Assembly (NCBI RefSeq): GCF_910592395.1
Contig: NC_088309.1
Span: forward strand, 11,968,599 to 12,032,598
Direction: 5' to 3'
DNA length: 64,000 nt
Origin: Lineus longissimus
Taxonomy: Eukaryota > Nemertea > Pilidiophora > Heteronemertea > Lineidae
In this document: positions 1-64,000 of the stretch, piece after piece
Numbering within the stretch: the first letter of the stretch is position 1
Layout: every line of letters begins with the position of its first letter
Program-made: the position numbers and the translations under genes
Notes under the pieces: generated by a model
What the model was told of the DNA's origin: nothing
Database searches by the model: none
The model's input: only the letters and a program-made list of their open reading frames with translations

Positions 1-605
1 TAAGAAACGTCCCATAGTCACACTGAAACAGCCAATTTACGCCATTTGACCTATGTGACCTTGAAGATTTGGACAAATCAATAACCCATTATGATATGTG
101 ATGTATCCTTGCTAGTAGAACCTACCATCAAAATTTTATCGAAAACGAGTCACTCATAAGAGATATCACACTTTTTAGGTTTCCACTTCTGGCCCACTGG
201 TGGCCAAGTCAAGAATCAAATCGGACTGAAATTCATTGTCAGAGGTAACATGACATAGGGAGTTATGTGTACCAAATTTCAAGTTCATAGCTTAGCGGTT
301 AAGAAACGTGCCATAGTTACACCCAAACGGCCAATTTACACCACTTGACCTCTGTGACCTTGAAAATTAGGTCAAATCAAACGCCCATAGGTTATGTGAT
401 GTATCTTTGCAAGGAGTACCTACCATAAAAATTTCATCGAAAACATGTCACTAATTAATTAGCAAGATATTGCACTTTTTACCTTTTTTAGTTTTGGCCC
501 CCGGCCCCGTTGGCCAACTCAAGAATCAGATCAGACTGAAATTCGGGTCTGCGGTTATACGACAAAGGGAGTCATGTGCACCAAATTTCAAGTTCATAGC
601 TTTAA
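1..605 (+). repeat. Dispersed ~300-bp repeat family, two tandem copies
   Basis: Two head-to-tail copies of a roughly 298-bp unit; each starts near a 'TTAAGAAACGTGCCATAG'-like phrase (about 1 and 299). The unit contains TGACCTCTGTGACCT followed by AGGTCA, then a 'CCTACCATAAAAATTT' phrase and a 'GGCCAAGTCAAGAATCAGAT' phrase. The same family reappears at 1337-1690 and 50280-51420. No coding capacity is convincing. The second copy is interrupted by the insertion at 606-1331. Confidence 0.8.
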
Positions 606-1331
606 GGCCTGTGTACACTTGTAAAATATTAGCAACATTTTTACAACATTTCCAGTTGCAACAAATGTTGCAAAAATGTTGCGTAGTGTGTACAGAGCAA
701 AACGCGTCTTACAACATGTTGCAAAATTGTTGTAAAATTGTTGCAAATTAAATGCAATGCAATTCTTTGTTGCATGTTGTAAAAATGTTGCAAACTCTTC
801 AGCCAATCAGAAATAGGATTTGCGTCATGTGATCTACCTGAGGTCATGTGACTTGAACAAGCGGCTGGTATAGCAACTCTCAAATGAGTGTCTTGCTTCG
901 TAATGGGTGGTGAAACCTTTTCAAGAAGTTCTTCGAGTGCAGTTTCATCCATTCGGAGGAAATTTTTGTATGATGGCTTGTCAATCAGCCGCAACTCCTT
1001 TAACAGGCAGTGATATGCCCCATGATCCACCCTCATTTTGCAGGGCCTGGTCCATACTCTCTTTGGTTTATTTCGCCGCCTCTTCCGCCTCTCAACAATG
1101 ACTGCTGAAATTGCTGCAGAAGCACTCAAAACACATCTTCTCTCCTTGGAATCATCCATTTTCCCTCCAAAATATCTATTTTCCCTTTCTTCCGGCTAAA
1201 AAGTTTGCAACAATTTACCAACATGTTGCTAATTTGTTGCTAGTGTACACAGGGCCTTGAAGGGCTTGTTGCAAAATTGTTGTAAAAATGTTGGTAAAAT
1301 GTTGCTAATATTTTACTAGTGTACACCCTGC
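606..1331 (-). mobile_element. Non-autonomous PIF/Harbinger-like DNA transposon inserted in the dispersed repeat
   Basis: The ends are inverted repeats of about 35 bp: left GGCCTGTGTACACTTGTAAA and, read on the opposite strand from the right end, GCAGGGTGTACACTAGTAAA, both continuing as ATATTAGCAACATTTT. TTTAA (or TAA) flanks both sides, and the host repeat resumes directly at 1337, which fixes the insertion. A second copy of the terminal motif lies internally near 1245-1255. The interior carries a transposase remnant on the minus strand. The assignment rests on the transposase similarity, the TIRs and the short AT-rich target duplication. Confidence 0.75.
780..1159 (-). pseudogene. Harbinger-type transposase N-terminal fragment
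   Basis: A minus-strand reading frame starts with MDDSKERR and holds a basic stretch (ERRKRRRNKPKR), then WTRPCKMRVDHGAYHCLL..ELRL and KNFLRMDETALEELLEKVSPPITKQDT. This order (W-x-RP, GAYHxL, FRM, LLexVxPxIxKxDT) is typical of the N-terminal helical region of PIF/Harbinger DDE transposases. The catalytic DDE domain is absent: the frame runs into the right-hand TIR-related AT-rich sequence soon after the 'KQDTHLRVAIP' segment. It is therefore a deletion derivative that cannot encode an active enzyme. Confidence 0.72.
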
Positions 1332-1336
1332 TTTAA

Positions 1337-1690
1337 GTGGTTAAGAAACGTGCCATAGTTACACTCAAATGGCCAATTTACACCAATTGACCTCTGTGAC
1401 CTTGAAAACTAGGTCAAATCAAAAACCCGTATGATATGTGATGTATCCTTGCTGTACCTACCATAAAAATTTTATCGAAAACGGATCACACTTTTTAGGT
1501 TTCTTCTTCTGGCCCCCTGGTGGCCAAGTTAAGAATCAGATCGGACTGAAATTCATTATCAGAGGTTGCCTGACTAGAGGGGTTCTGTGTACAAAGTTTT
1601 CAAGTTCATAGCCCTAGCGGTTAAGCAACGTGCCACTGTTTTTGAAATAGGATACGACGACAGACGACGATGGAAGACGGATACTGCGTT
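1337..1690 (+). repeat. Dispersed ~300-bp repeat family, third copy
   Basis: Continuation of the family seen at 1-605, with the same TGACCT-CTG-TGACCT and AGGTCA phrases (1388-1402 and just after). It ends in a short ACGACGACAGACGACGATGG tract, much as the copy at 50280-51420 ends in an ACG microsatellite. Confidence 0.75.
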
Positions 1691-2392
1691 ATTGTATAGA
1701 CTCAGGAGAAGGTGAAAAGTCGGCCTTTGATTAAATTATAAGCAGAAAACATAAGGTTGCAAAACCTCATCAATAACAGCAATAATCCAGCAGCTGAAAG
1801 TGCAAACTCTAAATGCAAGCAGAATATATAAGGCAGCTCGCTGATGCCGACTAGAACTTCACATACATGAGATAAATTACGAGTACAATTTTGAACAACA
1901 AGTAAATGTATTAATTTAAATAACGTGCAAATGAATAAATGCATGCATGAAATTGCTTAAGGGTTTTTTAAACCCCTTAAATTCGCAAGCCCAAACATTG
2001 GCAAGGATCTTTTTGAGATTCTTTTCTTTAACGAGATGGACTTCTAGGACCAAACTAGTGAAGAAAGCGTAATACTCAGGGTTCTGCCTTGGAATAAACA
2101 GCTTGGTGGTGGTTTTGAAACAAACTGACACTTTTCATGGAAATTATTGTTTTAGCCAAAATAACAGCTATTTTCACTGCCTATTTGAAGGGTTGCAAGG
2201 CAAAAGGATCAAGTTTCAAGGTTAGGTTGAATAAGAAGGGACCCCTTCACTTCATTGAAGCCACCCATTTCTGACAACATGGCAAAACCCTGAAAGCACA
2301 AGTTCAGCAAAAGATCACATGAGTTCCCAATAAAATTTTTGGAAGGTTTGAACCCAATTATTATCTGCGGATCAAATCGTATTTCACAAATC
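1691..2392. other. Non-coding interval, nothing recognised
   Basis: AT-rich sequence with only short chance open frames. I see no splice-flanked conserved exon, no RNA gene and no clear repeat structure. Confidence 0.5.
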
Positions 2393-2882
2393 TTAACCCT
2401 TCCACTGCCGTGTGCGACTTCAGTTGAATTTCTGCCTTCGTTCAATTAAGTATTCCATATTTTCGATACTACCGGCCCAATCGGAAGTCTAGTGTATTGT
2501 ACTCATTTCGTGTGTATACTCATCAATTTAGCCGACGGCAGCGTGTTTCTAGACCGATTTTGGCAGAATTTGAAGCTGGTAAATGTTTAGAAGTGGTAGA
2601 GCTGTGAGACCAGAACCAAGAGTCAACAGAGATAAAGTTGTGAGGCGACTTATGACAGATTCTGACTCTGAACTGAGTGAATTGAGTGATAATGGCGATG
2701 GTTTTGATGTCAGTGATGAAGATGACAATGATGACATGGTTAATGTACAGCATGTACAGGGTGATGTAGGGGCCCAAAGTCAGGGCCAGGGGGGTTTAGT
2801 ACAAGATGCAAAAGGTAATTATCCAAAAAATGCGGCAGTGGTAGGGTACCGATCTGTGGAAAATTTGACAGTAAAAGGGTGA
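2393..2882 (+). mobile_element. Probable TTAA-type (piggyBac-like) transposon remnant
   Basis: It begins with TTAACCCTTCCACTGCCG; a partial inverted match (CGGCAGTGGTAGGGTA) lies near 2833-2850. Between them a plus-strand frame (2583-2882) reads MFRSGRAVRPEPRVNRDKVV followed by a very acidic Ser/Asp/Glu tract (DSDSELSELSDN, DVSDEDDNDD). Acidic, Ser/Asp-rich N-termini are common in piggyBac transposases, but no catalytic domain is present. The right boundary is uncertain and the family call is an inference. Confidence 0.45.
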
Positions 2883-3206
2883 AGTCAGGTTTAAGTGCTG
2901 AAATTAATATGTGCGTTTTTGGAGAAATACAAAATTGGCATGGCCGAAGTGCATCACTGAGAAACTTAAAATGAGAAATATATCATAAAGAATGCAAGCT
3001 TTGCTAATAGCACGTCTGTGCAATCAACCTAGCTTATCCTTTATTCAGCATGCAGGAAGAGATTTTTTGGCACCGATTTACAATGTCATAATGATAACCG
3101 GTACCTGATCATCATCAAACCATTATTGTTGGTTTGATCAATATCAAGAATCACTCACAGAACAGAAGATTAAGTCCTCGTCCGCCAAGAATAAAACAAA
3201 CACCAC

Positions 3207-6200
3207 TCATTTGTTCCACCACTCATCGTTATTCTCACTACTGTAGAGCTGGTAGAGATACAAAGCAGCCATCAGCCCAATCTGAATGACTCGTCCCAAT
3301 ATAATGTCCTTGTAAAGAAACTCTGGATACCAAGACATCCACGATGTATCATCCGCAGTCATACGATGAATATGATTGGTAACAACCTGGGTCACGACGA
3401 ATATAAATGCAAGTCGAATGATGAATGGCGACTGAACTGGCACAAGTGATGGGGAACAGTCATCTTCGATGTCGACATAGTTCTTATCATCCCTCTGTTA
3501 GAAAAGAATGAGAACTGGTCATTTTTCAATTACATTTACTTAAGGTCTTATTCCCTCAATGAATTTGTTCCTTGCTCGTTTTTTTCTGAAATTGATTGAC
3601 CTTTTTCTATTTGGGGTTCAACTGTGGATTGTAGAAAAACGCATATTATCAATTGTATTGAGCATACATGCGGCTGGCGTGAGAAATCTTCCGACGCCCA
3701 AGAGCACCTGAGGTCATATTTATGCATGTAAAATATTGTTCATGGAGTTAACCCAGTAACTTTTCGCTCAGTATTAAGGGAACATTCTAGTGAGAAGTGA
3801 GCAATAAGCAACAGAAAGGTAGAAAACCACAACTTACATCATCCCTATTGCTCCAATCGACCATATTTTTCATGAAAGACAGCATACAATACAGGCGCAC
3901 GACGACCATGATGAGAAATGTTGGCGAGAGTATTTTCAGCAGGAATTGAAACGCACGAGACCCATGATCTAAATGCAAAGGAGATATCACTGTAGTGTCT
4001 GTGCTATCATCAAATGCTGTGAGAAGGTTTGAAATGATTAGTCAACAACATCACATATTAACAGTCAACAACATCCTGTTACACTTATATCACAATTCTT
4101 TATGCTGGACAATGCCAACGCGCCTATATATTTTTTTTTACTAAGGGCATTAACTTTAGAAAAACATCGGAATTTGAACAAGGTGGACAACATTGACTGT
4201 GAAGGAGATTCTATCAGTACGTACCAGCCTTATCAGATGTCACAGAGAAAAACAGCTTGAAGAAGGACAGGTGCAGTGATCTGTAAAAGAACATAATATC
4301 CCCATCATTAATCTTTCATTCTTTCATTACTTTAGTGTTGATATTGGTGAAGAAATAACAGAAAGAGGCTGGTGTTCTAACCATCATGCCATCGTTATCA
4401 CTGATCATCCTTTAGAACAAAATGTCAAGCCTGTACCGGTATCCCAAACTGCAATGACCAACAACAGTCTCACTCTGTGATTGGGTACAAAATTATGCAA
4501 ATGGTCGAAGGACTTTTTGATGGTCAGGTTCTATTTCAATATTTTAGCAAATTACTCAGAAGTGACCTCTCTTTTAGGGTATGTCATGTTTCCAAAACTG
4601 TAGGCAACAAAAGTTTTAAAGACCTGATCATGACTTTGAGGCAGAACCCACTGTAAGAAAGTTAACTTGCGTTTTAGAATCTGGCGGTGTTTCTATGGGG
4701 TGATTGGCACTGTATGTTTCTGTGGTCATCGCATAGAGGACACCAAACATCAGCATGGTCACCATGGAAGCATCAGAAATTATACCTGCAACAGAATAAA
4801 GGAGATGAAAATGTCCACATTTATTCCATTTCAATAAAGTCTGTAGAAAGAAAAAAGACACAGTACCCCAGTCTGGCCTGGACAAGAGGAATGCTGGATA
4901 GGGTCATCTGAGTAATTTTGTGTTTGTTTAACCAAGTACTGTTTACAGCTGTAATAAGCAATCATAATGACAAGGTGCGAAGCTCACAATGTCACATGAT
5001 GATGCAATTACAGTTGCCCTTTATTCTAAGTACGTGTATTTTCCAGTTTGTGACACATATTTAATTTTTTTAAAGAACTCTATAATAATTTCATGTACAT
5101 TGTTTAAAAATGATACAGATTGCATGAAACAAGGAAAGTTCCTTTACCTTCGTCAAGGTAGATACTACAGGCATGGATGAAAATACCAATGGCAATGAGC
5201 ACCAGAATCAACCTGAAAAGACCAGAAAAACTATCATTAAGTTCTTCTTCTGTGTTCACCTTTAACTTTTCATCATCATAATCATCATCATCGTATAAGG
5301 TCGAAGGCCTTGTAAGCATTTTGTTGCATGCCACTATGGTAAATGGCAAAAACATTTCACCTATTTATTTGAAAAAAGTTGATTAAACAATTTTAAAATT
5401 TCAAATCAATTTTGAGATTAATATAATATTTTAGCAGATTTATACGAAAATTCTTTCCATTTTTCAATTAAATACACAAATGTTTTCGCTTATCATGACA
5501 TTGCTTGTGGCGAAAAAAGTATAACGCCAACATTGTATTATGGACGACACTTTCGATTGGATAATAGATACAGAACTTACCCTAAATTTTGCTGTGACAC
5601 TTTATCGGACAATACAATCAAAACTAACCCAAAATTCTGCTTTTGGCAATTCCATAAATGGCATAGTTACTACCACTACCAGGTACATGAATAGTTTCAC
5701 ATCTCATGCGAAGGACATTCAGAGTAAAGCGACTTGCCCAAGGACATCCTGTGCAAGATATTGACCAATGATGTTCTGCTTTTGAGTCATGCTCACTTTT
5801 TAAGGGGGCGGAGAGGGAGGGGAGGGGGCAAACATACCACTTTGCAGCAAAGGTGCCATAGCTCAGCACCAGGAGACCAAGAAACACTGATCCAAGGTAG
5901 CAGCAACCAGACACCATCAGAATGGTACTCTGAAATAACCAAAAAAATTATCATGCGAAGTCACTGACGATTTTAGGATATGTGCAAGCACTACATTTAA
6001 GAAGTGTCATTCATAATACTCGTACTTTTCCAACTTTAAAGGGACAATATCGGCAGCAGCTAGGCAGGCAAGATAAAGTTACACAAAGCCACCAATAGGG
6101 GTCTCTCACATTTCACAGTAGGTCGAAATGATTCAGGCTTGTACGAGGGATATTTTTAGTGCTAAGTCTCACATGACCAATTGCCCTTACCGTGTATACT

Positions 6201-8745
6201 AGTTATTTGAAGATGGCCAAATTAGCCCCTCTTCTCCTGCCTATAGCCCCCTTGAGCCAGCATTGAGCGGCAGTAAACTTAAAGGATACACAACAAATCA
6301 AAATTCAATGCATGGTGACATTATCATGTTACCGGCTTCATAACCCTGTATTTTCCTGGAGGTATGGAGTCCACGAAAGGCTACTGCCGACCTATGTGGG
6401 ATCTATTACTTCCCCTGGCATTCGAACAAGATTTTAACACAGATTTAAACTGATTTCATGAATAGGCAAAATGTGTTGACCGTCGGCTACACCATGCCTG
6501 TTTTCGACGTTACCAGACTCCGTCAACCTATGGTGAAAAATTCCTCTGTACATTTTTATATACCGGTACAGAGTTTCTTTCTTCTGGAGACATATAGGCA
6601 TGAAATTTACAATACACAAACTAAATGATTTGTGAGAAAATTCAAATGCCTTCATAACCGAGTGGTCTTGAAACGCGTCATTGCATAGATTTGAGCATAA
6701 TAGAACTCTCTCGCGGGTTGTAGCATACCTGGGGACAAGGTAGCAGATAGTCACCATGAGATTAGGCTATAATCTCTTTAGATGAAATCGACATGACTTA
6801 AAGACATTATTCTCTTCTCATTTCCAGGATGAACTAATGATACATGAACTAGGTTGCAGAGCAGTAGTATCGTGGATATCAGACTTACTTTGTAGACTTT
6901 TGGTCGTTCATCTATTTTATCCTGAAGTTTCTGACTGAGAATCATACACAAACCAACAAGTTCGGCTGCTTCCACAGCTAACCACAGTGGCTCCGAACTC
7001 CACAAGATCTTGTCATACACCCAGACCAGGGGGTGTGGTATCAAATTGACAGGTAGGCACATGAGGCCAAGGAAAAGGAACACTTGAGCATAAGGAAGGA
7101 GGGCACTCTGAAAATAAGAGAAACTCAAAATGCATATCATCAATTGTATTGAGCACACATGCCGCCTGCGTGGGACACCTTCTTCCAATGGCCAAGAGCA
7201 CCTAAGGAAATTTATGCATGAAAAATATTGTTCATGGAGCTAACCGAGTAACTGTTCACTCTGAAAACAATAGAAACTCAGAATTACCGTGAGTGATGAC
7301 ACCTTCTAACATTGCTTGCCTAGAACAAGTATTGTGCTTGATACCAGCCAGGTAAGGACTTCCAATTTGCAACCTGTAGGCAGGTACATGCAAATCAGCC
7401 TATTGCCTGCTATATCAGTCTCTTCAGTTGATTCGTGGTGCAGCATAATCGACCAGTTGACGAGTATGACAGGATACAATGTCAGTGAATTTTACTGTTG
7501 CCCAATTATTAACTTTGTTAGGCAGTTGAATGGTGCAGTTGCATGGGCAGTTGAGAACAAGGTGAAGGATGAAATAGCCTGATTTGGCCTCAACTCATGA
7601 CTTGGGGATCCTTGCCTGACCAGCAGTTCTATTACATGTAAAAGAAAAACTTCTAGGACAGTTTCCCAGCTCAGGAGTATGGGACCCCTCCCTCCTCCTC
7701 TGCTGCGAACTCCATTGTTAGAAATCCTGCCAGTGGCAGCACTTGGCCATGTCACGCTTCATCAAACACAAATGCAACGTTTGGGGTTTTCAGCATAGCT
7801 AGCACTAAATATTTGCAAGAATGTCAGCAGTCTTACTTTCTTACATTATGTTCTCAATAAGAGGACACAATACCGCTGGACCGCCAGGTAAGCCATTTGC
7901 TGCAATTCAACCACGCATTCTCCCTCATGTTGCATTTCGAAACTTCGGTCCCCTGCAGATATTTTGACGATGGTACTTGCACATAAAAGACATGACCTCT
8001 AACAGTAACACATCTCCTTCAAAGAAAACACTGAGTTGCAATTATGAACAAATTGCATCATTCTCAGGCTGTGTCAGCAGATTGGTCAGTTATACGCAAA
8101 CCATACCATCGTCAGAACTAGCTGGGCCACGGAAGTTACGATGCGTTGTATATCGTCTGCGTACAATACAAGTGGCTAAATAGTCGAGTGAACAAGACGG
8201 GTCGGGACGGGTGACCGATAATACCCCCCCCCCAACCTCGAGATTGCTAGGATGACTTATGATTTTTTTGGTTATCGAGCGGGTCCAGGATGAGGAGGAT
8301 CGCAGAGCCAGATCAGTATCCGAGTCTCGATCGCCAACGGCCAAATTGAAATTTAGATTTAATTGAAGTCAGCAGGTAATGAGGTAGGAAACAGAAATAG
8401 AGGATAACGCTGTACAGCATAATCACAATGCCAGTTACCCATTTCAACAAATCTTTCTGAGAATTAACGGCAAAATTTATCATTTATCGTCGAGGAGGAG
8501 ACACGGCCCGAATGGAATTATTCCTTCGCGTTTACTACAAGAATGCAAGAGCCAAAAATTCTCACCCAAATATCTGGTAATAACTGCAAAATGAGACTAT
8601 GTAGTATCATTTGCAGCGATATTCTGATAATTGGTTCCGTTCCGAAGAAAGAGCCATACAGTGGAACAGTTATTAGCCACAAATAAGGGATAAAACCGGA
8701 GAGAAACTTCAAGCTAAAAAACTTCAAACACGTAAAAAGCCACAT
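3207..8745 (-). CDS. Multi-pass membrane protein of unrecognised family (gene A)
   Basis: Eight putative coding exons on the minus strand, with AG/GT borders: 8566-8745, 6889-7107, 5838-5929, 5148-5212, 4652-4785, 4225-4280, 3838-4016 and 3207-3494. The product is about 400 aa. It begins MWLFTCLKFF and ends SENNDEWWNK, with roughly seven or eight hydrophobic helices (for example LILVLIAIGIFIHACSIYL and MVSGCCYLGSVFLGLLVLSY). A charged loop RDDKNYVDIEDD precedes the last helices. All junctions keep frame except 4652 to 4280, where the phase is off by one; a small exon may be missed between 4280 and 4652, or the donor may be elsewhere. The start Met is the first in the most upstream exon I can support; a further 5' exon is possible. 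I do not recognise the family, so no function is proposed. It is divergent from the ABC transporter. Confidence 0.6.
3645..3775. repeat. Dispersed repeat, copy 1 of 2 within gene A introns
   Basis: This intronic segment matches 7135-7262: both contain ATCAATTGTATTGAGCA, a 'GCCAAGAGCACCT'-like phrase and AAATATTGTTCATGGAG followed by 'TAACC.AGTAACT'. Both copies have the same orientation. It is probably an old short interspersed element. Confidence 0.65.
6335..6425. repeat. Short dispersed repeat shared with 22985-23060
   Basis: The phrases GAGGTATGGAGTCCACGAAA, GGCTACTGCCGACCTATGTG and a following 'CCCCTGGCAT' match, with substitutions, the sequence around 22990-23060 downstream of the ABC transporter. 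No coding capacity. Confidence 0.5.
7135..7262. repeat. Dispersed repeat, copy 2 of 2 within gene A introns
   Basis: Second copy of the repeat described at 3645-3775, in the same orientation, in the first intron of gene A. Confidence 0.65.
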
Positions 8746-10684
8746 GGTTCTGGTTTGTTGGGTATAAAAAGTGGAATCCAGAACATTGATATTGAGATTT
8801 TGTTTGTTTTTGTGTTAGGTTTGTATAGTTTACGTTGTGAATAGAGTGTTTGTATCTAGATAATGAAACACTTACCTGACCGAAACCCTTAATATGTAAA
8901 GTCAAGGACTTAGTGAGCCCCCCTTTAGGTCGGGGGAGCTCCCCCGAACCCCCCTACGAGCATATGTTAAGTGCAAGCTCGAACAACTACAGCTGTTACA
9001 ATGGGGGGACACCCCCCAAACCCCCCTCCGTCGACATAGGTTTTTACCAGTGCGTTGGGGGGAAGCCCCCCCCAAACCCCCCCCCCCCCGGTGGACAGTC
9101 AACTAGCCCTTCTGTGTCATACTGCTGGAGGGGGGGTGCGATGGGACCATCCATATAGTAATTATAGTTCCTTCCGACACATTTTTGTTTTGGTAATGTA
9201 ATACATTGTGATTGTCCTTATTCACGGTAAATGGGTTGTCTTCATGCATTCACTTTCGAAACGCATTTTAAAATAGATGTTACGTCCTGTTAATGGGGCA
9301 CGTCATCATCGCGTACATTTGGGAAAAACTCCCTAACGAGACCGGAGCAGACGGCTGAAAGTAGTTTAATTATTGGCCGCTAGGGTACAGAATGTACGTC
9401 GCTCACCCGAATTTTTCACGCAACTATAGCTAAATAGAGCTAGTTCTAGTTTGTGATTCATTTTGATACTTCAGATTTGGGCAGAAGACCAATATAACTT
9501 AGTCGTCAGTGTGGTTTTAAGCTGGAAAAACGTATTTGTTTTTCTTAAAGTGCCTTTTTTGGACGGGTGTGTGCGATTGTTTTGTTTTTATGTCACGTGA
9601 CCTCGATCATGTCGACACAAAATTGAAATAAACCACCCTTTTCTGTCATTATTTAGGACGGATATTTCTCTAATAAAAATATTAATATAATTGGCCAATT
9701 TCTTAGGCATATGATGTAGCGAATTCCCATGAAGATTTAAATTAATTTAAGTTAATTTCAATCAATGGGATAGCAACCACCACCGGAAGATCGCGGAGAA
9801 ATCGGTAAACTCAACGGAGTTAATTCAGAAAAATACCAAAAAAAATTGTTTGTTGGATATACAATATTTACTCTCTTTATTTCACTTCATTTACATTATA
9901 TACTCCCGCACACACGTGTATCTTAAGAGCCCCTCCTAAAGGGGGTCTTATAATGATCAATGCTTGAGTGATTTTCAAGGCAAAAAGGGTTTGACATTGC
10001 GGGTGCCGGTTTTTAATACAAGTCATCATTTTATATCCGCTCAGAGAATTTCTGCTTACATTCTCGACCGAAAGATGACGTTTGGGTAGTCGATTGGTAT
10101 TATTATCACTAATAAATCGTCATTTTATGTAGGTTTGAATAAACGTTTCAACGTTATCACACCATAACATAAAGTTCAGTCCGTATACACTGATGGGTTT
10201 CTCTCGGTACACTGTACATTTGGTGCTAGGCAGTGAAATTTGCATTTTGCTTGTTGCAATGTCATGATGATGATGTCAGCTCTCTTTTCATGTTTTAGTT
10301 ACACGATCGACACAGTATACACTTACAGGCAGGCTACAGTGTGAACCAAAAAAAATCACCCTAGTAGGTAGTACATGCATATCTTGAAAATTGGGTATTG
10401 TGCCTTTCAACTGACCTGTCGGACCTTTCATGCATTTATGTATCGAGATGTTTTTGGACCTCAATGCCTTCTTTGATGATGATGTCATTATATAATTTAT
10501 AAATTATGAATAATGATGTCAACAACCAACAGTACACCCGCCACGGCCCCGCACGCGTGCATGGGCACTTCGAATATCGATGAGGATGTCAATTGTCATG
10601 TCGCCGGTGCTGCCCTTTTCTCTGCGCCAAGCTAATGTCTTTCTTTTTCGTTTCAAGTAGAATCAAGAAACTTTCAACATCGCA
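8746..10684. promoter_or_regulatory. Divergent intergenic region between gene A and the ABC transporter
   Basis: About 1.9 kb lies between the two proposed start codons, so both promoters and 5' UTRs should be here. No TATA box can be assigned with confidence. A GC-rich patch (GCCCCGCACGCGTGC) sits at about 10542-10560, just before the ABC transporter start. A run of G/C hairpins lies at 8910-9145. Confidence 0.45.
8910..9145. repeat. Three G-run/C-run hairpin units
   Basis: Three successive units follow one plan: a run of 5-6 G, two or three bases, a run of 5-8 C, then CCAAACCCCCC or CGAACCCCCC. They are centred near 8937, 9008 and 9067; the third ends in a 14-C run, and a further G run lies at about 9130. 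Each G-run/C-run pair can fold into a short stem. The opposite strand has several G-tracts separated by short gaps, which fits G-quadruplex potential. Confidence 0.6.
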
Positions 10685-13600
10685 ATGGATGGTGAGCGAG
10701 CTGACTGTCATCTTCAAGACCCCCGTGTGGTCAACAAGAAGACCTATTCAACTCTTTATACCTTGCCAACTCTCCGATATGCAAATGTGGTAAAAACAAT
10801 AGTATTCATTGATGGAATTTCATCACTGGCATTATGGTTGACAGGTAAGGAGAGTGTTCTTCTTTATTGTTCATTGAAAATGAGGAATGATCAAGCAGCA
10901 TTAGAAAGACAGAGTCATAGTAAAGTGTGAGATAAATCGAAACTGACCAAATTTCTGTGCTGAAGTATTGCCACATGAAAAACATCGGGCATTTTTAAAA
11001 ATCGATTGTTCAAGGGAGGAACATTCTTTGATGCTAAAAACTTACATCAGTTATGTTATTGTTAGCCTCACACCTGAAAAATCCCAGAAAGACGTCATGG
11101 GGTCGCCGACGGTCTGGCACTTTCGAAAATGACTCAACAGATGTCTTTCTGACGCACTACAGTCTTGTGATGTTTCACGATGTATATGCAAGTGATGTTT
11201 CTTTAAGAAATTGGGGGGGGGGGGGCAGAGACCTTTGGAAATTTCCGAAGAAAAGGGAAAACTTAAAGAAAAAGGGCTGGGTTAGTGCCCTTTGATATGA
11301 GTAGAAAATGTTTTTTAATTATCTATTCTGAAAAAAGTCTGGGAACACTTTTAGAAGGGGCAGCCCTCCTTTTTCATCTAGAGTGGTAGACTACTTGGCA
11401 AGTAAGGTAAAGTGGTACAATTATAGTTCCAGTACAGCTACAGCCCATACTGTGTTGAAAAAAGCTAGCAGTACACAATAAAGCACACAAATGCTATAAT
11501 TGTAGCGGGGCTATAGTTGTACCACCTTACTTACCTTTTGTTTTCTAGTCCCTCTTTGTTCACAACCACGTGAGAATGTATCAATTTTTTTCAGGTGGCC
11601 TGTCACAGTACTTCATCGACAACATTGTCCATTTCCATTTCCTTGAATCAGTATTCGACCTCGCCCTTCTTGCCACAGTAAAGACAATTTTGGTATTCAC
11701 TCTTTTGGGTTTCTTGGAGCATGCCTCAATGGACCAGATAGAGCGACCGTACAATCGCTCATTATCGACAAAGAAAAACACACTTCATGCAATTTATATA
11801 ATATTTCTGTTGTTGTGCATGGCATTTGCCATTACGAAAGGTGGTTTGATTCTCAATGCTCTTTTGAATGACCCAAAGTATCCTGGCATGCATCTGACAT
11901 TCAATATCCTGACAATAAGCGCAGCTGTGTTTAGTATAATTGAGTTCTTATTGGCATTGGCAAGCTTTGCTTTCATGCGGAGGCTGAAACTCGGTCGGAT
12001 CAAACACATGTATAATGACAACGGACAGGAGGTCGATGAAGAAGGAAAGGTCATCAAGAAAGGTACAAGTCTGAGGCGTTTGGCGACACTTGCCAAAGAG
12101 GTGGGTAACCATTCTGTTTGCCTCAGCTAAATTTCAGCACTTGCGCTACAATTTTGAAAAAACACTATCTATTTGATGTCAGTTTCTTCTAATTGAAAAA
12201 ACTGTGGTAAGCAGAGTACAACGCTATAACTTGTCAGTACCCCTACTATAATTACACCATCATTAAATGGAAATCTGCAAGTACTGCACAGATTTTAACC
12301 TGGAGAAAGTGTCTGAACTTTAACATCATTTTCTTTCGAAGTTGCAGTCACTGCCATTTGACAGGAAAATTTCACACTTTTAGTGTCGGGTTACGGCAGC
12401 ATTTTAGGGCCACTAAAGAAGAAGAAAAAAAGAAAACATTTCTCGTAATAACGACTTTTAATCTCGTAATAACAACTTTCTTTCTCGTTATAACAACTTT
12501 CTTTCTCGTTATAATGACTTTTAATCTCATAATAACGACTTTATTTCTCATTATAATGACTTTTAATCTTAAGTCGTTATAACGAGAATGAAAGTCGTTA
12601 TTACGAGAAATAAAGTCATTATTACGAGATTAAAAGTCGTTATAACGAGAAAGAAAGTCGTTATTACGAGATTAAAAGTCGTTATTACGAGAAAGAAAGT
12701 CGTTATTACGAGATTAAAAGTCGTTATTACGAGAAATTTTTTACCATGACTAGGTATTTTGTATATCGAAAAAAACGGGTTAATTCTATAGTTCTGATGT
12801 CAGGCAAGGGAAAAAATTGTTTTTCGCTTTGAATGAATCTACAGTGCTATTGTATTTTTCATTAAATTTTTAGGAGCTGCCATTACTGGTGTCTGGTTGC
12901 GTTTGTCTCATTTTGTCAAGTGGGACAACCATGGTTGCCCCTCTCTTGTTTGGACAGGTTGTTGATGCAGCACAGAAATCCATGGGTACGTACACAAGGT
13001 GGCCACAGTATATTTCCCGGAAGTTGATGGCAGCATCTTCTAAAGGACCACCAGTCCATGTGTGCTGGTACTTAGTATTTTAGGGCAGCCATCCATCAGC
13101 CGACTTCAGCTCGGGCTAAAAACCGCATCCTAAGGTTCACATATATTTGATGTGAGAGGTTTTGGTTTTCAGTGCATCTCAACAGTGTTTTACAGTGTAC
13201 ATTTCTTTTGTAATGAAGATGTTGAGTTTCTTTTTATGACTCCAGCTCCTCCCTCTGGGAGCTGGAGTCAGTATTGTTTTCGCTCAGGTTTCTCGTCCAA
13301 TCACGTGACCTCTCCAACACTCGATAATGCACTCTTTTCGTCCACGTTTTAGGCCAATCTTCGGCATGAACATGAAATCTAATAAGCGCAGTACTTAAAT
13401 CAGATGTTTCTCTCGCCTTGAAAACATTCCTGGGTAAAATCCATTGAGATTAGCCGAGTTAATCTACTTTTTCCGTGCTTAAAATCTCTGCCGCTGAATT
13501 CTATAAATAGAAACTATTAACATCGTGGCAGTGTGGTTCCCATTGTGCGCCCTCCCACTTCACACCATGTCAGGAAGTTTTACGGAGAGGGAGGGCGTAT

Positions 13601-16600
13601 GTGTAACACTACAGCGTAGAGGAGGTATAAATTGTTAAAGGGGTACACCGTTCGTAATTACTTGTGGTCCAGTTAAATAGAAATCCACTAATACACAATG
13701 CCGTACTGCAGTTATTGTGAATACAAATTTGTTTAAACTTGGTATTCATGGTATTTGTATATCAGTCTACACAACAGCAATGTTGAAATATATATTTAGT
13801 ACGTATTTCCACAATCGGACATTTTTAAATTCAATTACAAATGTAAAAATTTTTAACGAACGGCGTAAGCCTTTAAACCAAAAGCATTAGAAAGTTATCC
13901 GGTTTATACAAAATCAACCAGAAGGAGAAAAGTTGCACTTCTATTTTCAGCTGAACTCAATAAGAGCGTCCTGATACTTTTGGGTGTGTACGCTGGTGGA
14001 ACAGTTTTTTCAATGTGTCGATCATGGACATTCACCATCGCCGGACAGCGGGTTGTTGCATCACTGAGGCAGCGTCTCTTTGCCAGGGTCATCATTCAAG
14101 ATATTGCCTTCTTTGATGTCACAAGGTACGATAGATTAATGTTTTGCACAGACAAATTTCTCTTAAGAACTGCTCTTGCTCTTGTGCGGTACTGAACAAT
14201 TTAGAGCACTGAATGAAAACTTTGATGAAGCGAAATTGTGTACTTTCTAAATTGTGATTTTTTTGCCCTGTGAGAAGGTAGAAAATGTGTCTACTGATGA
14301 CTTAGCACTGCAAATGTATGCATTCAGATTTCAACTGTCGAGACACTAGACTGTCGATCACACCAGTAGAGTCTGTGGACCAGACACCATGAGCATTACT
14401 GATGTACTGTACAACCTCTTGTAAAAAGACTTTCTCTTGATACAGGCGTGTCTGAATTGTAATTTTGACCAAACCTATCAGTGACAATAACACATTCCAT
14501 CATATTTGTCACATGGTTCACACAGACACACATTTGATATATGTTTATTGTGTTAGCTGCAGACCAGCTGACAGTTTGATTTATGACATTGTGTCAGGAT
14601 TGACCTCAAACAGTCAAACATGACTATTAACGAGTTCAGTGTTTCCATGTTTTGACAGTTTCAATCACTTTTTCTTTCTTAACATCAGAACTGGCGAGCT
14701 GACCAATCGATTGTCATCGGACACTGGTGTCATTCAGAATGCAGTGACTGTGAATATCTCCATGCTGTTGCGGAACATCCTGCAGGTCTTGGGGTCAATT
14801 GTGCTGATGTTTGTGATAAATCCTGCCCTGACTGGTGTGCTCTTGGCTGTCGTACCAATTGTTTCTGTTGGAGCCGTCCAGTATGGTAAGTGCCTCCTCC
14901 CCTGACTCTTGCCCACAGTACCCATTGTGTCAGTAGGAACCATCCTATGGTAAGTGCCACCTGCCCTGAGTGGTGTACTCTTCCCTACACTACCCATTGT
15001 GTCAGTAGGAACCATCCTATGGTAAGTGCCACCTGCCCTGAATGGTGTACTCTTCCCTACAGTACCCATTGTGTCAGTAGGAACCATCCTATGGTAAGTG
15101 CCACCTGCCCTGAGTGGTGTACTCTTCCCTACACTACCCATTGTGTCAGTAGGAACCATCCTATGGTAAGTGCCACCTGCCCTGAGTGGTGTACTCTTCC
15201 CTACAGTACCCATTGTGTCAATAGGAACCATCCTATGGTAAGTGCCACCTGCCCTGAGTGGTGTACTCTTCCCTACAGTACCCATTGTGTCAATAGGAAC
15301 CATCCTATAGTAAGTGCCACCTGCCCTGAGTGGTGTACTCTTCCCTACACTACCCATTGTGTCAGTAGGAACCATCCTATGGTAAGTGCCACCTGCCCTG
15401 AGTGGTGTACTCTTCCCTACACTACCCATTGTGTCAGTAGGAACCATCCTATGGTAAGTGCCACCTGCCCTGAGTGGTGAATTCTTCCCTACAGTACCCA
15501 TTGTGTCAGTAGGAACCATCCTATGGTAAGTGCCACCTGCCCTGAGTGGTGAATTCTTCCCTACAGTACCCATTGTGTCAGTAGGAACCATCCTATGGTA
15601 AGTGCCACCTGCCCTGAATGGTGTACTCTTCCCTACAGTACCCATTGTGTCAATAGGAACCATCCTATAGTAAGTGCCATCTGCCCTGAGTGGTGAACTC
15701 TTCCCTACACTACCCATTGTGTCAGTAGGAACCATCCTATGGTAAGTGCCACCTGCCCTGAATGGTGTACTCTTCCCTACAGTACCCATTGTGTCAATAG
15801 GAACCATCCTATGGTAAGTGCCACCTGCCCTGAATGGTGTACTCTTCCCTACAGTACCCATTGTGTCAGTAGGAACCATCCTATGGTAAGTGCCACCTGC
15901 CCTGAATGGTGTACTCTTCCCTACAGTACCCATTGTGACAATAGGAACCATCCTATGGTAAGTGCCACCTGCCCTGAATGGTGTACTCTTCCCTACAGTA
16001 CCCATTGTGTCAATAGGAACCATCCTATGGTAAGTGCCACCTGCCCTGAATGGTGTACTCTTCCCTACAGTACCCATTGTGTCAGTAAGAACCATCCTAT
16101 GGTAAGTGCCACCTGCCCTGAATGGTGTACTCTTCCCTACAGTACCCATTGTGACAATAGGAACCATCCTATGGTAAGTGCCACCTGCCCTGAATGGTGT
16201 ACTCTTCCCTACACTACCCATTGTGTCAGTAGGACTATCCTATGGTAAGTGTCTCCTGCTCTGCGTGGTGTACTCTTGCCTGCAGTACCTATAGTGTCTG
16301 TGAGAGGTGTCCAGTACGGTGACTGGTACTCTTGGCGATCATAACCATAATCTGTTGGAGGCATCCAAAATAGTAAATTTGTAATGCCATAACCTCATTT
16401 TGTTCGTGTAACAAGATCGAAAAATGTTTTTTGTAATTTCGGGTTTTTGATCTGAAACTGAGAAATTTACAGAAGTCACGGTGTTTCTTGTGTTTTTATC
16501 AGTTTCTTTGACCTCACTTGGTCATGTTTGTTGTTTCAGTTTCCCCAGGTTTTTAACTGGCAGCAGTAATGCTATGAAATTGCTTATTGGCTAACATGTT

Positions 16601-19600
16601 TTTTGTTTTACAATATTGGTGAAATTCGTGGTTTCTTTTCCTGCTGTATTTTTATTTAGACTTATTTTTATCTGCTGTCAGGTATGTTTGTGAAGAAAAA
16701 GCAACAGAAATTCCAAGATCGCCTGGCAGAAGCCAGCACTGTTGCTGAGGAGTGCATCTCAAGTGCACGGACAGTCCGCATGTTCAGCAGTGAAAGGGCG
16801 TCCATCAAAGCTTATGATGAAAAGGTCCAATTAAGTTATCAAGTTGGGAAGATTCTTGCAATAGCTGGAGGTAAGTAAGGGTGCAGTGGAGTACTAGTTA
16901 GGGTGAAAGACTCATTGTCTAAATCAACACTGGTTTGGGCACCACTCTCCCAGGTCCAGCTTGAAGTGTAAGTCGATTAACCCTTTAGCACTCCAGCGTT
17001 TTAATTTTTTTCCATCTGTCCCTCCAAAAAAATACCTAAAAATGAGCAATTTCAACATGAAATTTGTAGTATTACTCGTCAGTAAACGGATAACTCCATG
17101 ACTGAACAGAAGTTCGGCTCAGAACATCGGCTCAAGTAAAACGATGTTTTTATTCAACACTTTCACGTCAGATGTCGCCCAAACCTGCAGGCGTTTGGAG
17201 GGCTGAAGGGTTAAAGCTGAACTCCTCTTCATTTCTGTAACCACTGTGAGCATTTAAAACGACCCAACAAAACATCTGAGGGGATAAACGTAGTTTGGTG
17301 AATATTCAAGAGACTGTAACAGCTGAACTGTTAAAACACCAGCTGAACTCAAAAGAGGGAGACAAGCTGGCACCTCACATGGTATGGTAGTCAATAATAT
17401 TTTCAAATGTGATATTTGCATTTTAGATAGACAGTTTATTAAACAACCTTCTTTGTTTCCATGCAATCATCTTAACTTTCCAGGTGCTTTTGAGGGAGTA
17501 ATCGGCCTTGCAGCATATGGTGCCATTGTGTTGGTTCTGTGGTATGGTGGCAAACTTGTTTTTGAACAGGTTATAACTGCAGGAGTTCTTTTCTGTAAGT
17601 AACAAAAATGCATCAAACCTTAACCCTTTCGCTGCGGCAGCCATTTTTCAACCAGTGCCGCCGTGTGCTGACAGTCGATACCAATAATAAATATTGGAGC
17701 TAACTTTAAACTGAATGGTCAAAACCATTAGAAAGTGTCGCCATCAATACTATTAGGATGAAACTAAATATTCCCAAGTTTGTTTTGCGTATTTAGAGAG
17801 GTTGCCAGCAAGTGCACGTCACCCTCACAACATCATGGGACCATGTACATGACGTGCTATGCACGTCACCCACAGCGAAAGGGTTAATATCTCTATTGAA
17901 CTGAGCCGTGGGCTTTTTACAAAGGTTGAAAGTGTTAGACCTCCACTCCTTTGCATTTTGGCTCCAAAATTTGTAAAAGCGATAAACCAATTCAACTTGG
18001 CTTTGATATCTAATTACGATGATATAGCACAGGCAGATAAGACAGGGCTTTTCTTATTCAAGCTAGGTCCATCAAAAAGTTCCTCTTTCTCTGTTTCAGC
18101 ATTTATGTTGTACACGCTACAAGTCTCGATAGCATTCGGCACTCTGTCATCGCTCTATGGAGACTTCATGAAAGCAGTCGGAGCGTCGGTGCGTATCTTC
18201 GACTTGCTCGATCGAGTCCCGGAGGTACCGTGCCAGGGTGGTGACAAGCCTATCGACTTTGACGGCAGTATCAGTTTCCATAATGTTCGGTTCACGTATC
18301 CATCTCGGCCTGATACGGAAGTTTTGAAAGATGTCAGTTTTTCTGTCCAGCCCGGGCAGATGGTCGCACTCGTTGGTCCATCAGGTGGAGGCAAGTCGAC
18401 CATTGTTAGTTTGATAGAGCGTTTCTATGACCCTCGTTCAGGATCTGTTGATGTAGGTGAGTAGAAAAGCCAAAAGTCCATCTCTTTGTTTAACAAAGCA
18501 AGCAAAATTGTTTTAGTTTGTGAGATAAAATTTAGCCTTCTGGGGGTTTGTTCTGATGAATGGTAGGAGTTATGATAATTTGTCAAGTCCGTCATATTAA
18601 GAAGTTTAAAAAGAAAAACTTATTAGAGGGTTCATCTGGACATGTTATTTCCCTCGATTAATCGGTGGTATTCCAAATGATGAAAAAATGTGCGCTCTCT
18701 AATTTGTAAAACTAATAAAACTTGTTTCTGAGGTAAAAAGAAAAAAAGTGTTGTTTATTTCACAGGTTCCTATAACCTGAAGACCCTGGATCCAGAATGG
18801 TTACACGCGAAAGTGTCGATGGTTGGTCAGGAACCAGTCCTGTTTGCATCCTCCATAAGGGATAATATAGCATATGGACGGGAAGCCTCGCTGGAGGAGG
18901 TAAGTTGTTGGAAGACGACTGTCCAACGTTTTTTTCAGCATAGGTTTCTTCTGGCTACCCTGGTTCCCCCCTACTGTCCGAAGTGCTTAAATATGCTATG
19001 GTATTGTCTCATGAGCTAAAATGTATATGGGAGCTCACTTACTTGACTTTTCATTTTTTGAAAAGGATGTTTGTGCTTAAATTCATGGACATGAAAATAA
19101 AGGTACTGTACATGTTTTTTTAACCCTCAGGATTGCAATAATGTATTATTTATGGTCTCCACACTCTCAGTGGAGACCATCTTGATATCACTGGGTAGGT
19201 AGGTTCTGTTTCTTGTTCTTCTTCCACAAAACATTTATGGAGCTTGTCCAGCGTACGGCCAAACTGCTGAATAGATCAAGGATCAATCACTCCAATCCCA
19301 TTGAAGGAAATTCGATGCATGGAATATCACAAAAAGATTTTCAATATTCTCATTATTTCCATGACTTTGAAGGACTTTGAAGCATTTTTTGCTCAGATAT
19401 CGTCTTCTCCCAACATGCCGAAGCCGCGATTCAATCTGACATGCGCAGAGGCGAGATTCTGACACATTTGCATAAGCTCCGCCCCATCATAATGACGTCA
19501 TTCTTCTCATGGCCGAACCGATCCACATGGAGTTGGTCGAGCGAAGAACGCGTTAGCAGTTTAGTGACTGTTGAATGTAGAAATCAAGGGTAGGGGAGCC

Positions 19601-21589
19601 AAAGTAATAGCCTTAAATGCTTATCGATAATCCATCCTGCCCATCTAAAATAGTTTGGGTGCTGTTTGAATGATTATTGAGCGTGTTATTTTGAGAAAGA
19701 GCGAGCGTCCGGAAATAGATCATGCGTGAATCGGCATGCAGATAGGCGGAATTTCCTCGCTATTCTTTTCCCCGTTGTTTGGAAACTCTACGCCAACTAC
19801 TTCAACTTTCACTAGTACTCCATCTATAACTGCACCTAGGCCTCCTGGCCCTAGCCCATCACGACACATATCCAGCTCTTATTCCCAAAACCAAACTGTG
19901 GCTTCATATGAAGCAAAATCACCATCCATTGCACAGTTTTCCCTATGTGGGGACCATCAAATTTGCTGTAAAGCAAATTTCTCAATTCTAGTTTATATTC
20001 AGCCTTGCCATAGTCGTATTTTACCAATATAAATCTAACTATGATGTTGTTGCCTTCCAGGTGATAGAGGCATCAAAGCAAGCCAATGCCCATGACTTCA
20101 TCCTGTCATTTGATGAAGGGTATGATACATTAGTGGGTGAGAGGGGTGTCAGGTTGTCTGGAGGACAGAAACAGAGGGTTGCTATAGCCAGGGCACTCAT
20201 AATGAATCCTGATGTATTACTCTTGGATGAGGTAGGTGTTTTTGGCTTAATAGAAATGTGTTACAATCTATTCATTGGGTGCATAAAGACATGAGTTGTA
20301 CAGCTACTGCCACATGTTGGAAACCCCTGTTTGAGACCATTAACAGGAATTGCTATGAGAAGTCGGTTAGTGTTTTATTTGGTCGCAGAAATGTAGAAAT
20401 CATGTTGGTTGCAAAATTATATTTAAGGAAAAACCAAACTTTGGTTTTGCAAAGTTGCCAGGCTCATTTTGAGTAACTTTCCACCTATTTCAGGCAACAA
20501 GTGCTTTGGATGCAGAAAGTGAACACTTGGTGCAGGAGGCTATTGATAATGCGATGAACAACAGGACTGTTTTGGTCATTGCTCATAGGCTGTCGACAGT
20601 AAAACATGCATCAAAGGTAAGGCTGTCTCTTGTCTCTTTCATATATATTTCTATTCAATGGAATTTCAGAAATTAAGAGCTTTTTTTAACACAGAAAAGG
20701 AAATGCTGGGCGGAAATTACATTGTTTAGCTAGTATGTTGTGTGCGCATCAGTTTAAATAGTGTGGTGGCCATCTGGACTGGTGTAACAGTACTGATCTC
20801 TGTCAAGTTTGATAACAGATGCAAGCGCCAGGTATTAGTGAGCCTGGCCAAAAACAAAATGATTTTTATATACAAGTGTTAGTGAGCCTGGTCAAAAAAC
20901 AAAATGATATGCAAGGTGTTAATAGTGAGCCAAGTCAAAACAAAATTGATATGCAGGTGTAAGTAAGCCTGGTCAACACCAGAGTGATATGCAGGTGTTA
21001 GTGAGCCTGGTCAACACCAAAGTGATATGCAGGTGTTAGTGAGCCTGGTCAACACCAAAGTGATATGCAGGTATTAGTGAACCTTGCCAAACATCAAGGT
21101 GATATGCAGGTGTTAGTGAGCCTGGCCAAACATCAAGGTGATATGCAGGTGTTAGTGAGCCTGAACATAAACCAAGGTAATTCATGTAGATGTTAGTGAG
21201 CCTGGCCAAACACCAAAATGATATGCAGACCTATCAAAGAGCAATACAGATGAAGATCCAATTTTTTGAAGAATTGGCCATAAAGGGTAAAAATGGCTAA
21301 AGACAGATATCAAAACTATCCTTGAATTCAACAACATCTGTGATTTATTGGCTATTCTGATGGCACTGTTTTATTCCTTTTTCAGGTGTTAGTGATAGAC
21401 AAGGGACAGGTGGCTGAACAAGGTACGCACGATGAACTTCTTGAGCGTGATGGTGTGTACAAGAAACTGGTTCTCAGACAATTGATGGCAGGAAAGGCAG
21501 GTGATAAGAAAGAAGGGGACAGTAGTCTGGAGCAGTCGGAGGAGGTGGCTGAGTCGGAGAAGGTGGCAACAGTACCTGATGTAGATTAA
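10685..21589 (+). CDS. ABCB-family (TAP-like) half ABC transporter
   Basis: Twelve coding exons: 10685-10844, 11595-12100, 12874-12985, 13951-14125, 14689-14885, 16682-16870, 17484-17594, 18100-18456, 18766-18899, 20061-20231, 20494-20616 and 21386-21589. They sum to 2439 nt (812 aa plus stop), all in phase. The N-terminal ~220 aa carry extra membrane helices, then comes a six-helix ABC transmembrane domain (about 225-520) and one nucleotide-binding domain: A-loop Tyr in RFTYPSRPD, Walker [10 protein letters not shown] (about 576-584), Q-loop VGQEPVLF, signature LSGGQKQR (about 679), Walker B VLLLDE (about 699-704), D-loop SALDAE and H-loop AHRLST. One membrane domain plus one ATPase means it must dimerise. 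Overall sequence resembles ABCB9/TAP and even more the plant TAP2-type ABCB proteins (TGELxxRLSxDT, HEFIxSF-like, VAExGTHDELL). Probable role is peptide or small-molecule export at an internal membrane; substrate unknown. The last 35 aa are acidic and low-complexity. Confidence 0.93.
12430..12745. repeat. Long inverted repeat (hairpin) built of ~19-21-bp units
   Basis: The left half (about 12438-12570) repeats 'CGTAATAACGACTTTTAAT' and 'CTCGTTATAACAACTTTCTT'. The right half (about 12572-12740) repeats the reverse complement, 'AAAGTCGTTATTACGAGAAA' and 'AGTCGTTATTACGAGATTAA'. The centre is near the CTTAAG at about 12570. Each unit itself contains a near-palindrome (CGTTATAACG). It lies in the intron between ABC transporter exons 2 and 3 (12101-12873), so the transcript could fold into a stem of about 130 bp. 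Confidence 0.85.
13635..13876. mobile_element. TTAA-flanked MITE, family 1
   Basis: It starts TTAAAGGGGTACACCGTTCG and ends CGAACGGCGTAAGCCTTTAA, giving imperfect inverted termini with TTAA at both borders, as expected for piggyBac-mobilised elements. About 240 bp, non-coding. A second copy is at 63533-63716. It lies in the intron before exon 4 of the ABC transporter. Confidence 0.7.
14886..16310 (+). repeat. 72-bp minisatellite derived from an exon end plus its 5' splice site (~20 units)
   Basis: A tandem array fills most of the intron after ABC transporter exon 5. Successive CATCCTATGG phrases are 72 bp apart (14941, 15013 and so on). The consensus is closely related to the last part of exon 5 (about 14820-14885) plus its donor: exon CTGCCCTGACTGGTGTGCTC against unit CTGCCCTGAGTGGTGTACTC, exon GTACCAATTGTTTCTGTTGG against unit GTACCCATTGTGTCAGTAGG, and both then reach TATGGTAAGTGCC. 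I count 20 units. All but the terminal one keep a GTAAGT donor (two read ATAGTAAGT). Fourteen have CAG before TACC, and six have CAC (near 14991, 15131, 15347, 15419, 15707 and 16211). The first and last units are more diverged than the middle ones. Open frames along both strands of the array are products of the 24-codon period, not genes. Confidence 0.93.
16977..17214. mobile_element. TTAA-flanked MITE, family 2
   Basis: Left end TTAACCCTTTAGCACTCCAG; right end read on the opposite strand TTAACCCTTCAGCCCTCCAA. Both borders are TTAA. 238 bp, non-coding, in the intron after ABC transporter exon 6. Consistent with a non-autonomous piggyBac-like element. Confidence 0.75.
17620..17887. mobile_element. 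TTAA-flanked MITE, family 3
   Basis: Left end TTAACCCTTTCGCTGCGGCA; right end, opposite strand, TTAACCCTTTCGCTGTGGGT. TTAA borders, 268 bp, non-coding, in the intron after ABC transporter exon 7. The first nine bases of its TIR are shared with the family 2 element, suggesting related transposases. Confidence 0.78.
19152..19180. repeat. Perfect 11-bp inverted repeat
   Basis: ATGGTCTCCAC, a 7-base loop, then GTGGAGACCAT, inside the long intron after ABC transporter exon 9. It may be an internal stem of an unrecognised short element. The rest of that intron (18900-20060) shows no supported feature. Confidence 0.5.
20815..21235 (+). repeat. 38-bp minisatellite sharing the acceptor and start of the next exon
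   Basis: About ten units with a 38-bp period of the form GATATGCAGGTGTTAGTGAG followed by CCTGGTCAACACCAAAGT. It lies in the last intron of the ABC transporter. The unit core CAGGTGTTAGTGA is identical to the 3' splice site and first codons of exon 12 (CAG then GTGTTAGTGA at 21383-21395). The outer units are more diverged. Confidence 0.85.
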
Positions 21590-21782
21590 TGATCTTGACT
21601 ATGATCATTGACTATGATCATCTGAATGATTCTAACACCTTGGCAACCATGTAGAGAATGCCAGCAACAGTGACAAAAGAAGAAAGTCAAAAGTTGGAGG
21701 AACGAATTGAGATGTATGTGTGATCATGAATCAATGGTAGTAGATTATTAGAAAGTATTAGGTGTAAAGATTTATTGTATTA

Positions 21783-21788
21783 ATTAAA
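21783..21788 (+). terminator. Possible polyadenylation signal ATTAAA of the ABC transporter
   Basis: ATTAAA about 195 nt after the stop codon at 21589 is the nearest variant poly(A) hexamer. A canonical AATAAA occurs further on at 23440-23445. Neither can be confirmed without transcript ends. Confidence 0.3.
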
Positions 21789-22239
21789 TCACTTATGGAC
21801 ATTTTGTTGTTGTTATATGTATGATTTGGTCTGCACAGTGATACAATTAAAGTAAAAAATTCAAACATTCCAAACCCATCTTTTATCTGTAATTTATTGG
21901 TTAATTCTGTGTAATCATTCTGCCATACATGTACATGTGGATCATAGTTGAAAATTGGGCTTTTGCAATAGAGGTAGTCTTTTACATGGGTTAGATTTTG
22001 TTTTGAACTTGTGTATGATAGCAAAATAACCCAAGTGAGATTTCGAAGCCAGCAGAACTCACCAGAGATTGGTCTTTGGTCAGGATACCATTGGAAGTTC
22101 AGTGAGGGTGGTTTGTCTTTATTGAAAGCCAAAAGTGACCATGTGTGTTATCAAGGCTAATTTGATCAAAAAGAGTAAGAAGCATCCAACCATTATCAGC
22201 CAACATTCTAAAATACCTTTGAATTCAACGGTTATGGTT

Positions 22240-22480
22240 ATGCGCTTGAGTTGGTGCAAAATGTGGAAGCTGTCAAAAAGCATTTAAAAAACACCTTTTT
22301 CGTTGTTTAATTTGAGATATTTTAGATTAGAAATTGATACCTCACTGTTGGTATTGATTGTCTTACCAAAACCGCGACGGTGGTGCTACCGAGGCAGAGC
22401 CAACCAATACCTCCAGTTTAGTATCAATTCCTCAAACCAAATCAATTGCAAAATTAAATTCGGTTTTGTTAGAGTGAGTC
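22240..22480. repeat. Dispersed repeat shared with 54243-54560
   Basis: Both loci share 'GTTGGTGCAAAATATGGAAG'-like sequence, 'TTCGTTGTTTAATTTGAGAT', 'GATACCTCACTGT' and, after a divergent centre, an inverted phrase 'CCAATACCTC..TTTGGTATCAATTCC'. The partial inverted symmetry suggests a small palindromic transposon-like element. Non-coding. Confidence 0.65.
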
Positions 22481-22984
22481 GGTGGATTAATAGAGTGAAC
22501 AAAGTGAGTTTGCCTGCAGCAATGCAAATTATGAAAACGCCTGATGGGATATTCAAAATTCTGTACCAGCCTCTTGGGATGGTATATATCAACGTTACCT
22601 CTGCGTGTGTTGACCATACTGAGTGTGGGAGAACGATTCTATATGGAACAGGCAGTGTAAGTTGACCATGACATAAAAGTCATGTTTTAAATCAAATCAT
22701 CACCAAGAGCATTCAAAGTATCATGAACATTGAAAGGCATGAACAACTTCAAGTAAATTGCTTGAATGAGCTTGTATATTTTTACTTTTATGCCATGGTA
22801 AACAAACGTGCCTGTGAAAAGGGTCATTTCAAAATGGCCACAATTTATTTTCGCAGGTGTTTATTGAGTTGTCGCCTGTTCTTATTTGTGAAAATTGTCA
22901 GTATTATGTCATTATCAACGATGATCTCATTTCTGTTTATCATCTTATGTCATCTTGCCAGCGTACATGTAGTAATCCTATTGA

Positions 22985-23060
22985 ATTTTTGCCGAAGGTA
23001 TGGAATCTTCTATAGGCTACTGTCCACCTATGTGGGCTCTTAAAATTGCTGTGGCATAGA
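22985..23060. repeat. Short dispersed repeat shared with 6335-6425
   Basis: Contains GGTATGGAATCTTCTATAGG and CTACTGTCCACCTATGTGGG, matching the gene A intron copy with substitutions. Same orientation. Confidence 0.5.
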
Positions 23061-23134
23061 CACTCAGATACACGGGATCACAGCTTTTAGACTCATCCAA
23101 CAGACTCTTGGATATTTGATACATTGTATATGTG

Positions 23135-23280
23135 TTGTGAAGGGCCAGGAATTTTAGTTCCTTGAATCCCACGCCAGTTCATCCAGAAATTCGAACCAGG
23201 GTTCTCTCCAGGATCGAACCGGGGCCCTGTTGCATGGTAGCCAGCAGTGTCAACTGCTAGGCTACGAGGCTCACCTATTT
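23135..23280 (-). mobile_element. tRNA-derived SINE, minus strand
   Basis: On the minus strand a tRNA-like head reads GTAGCCTAGCAGTTGACACT (box A region) and CGGTTCGATCC (box B), then an 'AACCCTGGTTCGAAT' segment. A related copy lies at 47080-47215. It is too diverged to be a functional tRNA and has no cloverleaf I could close. Confidence 0.65.
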
Positions 23281-24119
23281 GGATCAGTCGAATCAACTGC
23301 TTGAAGGTTGTCACAATGTCAGTGTTGGCTTTGGGAAAAGATGAGGGTCTGTGTGAGGATAGCCTGAATGAACTACAGTATCGCCTATTGTTGAGTGGAG
23401 AGAAATTGTGTAGTGGTTTAGACCGGAAACCACTTTTTTAATAAAGAATGTAAAGTATTTAGAAAAAAAATTGTACTGATCATTTGATGAAGATGGCTTT
23501 AAGTACAAGTACGGGTAGGCATGAGAATTGTGTCTGACATTTGTCTGAAGTAGTAGGTTTTGTTATTTGTGGTAGAAAAACACTATATTAGCTTCAGTTT
23601 GAAAAGCAAACATATGGCAATTTTTTGCTTAGTAAAGTAGTTAGTAGTACATTTAGATGCCATTTGTCCACCTTATTTAGTTAAATCATCGACAAACTAA
23701 TCTCATGAGAAATGAGAACTTGATATTTGGCACGTGTAATTGGTGTAGGGTGTTTTTAGATGTTTGTTTCAAAGTTAATTGCTATTATAATATTTTACTG
23801 CATTTGATATCCGAAGTACCTTTAGGTTTTGGGAGTGACTTTGAATTGTAGGGTGCCAGTTTGAGTCAAGAATCAAGAATCCATTGATTTTTTATCTATT
23901 ATGTACACATATGTTTTCCAACTACTCACCAGTCAGCGGAAAATATCATGAGAAACACATTGAGGTCAAATCGTCATGAGTTGGAGGCGTGGCTAGTGCC
24001 ACTTGATACTGTCAACCGGCCTGCAATGGCCAAGCATGGGCACTTCCAGGAGTGTTTACAGTAATATGGATGACGTACACTGTGTGTATTGTAAACGGTC
24101 GTTGTCAGTAAATGTGATG

Positions 24120-24290
24120 TTTTCCCCACTAATCAACCCCATCAAAAGTGCCTGGAAGTGTAGAGCTGTGTGAGCGTTGGTTGGTTTCCTACAAAAAGGT
24201 TTGGGATTGGGCAGGGAAATGAGTGAATTAAGAAAGCGCTTTGAGACAGTGCAAATTTAAAGTGCTATATGAGAACTTGGATTATGGGTA
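24120..24290 (+). mobile_element. SINE/LINE 3'-tail fragment
   Basis: The phrase AAAGCGCTTTGAGACAGTGC followed by 'AAAGTGCTATATGAGAAC' is the kind of 3' tail shared by CR1/L2-type retroposons and the SINEs that use them. A related tail (GAAGCGCTTTGAGCGACTG) ends the SINE at 39990-40345. No intact head is seen. Confidence 0.55.
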
Positions 24291-25532
24291 CTGCTTCCCA
24301 AAGTGTTCTTTGCAATTTTTGAATCTGTGATTACGTTTTTGTGCTGTTAAAAAATAAAACATCCTCTTAGTTTTATAAGTTTTTTGCACATTGTATGTAA
24401 AAAATTCATCTTTAGTATTTTTAAGTATTTGTTGGCTTCAATTTTTACCCTTTGGTGCTGGAGAGTCAAGACCAGGAGAGTGACACACCCCAAAGGTTTA
24501 GCCAATGGTTTGGGTTGGAATTTGAGTTTTAGCCATTACAGTGACCCAGCAGTGCAGCATCAATTTCAATACTTTCACACCTAAAATTCAACGAATTGTC
24601 AACAAACTGAAAACTGTCTTTGACATGGCCTCCATTCTGTCGAATCCAAGACGGCATGTGCAACTGGATCGCACTGTTCATATCGGGGATCGCAAAACTG
24701 AGACCCAGATTGCTTCTGGACAATTACAAAGAATTTTAATCATTATTTGTAAGCCATGGTACTGTTACCTTGATGTGGTGTAACGGCTTGAGCACTTCTA
24801 TGACCCGGACAGCATTGCTGGCAGGAGTGAAAACTGGCAGGTACAAACATGCCAGACTGGCTGAAGGCGAGACGTCCGACCAGAATCAGACTCCAGGTTG
24901 GAGGTTGTGCGCAGGGTTAACACCCCTGCCACGTAAAAAATCAAAGAGGTTACAGAAATGCTAACAAGAAGACCTATGCTCCACTTGGAGTATTAAATAG
25001 GGTTTAAGTCAAGTAAGTCATCTTACCTTTATATTGAGGAGCAAAAGCCCTTCCAAGCTGGGGCCTGGGGGTTTCTTTGCAAGTCGGACATGAAAACAAA
25101 GTTTTATAAAAGTTTCTCACCACTCCTCTGTCAAAAAGTGCTAGTTCAAATGGCTGTGACCACATGCAAGCTACATGTACAAGGACACGAGGTAGGAGAG
25201 AATTTGACTGGATCGTGCAATTATAGTCGTCTGGTCGCATCCCAGTATTTCTGGCAAGGATACTAAATGTAGTAGTAGAATTTAAAACTTCACTTCTCCC
25301 GTGAATGTTTTGAATGCAAATGTTCCTTCTGCAAAGACAATTTTAGTGGACAATGCAGACCGTTAAATTTTTAACTTTACAATGGCAATGTGACACCAGT
25401 CATAAAATTCAGTCTTCCCGACACAGAATTTGGACCACGCATCCATCCAGATGCTGAGAACATGTAGATTTATCTGCAATGCTCCGCCTCTCTGGATACC
25501 TCTAGACCCCAAGTTGCCTTTGCTACCCCTAA

Positions 25533-26160
25533 GGCCGCGTATCCATAGGGTATGCCCTTGTGTAGTGTGGCGTTATGGTGTAACAGCCTTGTGACCTGGC
25601 ACTATGCCCTGCGTCTCCATTGGATATTCCTTTTTGGTCATGTAGGCCTTTGTAGTCCTCATTTCGCAGCGGTCAATCGGTACGGACAGAGGTGCGAGAA
25701 GAAAGGTAGGCGTTTATCCGCACGCTGTCATTATTTCAGAAGACAATTTCTTATGAATATTGAAAATGAAAATACATGTAACTTGTATTTTCACTTGCAA
25801 CATCAAATTGACATGTACATGTATATAAAACTTGACTTTTAAGCAACAAATTACAGGTTCGTGCTTGTTATGATAATCATCAGTTTCGGGGTCCCAGAGT
25901 AGTTCCCGTTGATGAGCCTCTTGAATTAATTTCGCCTCAGACATTGCTTCCGTGTTGTTCACTCGCAAAAGAATGGACATGTTCAATCCCAATATGGGCC
26001 TATATTCCCTATCCACAGTGCATATATGCCCGCAATGTGACACGGCATAACCTATGGGAACGATCAATAACACCAACGAAGGTTCATTGTCCGTGTGGCG
26101 CGCCACGCGGTAAAAAGGGAATGTTGTGCAGGGCACGGAACAGCCTATGGATACGCAGCC
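25533..26160 (-). mobile_element. PIF/Harbinger-type transposon with TAA target duplication
   Basis: Left end GGCCGCGTATCCATAGGGTA; right end, opposite strand, GGCTGCGTATCCATAGGCTG. A TAA trinucleotide directly flanks both sides (25530-25532 and 26161-26163), as expected for PIF/Harbinger insertions. It is 628 bp long, with a minus-strand coding segment for a MADF-like domain and no transposase. Harbinger transposons normally carry a second, DNA-binding Myb/SANT- or MADF-like protein, which fits. Confidence 0.75.
25714..26136 (-). pseudogene. MADF/Myb-like DNA-binding protein fragment of a Harbinger element
   Basis: The minus-strand frame contains EAKLIQEAHQRELLWDPETD followed by DYHNK. The pattern K-L-I-x(5)-R-x-L-W-D-P-x(3)-D-Y-x-N matches the start of MADF domains. 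The rest of the domain (the second half with conserved tryptophans) is not visible, and the frame ends in low-complexity sequence. It is likely the remaining exon of the element's accessory DNA-binding protein rather than a host gene, because it lies entirely inside the TIR-bounded element. The first Met is unsupported; the real coding part may be only about 25960-25860. Confidence 0.55.
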
Positions 26161-26469
26161 TAAGAGACTTTGATGGACAACCCTACTCCATACTGAGTGC
26201 AGTCACAATCAATGCAGTGCAACCACAATGGTTTTACAGCAAAAACAATCATCATCCAAAATCAATCATGTCATAAACAAAACACAACTAAAGATTTCAC
26301 AATTGAAAACCCATTTATTTTCCATATATCTAGCTAACAATCAGGCCTCCATCAACCCTATCAAGTCCTGACAATATGTCCCCATCACGGTACACCTAAG
26401 ATTAGGGAGGCCTCAAGAGTATTGCGTCACTGAAGAAAACATGAAGCAGAACATCTTTATCAATGGCCT

Positions 26470-26596
26470 CCACTGGGACTGACAAATGCTGTCCCAAATA
26501 GGACAGTGTCCCGATGTGAAATTGAAAAGAAACAACCCATTCAGGACTATATAGAGTGTCCTAGGGACAGAGGTGTCCGCTGAAGGAGAATCCATT
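26470..26596. mobile_element. pogo/Tigger-like MITE fragment
   Basis: Contains CACTGGGACTGACAAATGCT and ends GGACAGAGGTGTCCGCTGAA followed by GGAGAATCC, matching the better copies at 30232-30409 and 34670-34788. Truncated and diverged. Confidence 0.55.
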
Positions 26597-26599
26597 CTT

Positions 26600-29500
26600 T
26601 TAATCCAGACTTGCTTTCAACATATGTTAAGGAATGATTTCAAGCAACGCTGTAAAAAATCTTTACCGTCTTCAAATTTGAGTAAATCATCATGTTTATG
26701 ATACATCGAATAACCCGATGCCAGACCTGAAAGGGTTGATAATGCTCCACTTGAAATCAACTGGTCAACCTGGTTGCCGAGACAGCAATGATTATGAAAT
26801 GTACAAGCACTGCTAGATTGAAACCGATACTGAACCAAGGTCACAAGAAATAACAATTCCCACACTCAATAAATCATATCAGAAATGCTTACTAATTACG
26901 ATCATGAGGTGCATCAGGCAAATCATAATATAATCTAACTCAGTTGTGTCATAGAGAAGAAGTCAATAAATTCACTGAGAGATAAAAGGCTATTAAGGAG
27001 GTATAGAGCCAGGCCCAGGAAAACTTTTGTTTCTGGTACGAGTATATCCCTTGGAGGGAGCCGGAAGTGCGTACCGGTGGAGTTCATCTGAGCATGAAGA
27101 GTCTTAATCGGTGAATGAAATTTTGGGAATAGAGTTACTTGCAAATTCTGGCATTGAAAAAGTCCAATCTAACCACTCCATTCACTTGAAATTCCACCCT
27201 TTGCCTCACGACTGACAAAACTAGTTCGTCCAGAGCAGTGTGAGTGTGCGAAGCCTAGCAGCTTGACCCACTACTGTAGTACACAATGCCACTTTTTTGA
27301 ATGAAGACTGGCTAAAAAACACTGATTCATAGGCACACGGACGTGTTAGTCTTCTAGTGTCAAGGGCCATTAGAAATATCAAGACGCGTTCTGTGTAAAT
27401 ATGGTTGAACTACAATTTCTTTATTCAATTATTAAGAGTCAACAACATTCTGCATCAGTTTACGGAGAACGTTGGTAGCCTGGAATAAGAACTCCCAAAT
27501 AAATTTTATGACTACTTCCCTGGAACCAAATAATTTATAGTGTATGGCCGATTCTTGTCCATAATGACATTATGTTTAATTACATATTTTTAAATATCAA
27601 TCTAAGTTTCATTTACTGACTTCGATTGAAATGCAGGAGCAGTACCACAGGGCCCAGATATACAGTAAAGCCTAACACTACTGGTATGTAACCATCCAGA
27701 CCAGATAAAGTGAGGAATTCAAAAAGAGTACTGCATTATCAGTATGAGTTTCAACAGCCCAAGCCTGATTATTAGCATCCTGAGGATTCTGTCAATGGTT
27801 CTAATTAGAGTTTTCCTCAGAATGTCCGAGACTGATGGATAGTAATAAATTATAATATCAATGCGTTTCATTGGCTACATATTCCAATTCTATATACAAA
27901 ACTACCATTCTAACTAAGCACAGTGCATTAATATTGATAAGTTATGTCACCAGGTACAAGTAAGCTTATCCTCTGCCTCCGATCCTAGTTAATTCCTTTG
28001 GGGAATTTGAATCGGCGCCGCCGTCACCAAAAGCTGGGACAAAAATTTACAGAGTCTGTGTGGGGTTCCTCATGCCCATGAATCACCACCACAGGAAGTC
28101 ACCATCCGTAGCCACCCGGTACCTGTGCCAAGTTTCAGCATAAATGCACCAATCATTTAAAATCATCTTTCGGGTCAATTCACGGTCAGACTCTCCGGTG
28201 TAATCTCTTGTAAAATAACACACACTAATACCAAACTCTTCGGCACAGTACTGTCCTATATTTGAGATATCTTCCAAAACCAAAACGAATATGGTGGAAA
28301 TAAGACAAGTTGGGTATGGTGGTCAAACGTGCACGTGTGACCAGATACAAACATCTGGAAATTTTGTTGCAGTTTCTGCCGGCGGTGGTGTTGATTCAAA
28401 GTCCTCAAAGGAGCAGTATCAAGTGATACCGATCCCGGGTCACCCAAACGTCACGAAAAATGTTGTTGTACGAAAACAACAATCCTTGTAAATTGCTGTC
28501 TATTCATTGTCAAAAACACAGCATGGGTTTTACAGAGAAGACAATACATGCTCTCCATTTAAAGTTAGGAGACCGGCATGCAGTCCTTTTGGCAATGAAC
28601 AGGCAGCATGAAATTATGGCTACTCATATCAACAAATATTAATTATTCAATTGATGTCTGGCAATATTCATTGAAACCAAAGGCGCAGGTTTGAAACAAA
28701 CAATCAAAACAGACCTTGTATATATCTGTGTTCTCGAATTTAACTTCAGGCACCAGCTAATTACCATGTTTATGATTTGTCAGGTAAAGGATTATATAGT
28801 TTCAAAGCCCTTTTTGTATAACCGTCATAAAAACTGATAACTATGAACAGAATGGTGCCACATAGTTGAACTGAAGAGAGAATGCGAGTGAATTATGTAC
28901 AAACATCTATCGAGACATAAATTTGATTTTTAACAGAACATGGCAATAAGTGAATAAATTCATATCTTACAGGTGCAAACTATGATAAGATGATTAGAGT
29001 GAATATTACAGGCCTAGATCCTACAGCATCTCATTGATGTCTTTGGGAAGGCGACATTATATGTTACAGCTCCAGTCATTTGCCTCGCATCGAATTCAAT
29101 CAAAAGAACCTGATGGTGTATCTTATTTGATTCTGGAGACCAACCATATCACGATATTTCAATCCCAATTACATGTAAAGCCTGTTTGGCATAAGCGTGT
29201 TGCTTGCATTTGTCAATTTTCTGAACAATGCAATATTCAACCCCCCTCCAAAACCAAAACTGGATTACACTTACAGCACTTATTTGATGAATCGTTTCAT
29301 TTTTTGAAACTATCAAAGAGTCTTTGGTGTCATCTAATGCTCCTTTAACCAAGAACAAAATGTCTTTCCACTGGGATTACTTAACACATGTTTGACATGA
29401 GAAACAACTTCTGAGCCCACCTGAACAGAACAATCAGGAAGGGATAGGCAGAAAGCAAGGGAGGTGACATTCTTATGACGGATACAAAGATCATGACAGA

Positions 29501-30231
29501 ACGGAACCACTGCTCTCAACAGAACTTTAAACAGACTTTCAACAGAAATACTACTTAGAACATCCAAACACCAAATGTATGGTAACATCCTTTTATTACA
29601 TTTTCATAATTTCTGTATTTTATTGTGATAGAGTCAGCATTTGAACTTTTTCTTAAAGATTGTACTCAACACAATGGCACTTTAGAGCCTTAAACTATAG
29701 CTAGATGGACTTTCTCAGTCAGAGTCTGGTTGAAAGCAGTGGTCCCACTTCCATCCTTATTCATGTACACAACTCAGAAAAAAACACCTGTTGTTACTGT
29801 TTCAATTAAAACATAACAAATAAAATATACAAAAAATAATGCAAAGTGGAAGTCAGACAAATTCTGCATTACATTTTCAAACACAGCTCAAGCTCTATAC
29901 AAAGTCCAATACAACTTTTAGTGAGAAGCAGCATATTGGTTTAAAATTCGAGATTATTAATCAAAACTATCACAATTCATTGTACTATTATACAAAGCAT
30001 GCCACAGGACACTTCATGACCACATGGTTCTGCTCCCAAGCCAACCCAGTCAGTGGCACCCGATACTTGTACATTCTGAGTAAATGATTAGACGCAATAT
30101 CGACCAAATTTTGCTAGCAGCCATGATTGCTGTCAAGAACACCAATTTGAAATGTCACACTCCCACACAATTGGTTTAAATTTTACCAAATGCCAAAGCT
30201 AATCAGATTTCAAAATTTGATGGTTCACATC
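26600..30231. other. Non-coding interval, no gene supported
   Basis: AT-rich sequence with scattered short frames. The longest plausible one (28083-28283, minus strand, ending DGDFLWW) has a protein-like composition, but I cannot place it in a family or link it to neighbouring exons. Part of the region toward 33918 could be LIS1 3' UTR. Confidence 0.4.
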
Positions 30232-30409
30232 CAGTAGAACCTCTCTAATAAGGATACCCTCGGGACTGATAATTGCTGTCCTCAATAGAGAGGTGCCCTG
30301 ATTAGAGAGGTCAAATTGAATGCCAACAACCAATTTGGGACCAAAACTAGTGTCCTTAGAAGAGGGGCTGTCCTTTATAGAGAGGTGTCCGCTAAGGGAG
30401 GTTCCACTG
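30232..30409. mobile_element. pogo/Tigger-like MITE
   Basis: Left end CAGTAGAACCTCTCTAATAA; right end, opposite strand, CAGTGGAACCTCCCTTAGCG. The terminal CAGTRGAACCTC and the following 'TA' are typical of pogo/Tigger-like mariner elements. 178 bp, non-coding. Related copies are at 26470, 34670 and 42690. Confidence 0.72.
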
Positions 30410-33400
30410 TACATGTACAATACCGTGGCCAGCTAACAAAATGTGATTTACGGTAGTTCTCTGCAAACAATACTGGATTACAACTAGCGAAAAGTCCAAA
30501 ATGCCATACAATAATACTCCAACGAGGAGAGCCAAACAAATTTTGGACCACTACATTAATCTATATATTGTATCATATACATGTATGCCTAATCGCAATC
30601 ATCAAGCACAGAACAGTGACTTGTGGTGCACCCTGGTGACGGATTTGAACATCGAGGTAACGCTCAATTCAACATGGTCGAGTTACACACATCAGTTAAG
30701 CATGGGGTTCAGGTTTGTTTAAGCATGGGTTCAGCCCAAGATGACTAACTGATAATAGTGAAGTCAACTGGGTCACCAGGGGGCTTCAAACGATTGCACA
30801 CCAATAAATACATACCATTGTGACTGAGACTTGTTATTTATAATGAGCACAGGTCATCATACAAGGACACAAGTTGTGCAAAAAAGAATCTTAATGTCAT
30901 GATAGACAAAATTAGTGTGTATCTGTATGTACAGCCTGTAAAACACCAACAGTATTTACTGGAATTTACATTGCGCACTGATAAAGCTTTCTACACCAAT
31001 AAGGACTAACAGCAATTCAGAACTTGGGATGGTATGCTTCAGAAGTATTACTGCACACACAAATATATTCCCCATCAATTGAAAGTAATTTCCTACTAGT
31101 TTACTTAAAAGGATTTTTTTAATTCAAAAATTCTCTTTTATCAGCTGCCGAGCTCTTACGTAGAGTTTGAAATTAAGATCAATATCATTGGTTATCATAA
31201 TCATCGACAAAGTTATCACTGGCCACGATCTGAGGTCACTAATAGATCTTTGCCATAGAGAGAAATAGCTTTTACCACAGATGACAGTTTAGATGCTTTT
31301 TAAATGCAACCTTCTGATGCAATTTTTCATACATTTGGACTTGGTTCATTTTAGTTCACATCAAATTGTCCATGTGCAGTAACTGAAACATTCTCATGTA
31401 ACCCTTTACAAGTACGAATTGACATTGTCCTTCTGGCCAGGGACAGGTATGACCGAGGAAGCGGCAAGCCTTCACCTTTTTAGTAACAGAAAACATCTCC
31501 ACCAGGCAATTATTATTTAGGGAATAAAGAAAGTAACAGGTTCTCAACACTGGGAGCAACCTCATGGCACTTGCCACGCTGTACAAGTTTTTACAACATT
31601 TTTATTTAAAACCAGTTTCAACAGTCTTGGCAAGAGAAAGTAACCTCGATTTAATTTCAAAGCCAGGACATTACAGGAAAAGCAGTGCTTATAATAAGCA
31701 CACTTATCTAACCCAAGTGCATGGAACAACGCCTTCAAAGCAGGATCGAAAGAGCAGAAACGCTGGTCCATATCGGATATTTTCAAATTTTAGCACATAG
31801 ACATGACAGCCTTTTATTAGTATACATCAATTTCACAGAGCAACACAGCTTACTAACATTGGGACTTAGATCAATCTTTTGTAATCTCTACATTATTCAA
31901 GCAATTTCACATGAACCAAAGCCAAGAAGATGTACAGAGGTACCAGGATGATGTACAGCCCTCTTACAAGTTTTACTCCTACTCGTGGTGAAACACTTTA
32001 CCCCAAGCTCTGCCGAATTACGACATTAGCACAGGATGAGGATCAATGCGAGGCAAAGTGCTGCGACATAGAATTTTTAATCTGATTAAAGGCCATGCAT
32101 TAACATTCAATAAATAACATTACTTTACGCCACAGTCCTTTACACTTGTTTTCTATATATGTGTAATGAACTTTGTGATCATGTTAGATCATTATGCGAT
32201 ATATGACATGTAGGAAATAATAATGATTTATGCACTGGCAGTCAACATGCAAGATGATCAGAAGAGTCAGTTTGCTAGATCTAGAGTCTACCAGAATTAC
32301 TCTTTCATACAATATGCCCCCAAAACAATTCTGCTAAAGCTCACTTGGGACACTATATGACCATGAGGCTATGCCAGGTGTAGTACTGGATGTGCTATTT
32401 GCTGAAACGATCCACCTCACATCCAAGAATCATCACGACACGGTCACAGGTCATGCACTGCAACATGCCATCTAAAGATTCCCAACGGTGATTTTGAAGC
32501 TGGAGAATTTGAGCACCATCAACCTCTCACCTTGATAGGATCACAAGTCGTCTCCCCATGAACTAGTGACACAGAAACATTGCAGTTATAACAGACCGTG
32601 AATGATCTTATCTGATTCGGATCGACCCACAAACCCATTTATTCTGCAACCACTAGAGGCAAGAGATTTGTTCCAATGAATCTAAAGAAACTCCCTGAAT
32701 TGTTTGAGCAAATAACACCAACAGCCCACCGAGGTTACAATAACCGGCCTTCATAGGCAGGAAGCTTGATTAGGTACACATGAAGACATGTACACGTAAT
32801 TGTTGGTGCACGTAAGCCAATCACAACGCGAGACAATTTTGATGCACCGTGTGACTCTTTTGTTCTAAGCGGTCGGTTACACCAGACCAGTGTAGCAGTC
32901 TCACAGTCACAGCTCGATAAATACATTAACAATTCACAACATGTAGGTTATATACCGTTCAGATCTCTGGTTCCTGGTCGTCAGAACAGGAACCCATCCC
33001 GCATGCAACGCTCACCTAATTAGCCTCAGTCATTCTCGTGAATCTCTTACTTGACTTATGTGGGTAATTCTTCCAGAAATGTCACAAAAACTTACAGAGG
33101 ACCGACTTGAGGCAAATCCATCACCGAAAGTCTAATAAGCTCTGCCATACACATTCTACACACTGTAGGACCAACGACAGTACTTGCTGCTATATGGAAC
33201 ACGTAATACTGAAGCCAACTCTCGAAAGAGGCAACAAAAAATTCTAGAAGAAAGTAACATACTACCCACCGAAGCAGTAGTACAGAAAGTGGCACATTAC
33301 AGAGAGGCTTACAGATGATTAAATAGTTCGAATTGTACATCAATCCTCAACTGACGTCAGTCCTGAACTCCGAATCACTTTCTTCTATGAAAATAGCTCA

Positions 33401-33917
33401 TTCATTAATGAACCGCCTCGACTAGCGAGTGGGTATGCCATGCACTGGGAAGCCACTAGTTGTCCAGGCAACCTGATGAGAGCAGTCTAAAGCACCAACG
33501 TATCCAACCTTCAGGCAGTAGGTATCTCTGGTGAAGTACACGGCGAACTCCGACGAAACTCAAGACTCTGGAGAAACACCAAATAAACACCAAGCCAAAC
33601 TTGTTGATCTGCAGTAGTACATGAAGCAATGACATCTGCACCAGACGGTGAATCAAGTGCTGGAAAACAACTCTCCACATGACCATCTATCCTCATGTGA
33701 CACAGACGCCTATTTTCGTCAACTACAGATCCTGCTGTCCACAACATCTTTTCCCGTCCATATAGAGCATTTCTCCATCTTGTTAAGCGGGATATATAGG
33801 TATACATAGGGCGTATATAGATGTTACACAGCTGCATATACATGGAAGCTTGACCGCCATCACAGAAGCATACTACACTGGTCGTCCATATCATCCTACT
33901 ATGTTTCCTTTCTGTCA
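30410..33917. other. Non-coding interval, possibly including LIS1 3' UTR
   Basis: No convincing coding exon. It directly follows (in minus-strand terms) the LIS1 stop codon. Vertebrate LIS1 mRNAs have long 3' UTRs, so part of this interval may be transcribed, but I see no decisive 3' end. Confidence 0.4.
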
Positions 33918-36900
33918 CTAGCGGCATTCCCAGACTTTCAGAAATTGGTCAACACTCCCTGTTATCACAAAGGGAGCACTTCTATGGAAATCTGAAGAAA
34001 ACAGCAAGGCAATTTCAAAGACTTATTGAGCATGTGTTCGAATAGACTGAAAAGTTTGATCCTCTATTAAACCTTTAAGGCCACAATCAAATATCACAGA
34101 CACTGCTATCACCATGATTTCTATTTCACACCAATTATACTTCTGAAGCAAGCGATCTAACTTCAGCTTGGCTTTCTAACAAGAGTCCCAGATTTTGCAG
34201 TTTGGGCTTCTACTGGCACAGTCGTTGAGGTACTAGTAATCTTAGACAACCTCTTATACGCAGTACGGTAAATAAAACCAGACCCCCAGACTAGAAAAAG
34301 AAATTGAACTGGATTCATATCTAGATCCATGTGATAAGCATGGAACGCAGCTATCCACCACCTCTGCTAAAAAAGTGAAATTTGACTAAATTTACCCCGC
34401 ACAGTATCCAGGCCACACCAATTCAATACCTCAGATAGCTGACAAACCTATTCCACTAATGTGGAAAAAACGTAATCATGCTTACCTAATGAAGTAACAA
34501 AGTGCAAGTGCGCATCCAGCGTTTTCATGTTCCTCTTGTTTGAGATATCCCATGTTCGTAGCGTCTTGTCGTCAGAAACGCTAATGATGTATTTACCCTG
34601 GGGGTGGAACAGCAGGCCACGCACCCAGTTGTCATGACCAATCTGAAAATAATTATGCGAGATTTAGAAATATACTGGAATATTAAGGACACTGCTGGGA
34701 CTGACAAATGCTGTTCTTAATAGAGGTGTCCTGATTAGAGAGGTCAAATTGAATGGTAACAACCAATTTGGGACCAAAACTAGTGTCCTTAACTCTTTAC
34801 ATGCGCTAGCCGCCGCTGGTCGGCGCAAAAAACTTACGCTGTTCTCCCAGGAGCCGCCATTACTCGGCTCCATTCAAACAGTGCGAAACTCCGGCAAGCC
34901 GACTACAAGCTACTCCAACTTTAATGTATCGTAATTTCTTATTGGCTGGCTCCATGGTGACCCTATTTGAATGGCCAATAAGAGATAAGCTTCTATTTTC
35001 TATTCAGGTCACTCCGTTCTAATTTAGTATTCATGAGGCATGAATAATAACGATGTATTGGCGGGGTTCCCCAGGAAGTTGACCTCGTCGGCCATTCTTA
35101 AACGTTTCTTTAATCTTTTTTTTTGATTGACGTGCCACATTGATTTATTTGATTCGAGCTCCGGATCAGAATTTGAAGGTTTTGCAGATTCAGATATCAA
35201 TGTTTCGGTAGGAAGTGATGATAGTGACTGGGACTTAGATTTTTATTATAAACATTTTGTGTCGGATGAGGACGATAGCGACAGTGATTTCTCTGGCTTT
35301 GAGCCAGTGGAAGACCCGGATGATGGAAAGTAGAAAATTTTACGGCGATTTGTAGAAATTTTTTTCTCTCCAAGTTTGCAGGCCTTGTTCTCAGTTACTT
35401 TTCGTTAGAATTCAAAATAAATTACATGAGTTTATGCGGAATTTAATTCTTAGTTACTCCCCAAAATTTTAGCCCTGTACTATGAACAGCAACGGAGATA
35501 ATATCACTTATGTAAACACTACCTGAAATACGGCCGCGTCAGTGACGCGCTCCCGGGAAACTATATCAGAATAATGACGCTGTGTATTCAGGACTTTGAC
35601 GCTATGACGCACGCGGGTCTAGCGTATGTAAAGAGTTAATAGAGAGGTTGTCCTTAATAGAGACAAACTTGAAGCTCTCATCTAGTATTAAAGAAGGGCT
35701 TCCACCTCATATTTTTCTCTGTAACCATTCCGCTTGACATTTTCAGTTTCATTTGGAAGAAGAACAGGAGAACCGACAAACCGAGTTGACCCTTGATATG
35801 ACAGGAATCCAAACCCAACACAGATGACCGGGCTTGGAATTGCGGATGTAGTCAAACCATTATCAGGCACAGATCTTTACAACCACTAAACCACCTTCTA
35901 TTGTTGAACAATCAAGAGGAAAGGAGCAACAGGCCAGTGAGGCCACTACAATATTGTAGTCAAACACAACTATAAATTTCACCTTTCAGCATCAAGGACT
36001 ACTGGGAGCAATTCTCCTCCCAAGGGTGGAAGGCTACTTACCAATGTGAATAAGCATGTGTGGACGCCAACGTCCCAGACTTTAATTGTCTTGTCTCTTG
36101 AACCAGAGATCAGGAATGGGCCTTCACTTGAAGTCCCTCGCTTATCCTGAAATTAACAACAATATATCTGATTTAACTGAACTGAGATATTTGATAAGCT
36201 AATTTGCCAATCACAGTTAAACTACATGTAGAATTAAACTTGAACTAAACTGCCTACACACGTCTAATGATAACATTTACAAAGAGGTTTGGCATTGATC
36301 TCAATGCCTAAGATTTGTCAGCAATGCTAATGTTTTCTTAGCCGAATATGTCAACAAACTAACAAGTTAAAAGTTAAAGTTAAAAGCTAAAAAAATTCAA
36401 AATGTCTGATGCCAATGATGACATACCTCATTCCCAGCAGCTTCATTGATAGCCTGTCGAGCAGATTGCGGAGCCCAGGCAATGCATTCGACCACGTGTT
36501 CATGCTCGCGCAATTCCACCTTGCACTCACGAGTGGCAGTCACCCACACTCGAACAGTCTGTAAAGCAAGGGCATAGAAAGATATGAACACAACTTGGAG
36601 ACGACTTTATGATCACATTCGGGTGACAAACACTGAAGTGTGTTAGAGAAATCAACCAACCATTAGCGTCTTTAACCACCAACCAACTGTGGTGAGGCAG
36701 ACAATTTACTATCTTTTCACAATGCAATGCACATCACGAATAGACTCTACTTCTTTGTAAGACTAAAGGACGGTACCTGACAGTGTCAAAATACATAATA
36801 TCGACCTGCATTTCAATTTGTTTTCATGATAGTGACCCCAGCGGGAATTAACAAGCAATCACATTTAAAGGGGTGTGATCATTCTCCTTGATTCTTATTT

Positions 36901-39900
36901 GTATGAGCCAGATTTTGATTCGAAACTAAATAACTCCAAATCTTTCACAATATAGGTGGAGTCCCTTGCTTGTATTAAAAGAAGCCACCTAAACCAACTC
37001 TGCTCAGTAAGTAGAGAATTTAATGCCTCAAAACAAAACCTTACCTGATCATTCGAACAGGAAGCCAGTAAGGACCCATCAGGGTTAACCCGTACCATTC
37101 GAACCCAATCTCTATGACCTGTATATGTGCGGGTATTGAATCTGAAATTTTATGACAAAGTTTTAGAATTAAAATTAAATTAAAATAAAGTAAAGGTTTA
37201 AGTAACCAGGTTGCATGTTGCACCAAGACTTGTTTTGTTACCAGTAGGGACTGCAGAAGTTACAAGAGACAAGTAGTGCATCAATGGATAGCCATCTTCC
37301 ACTTTCAAGCTTGGCCAGTTATGCACAGACTGCCACAGTGCGGTTGAGGTTCTGTGTATCATACGGTACAAATATTGATCAGCAAGCGCACACAAACAAC
37401 TTGGAAGATGTGTGCACCTATTAGTTTGCACTTCAGAACAGCCCACAACAGATAAACGCTGTAAAAATAATAAAGGTCCCCCTAGCATTATCTCCAACTC
37501 CTTCACTAACTTATCCAGCTGCAAAAGTGCAAACATCTCTTGTTGTTGTCATTCCCTAAAGCAACTCTAATCCAGATGAAAATACTTTAGACGGCTGCTT
37601 AACAACACAATTGTCATTTCAAGGAAGAACTAAGAAAGACTTGACTTCTAGCTATAAAACCAACAGGCTGAATATATCGTAGTACTAGGTGTTGAAGTGT
37701 AATCTATTTGTGAAAGAACTCTCTTGAGAAAGTTGCGCTCTTTTTGGATTGCTGCAAAATCAAAACTAGGGAGCAGTGAACTTACCCAGTGTTGACTTCC
37801 CACATCTTTATAGTTTTATCCCTAGATGCTGATACTAAGAAATCTCCGCTAGGTAAGAAACATACACTCGATACATTGTGATCATGCCCTGAAAGGAGAT
37901 AAGAGATGGAAAATTATTCAGCTACAGCCGAGTTTAGTATTCTCCGCTCGAAATTTCTTCGGCCAGATGCCATAACCATATTTTACCTTCGTTTCCATTT
38001 AGTCCAGGCTGGCAGCAACATAAATCTGTCCAGGTCCTCAAGTGGAAAAACTAAATTTGCCTGGATGCATTACCTGGACGAAAAGCATAGTGGAGAACCA
38101 CTGTTTTTATAGCATCGGTGACAAATTGACAAACAGGACAAAAGGGTTTTCAAAACACAGGGTAATGAGATCATAAGAGACCAAACTCACGACTCAAAAG
38201 TCGCAATGAAGCCAAAGTGGAACACTGACCACAATAATGTTTTTATCACTCAGGCTTACCGTGGAGTGTCTTCATACAAGTCCATACGTTATCTTGAAAA
38301 TCCCATAGTTTTACTGTCAAATCTGCTGAACAAGAGGCTGAAATAGAACAAAAGATGATGATAAATGAGTTTGATGACAATGATCGATCCAATGCATTGT
38401 TTTAAACTCCAAACCAAACCATGCATCTCCACAGACCACCCTGCTGTCAGTGACAATTTCACCTGCAGTGAACAGCCCCAAGAGAAATGACGTTTTCCTG
38501 CCAGAAAAAAAAATAATGAGGTGAAACGATGACAGTGGAATGACCTAAAAAATTACTACCATGGCTAAGATTCCCTTTAGGCCTGCAAGTCCACAGAAGT
38601 TCACACATATTTTTTTCATGTACAATGTATTTGTGGAAAATCTTAAAACTACATCTGACATAGACACTGGCCAAAAAAGATTGCATTATTCAAAATAATT
38701 GAAAAGCATGTTATCAATGATAAGTCTCCTTTGATTATAACATGAAGGCTCTTACCAAGTATTTTGCCAGTATGATCAAAGGCTATATCTTGAACCGAAT
38801 CCGTGTGACCTTTCAGACTCTTGACATATTCGCCGCATTCATAATCCCAGATCTGGAAAGAAAAGAAACTTGACATTTTAAAACAGCCTTTCCAGTAACT
38901 TCATCAATAGAGTAAAATCAGGGTCCTTGATATCCAAAAATAAGAACTGCATTGGGTATTCAATCAAAAGAAGGGACCAGGTTTTCGAAAAACCTCGGTT
39001 TTGGCCTACATTTAATTAGCTTCATCCTCGTACTGTTTGATGAGACAACCAAAACCTAAAGCTCACTTTTAGTTCCTTAATCAAAACTCATGACAATGAA
39101 ACAAAACCAACCATAATTGAAGCGTCTTCGCTGCATGATACCATGTAATTATAATGTGGGTGAAATATAACTCTAGTAATCGGGCTCCTATGTCTCTTCA
39201 ATTCAAACTTGGCTGGTGGACGTGGAATCCAATCGGCAGCATTTCGATCTTTGCGTGTGGGTCCGCCAGAGGTGATTTCCTTCTCGGCCTCTGATAGTTT
39301 GGCCTCCAGGTCCATCACCTTGGTAACAGAAACAGTTGAGTACAATGTTATTGCTTTAACAGGGCGCATTAAAATTTTCTTGGTCAAGCAAATCCATTTC
39401 TGTGATAGCACGTACGTTTAATGGCTTTAACATGTTTAATGGCTTACGCAACATTATCTACAGACTAACAGTGCCAACAATAAGGAAGTATAAGGGTAAA
39501 CTACAAATTATTACCCAATCAAAATAGTATGGTTTTTACGTAATGAAAGATGATGCAAGTCTATATATGTAGGTCTATACAGTGTTCACATTATGAAAGT
39601 GCAGAAAGTACGTAGTTTTTTCTCACCTTTTTCTGCAATCTTATCACTGATGTCCATTTCTTCTCTAATAAACCACTGTATTTCTTCTCTATGTCTTCAG
39701 GCTGCAATTCATAGAAAACAGAGAAAAATTCTAACTTCACCACATGTTGATGTACACCAGACTAGACAATGTTAAAAACACCATCATTATTCCATGCCAA
39801 CTTGCTAGTACTTCAGACTGTAATGCTAACAGAATGGGTCAAAATATTTACATGGACACAAAAGAAATTGATACGCACGCAAGACATCAATACTTTTGGC

Positions 39901-42876
39901 TAGGATATAATTAAAAGGTTTCTCTTCCGATTTTGATACTTGTATGCCAGTTGCATTACTTCACACACACTTTCTCATGTACATGGAGAAGATATGTGGC
40001 GTAGTGGTTAGAGCACCGGGCTCAGAATCAGGAGGTCGTGGGTTCGATTCTCGGAAGGGTCACCGCTTTTTCGTCTTTGTGTCCTCGAGCAAGGCACTTT
40101 ACCCTACTTGCTTCTCTCCAGCCAGGAGTAAATGGGCAACTGGCAGGAATGGCCAACTATGATTGAATGTTAGTCCTGAGCGCTGTATAGCTGCAGCTCG
40201 GACATGTCGGACCTGTGATACTCCGAAAGATTAGAACTTGAATCACGAATGTACAGGTCAATAGCCAGGGGTAATAATGTGAAGCGCTTTGAGCGACTGA
40301 AACCAGTTGGATTTAGCGCAATGTAAGTCTCATGATTATTATTATTGTTACATGTATCATCCCTATAGAAGCAAGTGAAAGAGTCAATAATTTTATTGGA
40401 ACTGCACAGTCGTTTATCAATTTCTGTCAAAACGAGCCAGAAACTTCGAAACAAAACAAAATGATCGTGACACCGACCTCTGTTGCATCGGGCTGCATTG
40501 TTTTCGAAGGTGCCCCACCTGACATCATGACGCCTCTTGGATTTTACATGAAACCTGTCATTTTCGCGAAATAATGGCGCCAGCACTATTTTGGCGCCAA
40601 GAAGTTGCCCCTTTCAATAGTTGATTCAAATGACTCCAGTATTTCATATCACAATATTCCGGCACATATGGTAATTTGTCTGGTGTCTCACAGGTAAACT
40701 GTATTTTGAACTCTTCTTTTTATCCACTGACTATTTGTCATGTTTGACATAGAAATCTCATTTATTATTAATTGATTTTCAGCAGGTTCTATTCCAAACA
40801 TAACAACAACAGATTTCTGTTCTAATGGTGGGTATCAGTTACACTGTTTGGTCCAACACACTTGACAATAAGAAAGCGAAACATCAGGACAGGTGATACA
40901 ATATTGAAACACATTTACCTTTCTGAAGAAAATACAGGTGTAGCTTCAAATGCACTGGCTTTCTTTACATCTTTCTAAAACTTTGTTCTCGCCCTATTGC
41001 CTGTAGTTGGATGTTTAATTGGTGGTGCACATTCAACAGTTAACTGACTACATGATGTAGTCAACTTACAAAATTGACTTAGTACCATGCATAAGATGCA
41101 CTACCTTCTTTTATAGATGCAATACTGCAAACCATGCAGCCCATAAGAAGATATTCAAAACACAAAATAATTCCTGAGAAGTTTATTTAACTTGAGCGCA
41201 AATATGAACATCAATTATAGATGATTCAACATGTATCAACAAGGCATGCGGAGACAACAAATTCGGTTAACACCCAACATCTTGGCAACAGCCATTAGAA
41301 CTGGGCCAAACATTGAGCAACAGTAAGAGGATTAACATAATCTTGTGCATGAAACACAGACCCGAACACTGATCACCATGAATTGGTCAAGATAATTATG
41401 CTTACCATTTCCGCCTCCTTCTTGAACTCTTCCAAAGCAGTGTAGAAACCATTCTGACCCAGATAGTCGGCGATAGCCTTGTTACTGGAAAGAAAGAAAC
41501 AAATTGCAAAGATTAAGAAATGTTTGAAAACAGGCTTTCTCTGTTTACATTAGAGGTCAGGACCGTTTCACATGTTGCTCTGACATGTGGAACACAGGCG
41601 GGGGAAACACTGGACATTGTCTGATGACAATTGACATGCAAGTGCACCACCAGACACTGATATGAGGAACCTCCCTCAGACCTGAGTGGACAACTCCATA
41701 TTACAGACATGTCCCAGTGTTCTTCACAGGGTGTTCTCAAGGCAAGGTCCATGTACCCATGATGTTCCAGGATTTTTGCCAGTGTGCAACACAAGGTACA
41801 TTGTAGGGTGGCCAGCAATTAAGGTAGGGTGGCCCGATAAAAACCCTTTACTGAATTCTAGAGAAAGGAAGAGTGGCTCTTCCACGCTACATGTATGTAC
41901 ATGTAGGGTACCAACCTACATGTACCTGGTCCAGGGCTAGGGTGGGTGGGTAGGGTAGGTAGGGTGGGACCCCCTCACAAATGGCCTCGTGGAGGACAAG
42001 TCCATTCAGACCCGATTCTTTTCTAGTCACAATAGCGCCAGGATGCACACCGTCTCTCTACTCCAAAAATTGCAGACATTACGATGGAGCCTTTTGCGTT
42101 GGTCCACACACCTTGAGTAAACAAAAACAATGGCTTCCCCTTGGCCCCAGTGGGGAGTCAAGTATCCCAAGCAAGTGAGGAGTTGACGGAACTTACAATG
42201 AACTAAATCAAACAATGTGTTCAGCTAATTATTTGTCAAGATGTCTGCTGTTCCCATGATTTTAACCACAGGTTTTGTTTACTCATGAATATTCTCTGCG
42301 CATCATTAGATCATTAGCCAAGCTATTTTGATTGCAGTCTAAATTGAGTTGTTTGTCCCCATTTGCGCTAATGAAAAATCACAAAAGAATAGAGTCTGGA
42401 GAGTAGTAGCTTACCTGTTGATTTTTACCTTATGCATTAGCAATTTTTTATGATGTACACTGCGGTAGTAAAATACGAATGTAGCCAAATTGTCTCCCAT
42501 TGCCAAGACAAGAAGGCCTTATGATTCAAAGAAATTTCATACCCGCATATGAATATTATCAGAAACCCAGACTTACAATGTACGGAGTTTATATATTTGA
42601 AAACATAACCTGAAAAGATTTGTTTTTAGTAACTCCCCGAATGGAAGAATTCATCACCCTCACTTTTTGGACTATCATCTCATAGCATAACCTGCCTATT
42701 AAGGACACCTCTAAAAGACACCAGTGCAAAGTCCAATGGCTGTCTGCAACCCCCCCAGGTTGTTACTCTATCCTTTTACATAATTTCTGGAATGTATTTT
42801 TGGTAAACAGACACCATGCAAAACACTCCGAAAAATCAACTTACAGCTCCTCTCTCTGTCTCTGTGAAAGAACCAT
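33918..42876 (-). CDS. PAFAH1B1: LIS1 / platelet-activating factor acetylhydrolase IB regulatory subunit (dynein regulator)
   Basis: Twelve coding exons: 42845-42876, 41406-41484, 39627-39701, 39112-39318, 38756-38852, 38260-38337, 37786-37888, 37045-37141, 36427-36558, 36042-36146, 34486-34642 and 33918-33991. They sum to 1236 nt, i.e. 411 aa against 410 in human. It starts [19 protein letters not shown] (LisH dimerisation motif), continues with a coiled coil ([20 protein letters not shown]), the linker [19 protein letters not shown], then seven WD40 repeats ([82 protein letters not shown]) and ends [15 protein letters not shown]1 binds and activates cytoplasmic dynein with NDEL1 and scaffolds the PAF acetylhydrolase. 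The donor after the 39112 exon (GTTGGT) is weak but gives the expected ASIM-IWD junction. An acceptor near 43040 suggests a non-coding exon upstream. The gene is head-to-head with METTL16. The intron after the second coding exon (39702-41405) contains a SINE. Confidence 0.97.
34670..34788. mobile_element. pogo/Tigger-like MITE, split by a later insertion (left part)
   Basis: Contains CTGGGACTGACAAATGCTGT, TTAGAGAGGTCAAATTGAAT and GGGACCAAAACTAGTGTCCT, collinear with the copy at 30232-30409. It stops exactly at the TTAA that begins the next element. The right part resumes at about 35640 (TAGAGAGGTTGTCC). It lies in the LIS1 intron between the last two WD40-coding exons. Confidence 0.72.
34789..35639 (+). 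mobile_element. piggyBac-like element nested in a MITE
   Basis: Left end TTAACTCTTTACATGCGCTA; right end, opposite strand, TTAACTCTTTACATACGCTA: nearly perfect inverted termini with the TTAA target duplicated. 851 bp. It interrupts the pogo-like MITE whose halves are at 34670-34788 and 35640 onward. The interior carries a short plus-strand frame with an acidic Ser/Asp tract and no catalytic domain. Confidence 0.85.
35127..35333 (+). pseudogene. Acidic N-terminal fragment of a piggyBac-type transposase
   Basis: 68 codons rich in Asp/Ser/Glu ([25 protein letters not shown]), ending EDPDDGK and a stop. piggyBac transposases often start with such a low-complexity acidic region containing 'DSDSD/EFSGF'-like phrases. 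Its location within TTAA-bounded termini supports this reading. The DDD catalytic core and the C-terminal cysteine-rich region are missing, so it is non-functional. Alternatively it is chance low-complexity sequence. Confidence 0.55.
39990..40345 (+). mobile_element. Complete-looking tRNA-derived SINE
   Basis: Head: box A TGGCGTAGTGGTTAGAGCAC (from 39997), box B GGTTCGATTC (40041-40050). Body: TCGAGCAAGGCACTTTACCC, a phrase found in many metazoan SINEs. Tail: GAAGCGCTTTGAGCGACTGA then a 'GCGCAATGTAAG' segment and an ATTATTATT end, resembling CR1/L2-type 3' tails. It lies in the long LIS1 intron between coding exons 2 and 3. Confidence 0.82.
42690..42800. mobile_element. Diverged pogo/Tigger-like MITE fragment
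   Basis: TGCCTATTAAGGACACCTCT, AGACACCAGTGCAAAGTCC and TGGCTGTCTGCAA recall the 'staggered GTCCTTAATAGAG' motif of the MITE family at 30232-30409, but the termini are not preserved. Low-confidence relation. Confidence 0.35.
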
Positions 42877-45345
42877 TGTGATGCTAAGAGGTATCCTGCT
42901 TGTGAACACGAAATAAACTTCTATCAAACCCAAGCTGGTTTACAATCCAATTGTCGAGTACAGCACCAGGAATGCTACTTTTATAATACTTCAAGGAAAA
43001 CTACTACATCACTTGCTGGTCATCGTGGACACTCCATTGCTCTGAAAAAGACAATTAAAGAAGTTTGACAACTTGAAACAGTTAAAAGTCACCTTGTGAA
43101 CTGAAATTCAATTTGACCCATCTGCATGGTGATCTGCTTCAGGACGTCATCAAATTCAAAATAGACTACAATGTAATGGCTGCCAGTTTCAAAGAAAAAG
43201 ATTAGGAATTTTCCTAATTATTAAAAAGTACCACACCACTTCAGTACTTCAACAAATTTGGAATCTGCATAAAAATGTTCTTCTGTTTGAGAAACAATTA
43301 TCATTTCACACTGGTAGTCTTAGAGATGAGATGGCATTTTTAAAGGCCAAAAAAGTGATTAAACAATAGAAATGCACATAGGACAGACCCTCTCTCGATA
43401 TTACAAGTATTACAAGAAGATTTCTTGCGATCTCCAAAAGCCGAGATTAATACAAACTGATCATGAATAAGCCTTTTAAATAGATACTTAAAAAGGCATA
43501 ATACGACACCTAGGGTCAGAAGGACTGAACTAAGCTTACTTGAACTAACCAATTGTTTCCCCTTCCCGTGCAAACTACAGCAAAACTGATCTGTTAAAAG
43601 GCCTATGAATGATTTTTCCCGCGCCGTCATTTCAATCAACCGTTATTCAATCTGGCAGACAGTACTGCAAAATGCCAGCCCAAACCAAGAGGAAACCAAG
43701 TTATGAAAAATAGGGCATTTAATGGTTTAGGGTCTTCAACATCATGATTTTAGTAGGGAGGACTGACAGTGGCAGAATTTTACAGCAGGCATGATTGAGG
43801 CAAAGCCACAACCCAACTCAGAAGTGTCACTTCGTGCCTAGTACATGGCTTTATGAACAGCGTTATTTAAAGAAATCTAAGCGTAATTGAGAGAGGGCAC
43901 AGTTGAAATTGTGGGGGTTTAAAAAAAGCGGACCAGGAGGGCGATTTATTGGCCCAGCCGTGACGATTTTGTGACATTTTCACCCTCATTTGAAATTCAG
44001 CTTGGCTAAGGCGGCCATGTTGGATTTGGCGATTTGTTAAGGAAACCGGGATTAGGGCCCGATTTGACAGTTTTCCGTGCGTTGGATTAACGCGTTCATT
44101 GCTCATAATCTAGTTTGTAACTTACAATTTGTTACTTTACCAACAAGGTCTCTGAAAAGCGAATATTTCTGCCTGTTTAGGCAATATTTCGACGAAATTC
44201 CTACACGTTGAAAGATTACCCACAATTCCGACGTCCAATGCGCATTTTCAGCGCGCAGCTCGTTCTCGCGAGAAAGCAGGTGCGCGCGGCTTGCTAGCAG
44301 AAGTCATTCTTTTTTTCTTTGCAAACGTTATTATTACGTACAGATACATTCTTGATTTTCAGTTTGAAGTGAATATTCATCAGGATAAAGGCACAAAGCT
44401 GACGTCTATATTAAGATATATGTACAGATATTTGTAAAGAATCTAAAGATTCCTCTCCCCCTGACATGCCTGACACTCGCGTCGCGACAGTGTCAGTGAC
44501 GTGCACGTGCACTATGACTATCACGACACGCCTTCGCCTTGTACATGCATGCATATAAATTGTGTGTACTGTTGTAGTGTAGATAGAACATGTAGAATGT
44601 AACGTACGACACGTGACGATTTCGAAGAAGTTTGTTTTGGCACTGACCACTAGTAATGCGTTTCACCTTGAACAAAGGATCACTGTGTAACGGGCATTGT
44701 CCGAAATCAACTTAGGCCTTCTGACTTGTTCTGAGTGTCGTGTGCCCATTTGATTTGATGTTTTGACGGTGATTCGTCTTCTTCGAAAAGCCAATTTTTT
44801 TAACTTGACCCTCAACTCAAACTGCTCAAGCCTTCGATCAACTCCTCCATCCTGGACTCCGTTACACCATTGACACAATACGCAGATCTGCCTGTAAGTT
44901 GGTTCTGTTATTCCTAACTAGATAGATAGATGGCACACAACCGCCGATATTAACCAATGCAAAGGCTTGTAATGTAACCAGAGTGCCCTTTGATCAGCTG
45001 ATTTTTTATTTGCACATGTCAATGCATGCTGAACTCATTTCGGTCAGTTGGCCACGGCGTGACAGTGACAGAATGACAAACACAGTAGAGTAATGGGGCA
45101 TTAGGGAAAAAACATTCACAATTTCATTTCACGGTTATAAAGGGTAGTTCAGTCACACAACATTGGCATTGCCATTAGACTGTTAGTGTTATTGTTCAAT
45201 TGTTGGTCCTGGAAAAAAAGTATCATTATTTTAATATTTACAAGATTTTTTGCTGGCAGTGGCACACCATATTTATCTTCTCTCACATGAATAAGTATTT
45301 GATAAAGTTGTTGTTCATAATACATTCTTTTATTTAAGGATCGGG
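42877..45345. promoter_or_regulatory. Bidirectional promoter region, LIS1 and METTL16
   Basis: 2.5 kb lies between the two start codons and should hold the 5' non-coding exons of both genes. On the minus strand a polypyrimidine tract and AG near 43042 suggest a LIS1 5' UTR exon joined to the start-codon exon. On the plus strand a donor CCTGTAAGTTGG at about 44890 and the acceptor TTTATTTAAG just before 45339 suggest a METTL16 5' UTR intron. CpG is enriched around 44220-44300 (GCGCGCAGCTCGTTCTCGCG, GGTGCGCGCGGC). Confidence 0.65.
44264..44273. promoter_or_regulatory. TCTCGCGAGA palindromic promoter motif
   Basis: A perfect TCTCGCGAGA palindrome (within TTCTCGCGAGAA) lies between the two divergent genes in a CpG-rich patch. 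In mammals this motif marks many TATA-less, often bidirectional housekeeping promoters. An ACAATTCC sequence about 40 bp to its left recalls part of the ZNF143-type site but is incomplete. Confidence 0.65.
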
Positions 45346-48300
45346 ATGGCCTTCAATAAGTTCATGCACCCAAAAAATCCATATCGCTCAAGGAAACCGG
45401 ATTTCAAAGATCTAGCACTAAAATATGAGGAATTCAGGAAGTACTCAACTCAAGATACTGGAGGAAAGGTTCACCTAGATTTCAAAGCGCCTGAATGTCT
45501 TCGAGCATTGAGCTGGGCATTGCTGAAAAACGACTTTGATATAGACGTCGATATGCCTTTAGAAAGACTCATACCTACCATTCCTCTGAGATTAAATTAT
45601 ATTCTTTGGCTGAAGGATATAATTGGAGAGAAAACTGATGTCCACGGCATTGATATTGGTAGGTGTACGATTGCTTGCCGCAGTCGTCTATCTTTTTACA
45701 TGCTGTCCCCCAGATAAAAGGATGCCTGCCACAAATAAAAAGGATACTTATGCCTGTTACCCAAATCAGAGCTTTCAAACCTTTGAGGTAATTGTAGGGG
45801 GGACGAAGGAGGGGGGCATCAAGGAGCAAATAAAAAGTGAAATGATCCTAAGCCAACATCATGACTTCGAGCTGGGAATATGAGTATCAGAAATTATGAT
45901 TTATAATACAATTCTGGGCAGATGTCGGCACTGGGGAGGCGGGGGGTCAAAAGTTGGTGGCATTTCTATTTCACCGGAACGGGAGAAACGAAATCATCTT
46001 ACTCTTAGTCAATGTCTTATTACAATTTTCCAGACATTCACAGGTGAAAATATAACAATAATTGATGAGTATGTGTTTGTGATTTTATTCCTCTTTATTT
46101 CATAACACATTCTTTTTGGCTGATGAACAGATGTGCTAATGTTTGCATTGAGCCTACTGTCATTCAATATTGAGCCTATGGTTGTCTATCGTCATCTGTC
46201 TCCAGGAAAATTGAATTTTGAAGGTTTTTCCTATGAGTACATTTATAATTATAGAACTTCTGATTTTATCAAATCAGTAAAATATTAGTTATAATACATT
46301 CGTAGACTTGGCTTCATATTCTTTATAGGTTGCGGGGCTTCCTGTGTTTATCCCTTGTTGGCCAGCAAAATGTATGGATGGAAGATGGTGACTACAGAAG
46401 TTGATGACTTGAATCTCACGTATGCAAAACGGAATGTTGAAAAGAATGAAATGGGGGAAAGTATCAGAGGTAAAATCGCTGTGAAAAGTAACAAGGAATT
46501 CATAGCCAGAACACAGGCATTTCAATTCGTTGTTTTAAATCTCCCAACAGACGCAGAGCCACAACTGCACCAAATTGTTCAGCACAGAGCAGATATGGCC
46601 TGCGGAATATTACACAGCTGACGACACTTTGTATCCCAGCTAACTTTTTATCCAACTATTCAACACAGAATGGGTGCATGCTATCCCGAATCTATGCTTG
46701 AAGTATGACCAGAATCTCATCTTTTGTTATAAAAAAAGATGTACTTAAATTATTACTTCGAGGGATGTCTGCATTGCCTTCAGGATCTCTTCAAACCCTG
46801 TTCCACAGTTTTTAGCTTAGCGTTCGCTCTGAACTTGAGGGGGTTCTTCACCAGGGAATATTCCTCCTTCAAGGCGGGTCAAGTGTGTGTTTGCATGCCA
46901 CTATGGTTAGGCGCCAATTGGGTTTATTGGCCTTGTGACTGGGTCTTTGGCCAGAGGTAGACTCAATGCAAGCTACTCATATTTCTCACTTAGTGCGGTC
47001 GTTTGTTTGCCCTGGCATAGATACAAGATATAATACAAGGAACCTCGGTTTTAAGTCTCATTCAAAAGACTGTGAAGAGCCAGGAATTTTATTTCCTTGG
47101 AAGACACGCCGGTTCATCCAGAAATACAATCCAGGGTTCCCCCGGGATCGAACCCTGGCCCTATTGCGTTGATAGAAGCCAGCAGTGTTAACCTCTTAGT
47201 ATGAGGCTTCTCAAAGTACAGTGACACAGCCTTTCTTACACTCGACTCATCTTTTAAAAGTGAATGCAGGGTTTATAATAATAATTTTGCAGTTGTGGAA
47301 GTAAAGGAGGGATCGGGACTGTCGAACCTTCTTGAAACAGAAAACTGCAACTTTGACTTCTGTATGTGTAATCCACCGTTCTTCGAGAGTAATATTGAAG
47401 CATATGGTTTGACATCGTCACGGAAACCAGATCGTGCCGAGCCCAAGTCTGTGAGTACGGCAAGTGAGCATGAGAGCATTGTAGAAGGTGGGGAGGTGGC
47501 ATATGTCCAGCAGATGATAACAGATAGTCTACAGCTACGTAACCGAATCAGGTGAGTACCATTATCTCAATCTCGGGTGAACATTTGGCTCCCTCTCCTT
47601 CAGCATGTATGGATATTGTGATTGATTTTGCAATGTAACTTTGCCAAATTTAATTCATTTTTTCAAGTAAAAGTGTCAATTTTCAGAGTGTATACTACTA
47701 TGTTGGGCAAGAAGAAAAGTGCTGGTGTTCTCAAAAATGAACTACAAACTAAAAAGGTGAGGTTTTCTCAGGATCATTCTCTCATGTATTTTTGCAACTT
47801 AGGTCTTCAAATGTAGTAGTCAACTTCTATATGATTTACGATCCTGATGAAATGACTTTATTTAAAATTGGTTCAAAATCTCAATGTTATCTTGTCTAGA
47901 AATTAGAAATTTATGATAATCTTGCAAGTGTCCCATTTGACACTCTCTCACAATGATGCAAAAGCAAGGTGATTTAGTTGAAATCAACTTTTGTATCACC
48001 ACTGACCAGGGTCAGACCTTGGAATTCATGTACAACTGGTTACAAAAAATCAGATTCTGGATAATCAGAAATGTGCTGGAATTATAGAAAAAAATATTTT
48101 GACTCGACATGCTAGAATCCAGATTGGGTTTAGACTTACTAGTCTCTGCTTGGTATCGATAATTTTGAGAAAGAATGCAAAATCAGCTTGCAGCATGACC
48201 GCCGGTTTGGCTAAAAATCAATTATTTGCTCTTGATTTTGTTGGCAAAGATATCCTTCATCTACATCCAAGAAAAAATTCGCCTTGAAATGAATGGACCT

Positions 48301-50167
48301 AAAGATGAACTTCCTGTTAAGAAAAGAATTTGAAACCATAAAGCAGCAATGTTTCCTTCTTTCTCCAGGATAACCAGTCACCAAGTCGCAGCATTCAAAA
48401 CTTATCAAATTTTAAGCATTCTCAAATTTGAGGTTTCAGATTAAAAATGTGGCCAGCTACACATTTTGTCAAGGGAGAACCATGAGGTGGGGGCTGGCAT
48501 GGTCGTTTGATGAGACAGTGAAGTTTCCAGTAAGTTTCAAAAAGTCCTATCCATCTCATGATCTAATAGTAATACTTCTTGACTGCTGGATTTTGTAAAG
48601 GAAAATGCTTTAGCAGTAAACTTTGGATGTTGGTAAAAATCACTAGAATTATCCAAAATTGGGACAATTTGATAACTTCAGTGGATAAACTATTTGAATT
48701 TTTTTTGGTTGGCAGTCTGCATTCTGAACCTCTTGTGAAGTTTACCTTGTTTTCGTTTTCAGTCCTGTCCCTTCAGTACCCAGAAGAAGCCCCGTCCACA
48801 GCAGCCTCTAGTGTTCACAGTTAAACCTAGTAAAATTGAATGTACTGTTGATAGGATAGGTCAAGAGGTGAAAAAGATAATTGAGGATCTCAAGGTGAGC
48901 ATGTTTTGGCCATTGTTCTTTGACTTTGAGTTGACATTGTATTATGTTGAGGGATCATCTTATGTGAGCCACACCCAGACCCTACTTCGTTGTACAATGT
49001 GTCTGAGATTGATCTGATTTAGTTTTATTTAAACCAGCGTCGGGATATTTTTTTTTAAATTAGTCATCTGTTCTTCCGTATTTTCATTCAAATACTGTGG
49101 ATCGGGCTCACCTGGACTGACTAGGAAACGAACCCAGGACCTCAAAGTGACATGCACTGTTGTTTCCATTGTGCCACTTTGACAACCCTTGTACAATTGA
49201 CCAAGACTACTGTTTAAAAAACACTTGCATGTTGTTTTCACTTAAATATGTGTCGGGTGGACCAGCCAACATTGTATGGTAATAAACTATGTGGACAAGA
49301 CTTTGTGTGCATCAGTTTGTGGCCCAAAACAAACAGCACTTTCTATCTTGTGGATTGCTCTCTTTGGCTTTTGTCTTGATGAGTCTGAAGGAACAGGTTG
49401 CTATACGCATACTTCATGACCACCACTTATTAACTACGGTATTCAGCAGCCTCCTCAGTCAGCGATGTTGAAAATTTTGTTTATTCTTTCAGATTGAACA
49501 TACTGTTGTCATGTCTAGTAGTGTAGTTTGGAGCGTTTCTGCAACTGCTCGGGAGAATACCTGGAGTCATTCACGGCGTAAAAGACGAGAAGAAGCAAGG
49601 AGACAAAGCGAGGGTGGTAAATGTGCCAAATTAGACAGTGGAGAATCGGCTCACCTAGTTGTTGATGAGGGGACCAGCAAGAGTGAGGGAAAAAGTGGAA
49701 CTAAAATTGACTCTGAATTGGGTAAATGTGCCGAAAAAATGAATTCTGATTCTAGTAATGAAGAGCCTAGTGGAGTTGCAGACAATATGGACATTTCTGA
49801 AGTTGACAATGAAGATTCAAATGAGGGAGAAATCGATAGAGACAAAAAGTTATCAGAACAGGACAGTGTTGGCTCTGGGGTATCAAGTGAGGCAAGGACT
49901 GGCAGTTTGGTTCCTATGGTGGATGAAACAGAGAAAACGTGTCCTGATGAATGGATTGAAGAGGGAAATGGTGCTGATTTGGAAAATGCAGCGACGTCTG
50001 CTAAATGTGCTTTAGGGAAGAAGAAGGAAAGTATGCCACTGTTTAAATGTTGGGTTTCTGTCAGGAAAGAAAAACCAGGGATAATACTTGAGATGAAGTG
50101 GATGCGAGGAACTTCAAAGGAAGCCTTGCATCAACTGTTTCAGTACTTCAAAAATCATTTCAGGTGA
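45346..50167 (+). CDS. METTL16: METTL16, RNA N6-adenosine methyltransferase
   Basis: Seven coding exons: 45346-45658, 46329-46469, 47293-47551, 47687-47756, 48440-48529, 48763-48894 and 49493-50167, summing to 1680 nt (559 aa; human 562). It starts MAFNKFMHPKNPYRSRKPDF. The Rossmann methyltransferase core shows PLERLIPTIPLRLNYILWL, the SAM-binding GIDIGCGASCVYPLL, TEVDDLN and the catalytic motif CMCNPPFF (NPPF at about 178-181). FCQGRTMRWGLAWSF follows as in human. After a long acidic, low-complexity linker, the C-terminal region LFKCWVSVRKEKPGIILEMK matches the vertebrate RNA-binding region. The family methylates U6 snRNA and the MAT2A hairpins and controls S-adenosylmethionine supply. The stop at 50165-50167 follows CAGGTGATAAG, a possible donor, so a longer isoform cannot be excluded, but the length already fits. 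Confidence 0.96.
47080..47215 (-). mobile_element. tRNA-derived SINE, minus strand
   Basis: Same family as 23135-23280: shared GAGCCAGGAATTTTATTTCC, CACGCCGGTTCATCCAGAAA and GGGATCGAACCCTGGCCCTA (box B on the minus strand). It lies in METTL16 intron 2. Confidence 0.65.
49070..49200 (-). mobile_element. tRNA-derived SINE fragment, minus strand
   Basis: Minus strand: GTGGCACAATGGAAACAACA (box A-like), GAGGTCCTGGGTTCGTTTCC (box B-like) and CAGTCCAGGTGAGCC. It is related in plan to the other minus-strand SINEs but distinct in sequence. It lies in METTL16 intron 6. Confidence 0.5.
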
Positions 50168-50279
50168 TAAGTCTCTTTATTTTGTATGGTCTTCATTTTG
50201 TATGCTCTTCATTTTGCTTGTTCTGTTCATGATTAGTGAAATCACGATGGTAATTAAACCATTGCTGTTTGAATGAAAT

Positions 50280-51311
50280 GGCCAGGGCCATTGTGCTCAC
50301 CTCATGTGGAGGAAAGATGGATAAAGAGCATGGTCTTGTGTCATGTAGTGTTAGGTTTGATGTAGGTCCAAGCAATTACAATTTCCCCAAAATGGCCAAT
50401 TTACAGTACATTCGACCTCTGTGACCTTGAAAAGTAGGTCAAATCAAAGAAGACCCGGGTGACACATTGAATGGTTGTTAGAATTAGATGTACCTATGAT
50501 ATAAAATTGGTGCCAATCGGGCAAGTCATTACTAGGAATAATGGCATTTTGAAGAATTTAGGATTTGGCCCCCTCCCTGGAGGCCAAACGGCAAATCAGA
50601 TCGCACCAAACTTCGGTACCTGAGATCACCTGACCAAGGGGTACATGTGTACTTAATTTGTGATCAATAGTCATTGCAGTTAAGAAACGTGCCATTGTTA
50701 CGGCCTGACGGCGAATTTACGCCATTTGACCTCTGTGACCTTGACAAGAAGGTCAAATTAAAAACCTGTGTGACATATACTGTATGGTGGTTAGATGTAC
50801 CCATGATATCAAATTGGTGGCAATCGGGCAAGAAGTTAAGGAATAATCACATTTTTAAGGTTTTTGGATTTTGCCCCCTGGTGGTCAAGTGGTGAATCAT
50901 ATTGGACCAAACTTCGGTCCCTGAGATCACCTGACTAAGGGGTAAATGTGTACCAAATTTGGTATCAATAGTCATTGCAGTTTAGAAACGTGCCATCGTT
51001 ACATCCTAACGGCCAATTTACACCATTTGACCTCTGTGACCTTGAAAAGGAGGTCAAATCAAAAACCCGGAGGATATATGATGCACCTTTGCTAGAAGTA
51101 CCTACCATATTTTTTTCAAAATTTCCCGACTACTATTGAGGGAGATATTGCATATTTTCACTTTTAACGTTTGGCCCCCTGGTGGCCAAACCATGAAACG
51201 AATCGGACCGAAACTTGGTCTCCCAGGTGTCATTACATAAGGGTACATGTGTACCAAGTTTCAACTCAATAGCTCTAACAGTTACGAAACGTGCCCTGCT
51301 AACGGACGACG

Positions 51312-51367
<56 letters not shown>

Positions 51368-51420
51368 ACGACGGACGCCACGGTATGGGATAAGCTCACC
51401 TCTGCTAAGAGGTGAGCTAA
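50280..51420 (+). repeat. Dispersed ~300-bp repeat family, full-length-looking array
   Basis: At least three tandem units of the family seen at 1-605 (phrases near 50390, 50690 and 50990). The array is bounded by GTGCTCACCTCATGTGGAGG on the left and, after an ACG microsatellite, by CTCTGCTAAGAGGTGAGCTA on the right, so GCTCACCT and AGGTGAGC face each other at the ends. It has no coding content and lies between the convergent METTL16 and oxidase genes. Confidence 0.75.
51305..51365. repeat. (ACG)n microsatellite
   Basis: About 17 uninterrupted ACG/CGA triplets inside the right end of the dispersed repeat. The arginine-rich open frames over it are artefacts of the triplet period. Confidence 0.95.
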
Positions 51421-51915
51421 AAATGAGAGTTATGAATTTTGCTGCGTTTTTTGGCCAAAGCCAAAACTCATGAAGTTGGCTTGGTCTTCCTCGCGGAAAA
51501 TACCTTCCCCTATTTTCTCAGGCCTTTCGAGGGCATAAGATTGTGTCCACTGTTCCACCATTTTATACCATGAAGAAAACACCATCTATCAGTGGAAATA
51601 CAATACAGAGGGTGTGGTGAGTGGGGAATTTATTGAGTCGAATATAAATTCTAAAATCATAGCAGATTACTAGTAACTGGTTTAATATATGCTATAGACC
51701 AGAAAATAGGAAGGAAGAGATTTTGAATCTCATATATATTGTGAAATATGGTGAAACCGATGCATATTGGAAATGAAAGGATGGCGAAGCCAAATCAGAA
51801 AGTGGTAAGCAATTGATGACAACAGCTATTGTGCCCGAAATTCCGAGTCAAAAAAGTGCCGACGCAAACATCGAAAGTTATGCACAGAGGATGCTGTACA
51901 TTATCAACAATAATA

Positions 51916-52918
51916 CAGTGGAACCCCGGTAACACGACCACCCAAGGGACTAAGCCGAAGTGGTCGTGTTACCGGGGTGGTCGCGTTAGTGAATTTAAGA
52001 ATCATAAGTAGGTTTTCCCGCCAAAACATCGTCCTGCTCTGTGTACATTGACATGCATGAATGACTACGCCACCGGGTGATTCGATAATTTTGTGTGTAT
52101 ATTACGAATAAAAAATCATTTTCTTGAGTGTTTTGCGTTTAATTTGCAACTTATGTAAATGAGTAAATAAACTGACGAGAGCTAATTAGACCAAACATTA
52201 CATTAAAACTTGAGCATGCTAATTAGAACAAGCATGTAATTCACACCATCGGCAGCTGCCCTTCTTGATGTCAAGCTAATATTCCCGCTAACATTGAGAG
52301 AGGTGATGTGAGAAGATGTTGAGAATTCTTCCTGATGTCTTCCTGCTTTAACTTCAGCCAATTTGAACTGGTACTGATTAAATCATCTTTTTAATAACGT
52401 ATTTTATCAACATTACGACGTAGTGAGCATTCTTCACTTGAGTATCGGTACTCTTACTAATCAACATAATTTATTTGTCCTAAAAACTACGTGTGCATGC
52501 CTCTTGACATCATTTAATACTAAATGATGAAAACACAAACCGTGAGTCGAAAAGAAAGTTTATTCTTCATTTTATTTGCGTTTACATTTGATCAAACTCA
52601 CTTACACATCATTTATTTTCATATGGATTCCCATGTGTTCGAGGTGCTAATTATCAACACGGATTTGCGAGAAGGTGCCAATTGATACGATGCGGTCATG
52701 GTTGATTACGGCAATTAGGCCTCATGGTCGCGTTAGCGGGGTTAATTTGCAGTTTGGGACCGACCAAGCTGGTGGTCGCGGTCTGGGTACCGGGGTGGTC
52801 GTGTTAGCGAGGGCCAGTTAATGGGAATTAGAGAGAAAACCATTCGGGACCGGAGAATTTTGGTCGTGTTCGCGGGGTGGTCGCGTTACTGAGGTGGTCG
52901 CCGACCGGGGTTCCACTG
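51916..52918. mobile_element. pogo/Tigger-like non-autonomous element
   Basis: Left end CAGTGGAACCCCGGTAACAC; right end, opposite strand, CAGTGGAACCCCGGTCGGCG. TA flanks both sides. Internally the termini carry several copies of GGTCGTGTTACCGGGGTGGT and GGTCGCGTTAG, in both orientations. The middle (52020-52690) is AT-rich and non-coding. About 1 kb, no transposase. Confidence 0.82.
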
Positions 52919-53525
52919 TATATAATTAATAAACTTCTGTTTTATCATATATGATATATATACTTTTATTGTATGTATATTCATTTTGTTGGTGAAATAT
53001 GATAGGAAATGTTGTGAACTAAGATTAGCACTTTGTGTTTTTAACTGAAAACGCAGATGATTTGCAGTTGCTAATTACAGGTGCGCCACTCCAGGTATGT
53101 CTTGCACACTGAATGAATACTTGTTGTAAAGACAGATTAGCAAATATTATTCATGGTGTTTGTAGATTAGAGTTGAAATTTTAGCGAGTCCTGTTTACAG
53201 TCCACCATTGTCATTTTTACTCGTCATAAAATTGACAGTCATCAATTTTGCTGACACTCGAACCACTGTTCATTTATGAAAATATGAAAAGATGGTCTCT
53301 GCAATACACCAAAATAAAAAGTACCAAATTAACAGAAAAATCAACAGATGTATAAAACTTTATGAGCCTTGAAAATAATCACAGTTACCATAATCCTTTC
53401 TCATTATTTAGCGACTAGAATTTCAATTCCACAGCTGATTTCTGACTGCAAGGTTGCCAATACAGCTGTACAGCTTGTCCACATATAGAATGGTGGAATA
53501 CTGCTATATTAGGAACTATTTAAAA

Positions 53526-56500
53526 CTATTTTTTCACAGCTTTGTCTTCATGAAACCGTGAAATGCGGAATGGAGTCGTATCATAACTTGGCTTGCTATC
53601 TGTAGCCATCTCAGCCATCAGCTTTCCAACTGAGGGGGCAATTTTGAATCCATGACCTGCAACAAAATGAACATTATTCATATAGTAATTTAAAGGTGAC
53701 ATAATTCACAGAAGTACCGGACCATTTAGGCTTGTCTGTTTCCTCAAGACATGTATTGTAACATACTTGTACGTTATCAAAGCTGATGTTCTTACTCTGT
53801 GTGATGTGAGTTTCCATCCAGAATAATCTAAAATGTTCAGTTGGCTATTACTTTGTCTCCTTGAGCCTTACCTGTGAATCCAGTAGCAATCAAGATATTC
53901 TTGTTTTGAGGATGACTGTCGAGGATGAAATCAACATCTTTAGATTTCTGCGGAGTAAAGAGAGTTTTTGTAAATGTTTCTGCATTGTATCCACCCATAT
54001 TCTGTCACATCTCAGTGAATATCTAATGAAGTGATAGGCATCAGGCTATTTGGGGGATATCTAAAAGACATCAGTTTGATATCTATTTGATAACCAATTG
54101 ATGTCCATTTGATATCAATCCAACAAGCAAGGTGTGTTCTGGACATCACCAGATTTTCCCTGTGTATGTTAGATGTCTTAAACAGGAATTCTAAAACACC
54201 TGTGTTTAGAATGAACCACACCTTATGGTCAGGCAACCAAAACCACTAGGGTTGGTGCAAAATATGGAAGCAGTTGAAAAGCATTTTAAAACACATTATT
54301 CGTTGTTTAATTTGAGATGTTTTAGAATAGAACTAGATACCTCACTGTATAGGTATTGCTTGTCTCACTAGCAGTGCTCAGGTGGCGCCAAAAAGTTGGC
54401 CAAATCCTCGACTCGCCCACTGTTCAGGACTACATTTTAGCTCCAACCTTACGGTTTTCGTCAGACAACCAATACCTCAATTTTGGTATCAATTCCTTAA
54501 GTGGAATTGTTAAAATTGCAATTCATCCATCATGTTCATCCATTATGTTCTAGGGATTAATAAATAGGTTATTATTTCACATCAAGGTTAGTTGATCTTT
54601 TTAGAGATAATCATGGACATTGAAATGGCATCTATGTATGCACAAGTCTACTCAGTTGTGAGGTCTACCCTTGCACCCCTTGCCATATTTTAGACAACCA
54701 GGACATATATCATGTACATTTACTTAATTTCACAGCAGATAAAAGTACAGTCGCCTTCAACAACTTCTGAGTTTATTTCAAAGAAAAGAAGAAGTTACAA
54801 GGATCTTACCGTGTACATGCAGTACTCAATGATACTGGGTGTGTCTTCAAGTCCAGGTAAATACTTCCTTATGTAATTGACAACAACCTCCCTATACTGG
54901 TCATGTTGGTCACTGACCGAGTTTCTTGAATCGGGATCACAATACTTAGGTATATTCTGATTGATTGCAACCTTTGAAAATGAAAAACATTTTAAGTGCA
55001 TTTCAAAGTTAATAGATTCAGTGGGAGCAGTTCTTCGAATCATGTACACCGAGATGTGTTGGAAATGTCCTCATCCCTCCCCTAAGGAAAAATTATAAGA
55101 ATGATGAATGGACTCCCTCTGGAGTCTAGTATCCTTAATGCTGTTGATGCCTCTTTTAACTGGTTCGTTCAATGAAAAAACGTCTTAAGAAATGTTTGAC
55201 ACAAGAACCTAGGATTAAGTGTTGTCTGATCTCCCTTTGTAATTAGGCTGAAACAGAATCTTTTACAATCAAAAAGGTTCAAGAAATATCTACAGCAGTA
55301 TAGCATAAACCTGGACATCTTTTGTTGGAATTTGGAAAAATATTATTGTGCAAGTGCAAAAACAAACGGCAAGCTCATGAAAGTGTACGGTGAAGTCTGC
55401 AGTGTGCAGACTCATGCATAACATTACTGCACTGGAACGAGGAAAATGGTTGCTACCCACTGGCCCCCTATCGGGCACTTATACCTGGCAAAAACATATA
55501 TTACAGAGTTTGGCATCAGTTTGTATACACAAAGTTTTTTGTTGAATTAAATCTGCAATTGCACAGTAACGATTGAATTGTATAACCAATGAATCGAACA
55601 GACGAATCATTCGAAAAATTAATAGTTTACAATTTTTCTCTGTCGGATACAACACACAGAAACCATCAGTTTATTCCAAGGCAAATATCTTCCCTGTCAA
55701 AGTCAAAGGAAAAATAGAAAAGTTCAGAAGCCGGCTACCATGAGGCCAATACACCTCCACACAAAGACTAATCATAATGGTACTGGGCTAAGTACAGTGA
55801 TGTGTCCAAGTCCCAATGGACTATTGGATGCTCAGATATTTACCTTACATAGGCCAGGATATTCTAGGGATGGTACAAGGTAGGCAATTCCCTCACTGGA
55901 CCGATGTACTATCACTGGAAAACCGTTCTTGACTGTGTGCTGTTCTGGATCTTTCGATTTCCAGTAATACACTGGTATACTCATTGGCTGCAAAAGGTAC
56001 AAACTATTGACAAGAGGTCTCCGAGCTTCTAAGATTTCCCAGCCCATTGTCCAACTCTAAGATCGGGTGGCCATAAAAAATTTCCCTGACTTGAGGGTTG
56101 ATACTTTTAAGTATTGATACTAAGTTAATACTTATAAATAATGGTCACTGATATAAAGTACACTGTAAAATATAAATAAATTTGGTATGTCCGAAACATT
56201 TTAAAGAGCGTCTACTCTTGTTATTTTAGACTTAAAACGAAATTTGCTCTACCAAACTCTCGGGAATATCTGTCGTATCATAATCTTGAAAAATAATGCC
56301 ATACAAAAAAAAACTGCGCTCAACTGTCCTGCATCACCTGAAACTACATTTGCTGTACCATAATGGGTAAATGAAGTCCAAGCTAGAACTTCCAAGATTT
56401 TTCCAGCTGTTATGATGTGGAACTTACAGTAATGGGTAAATCTAGTCCAAGAGCTTCCGAGACTTTCCCCGCCCAAGGTCCAGCAGTGATGATAATCTTC

Positions 56501-59500
56501 CTGGCGTGGAAATCACCTGCTGTTGTGGAAACCTTGATGGTATCCTTTTCTTGGAGAAGCTCTGTCATCTTTGTTCCATCACGGATTTCGCCTCCATATT
56601 TCTTGACAAGGTTCTGCAAAGGATCATCAAACAAAATACTGTACAATTGATAAATCAACCGAGACTTACCTGTAAGTTGAAGGTTGATTGGAATTCTATC
56701 GAGCTATCGATCACGTGCGGGATCACATGCCCGCCCAAGTTTAATTTTTTGGGTTATGTTGTGATATGATACCCTTCCCGTGATCCCTTTACGTGTTCCT
56801 GAGGCTTTCGACGCTTTAAAGACTGACTGCTGATCTACTACGCGTATCTCGTGACCTAGTGAAGTGATTGATAGTGAGATAGAATTGATATTAATGTTCT
56901 AATGCAATGCCATGAACTTTCTATCCCACAGATGGTACCAGCATCAAGAATGACTATTATCTCATCTGCAAGAGACGACCACTGTGTTAAAGGAGTTGGC
57001 TATCCTGCTATAAGTATAAGGCGTTATCACAGACCACCGTTGCATCTTTGTGTGAAGGACCTGTTAACAAGTGTTGAAAAAACTAGATGCAAGGAGAGTT
57101 GTAATCGTGATACTCTAGATATGAAGATCATGAATCAATTATAGTTAATACTCCAGATATGGACACAATGAGACCAGCAGAGTTGTGATTGCTTCAGCAC
57201 TACTCAAGATATGAATACAATGACTCGATGAGTGGTGATGGTTGAAACACTACTCCAGATATGAAGACAATGAGATGCTGAGAGTGATGTTAGTTAAGAC
57301 ACTAATCCACATATGAAGACAATGACACAATGAGAGTAGTGATTGTCGAAGCACTAATCCACATATGAAGACAATGACACAATGAGAGTAGTGATTGTCG
57401 AAGCACTAATCCACATATGAAGACAATGACACAATGACAGCGGTGATCGTCGAAGCACTAATCCACATATGAAGACAATGACACAATGACAGTGGTGATG
57501 GTCGAGGCAATACTAATATTCCACATGAAGACAATGACACAATGAGAGTGGTGATGGTTGAGGCAATACTAATATTCCACATATGAAGACAATGACACAA
57601 TGACAGTGGTGATGGTTGAGGTACTACTCCAGATATGAAGACAATGAGGGTGGTGTGATGGTCGAGGCAATACTAATATTCCACATGAAGACAATGACAC
57701 AATGAGGGTGGTGATGGTCGAGGCAATACTAATATTCCACATATGAAGACAATGACACAATGACAGTGGTGATGGTCGAGGCAATACTAATATTCCACAT
57801 ATGAAGACAATGACACAATGACAGTGGTGATGGTCGAGGCAATACTAATATTCCACATGAAGACAATGACACAATGAGGGTGGTGATGGTCGAGGCAATA
57901 CTAATATTCCACATATGAAGACAATGACACAATGACAGTGGTGATGGTCGAGGCAATACTAATATTCCACATGCAGACAATGACACAATGAGGGTGGTGA
58001 TGGTCGAGGCAATACTAATATTCCACATATGAAGACAATGACACAATGAGGGTGGTGATGGTCGAGGCAATACTAATATTCCACATATGAAGACAATGAC
58101 ACAATGAGAGTGATGATGGTTGAGGTACTACTCCAGATATGAAGACAATGACACAGTGAGGGTTGAGGTACTACTCCAGATATGAAGACAATGAGGGTGG
58201 TTATGGTCGAGGCAATACTAATATTCCACATATGAAGACAATGACACAATGAGAGTGGTGATGGTTGAGGCAATACTTATATTCCACATATGAAGACAAT
58301 GACACAATGAGAGTGGTGATGGTTGAGGCAATACTAATATTCCACATATGAAGACAATGACACAATGAGAGTGGTGATGGTTGAGGCAATACTTATATTC
58401 CACATATGAAGACAATGACGCAATGAGAGTGGTGATGGTTGAGGCAATACTAATATTCCACATATGAAGACAATGACACAATGAGGGCGGTGATGGTTGA
58501 GGTACTACTCCAGATATGAAGACAATGAGGGTGACGTGATGGTCGAGGCAATACTAATATTCCACATATGAAGACAATGACACAATGAGAGTGGTAATGG
58601 TCGAGGCGATACTAATATTCCACATATGAAGACAATGACACAATGAGGGTGGTGATGGTTGAGGTACTACTCCAGATATGAAGACAATGACACAATGAGG
58701 GTAGTGATGGTCGAGGCAATACTAATATTCCACAAGACAATGACACAATGAGAGTGGTGATGATTGAGGCACTACTCCAGATATGAAGACAATAGCACAA
58801 TGAGAGTGGTGATGATTGAGGCACTACTCAAGATATGAAGACAATGGCACAATGAGATTGGTGATGGTTGAGGCACTACTCCAGATATGAAGACAATGAC
58901 ACAATGAGAGTGGTGATGGTTGAGGCACTACTCCAGATATGAAGACAATAGCACAATGAGCTGAGTGGTGATGATTGAGGCACTACTCAAGATATGAAGA
59001 CAATGGCACAATGAGATTGGTGATGGTTGAGGCACTAATCCAGATATGAAGACAATGACACAATGAGAGTGGTGATGGTTGAGGCACTACTCCAGATATG
59101 AAGACAATGGCACAATTAGTGGTGATGGTCGAGGCACTACTCCAGATATGAAAACAATGACACAATGAGAGTGGTGATGGTTGAGGCACTACTCCAGATA
59201 TGAAGACAATGAAACAATGAGATTGGTGATAATTGAGGCACTACTCCAGTTATGAAGACAATGACTCAATGAGAGTGGTGATGTTTGAGGCTATTCTGAA
59301 TATATGAAGGCAAAGGCACAATGAGAGTGGTGATGATCGAGGCACTACTCCAGATATGAAGACAATAGTAGAATTAGAGTGGTGATGGTTGAAGCACCAT
59401 TCCAGGCCAGATATGAAGACAATGGCACAATAAGAATGGTGATGTTTGAGGCTGTTCTGGATATATGAAGACAAAGACACCATGAGAGTGGAGATGGTTT

Positions 59501-62500
59501 GATTACTCGGGCAGAAGCTAGCGAGTCCAACTAGTTTTTGTGAATAATATGCACTGTTGGTGAAGTGCAAGTGCAGGGTTGGGGTGGGGGTGGGGGGGGG
59601 GGGGGGGGCTCTGGTTTGACTTTGATAAATATATTCCATGCACAAGCATGAACGGTGCTGATGAACATGAACTATGAGATAGTGAATGAGCTTATCAGTG
59701 AATTTGTCTGACCTTCTCTGGCCCCTGCCTATCTCCCTTTTAGACAATCCTGACCGACTGACCCTGTCGATGGTGATTGATTGGTTGAACCAAAACTTAA
59801 AAGCATACAAGCATGTTGTTGAAGATGGTGACTGGTCTTTGGTCGAGCCCCGGTATAATTCAGCAAGCGAATTACCTGCGACGATATTTGGAATTGGTTA
59901 CCAAATCTATAATTATTATTCTGTGTGTCTCTCTTGCTGTCAGCAAACCCAGACACCCAGGATCGTTAATTGTGTGAGTTGAACACCTTTCATCTTAAAA
60001 TTGCTCCTTTCCATTATTTTATAATCTCTATCTGTTAAGCTGTTTGACCCTTTTATGAACTTCCTGATTAGCACCTGGTTACTAGGCCCTATCTAATAAT
60101 CGTAGATCGATACAAGATGGACGATGGCGCCACTGATGGACAGTTTATTAATCAAAAGGCCCGGAGGGCAAAGGTACACATGGTACAATAGAAATACAAT
60201 GATTTTGATTGAAAGTACATAAGACATACAAAGGATACATGACAAAAGTAACAGTATAAAGTCTACTACCGGGGTCAAACCTGGAGTAGATACTAGTAGG
60301 TGGGAGAGAGGAGGTCCTTATTTTATGCGATCAGAAAAGCATTTCTGTAAAAATGATGATAGCTTCTGACAAATTCCAGGGTCCTCATTTGAAAGAAGCC
60401 AGATAAACTTATTTCCTGGTGAGAGACCTGAAAAGTTGATGTTGTTCTCATTGATAACTGAGAAAAAATCGTTCCTTGAAGCATCATATTTTGGGCAGGC
60501 AGTTAGAAAGTGAACCTCGTCTTCTATTGAAGTCCCATCACAAGAACACACCCTCTCTTCAACTTTAAGTTTTTTGTATCTACCTCTTTCAATGGCTAGA
60601 TCGTGACAGCTAATGCGGAAACAACAAAGGGATCTTCTTAAAGAAAAACTTGAAATTGAAGTCAGATATTTCTCACAGCAGAGTTGCGTTTTGAAGGACC
60701 TATAAGTGCGTAATTTGTTTTTAGCATTTGGATTCCGAGAATCATCCCAAATTTCTAGCTTCCACTTTCTGTAAAATTCTTCACCTAATTTATGAACAAG
60801 ACTGGAGGTTGAAACACTTTCAGCATTGTTTGCATCCAGATTCAGACAACCACAAATAAATTTTATACAAGAAAACCAAGACTGTTTTCCTTTGTTGTCT
60901 AGATCCTTACTAACTTGTAAGGCACTGGTTAAAATAGACTTCGAACTAATTTCCCCATCCACTGTGTTGAGAGACAAGGATACAGCTATGTGCTGATTGG
61001 TTGTCTTTTTATATACCGATAGTTAGTTGGTTCAGAGCCTGATATTTGGGCTGGGCTATTTACCCATTAGGGGTGAGAGTAATTAGGTATAAAGGTTGAT
61101 GTTTGGAGGTTTAAAGGCAGTTCCTGGTAGCCTTTGTAGATGAGAAGTTTGAGTGACGTGAGTAATAAATGATGTGAATAGATATCCTAGTAGGTTAGCC
61201 TTTGGGTTCGAGTTCAGAGTTGCGACGTTTACGGTGACTGACTATATAAGCCCCTTTACCGCTACACAATGTAGATGGACCAATGTCTGTCGACCAATCT
61301 TTGACCAGGTTTTCAGCGTAACACAGACTTCATGAAACAATTGTCACCTGGGCAAATGCAAACACTGTGTTTTAGTTGGGCTTTACCCAGTGTTAGCTTA
61401 TGGATATCTGTAATACATTTTTTATACAAATCCATCCCCTTCTGATTGATTAGTGCCCCCACCCCCCACCCCTCCACCATCATCACCACCACCACAGTGC
61501 ATCTAGTCTTAAACTATCACTACCGACGCGTACACGGTATTATGTGCCGATTGTGACAATGTCTTTACATATAAAGACCGATCTAGGCTCTCTAATATAT
61601 CTCACTTACTTGTATAACTGCAACACACTTTCCACCTTTTAAGATTCCGCCACTATACTCCAAAGTGCCAATAAAGTCATCCGGGTAGGTCAGGGTGGGA
61701 TACCTCTGCTTGAGCTGGTCATTGGACAACACTTCATGTGGCTCTTTTACAAGGTCGAGACTGGCCCGCTTTTCTACCACATCCTGAGCGTCAGGCCGGC
61801 CCAGATTAAGTAGTCCACTTTCCCTATGATTTAGGACAAAGGGCTAGTTTAATTAAAGCTGCATGATTATGTCGGAAAAACTACAAGTTAGCAAGAATGT
61901 GAGTACAGGAACAACCTCCCTAAAAACTGCATTTTTGGACACAAAGTTATCTCAGAACGGCTCGACCTTGACATGCTTGACGGCGCACATGCTGGGCATG
62001 AGAAAAGGGCAATTTTCTGCGACCACCGATGTACAGGGGAAGCCAGAAATAATAGAAAAGTGAGCAAAAGGTAGCTCTGGGTCAGACTCTCATCGATCAT
62101 TTGAGGGACGGCCTCTCAAAAGCTGCATCTTGATCCTAAATGTATTGATATTGCTCAGCTTCCAGCTGGCAGGGAGCATCCTCCAATAGCCAACGCATGG
62201 AGGCAATAGCGCTGATATTTCAGTATGCTCAAAAGTTCCTCAATGGGCGATAACGAGCGCATTTTTTATGGCGTCAATAAACGTTTAAAACGCTGATGAG
62301 ATGTTAATATGGCACCGTTCAATTTAAAGCTATGGCGAAAAAAATTACGCTTTTTTCGAATCTCAATTCTACCAGAAAAGCCTCTGATTCTACCAGGTGT
62401 TGGAAGTACAGACCACTAACGACAAATGTGGCGAGCGCGTTTATCATTAACCGAGCGTTCTTTCACTGGGGGACTGCTGAGATTTCTGAAATCAGAGGGA

Positions 62501-63952
62501 TCGGCTGTCGCGGGGTCTTCCCGGGCGGCGTGATCAACATTTTTGAGTACATGTACTAATAGCGGGAATCTCGTTCGAAAGAGACCGTCATTTGAGAGGC
62601 CGTCTTTCAAATGAGAGTGTTTCCTCGACAAGCTTATTGAAGGACCAATGAAGAGCTTATCGTGTAAATAGAAAACAATGGCAGGGAGCATCCTCCAATA
62701 GCAGGCCTTTGGATCGTTAGATATACAGGCGCCTTGAATGAGTATTATATACTATCACACTTAGATTGTAAGGAGTGTAATGAGACATAATCTGCTGTGG
62801 GAGGTTGTGGCAGGGGCTAATTTTCCCCACACCTCACTGTTACATGTCCGGCACCAAGAATGTCCGTAAAGACAAAACCTACACATAAAGTTCTTCTCCA
62901 CTTTCATCTTCAATTGTTTTCCACATGTCATAGGCGTCGACCAACATTTGTTTATAGTGAGGCTGATTATAGGATTTCCTGATGATCCGAGACTGACCGC
63001 CGGAACTGCCACGGGTGGTCGGAAGAAAAAACTGGAAGAAACAAAGGCAGACCTCGTATCGTCATATAGGCAACCCGTTGCAGATGCATCCTCGAATACC
63101 AGAGTCAGTTGCATGCTCCTCTTCCCGCACACAATGTATAGCCTACTGGTGACCTGAAGCTCGGGATGCAGCAGCAGGTGAACTATTATAAGACCGGCCT
63201 GCCCCCCCCCCCCCCCACAACAAAAGGGTGGGAAGTGACCTCGAAAGGAGGCGTTTCATTCGCTAGAACAAAAGTTACAGCGGATCGGAGCATATTTCTT
63301 TTGGGCTACTGACAACTGGACAGCGATGTTTTCCCAAACCATGCTGTGTATAATTGAGTTTCCGGTGAGCCAAGTCACATAACATCCAGTTAAAAATCAA
63401 GTAAAGCTGCCTTTGGAAGTCTAGCTGATTTATTTATTTTCCTGACAATATATCACAATAAATTGATATGCATAATCAGCTCGACTAAATAGCTTATTTG
63501 ATAATTTCAATAAATATTAAGTGTGCGATATTTTAAAGGGGTACGCCGCCGTTCGCAATTACTGGTAGTCCAGGACAATAAAATGTATACAAATTTTCTG
63601 AAACTTTAGTGTTGTATATCTGTCTTCACAATGGCCTTAATCAAATTTGAATTCAGTACGTACATACACAATTTGAAATTCTCAAATTCAATATTAACGA
63701 ACGCGGCGACGCCTATTAGCATAGCTTAGCGTCTGCTATACTGCTGCGTCTCGGAAAATAACTTGCTGAAGTGCAATCAACATTAGATCATGCACGCGAT
63801 GTGGTAAAAAGAAGCGAAGGCCAAGGCCTGATTTTGAGCAGTTAACCTACCTGTTCCAGGAGAAGTGTCCGTTTCCCCTGTTTAGCAAGATGGTAGGCAG
63901 TGGAGCTTCCTATAACACCTGCACCAACAACTATACAATCATACAGAGCCAT
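53526..63952 (-). CDS. PIPOX-like sarcosine/L-pipecolate oxidase (MSOX family)
   Basis: Eight coding exons: 63851-63952, 62883-63031, 61610-61823, 56428-56613, 55844-55987, 54810-54971, 53872-53947 and 53526-53656. They sum to 1164 nt (387 aa; human PIPOX 390). The start [20 protein letters not shown] has the FAD dinucleotide motif GAGVIG (residues 10-15). [31 protein letters not shown] (Lys about 265) and EYCMYT follow. The Cys at about 316 aligns with the residue that carries covalent FAD in this family; the Lys aligns with the oxygen-activating lysine of monomeric sarcosine oxidase. The C-terminal [13 protein letters not shown] and TTPFRISRF are conserved. The expected reaction is oxidation of sarcosine or pipecolate with release of H2O2. 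The protein ends AVKK, not a canonical PTS1 tripeptide, so peroxisomal import by that route is doubtful. Exon 2 must end at GT|GTAGGT, because one codon later is an in-frame TAG. The 5-kb intron after exon 3 holds a minisatellite and a LINE fragment. Confidence 0.94.
54243..54560. repeat. Dispersed repeat shared with 22240-22480
   Basis: The second copy, in an intron of the oxidase gene; the shared phrases are listed at 22240-22480. The centre differs between the two copies, while the outer arms are conserved. Confidence 0.65.
57118..59500. repeat. Large 52/58-bp minisatellite in the oxidase intron
   Basis: About 2.4 kb of tandem units, roughly 40 copies. Two unit types alternate in blocks: one contains CTCCAGATATGAAGACAATG and GAGAGTGGTGATGGTTGAGG (52 bp); the other replaces the junction with CAATACTAATATTCCACATA (58 bp). 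The 58-bp type dominates the first half (57480-58740) and the 52-bp type the second. The right edge degrades toward 59500. Long frames across it on the minus strand are period artefacts. Confidence 0.92.
59592..59608. repeat. Poly-G run
   Basis: About 17 consecutive G following GGGTTGGGGTGGGGGT, just beyond the minisatellite. Potential G-quadruplex and assembly-error site. Confidence 0.85.
60125..60980 (-). mobile_element. 3' end of a non-LTR retrotransposon (LINE)
   Basis: A minus-strand frame (60318-60977, about 219 codons) reads [20 protein letters not shown], then [14 protein letters not shown], a cysteine cluster [30 protein letters not shown] and a C-terminal stretch ending FSDRIK. This order (R-S-x-H-x-L-x-I-E-x-G-R, C-x-C, EDExHFLxxCPxY) is the C-terminal region of reverse-transcriptase polyproteins of CR1/L2/RTE-like LINEs. 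The 3' part holds CCCTCCGGGCCTTTTGATTA and AATAAA. The RT domain itself is absent, so this is a 5'-truncated insertion. It lies in the long intron of the oxidase gene. Confidence 0.82.
62168..62702. repeat. Segment bounded by a 23-bp perfect direct repeat
   Basis: GGCAGGGAGCATCCTCCAAT followed by AGC occurs at 62168-62190 and again at 62680-62702. Just left of the first copy and inside the second lie related phrases CATTTGAGGGACGGCCTCTC and CATTTGAGAGGCCGTC. The 490 bp between is non-coding. It may be a partial duplication or an insertion with an unusually long target duplication. Confidence 0.5.
63533..63716. mobile_element. TTAA-type MITE, family 1, second copy
   Basis: It starts TTAAAGGGGTACGCCGCCGT; the right end is CGAACGCGGCGACGCCTATT. 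It matches 13635-13876 in termini and in internal phrases such as 'TTGTATATC' and 'TCAGTACGTA'. The right-hand TTAA is degenerate. It lies in oxidase intron 1. Confidence 0.6.
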
Positions 63953-64000
63953 GGTCAATTATTTAGAAAAAAAGCAAGTTTGTAGAAAAGAATCAGCAAT

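Follow-up and report, generated by a model that had tools for sequence, protein, structure and literature searches.

Mirages, as described in amphioxus, are minisatellite-like copies of an exon/intron border that lie beside the true border; they occur in genes including Adh3 and the globins BflGb6 and BflGb9, and many, but not all, of their units bear AG/GT signals (PMC3087553). Unit lengths are given as 10-72 bp in Adh3 and 150-160 bp in the globins, and the BflGb6 mirage, with haplotypes of 6 and 3 units, is homogenised in its interior, the edges being excluded (PMC3087553). According to the same report, mirages show length polymorphism, splicing is reportedly undisturbed, and the arrays are proposed as a source of new introns. 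Troponin C and PGBD5 are further amphioxus mirage genes (PMC3902484), and in these two papers (PMC3087553, PMC3902484) the name is applied to cephalochordate genes.

Precedent outside cephalochordates comes from human genes in segmental duplications, where internal tandem repeats at exon-intron boundaries accompany 27 intron modifications and the activation of cryptic splice sites (PMC2812944). As reported there, these boundary minisatellites average four units of 30 bp, have given new introns with transcript support, and vary in copy number among recent primate paralogs. In addition, some Drosophila introns have been attributed to tandem duplication of exonic sequence (PMC2891723). A literature search, with subscription journals mostly outside its scope, recognised no further description of such arrays.

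The window analysed here is a 64-kb stretch of DNA that contains an ABCB-type transporter gene on the + strand. Eleven exons, from about 11577, which is the arbitrary beginning of the frame read, to 21592, could be joined into an uninterrupted reading frame of 764 residues. Its product matches ABCB transporters of solved structure, and ABCB9 is the sole chain among the 60 listed whose best stretch begins N-terminally (residues 8-733). The shortest joined exon measures 111 nt, and the gene's 10 introns range from 262 to 1796 nt. The longest of them (14886-16681, +, 1796 bp; donor ATG|GTAAGT, acceptor CTGTCAG|GTATG) follows a 197-bp exon at 14689-14885 (+), called exon 5 in the preliminary description and recognised by its open frame, a PF00664 match, its splice sites and the joined frame. 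The authentic downstream exon at 16682-16870 (+) is placed by splice sites, the joined frame and its match to ABCB structures. Across the intron the joined frame reads QYG|MFVKKK and aligns with solved ABCB transporters.

This intron carries a tandem array that adjoins the authentic border. TRF reports a 72-bp period with 19.4 copies at 14905-16298, a score of 2473 and 95% matches; cutting at the donors yields 20 in-register units (14886-16318), followed by a degraded copy of the exon end, unit 21, which lacks the acceptor AG and was delimited by alignment to the exon (16320-16376, +). The array of about 20 copies of an exon border within one intron that the preliminary description had proposed is therefore borne out, as is its start at 14886, whereas the end it gave, 16310, lies just short of the end of unit 20 and misses the relic. 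Unit 1 (14886-14949, +) measures 64 bp owing to an 8-bp internal deletion. Units 2-19 (14950-16244, +), delimited by TRF and unit alignment, form a homogenised core, in which the 17 units 2-18 are exactly 72 bp and unit 19 is 71 bp; relative to the core majority, every one of these units has 1-3 changed sites, and unit 19 additionally lacks one base. Unit 20 (16245-16318, +), at 74 bp, is intermediate between exon and core.

All 20 units begin with GTAAGT, more than the 'nearly all' first noted. The donor at the end of a unit reads ATG|GTAAGT, identical to the authentic donor, in 17 of 20, ATA|GTAAGT in two and ACG|GTGACT in unit 20. At the acceptor position we found AG in 14 units (1, 3, 5, 6, 9, 10, 11, 13-18 and 20), most of them preceded by a good pyrimidine tract, and AC in six (2, 4, 7, 8, 12 and 19), reproducing exactly the earlier counts. 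The implied exon has the 31 nt first noted in 18 of 20 units, but 30 nt in unit 19, one of those with AC, and 33 nt in unit 20; the gap is 41 nt long in 19 of the units, but 33 nt in unit 1. Units combine 11 variable core columns differently, and some are identical (e.g. units 2, 4, 7 and 8). Differences between units show no clear rise with distance, with 2.5 sites between neighbours and 2.0-3.6 between others. A search of the 391-Mb genome (391,118,348 bases in 30 contigs) matched the unit at least 20 times, always within this array. A minus-strand open frame of 501 residues (14734-16239, -) continues along the array since the 72-bp period is a multiple of three; it looks mechanical and not like a gene.

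The final 64 exon bases (14822-14885) plus the donor are the template of the unit. Aligned with 14822-14889, across the donor at 14885/14886, the unit scores 59, whereas nothing else in the window scores above 25 and the maximum among 200 dinucleotide shuffles is 24. This scored alignment upholds the derivation from the exon end and its donor that had been proposed at the outset, and disposes of the possibility, named there as decisive, that the unit resembles exon 5 no better than random sequence. Over 72 aligned sites the exon and the core majority share 56 bases, leaving 16 diagnostic differences. Exon states are retained at 6/16 of these in unit 20, at 7 of the 11 ungapped sites in unit 21 (5 gapped) and at 2 of the 15 ungapped sites in unit 1 (1 gapped), and at none in each interior unit counted (2, 10 and 19). 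The stretch around unit 21 (16319-16400) scores 50 against the exon, a value reached by 0/2,000 shuffles (maximum 28) and 0/4,500 random pieces of the window (maximum 32); from 16326 onward it scores 44 against the exon versus 26 against the core consensus. The core majority is matched at 54/72 sites by unit 20 and at 35/52 by unit 21. Exon states are thus kept in units 20 and 21 and absent from the interior units counted; by this evidence the outer edge seems to be the oldest part, and the interior has been homogenised. Unit 21 is thus probably the oldest edge of the array, in agreement with the suggestion that the degraded end marks the ancestral border.

The donor and the acceptor of the units appear to differ in history. 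The exon's own acceptor (14687-14688) lies beyond the copied segment, which indicates that the unit acceptor is new. At the corresponding position the exon reads TTGGCTGTCGTACC, unit 20 TTGCCTGCAGTACC, the core TTCCCTACAGTACC and unit 21, which has no AG, TTGGCGATCATAACC. Five substitutions separate exonic TTGGCTGTCG from core TTCCCTACAG, and unit 20 (TTGCCTGCAG) has three of the five. By this comparison the donor was inherited and the acceptor arose later within exon-derived sequence, so that the array had been correctly described as an exon end with its donor, but not as one that brought its acceptor along. The acceptor G is replaced by C in 6/18 core units, making this the third most mixed of the 11 variable core columns, after columns 18 and 53; it is therefore not strictly held by selection, and selection on the array was rejected as unsupported. 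Using simple matrices of general splice-site frequencies, we scored the unit donor, whose sequence is that of the authentic donor, at 10.5 (real donors of the gene, 5.3-11.6) and the core acceptor at 8.2 (the gene's 10 real acceptors, 4.2-14.2). On the + strand outside the array, 10 of 3,599 GT sites reach the unit donor score and 66 of 3,865 AG sites the core acceptor score.

The array resembles the amphioxus mirages as these are reported (PMC3087553): its 72-bp unit reaches across an exon/intron border that the host gene really has, its copies adjoin the authentic border inside the intron, AG/GT signals are present in most units, and the interior is homogenised while the edges have diverged. 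It is longer than BflGb6, with 20 units and a relic compared with 6 or 3 units, and unlike the amphioxus arrays its acceptor appears to have been created in exon-derived sequence, which is why most units form complete pseudo-exons. Like the human boundary repeats (PMC2812944), it is a minisatellite at an exon-intron boundary that supplies extra splice sites; as in the Drosophila AG/GT duplication model (PMC2891723), tandem copies place a matching acceptor and donor on either side of an exonic segment. In contrast to the human case, it concerns one gene, with about 20 copies in a pre-existing intron, and in contrast to the model of intron creation its copies lie within an existing intron, as candidate new exons or introns. 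Undisturbed splicing and length polymorphism are features of the amphioxus arrays and transcript support of the human ones, whereas the present array is known from the sequence of one assembly alone.

We put at roughly 0.82 the probability that the array is a mirage, that is, an intronic minisatellite from a tandemly duplicated exon/intron border that is mostly neutral for splicing. The first duplication would have occurred by slippage, end joining or unequal crossing-over, and expansion and homogenisation would have followed via unequal exchange; along the way, five substitutions would have produced a chance acceptor, with unit 20 as an intermediate. Most transcripts would still join the authentic exons across the array. 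The array would be near-neutral because its 41-nt gaps and 31-nt pseudo-exons are presumably too short for this animal's spliceosome, the shortest intron of the gene being 262 nt and its shortest exon 111 nt. Occasional use of a unit would cause a frameshift or a stop, except that use of unit 20 would add 11 amino acids. On this reading new exons or introns could be drawn from the array, which would not be a working regulator; it probably arose as a by-product of repeat instability and is tolerated, and a splicing role is probably absent. Neutrality is not guaranteed, since the unit sites are strong, and the fact that human boundary repeats can alter splicing (PMC2812944) also speaks against assuming it. 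Given the strength of the sites, their occasional use is likely.

We traced what inclusion of units would do to the reading frame. The 14 AG-bearing units can be combined in 16,384 subsets; the frame stays open for two (none, and unit 20 alone) and is shortened for the other 16,382. In the examples traced, including one 31-nt unit shifts the frame and leads to a stop in the next exon, and including two does likewise. Three copies had been expected to restore the frame; they do restore the length, but the frame is lost, as translation of the third copy runs into a TAG within it (..CAR TAG). Extending the exon to a unit donor (units 1, 2, 3 and 20 were tried) gives an early stop, as does intron retention. 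Since the frame is never left open once a 31-nt unit is included, a poison-exon effect of these units is possible.

This consequence underlies an alternative reading, in which the array acts as a poison-exon or splice-decoy reservoir and lowers or regulates transporter output, either through U1 snRNP engaging the many donors or through 31-nt inclusions and nonsense-mediated decay. Nearly every inclusion would truncate the protein, as counted above; 17 of 20 donors equal the authentic one, two more keep GTAAGT, the 14 acceptors mostly follow good pyrimidine tracts, and the human repeats demonstrate that boundary arrays can change splicing (PMC2812944). On the other hand, six acceptors have been lost, the acceptor column is among the most variable, the gaps are just 41 nt, and the amphioxus counterparts are reported as harmless to splicing (PMC3087553). 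We consider a regulatory array of this kind unlikely. Two stretches near the donor were folded in search of RNA hairpins and were unremarkable (z -1.80 and -1.03). In OGT intron detention, decoy exons reportedly hold introns unspliced; the units here likewise consist of intronic splice-site pairs able to engage the spliceosome, but they are known as sequence and their sites look unselected.

Unit 20 could instead be an alternative in-frame microexon (16286-16318), its product repeating VPIVSVxxVQY within a membrane segment. Its implied exon of 33 nt is the only one with an AG acceptor whose length is divisible by three, its inclusion keeps the whole frame, and within this stretch 6/8 differences from the exon fall at third codon positions. 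However, this bias is no proof of selection because constraint on the real exon alone predicts the same pattern. The donor of unit 20 (ACG|GTGACT) is weak, at 6.1 compared with 5.3-11.6 for the real donors, and inclusion would add 11 residues, an arginine among them, to the membrane domain of a conserved transporter. A functional microexon thus seems improbable to us, more so than the reservoir considered above.

Long arrays are error-prone in assemblies, and the copy number could be inflated or the array misplaced. We regard such an artefact as highly improbable, as the units differ in their combinations of the 11 variable columns, the edges have diverged, and exon and array are contiguous within a 29-Mb contig. 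Least credible of all is the recursive-splicing track suggested earlier, in which the intron would be removed stepwise through the units: serial AG and GT are present in quantity, but the unit acceptor AG is followed by TACC and never by GT (ACAG|TACC or GCAG|TACC), so that no unit forms a zero-length AG|GT ratchet site, and the intron is merely 1.8 kb.

Read as a largely neutral mirage, the array bears on how tandem duplication can give rise to new introns and exons; intron creation by tandemly duplicated AG/GT segments is said to have been treated by Rogers 1989, Zhuo et al. 2007 and Gao and Lynch 2009. It would represent a large mirage outside cephalochordates whose copies can be ordered, from the oldest edge through an intermediate to a homogenised core, and whose acceptor evolved in former coding sequence. 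It also offers a natural test of how the spliceosome treats 14 ready-made pseudo-exons, whether it passes over them or uses them. A doubtful extension of this reading holds that animals in general gain exons and introns by way of mirages, and that some of the units here are in fact spliced in. If it were true, a duplicated donor-side border would gain an acceptor via a few substitutions within former exon sequence, multiply and be tested unit by unit, and this gene would show the steps side by side: unit 21 without an acceptor, unit 20 intermediate and in frame, and the core with a full acceptor.

The affinities of the host were assessed from the 129-residue region around the source exon. Among the best 120 of 393 matches, identity over this region is 71% for Lingula anatina, 68% for the chiton Liolophura, 66% for the bryozoan Watersipora, 65% for the nemertean Tubulanus and 64% for Branchiostoma belcheri; Nucella reaches 72%, though over 68% of the region. 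We infer from these matches that the host is a spiralian. Amphioxus was rejected as host (Lingula 71% versus Branchiostoma 64%), and the array thus differs from the named mirages in its host. Elsewhere in the window lie a LIS1-like WD40 gene (34448-39417, -), identical to the mammalian protein at 39/64 positions of a 64-residue stretch, a METTL16-like RNA methyltransferase gene (PF05971; 45295-47555, +) and an FAD-dependent oxidoreductase gene (PF01266; 56410-56703, -). LIS1 and METTL16 are presumably neighbours in human too.

A second array, of 10 units of 37-44 bp (20829-21228, +), was found by TRF and alignment in the last intron of the ABCB-type gene, ahead of the last exon (21386-21592, +; placed by the joined frame). 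Four of its 10 units start with the 13 bases CAGGTGTTAGTGA, which are identical to the acceptor border of that exon (21383-21395). Against this acceptor the 38-bp array scores 26, exactly at the border, compared with 24 at the next best place in the window and a shuffle maximum of 25. The score was reached by 0/4,000 random window stretches and by 20 of about 4,000 random 52-mers. When the 20 splice borders of the gene were tested with 300 draws each, p = 0.003 was obtained for the donor of intron 14886-16681 and for the last-intron acceptor, the next lowest value being 0.093. A second mirage, on the acceptor side, is suggested but not established by these data, because 20 of the random 52-mers match the score and 20 borders were tested. 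Two other candidates were rejected as exon borders: the 52-bp array at 57152-59499, of about 44 copies (best score 26, shuffle maximum 28), and the 21-bp arrays at 12439-12736 (21 and 22, respectively). The latter are two arrays that adjoin each other in intron 12101-12873 of the ABCB-type gene and run in opposite directions, one with the unit TCTCGTAATAACGACTTTTAA and the other with roughly its reverse complement. A 301-bp repeat is located at 50394-51189.

We also surveyed other loci of the genome, covering the best 30 of 122 Mito_carr matches and 30 of 54 ABC_membrane matches (29 besides this gene); many of the loci overlap, edges of domain matches were used as exon ends, and many of the Mito_carr genes surveyed, to judge by their long open frames, may have few introns. 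The 30 Mito_carr loci contained no exon-edge copies, and reading three small repeats near exons revealed nothing. Matches were present at three of the 29 other ABC_membrane loci: a single 20-nt match among short repeats (L048), a simple ATC run (L053), and a copy in another ABC gene on contig C16, near 4,402,308 (L065), where exon bases 1551-1633 recur at 1685-1772, just behind the donor. The L065 copy scores 51, compared with a maximum of 34 in 1,000 shuffles and 27 at the best of 28 other loci, and looks like a single degraded duplication of an exon fragment. Because these 59 other exon matches yielded no second exon-edge array, the survey does not show mirages to be frequent in this species. 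Viral contigs contained no match to a 28-base piece of the unit and no relatives of two exons. Finally, a metagenome protein (P0003) carries a threefold MTFILTVFA repeat, its last copy altered, just upstream of the start of a related ABC exon; this may be a further case of an intronic array that abuts an exon.
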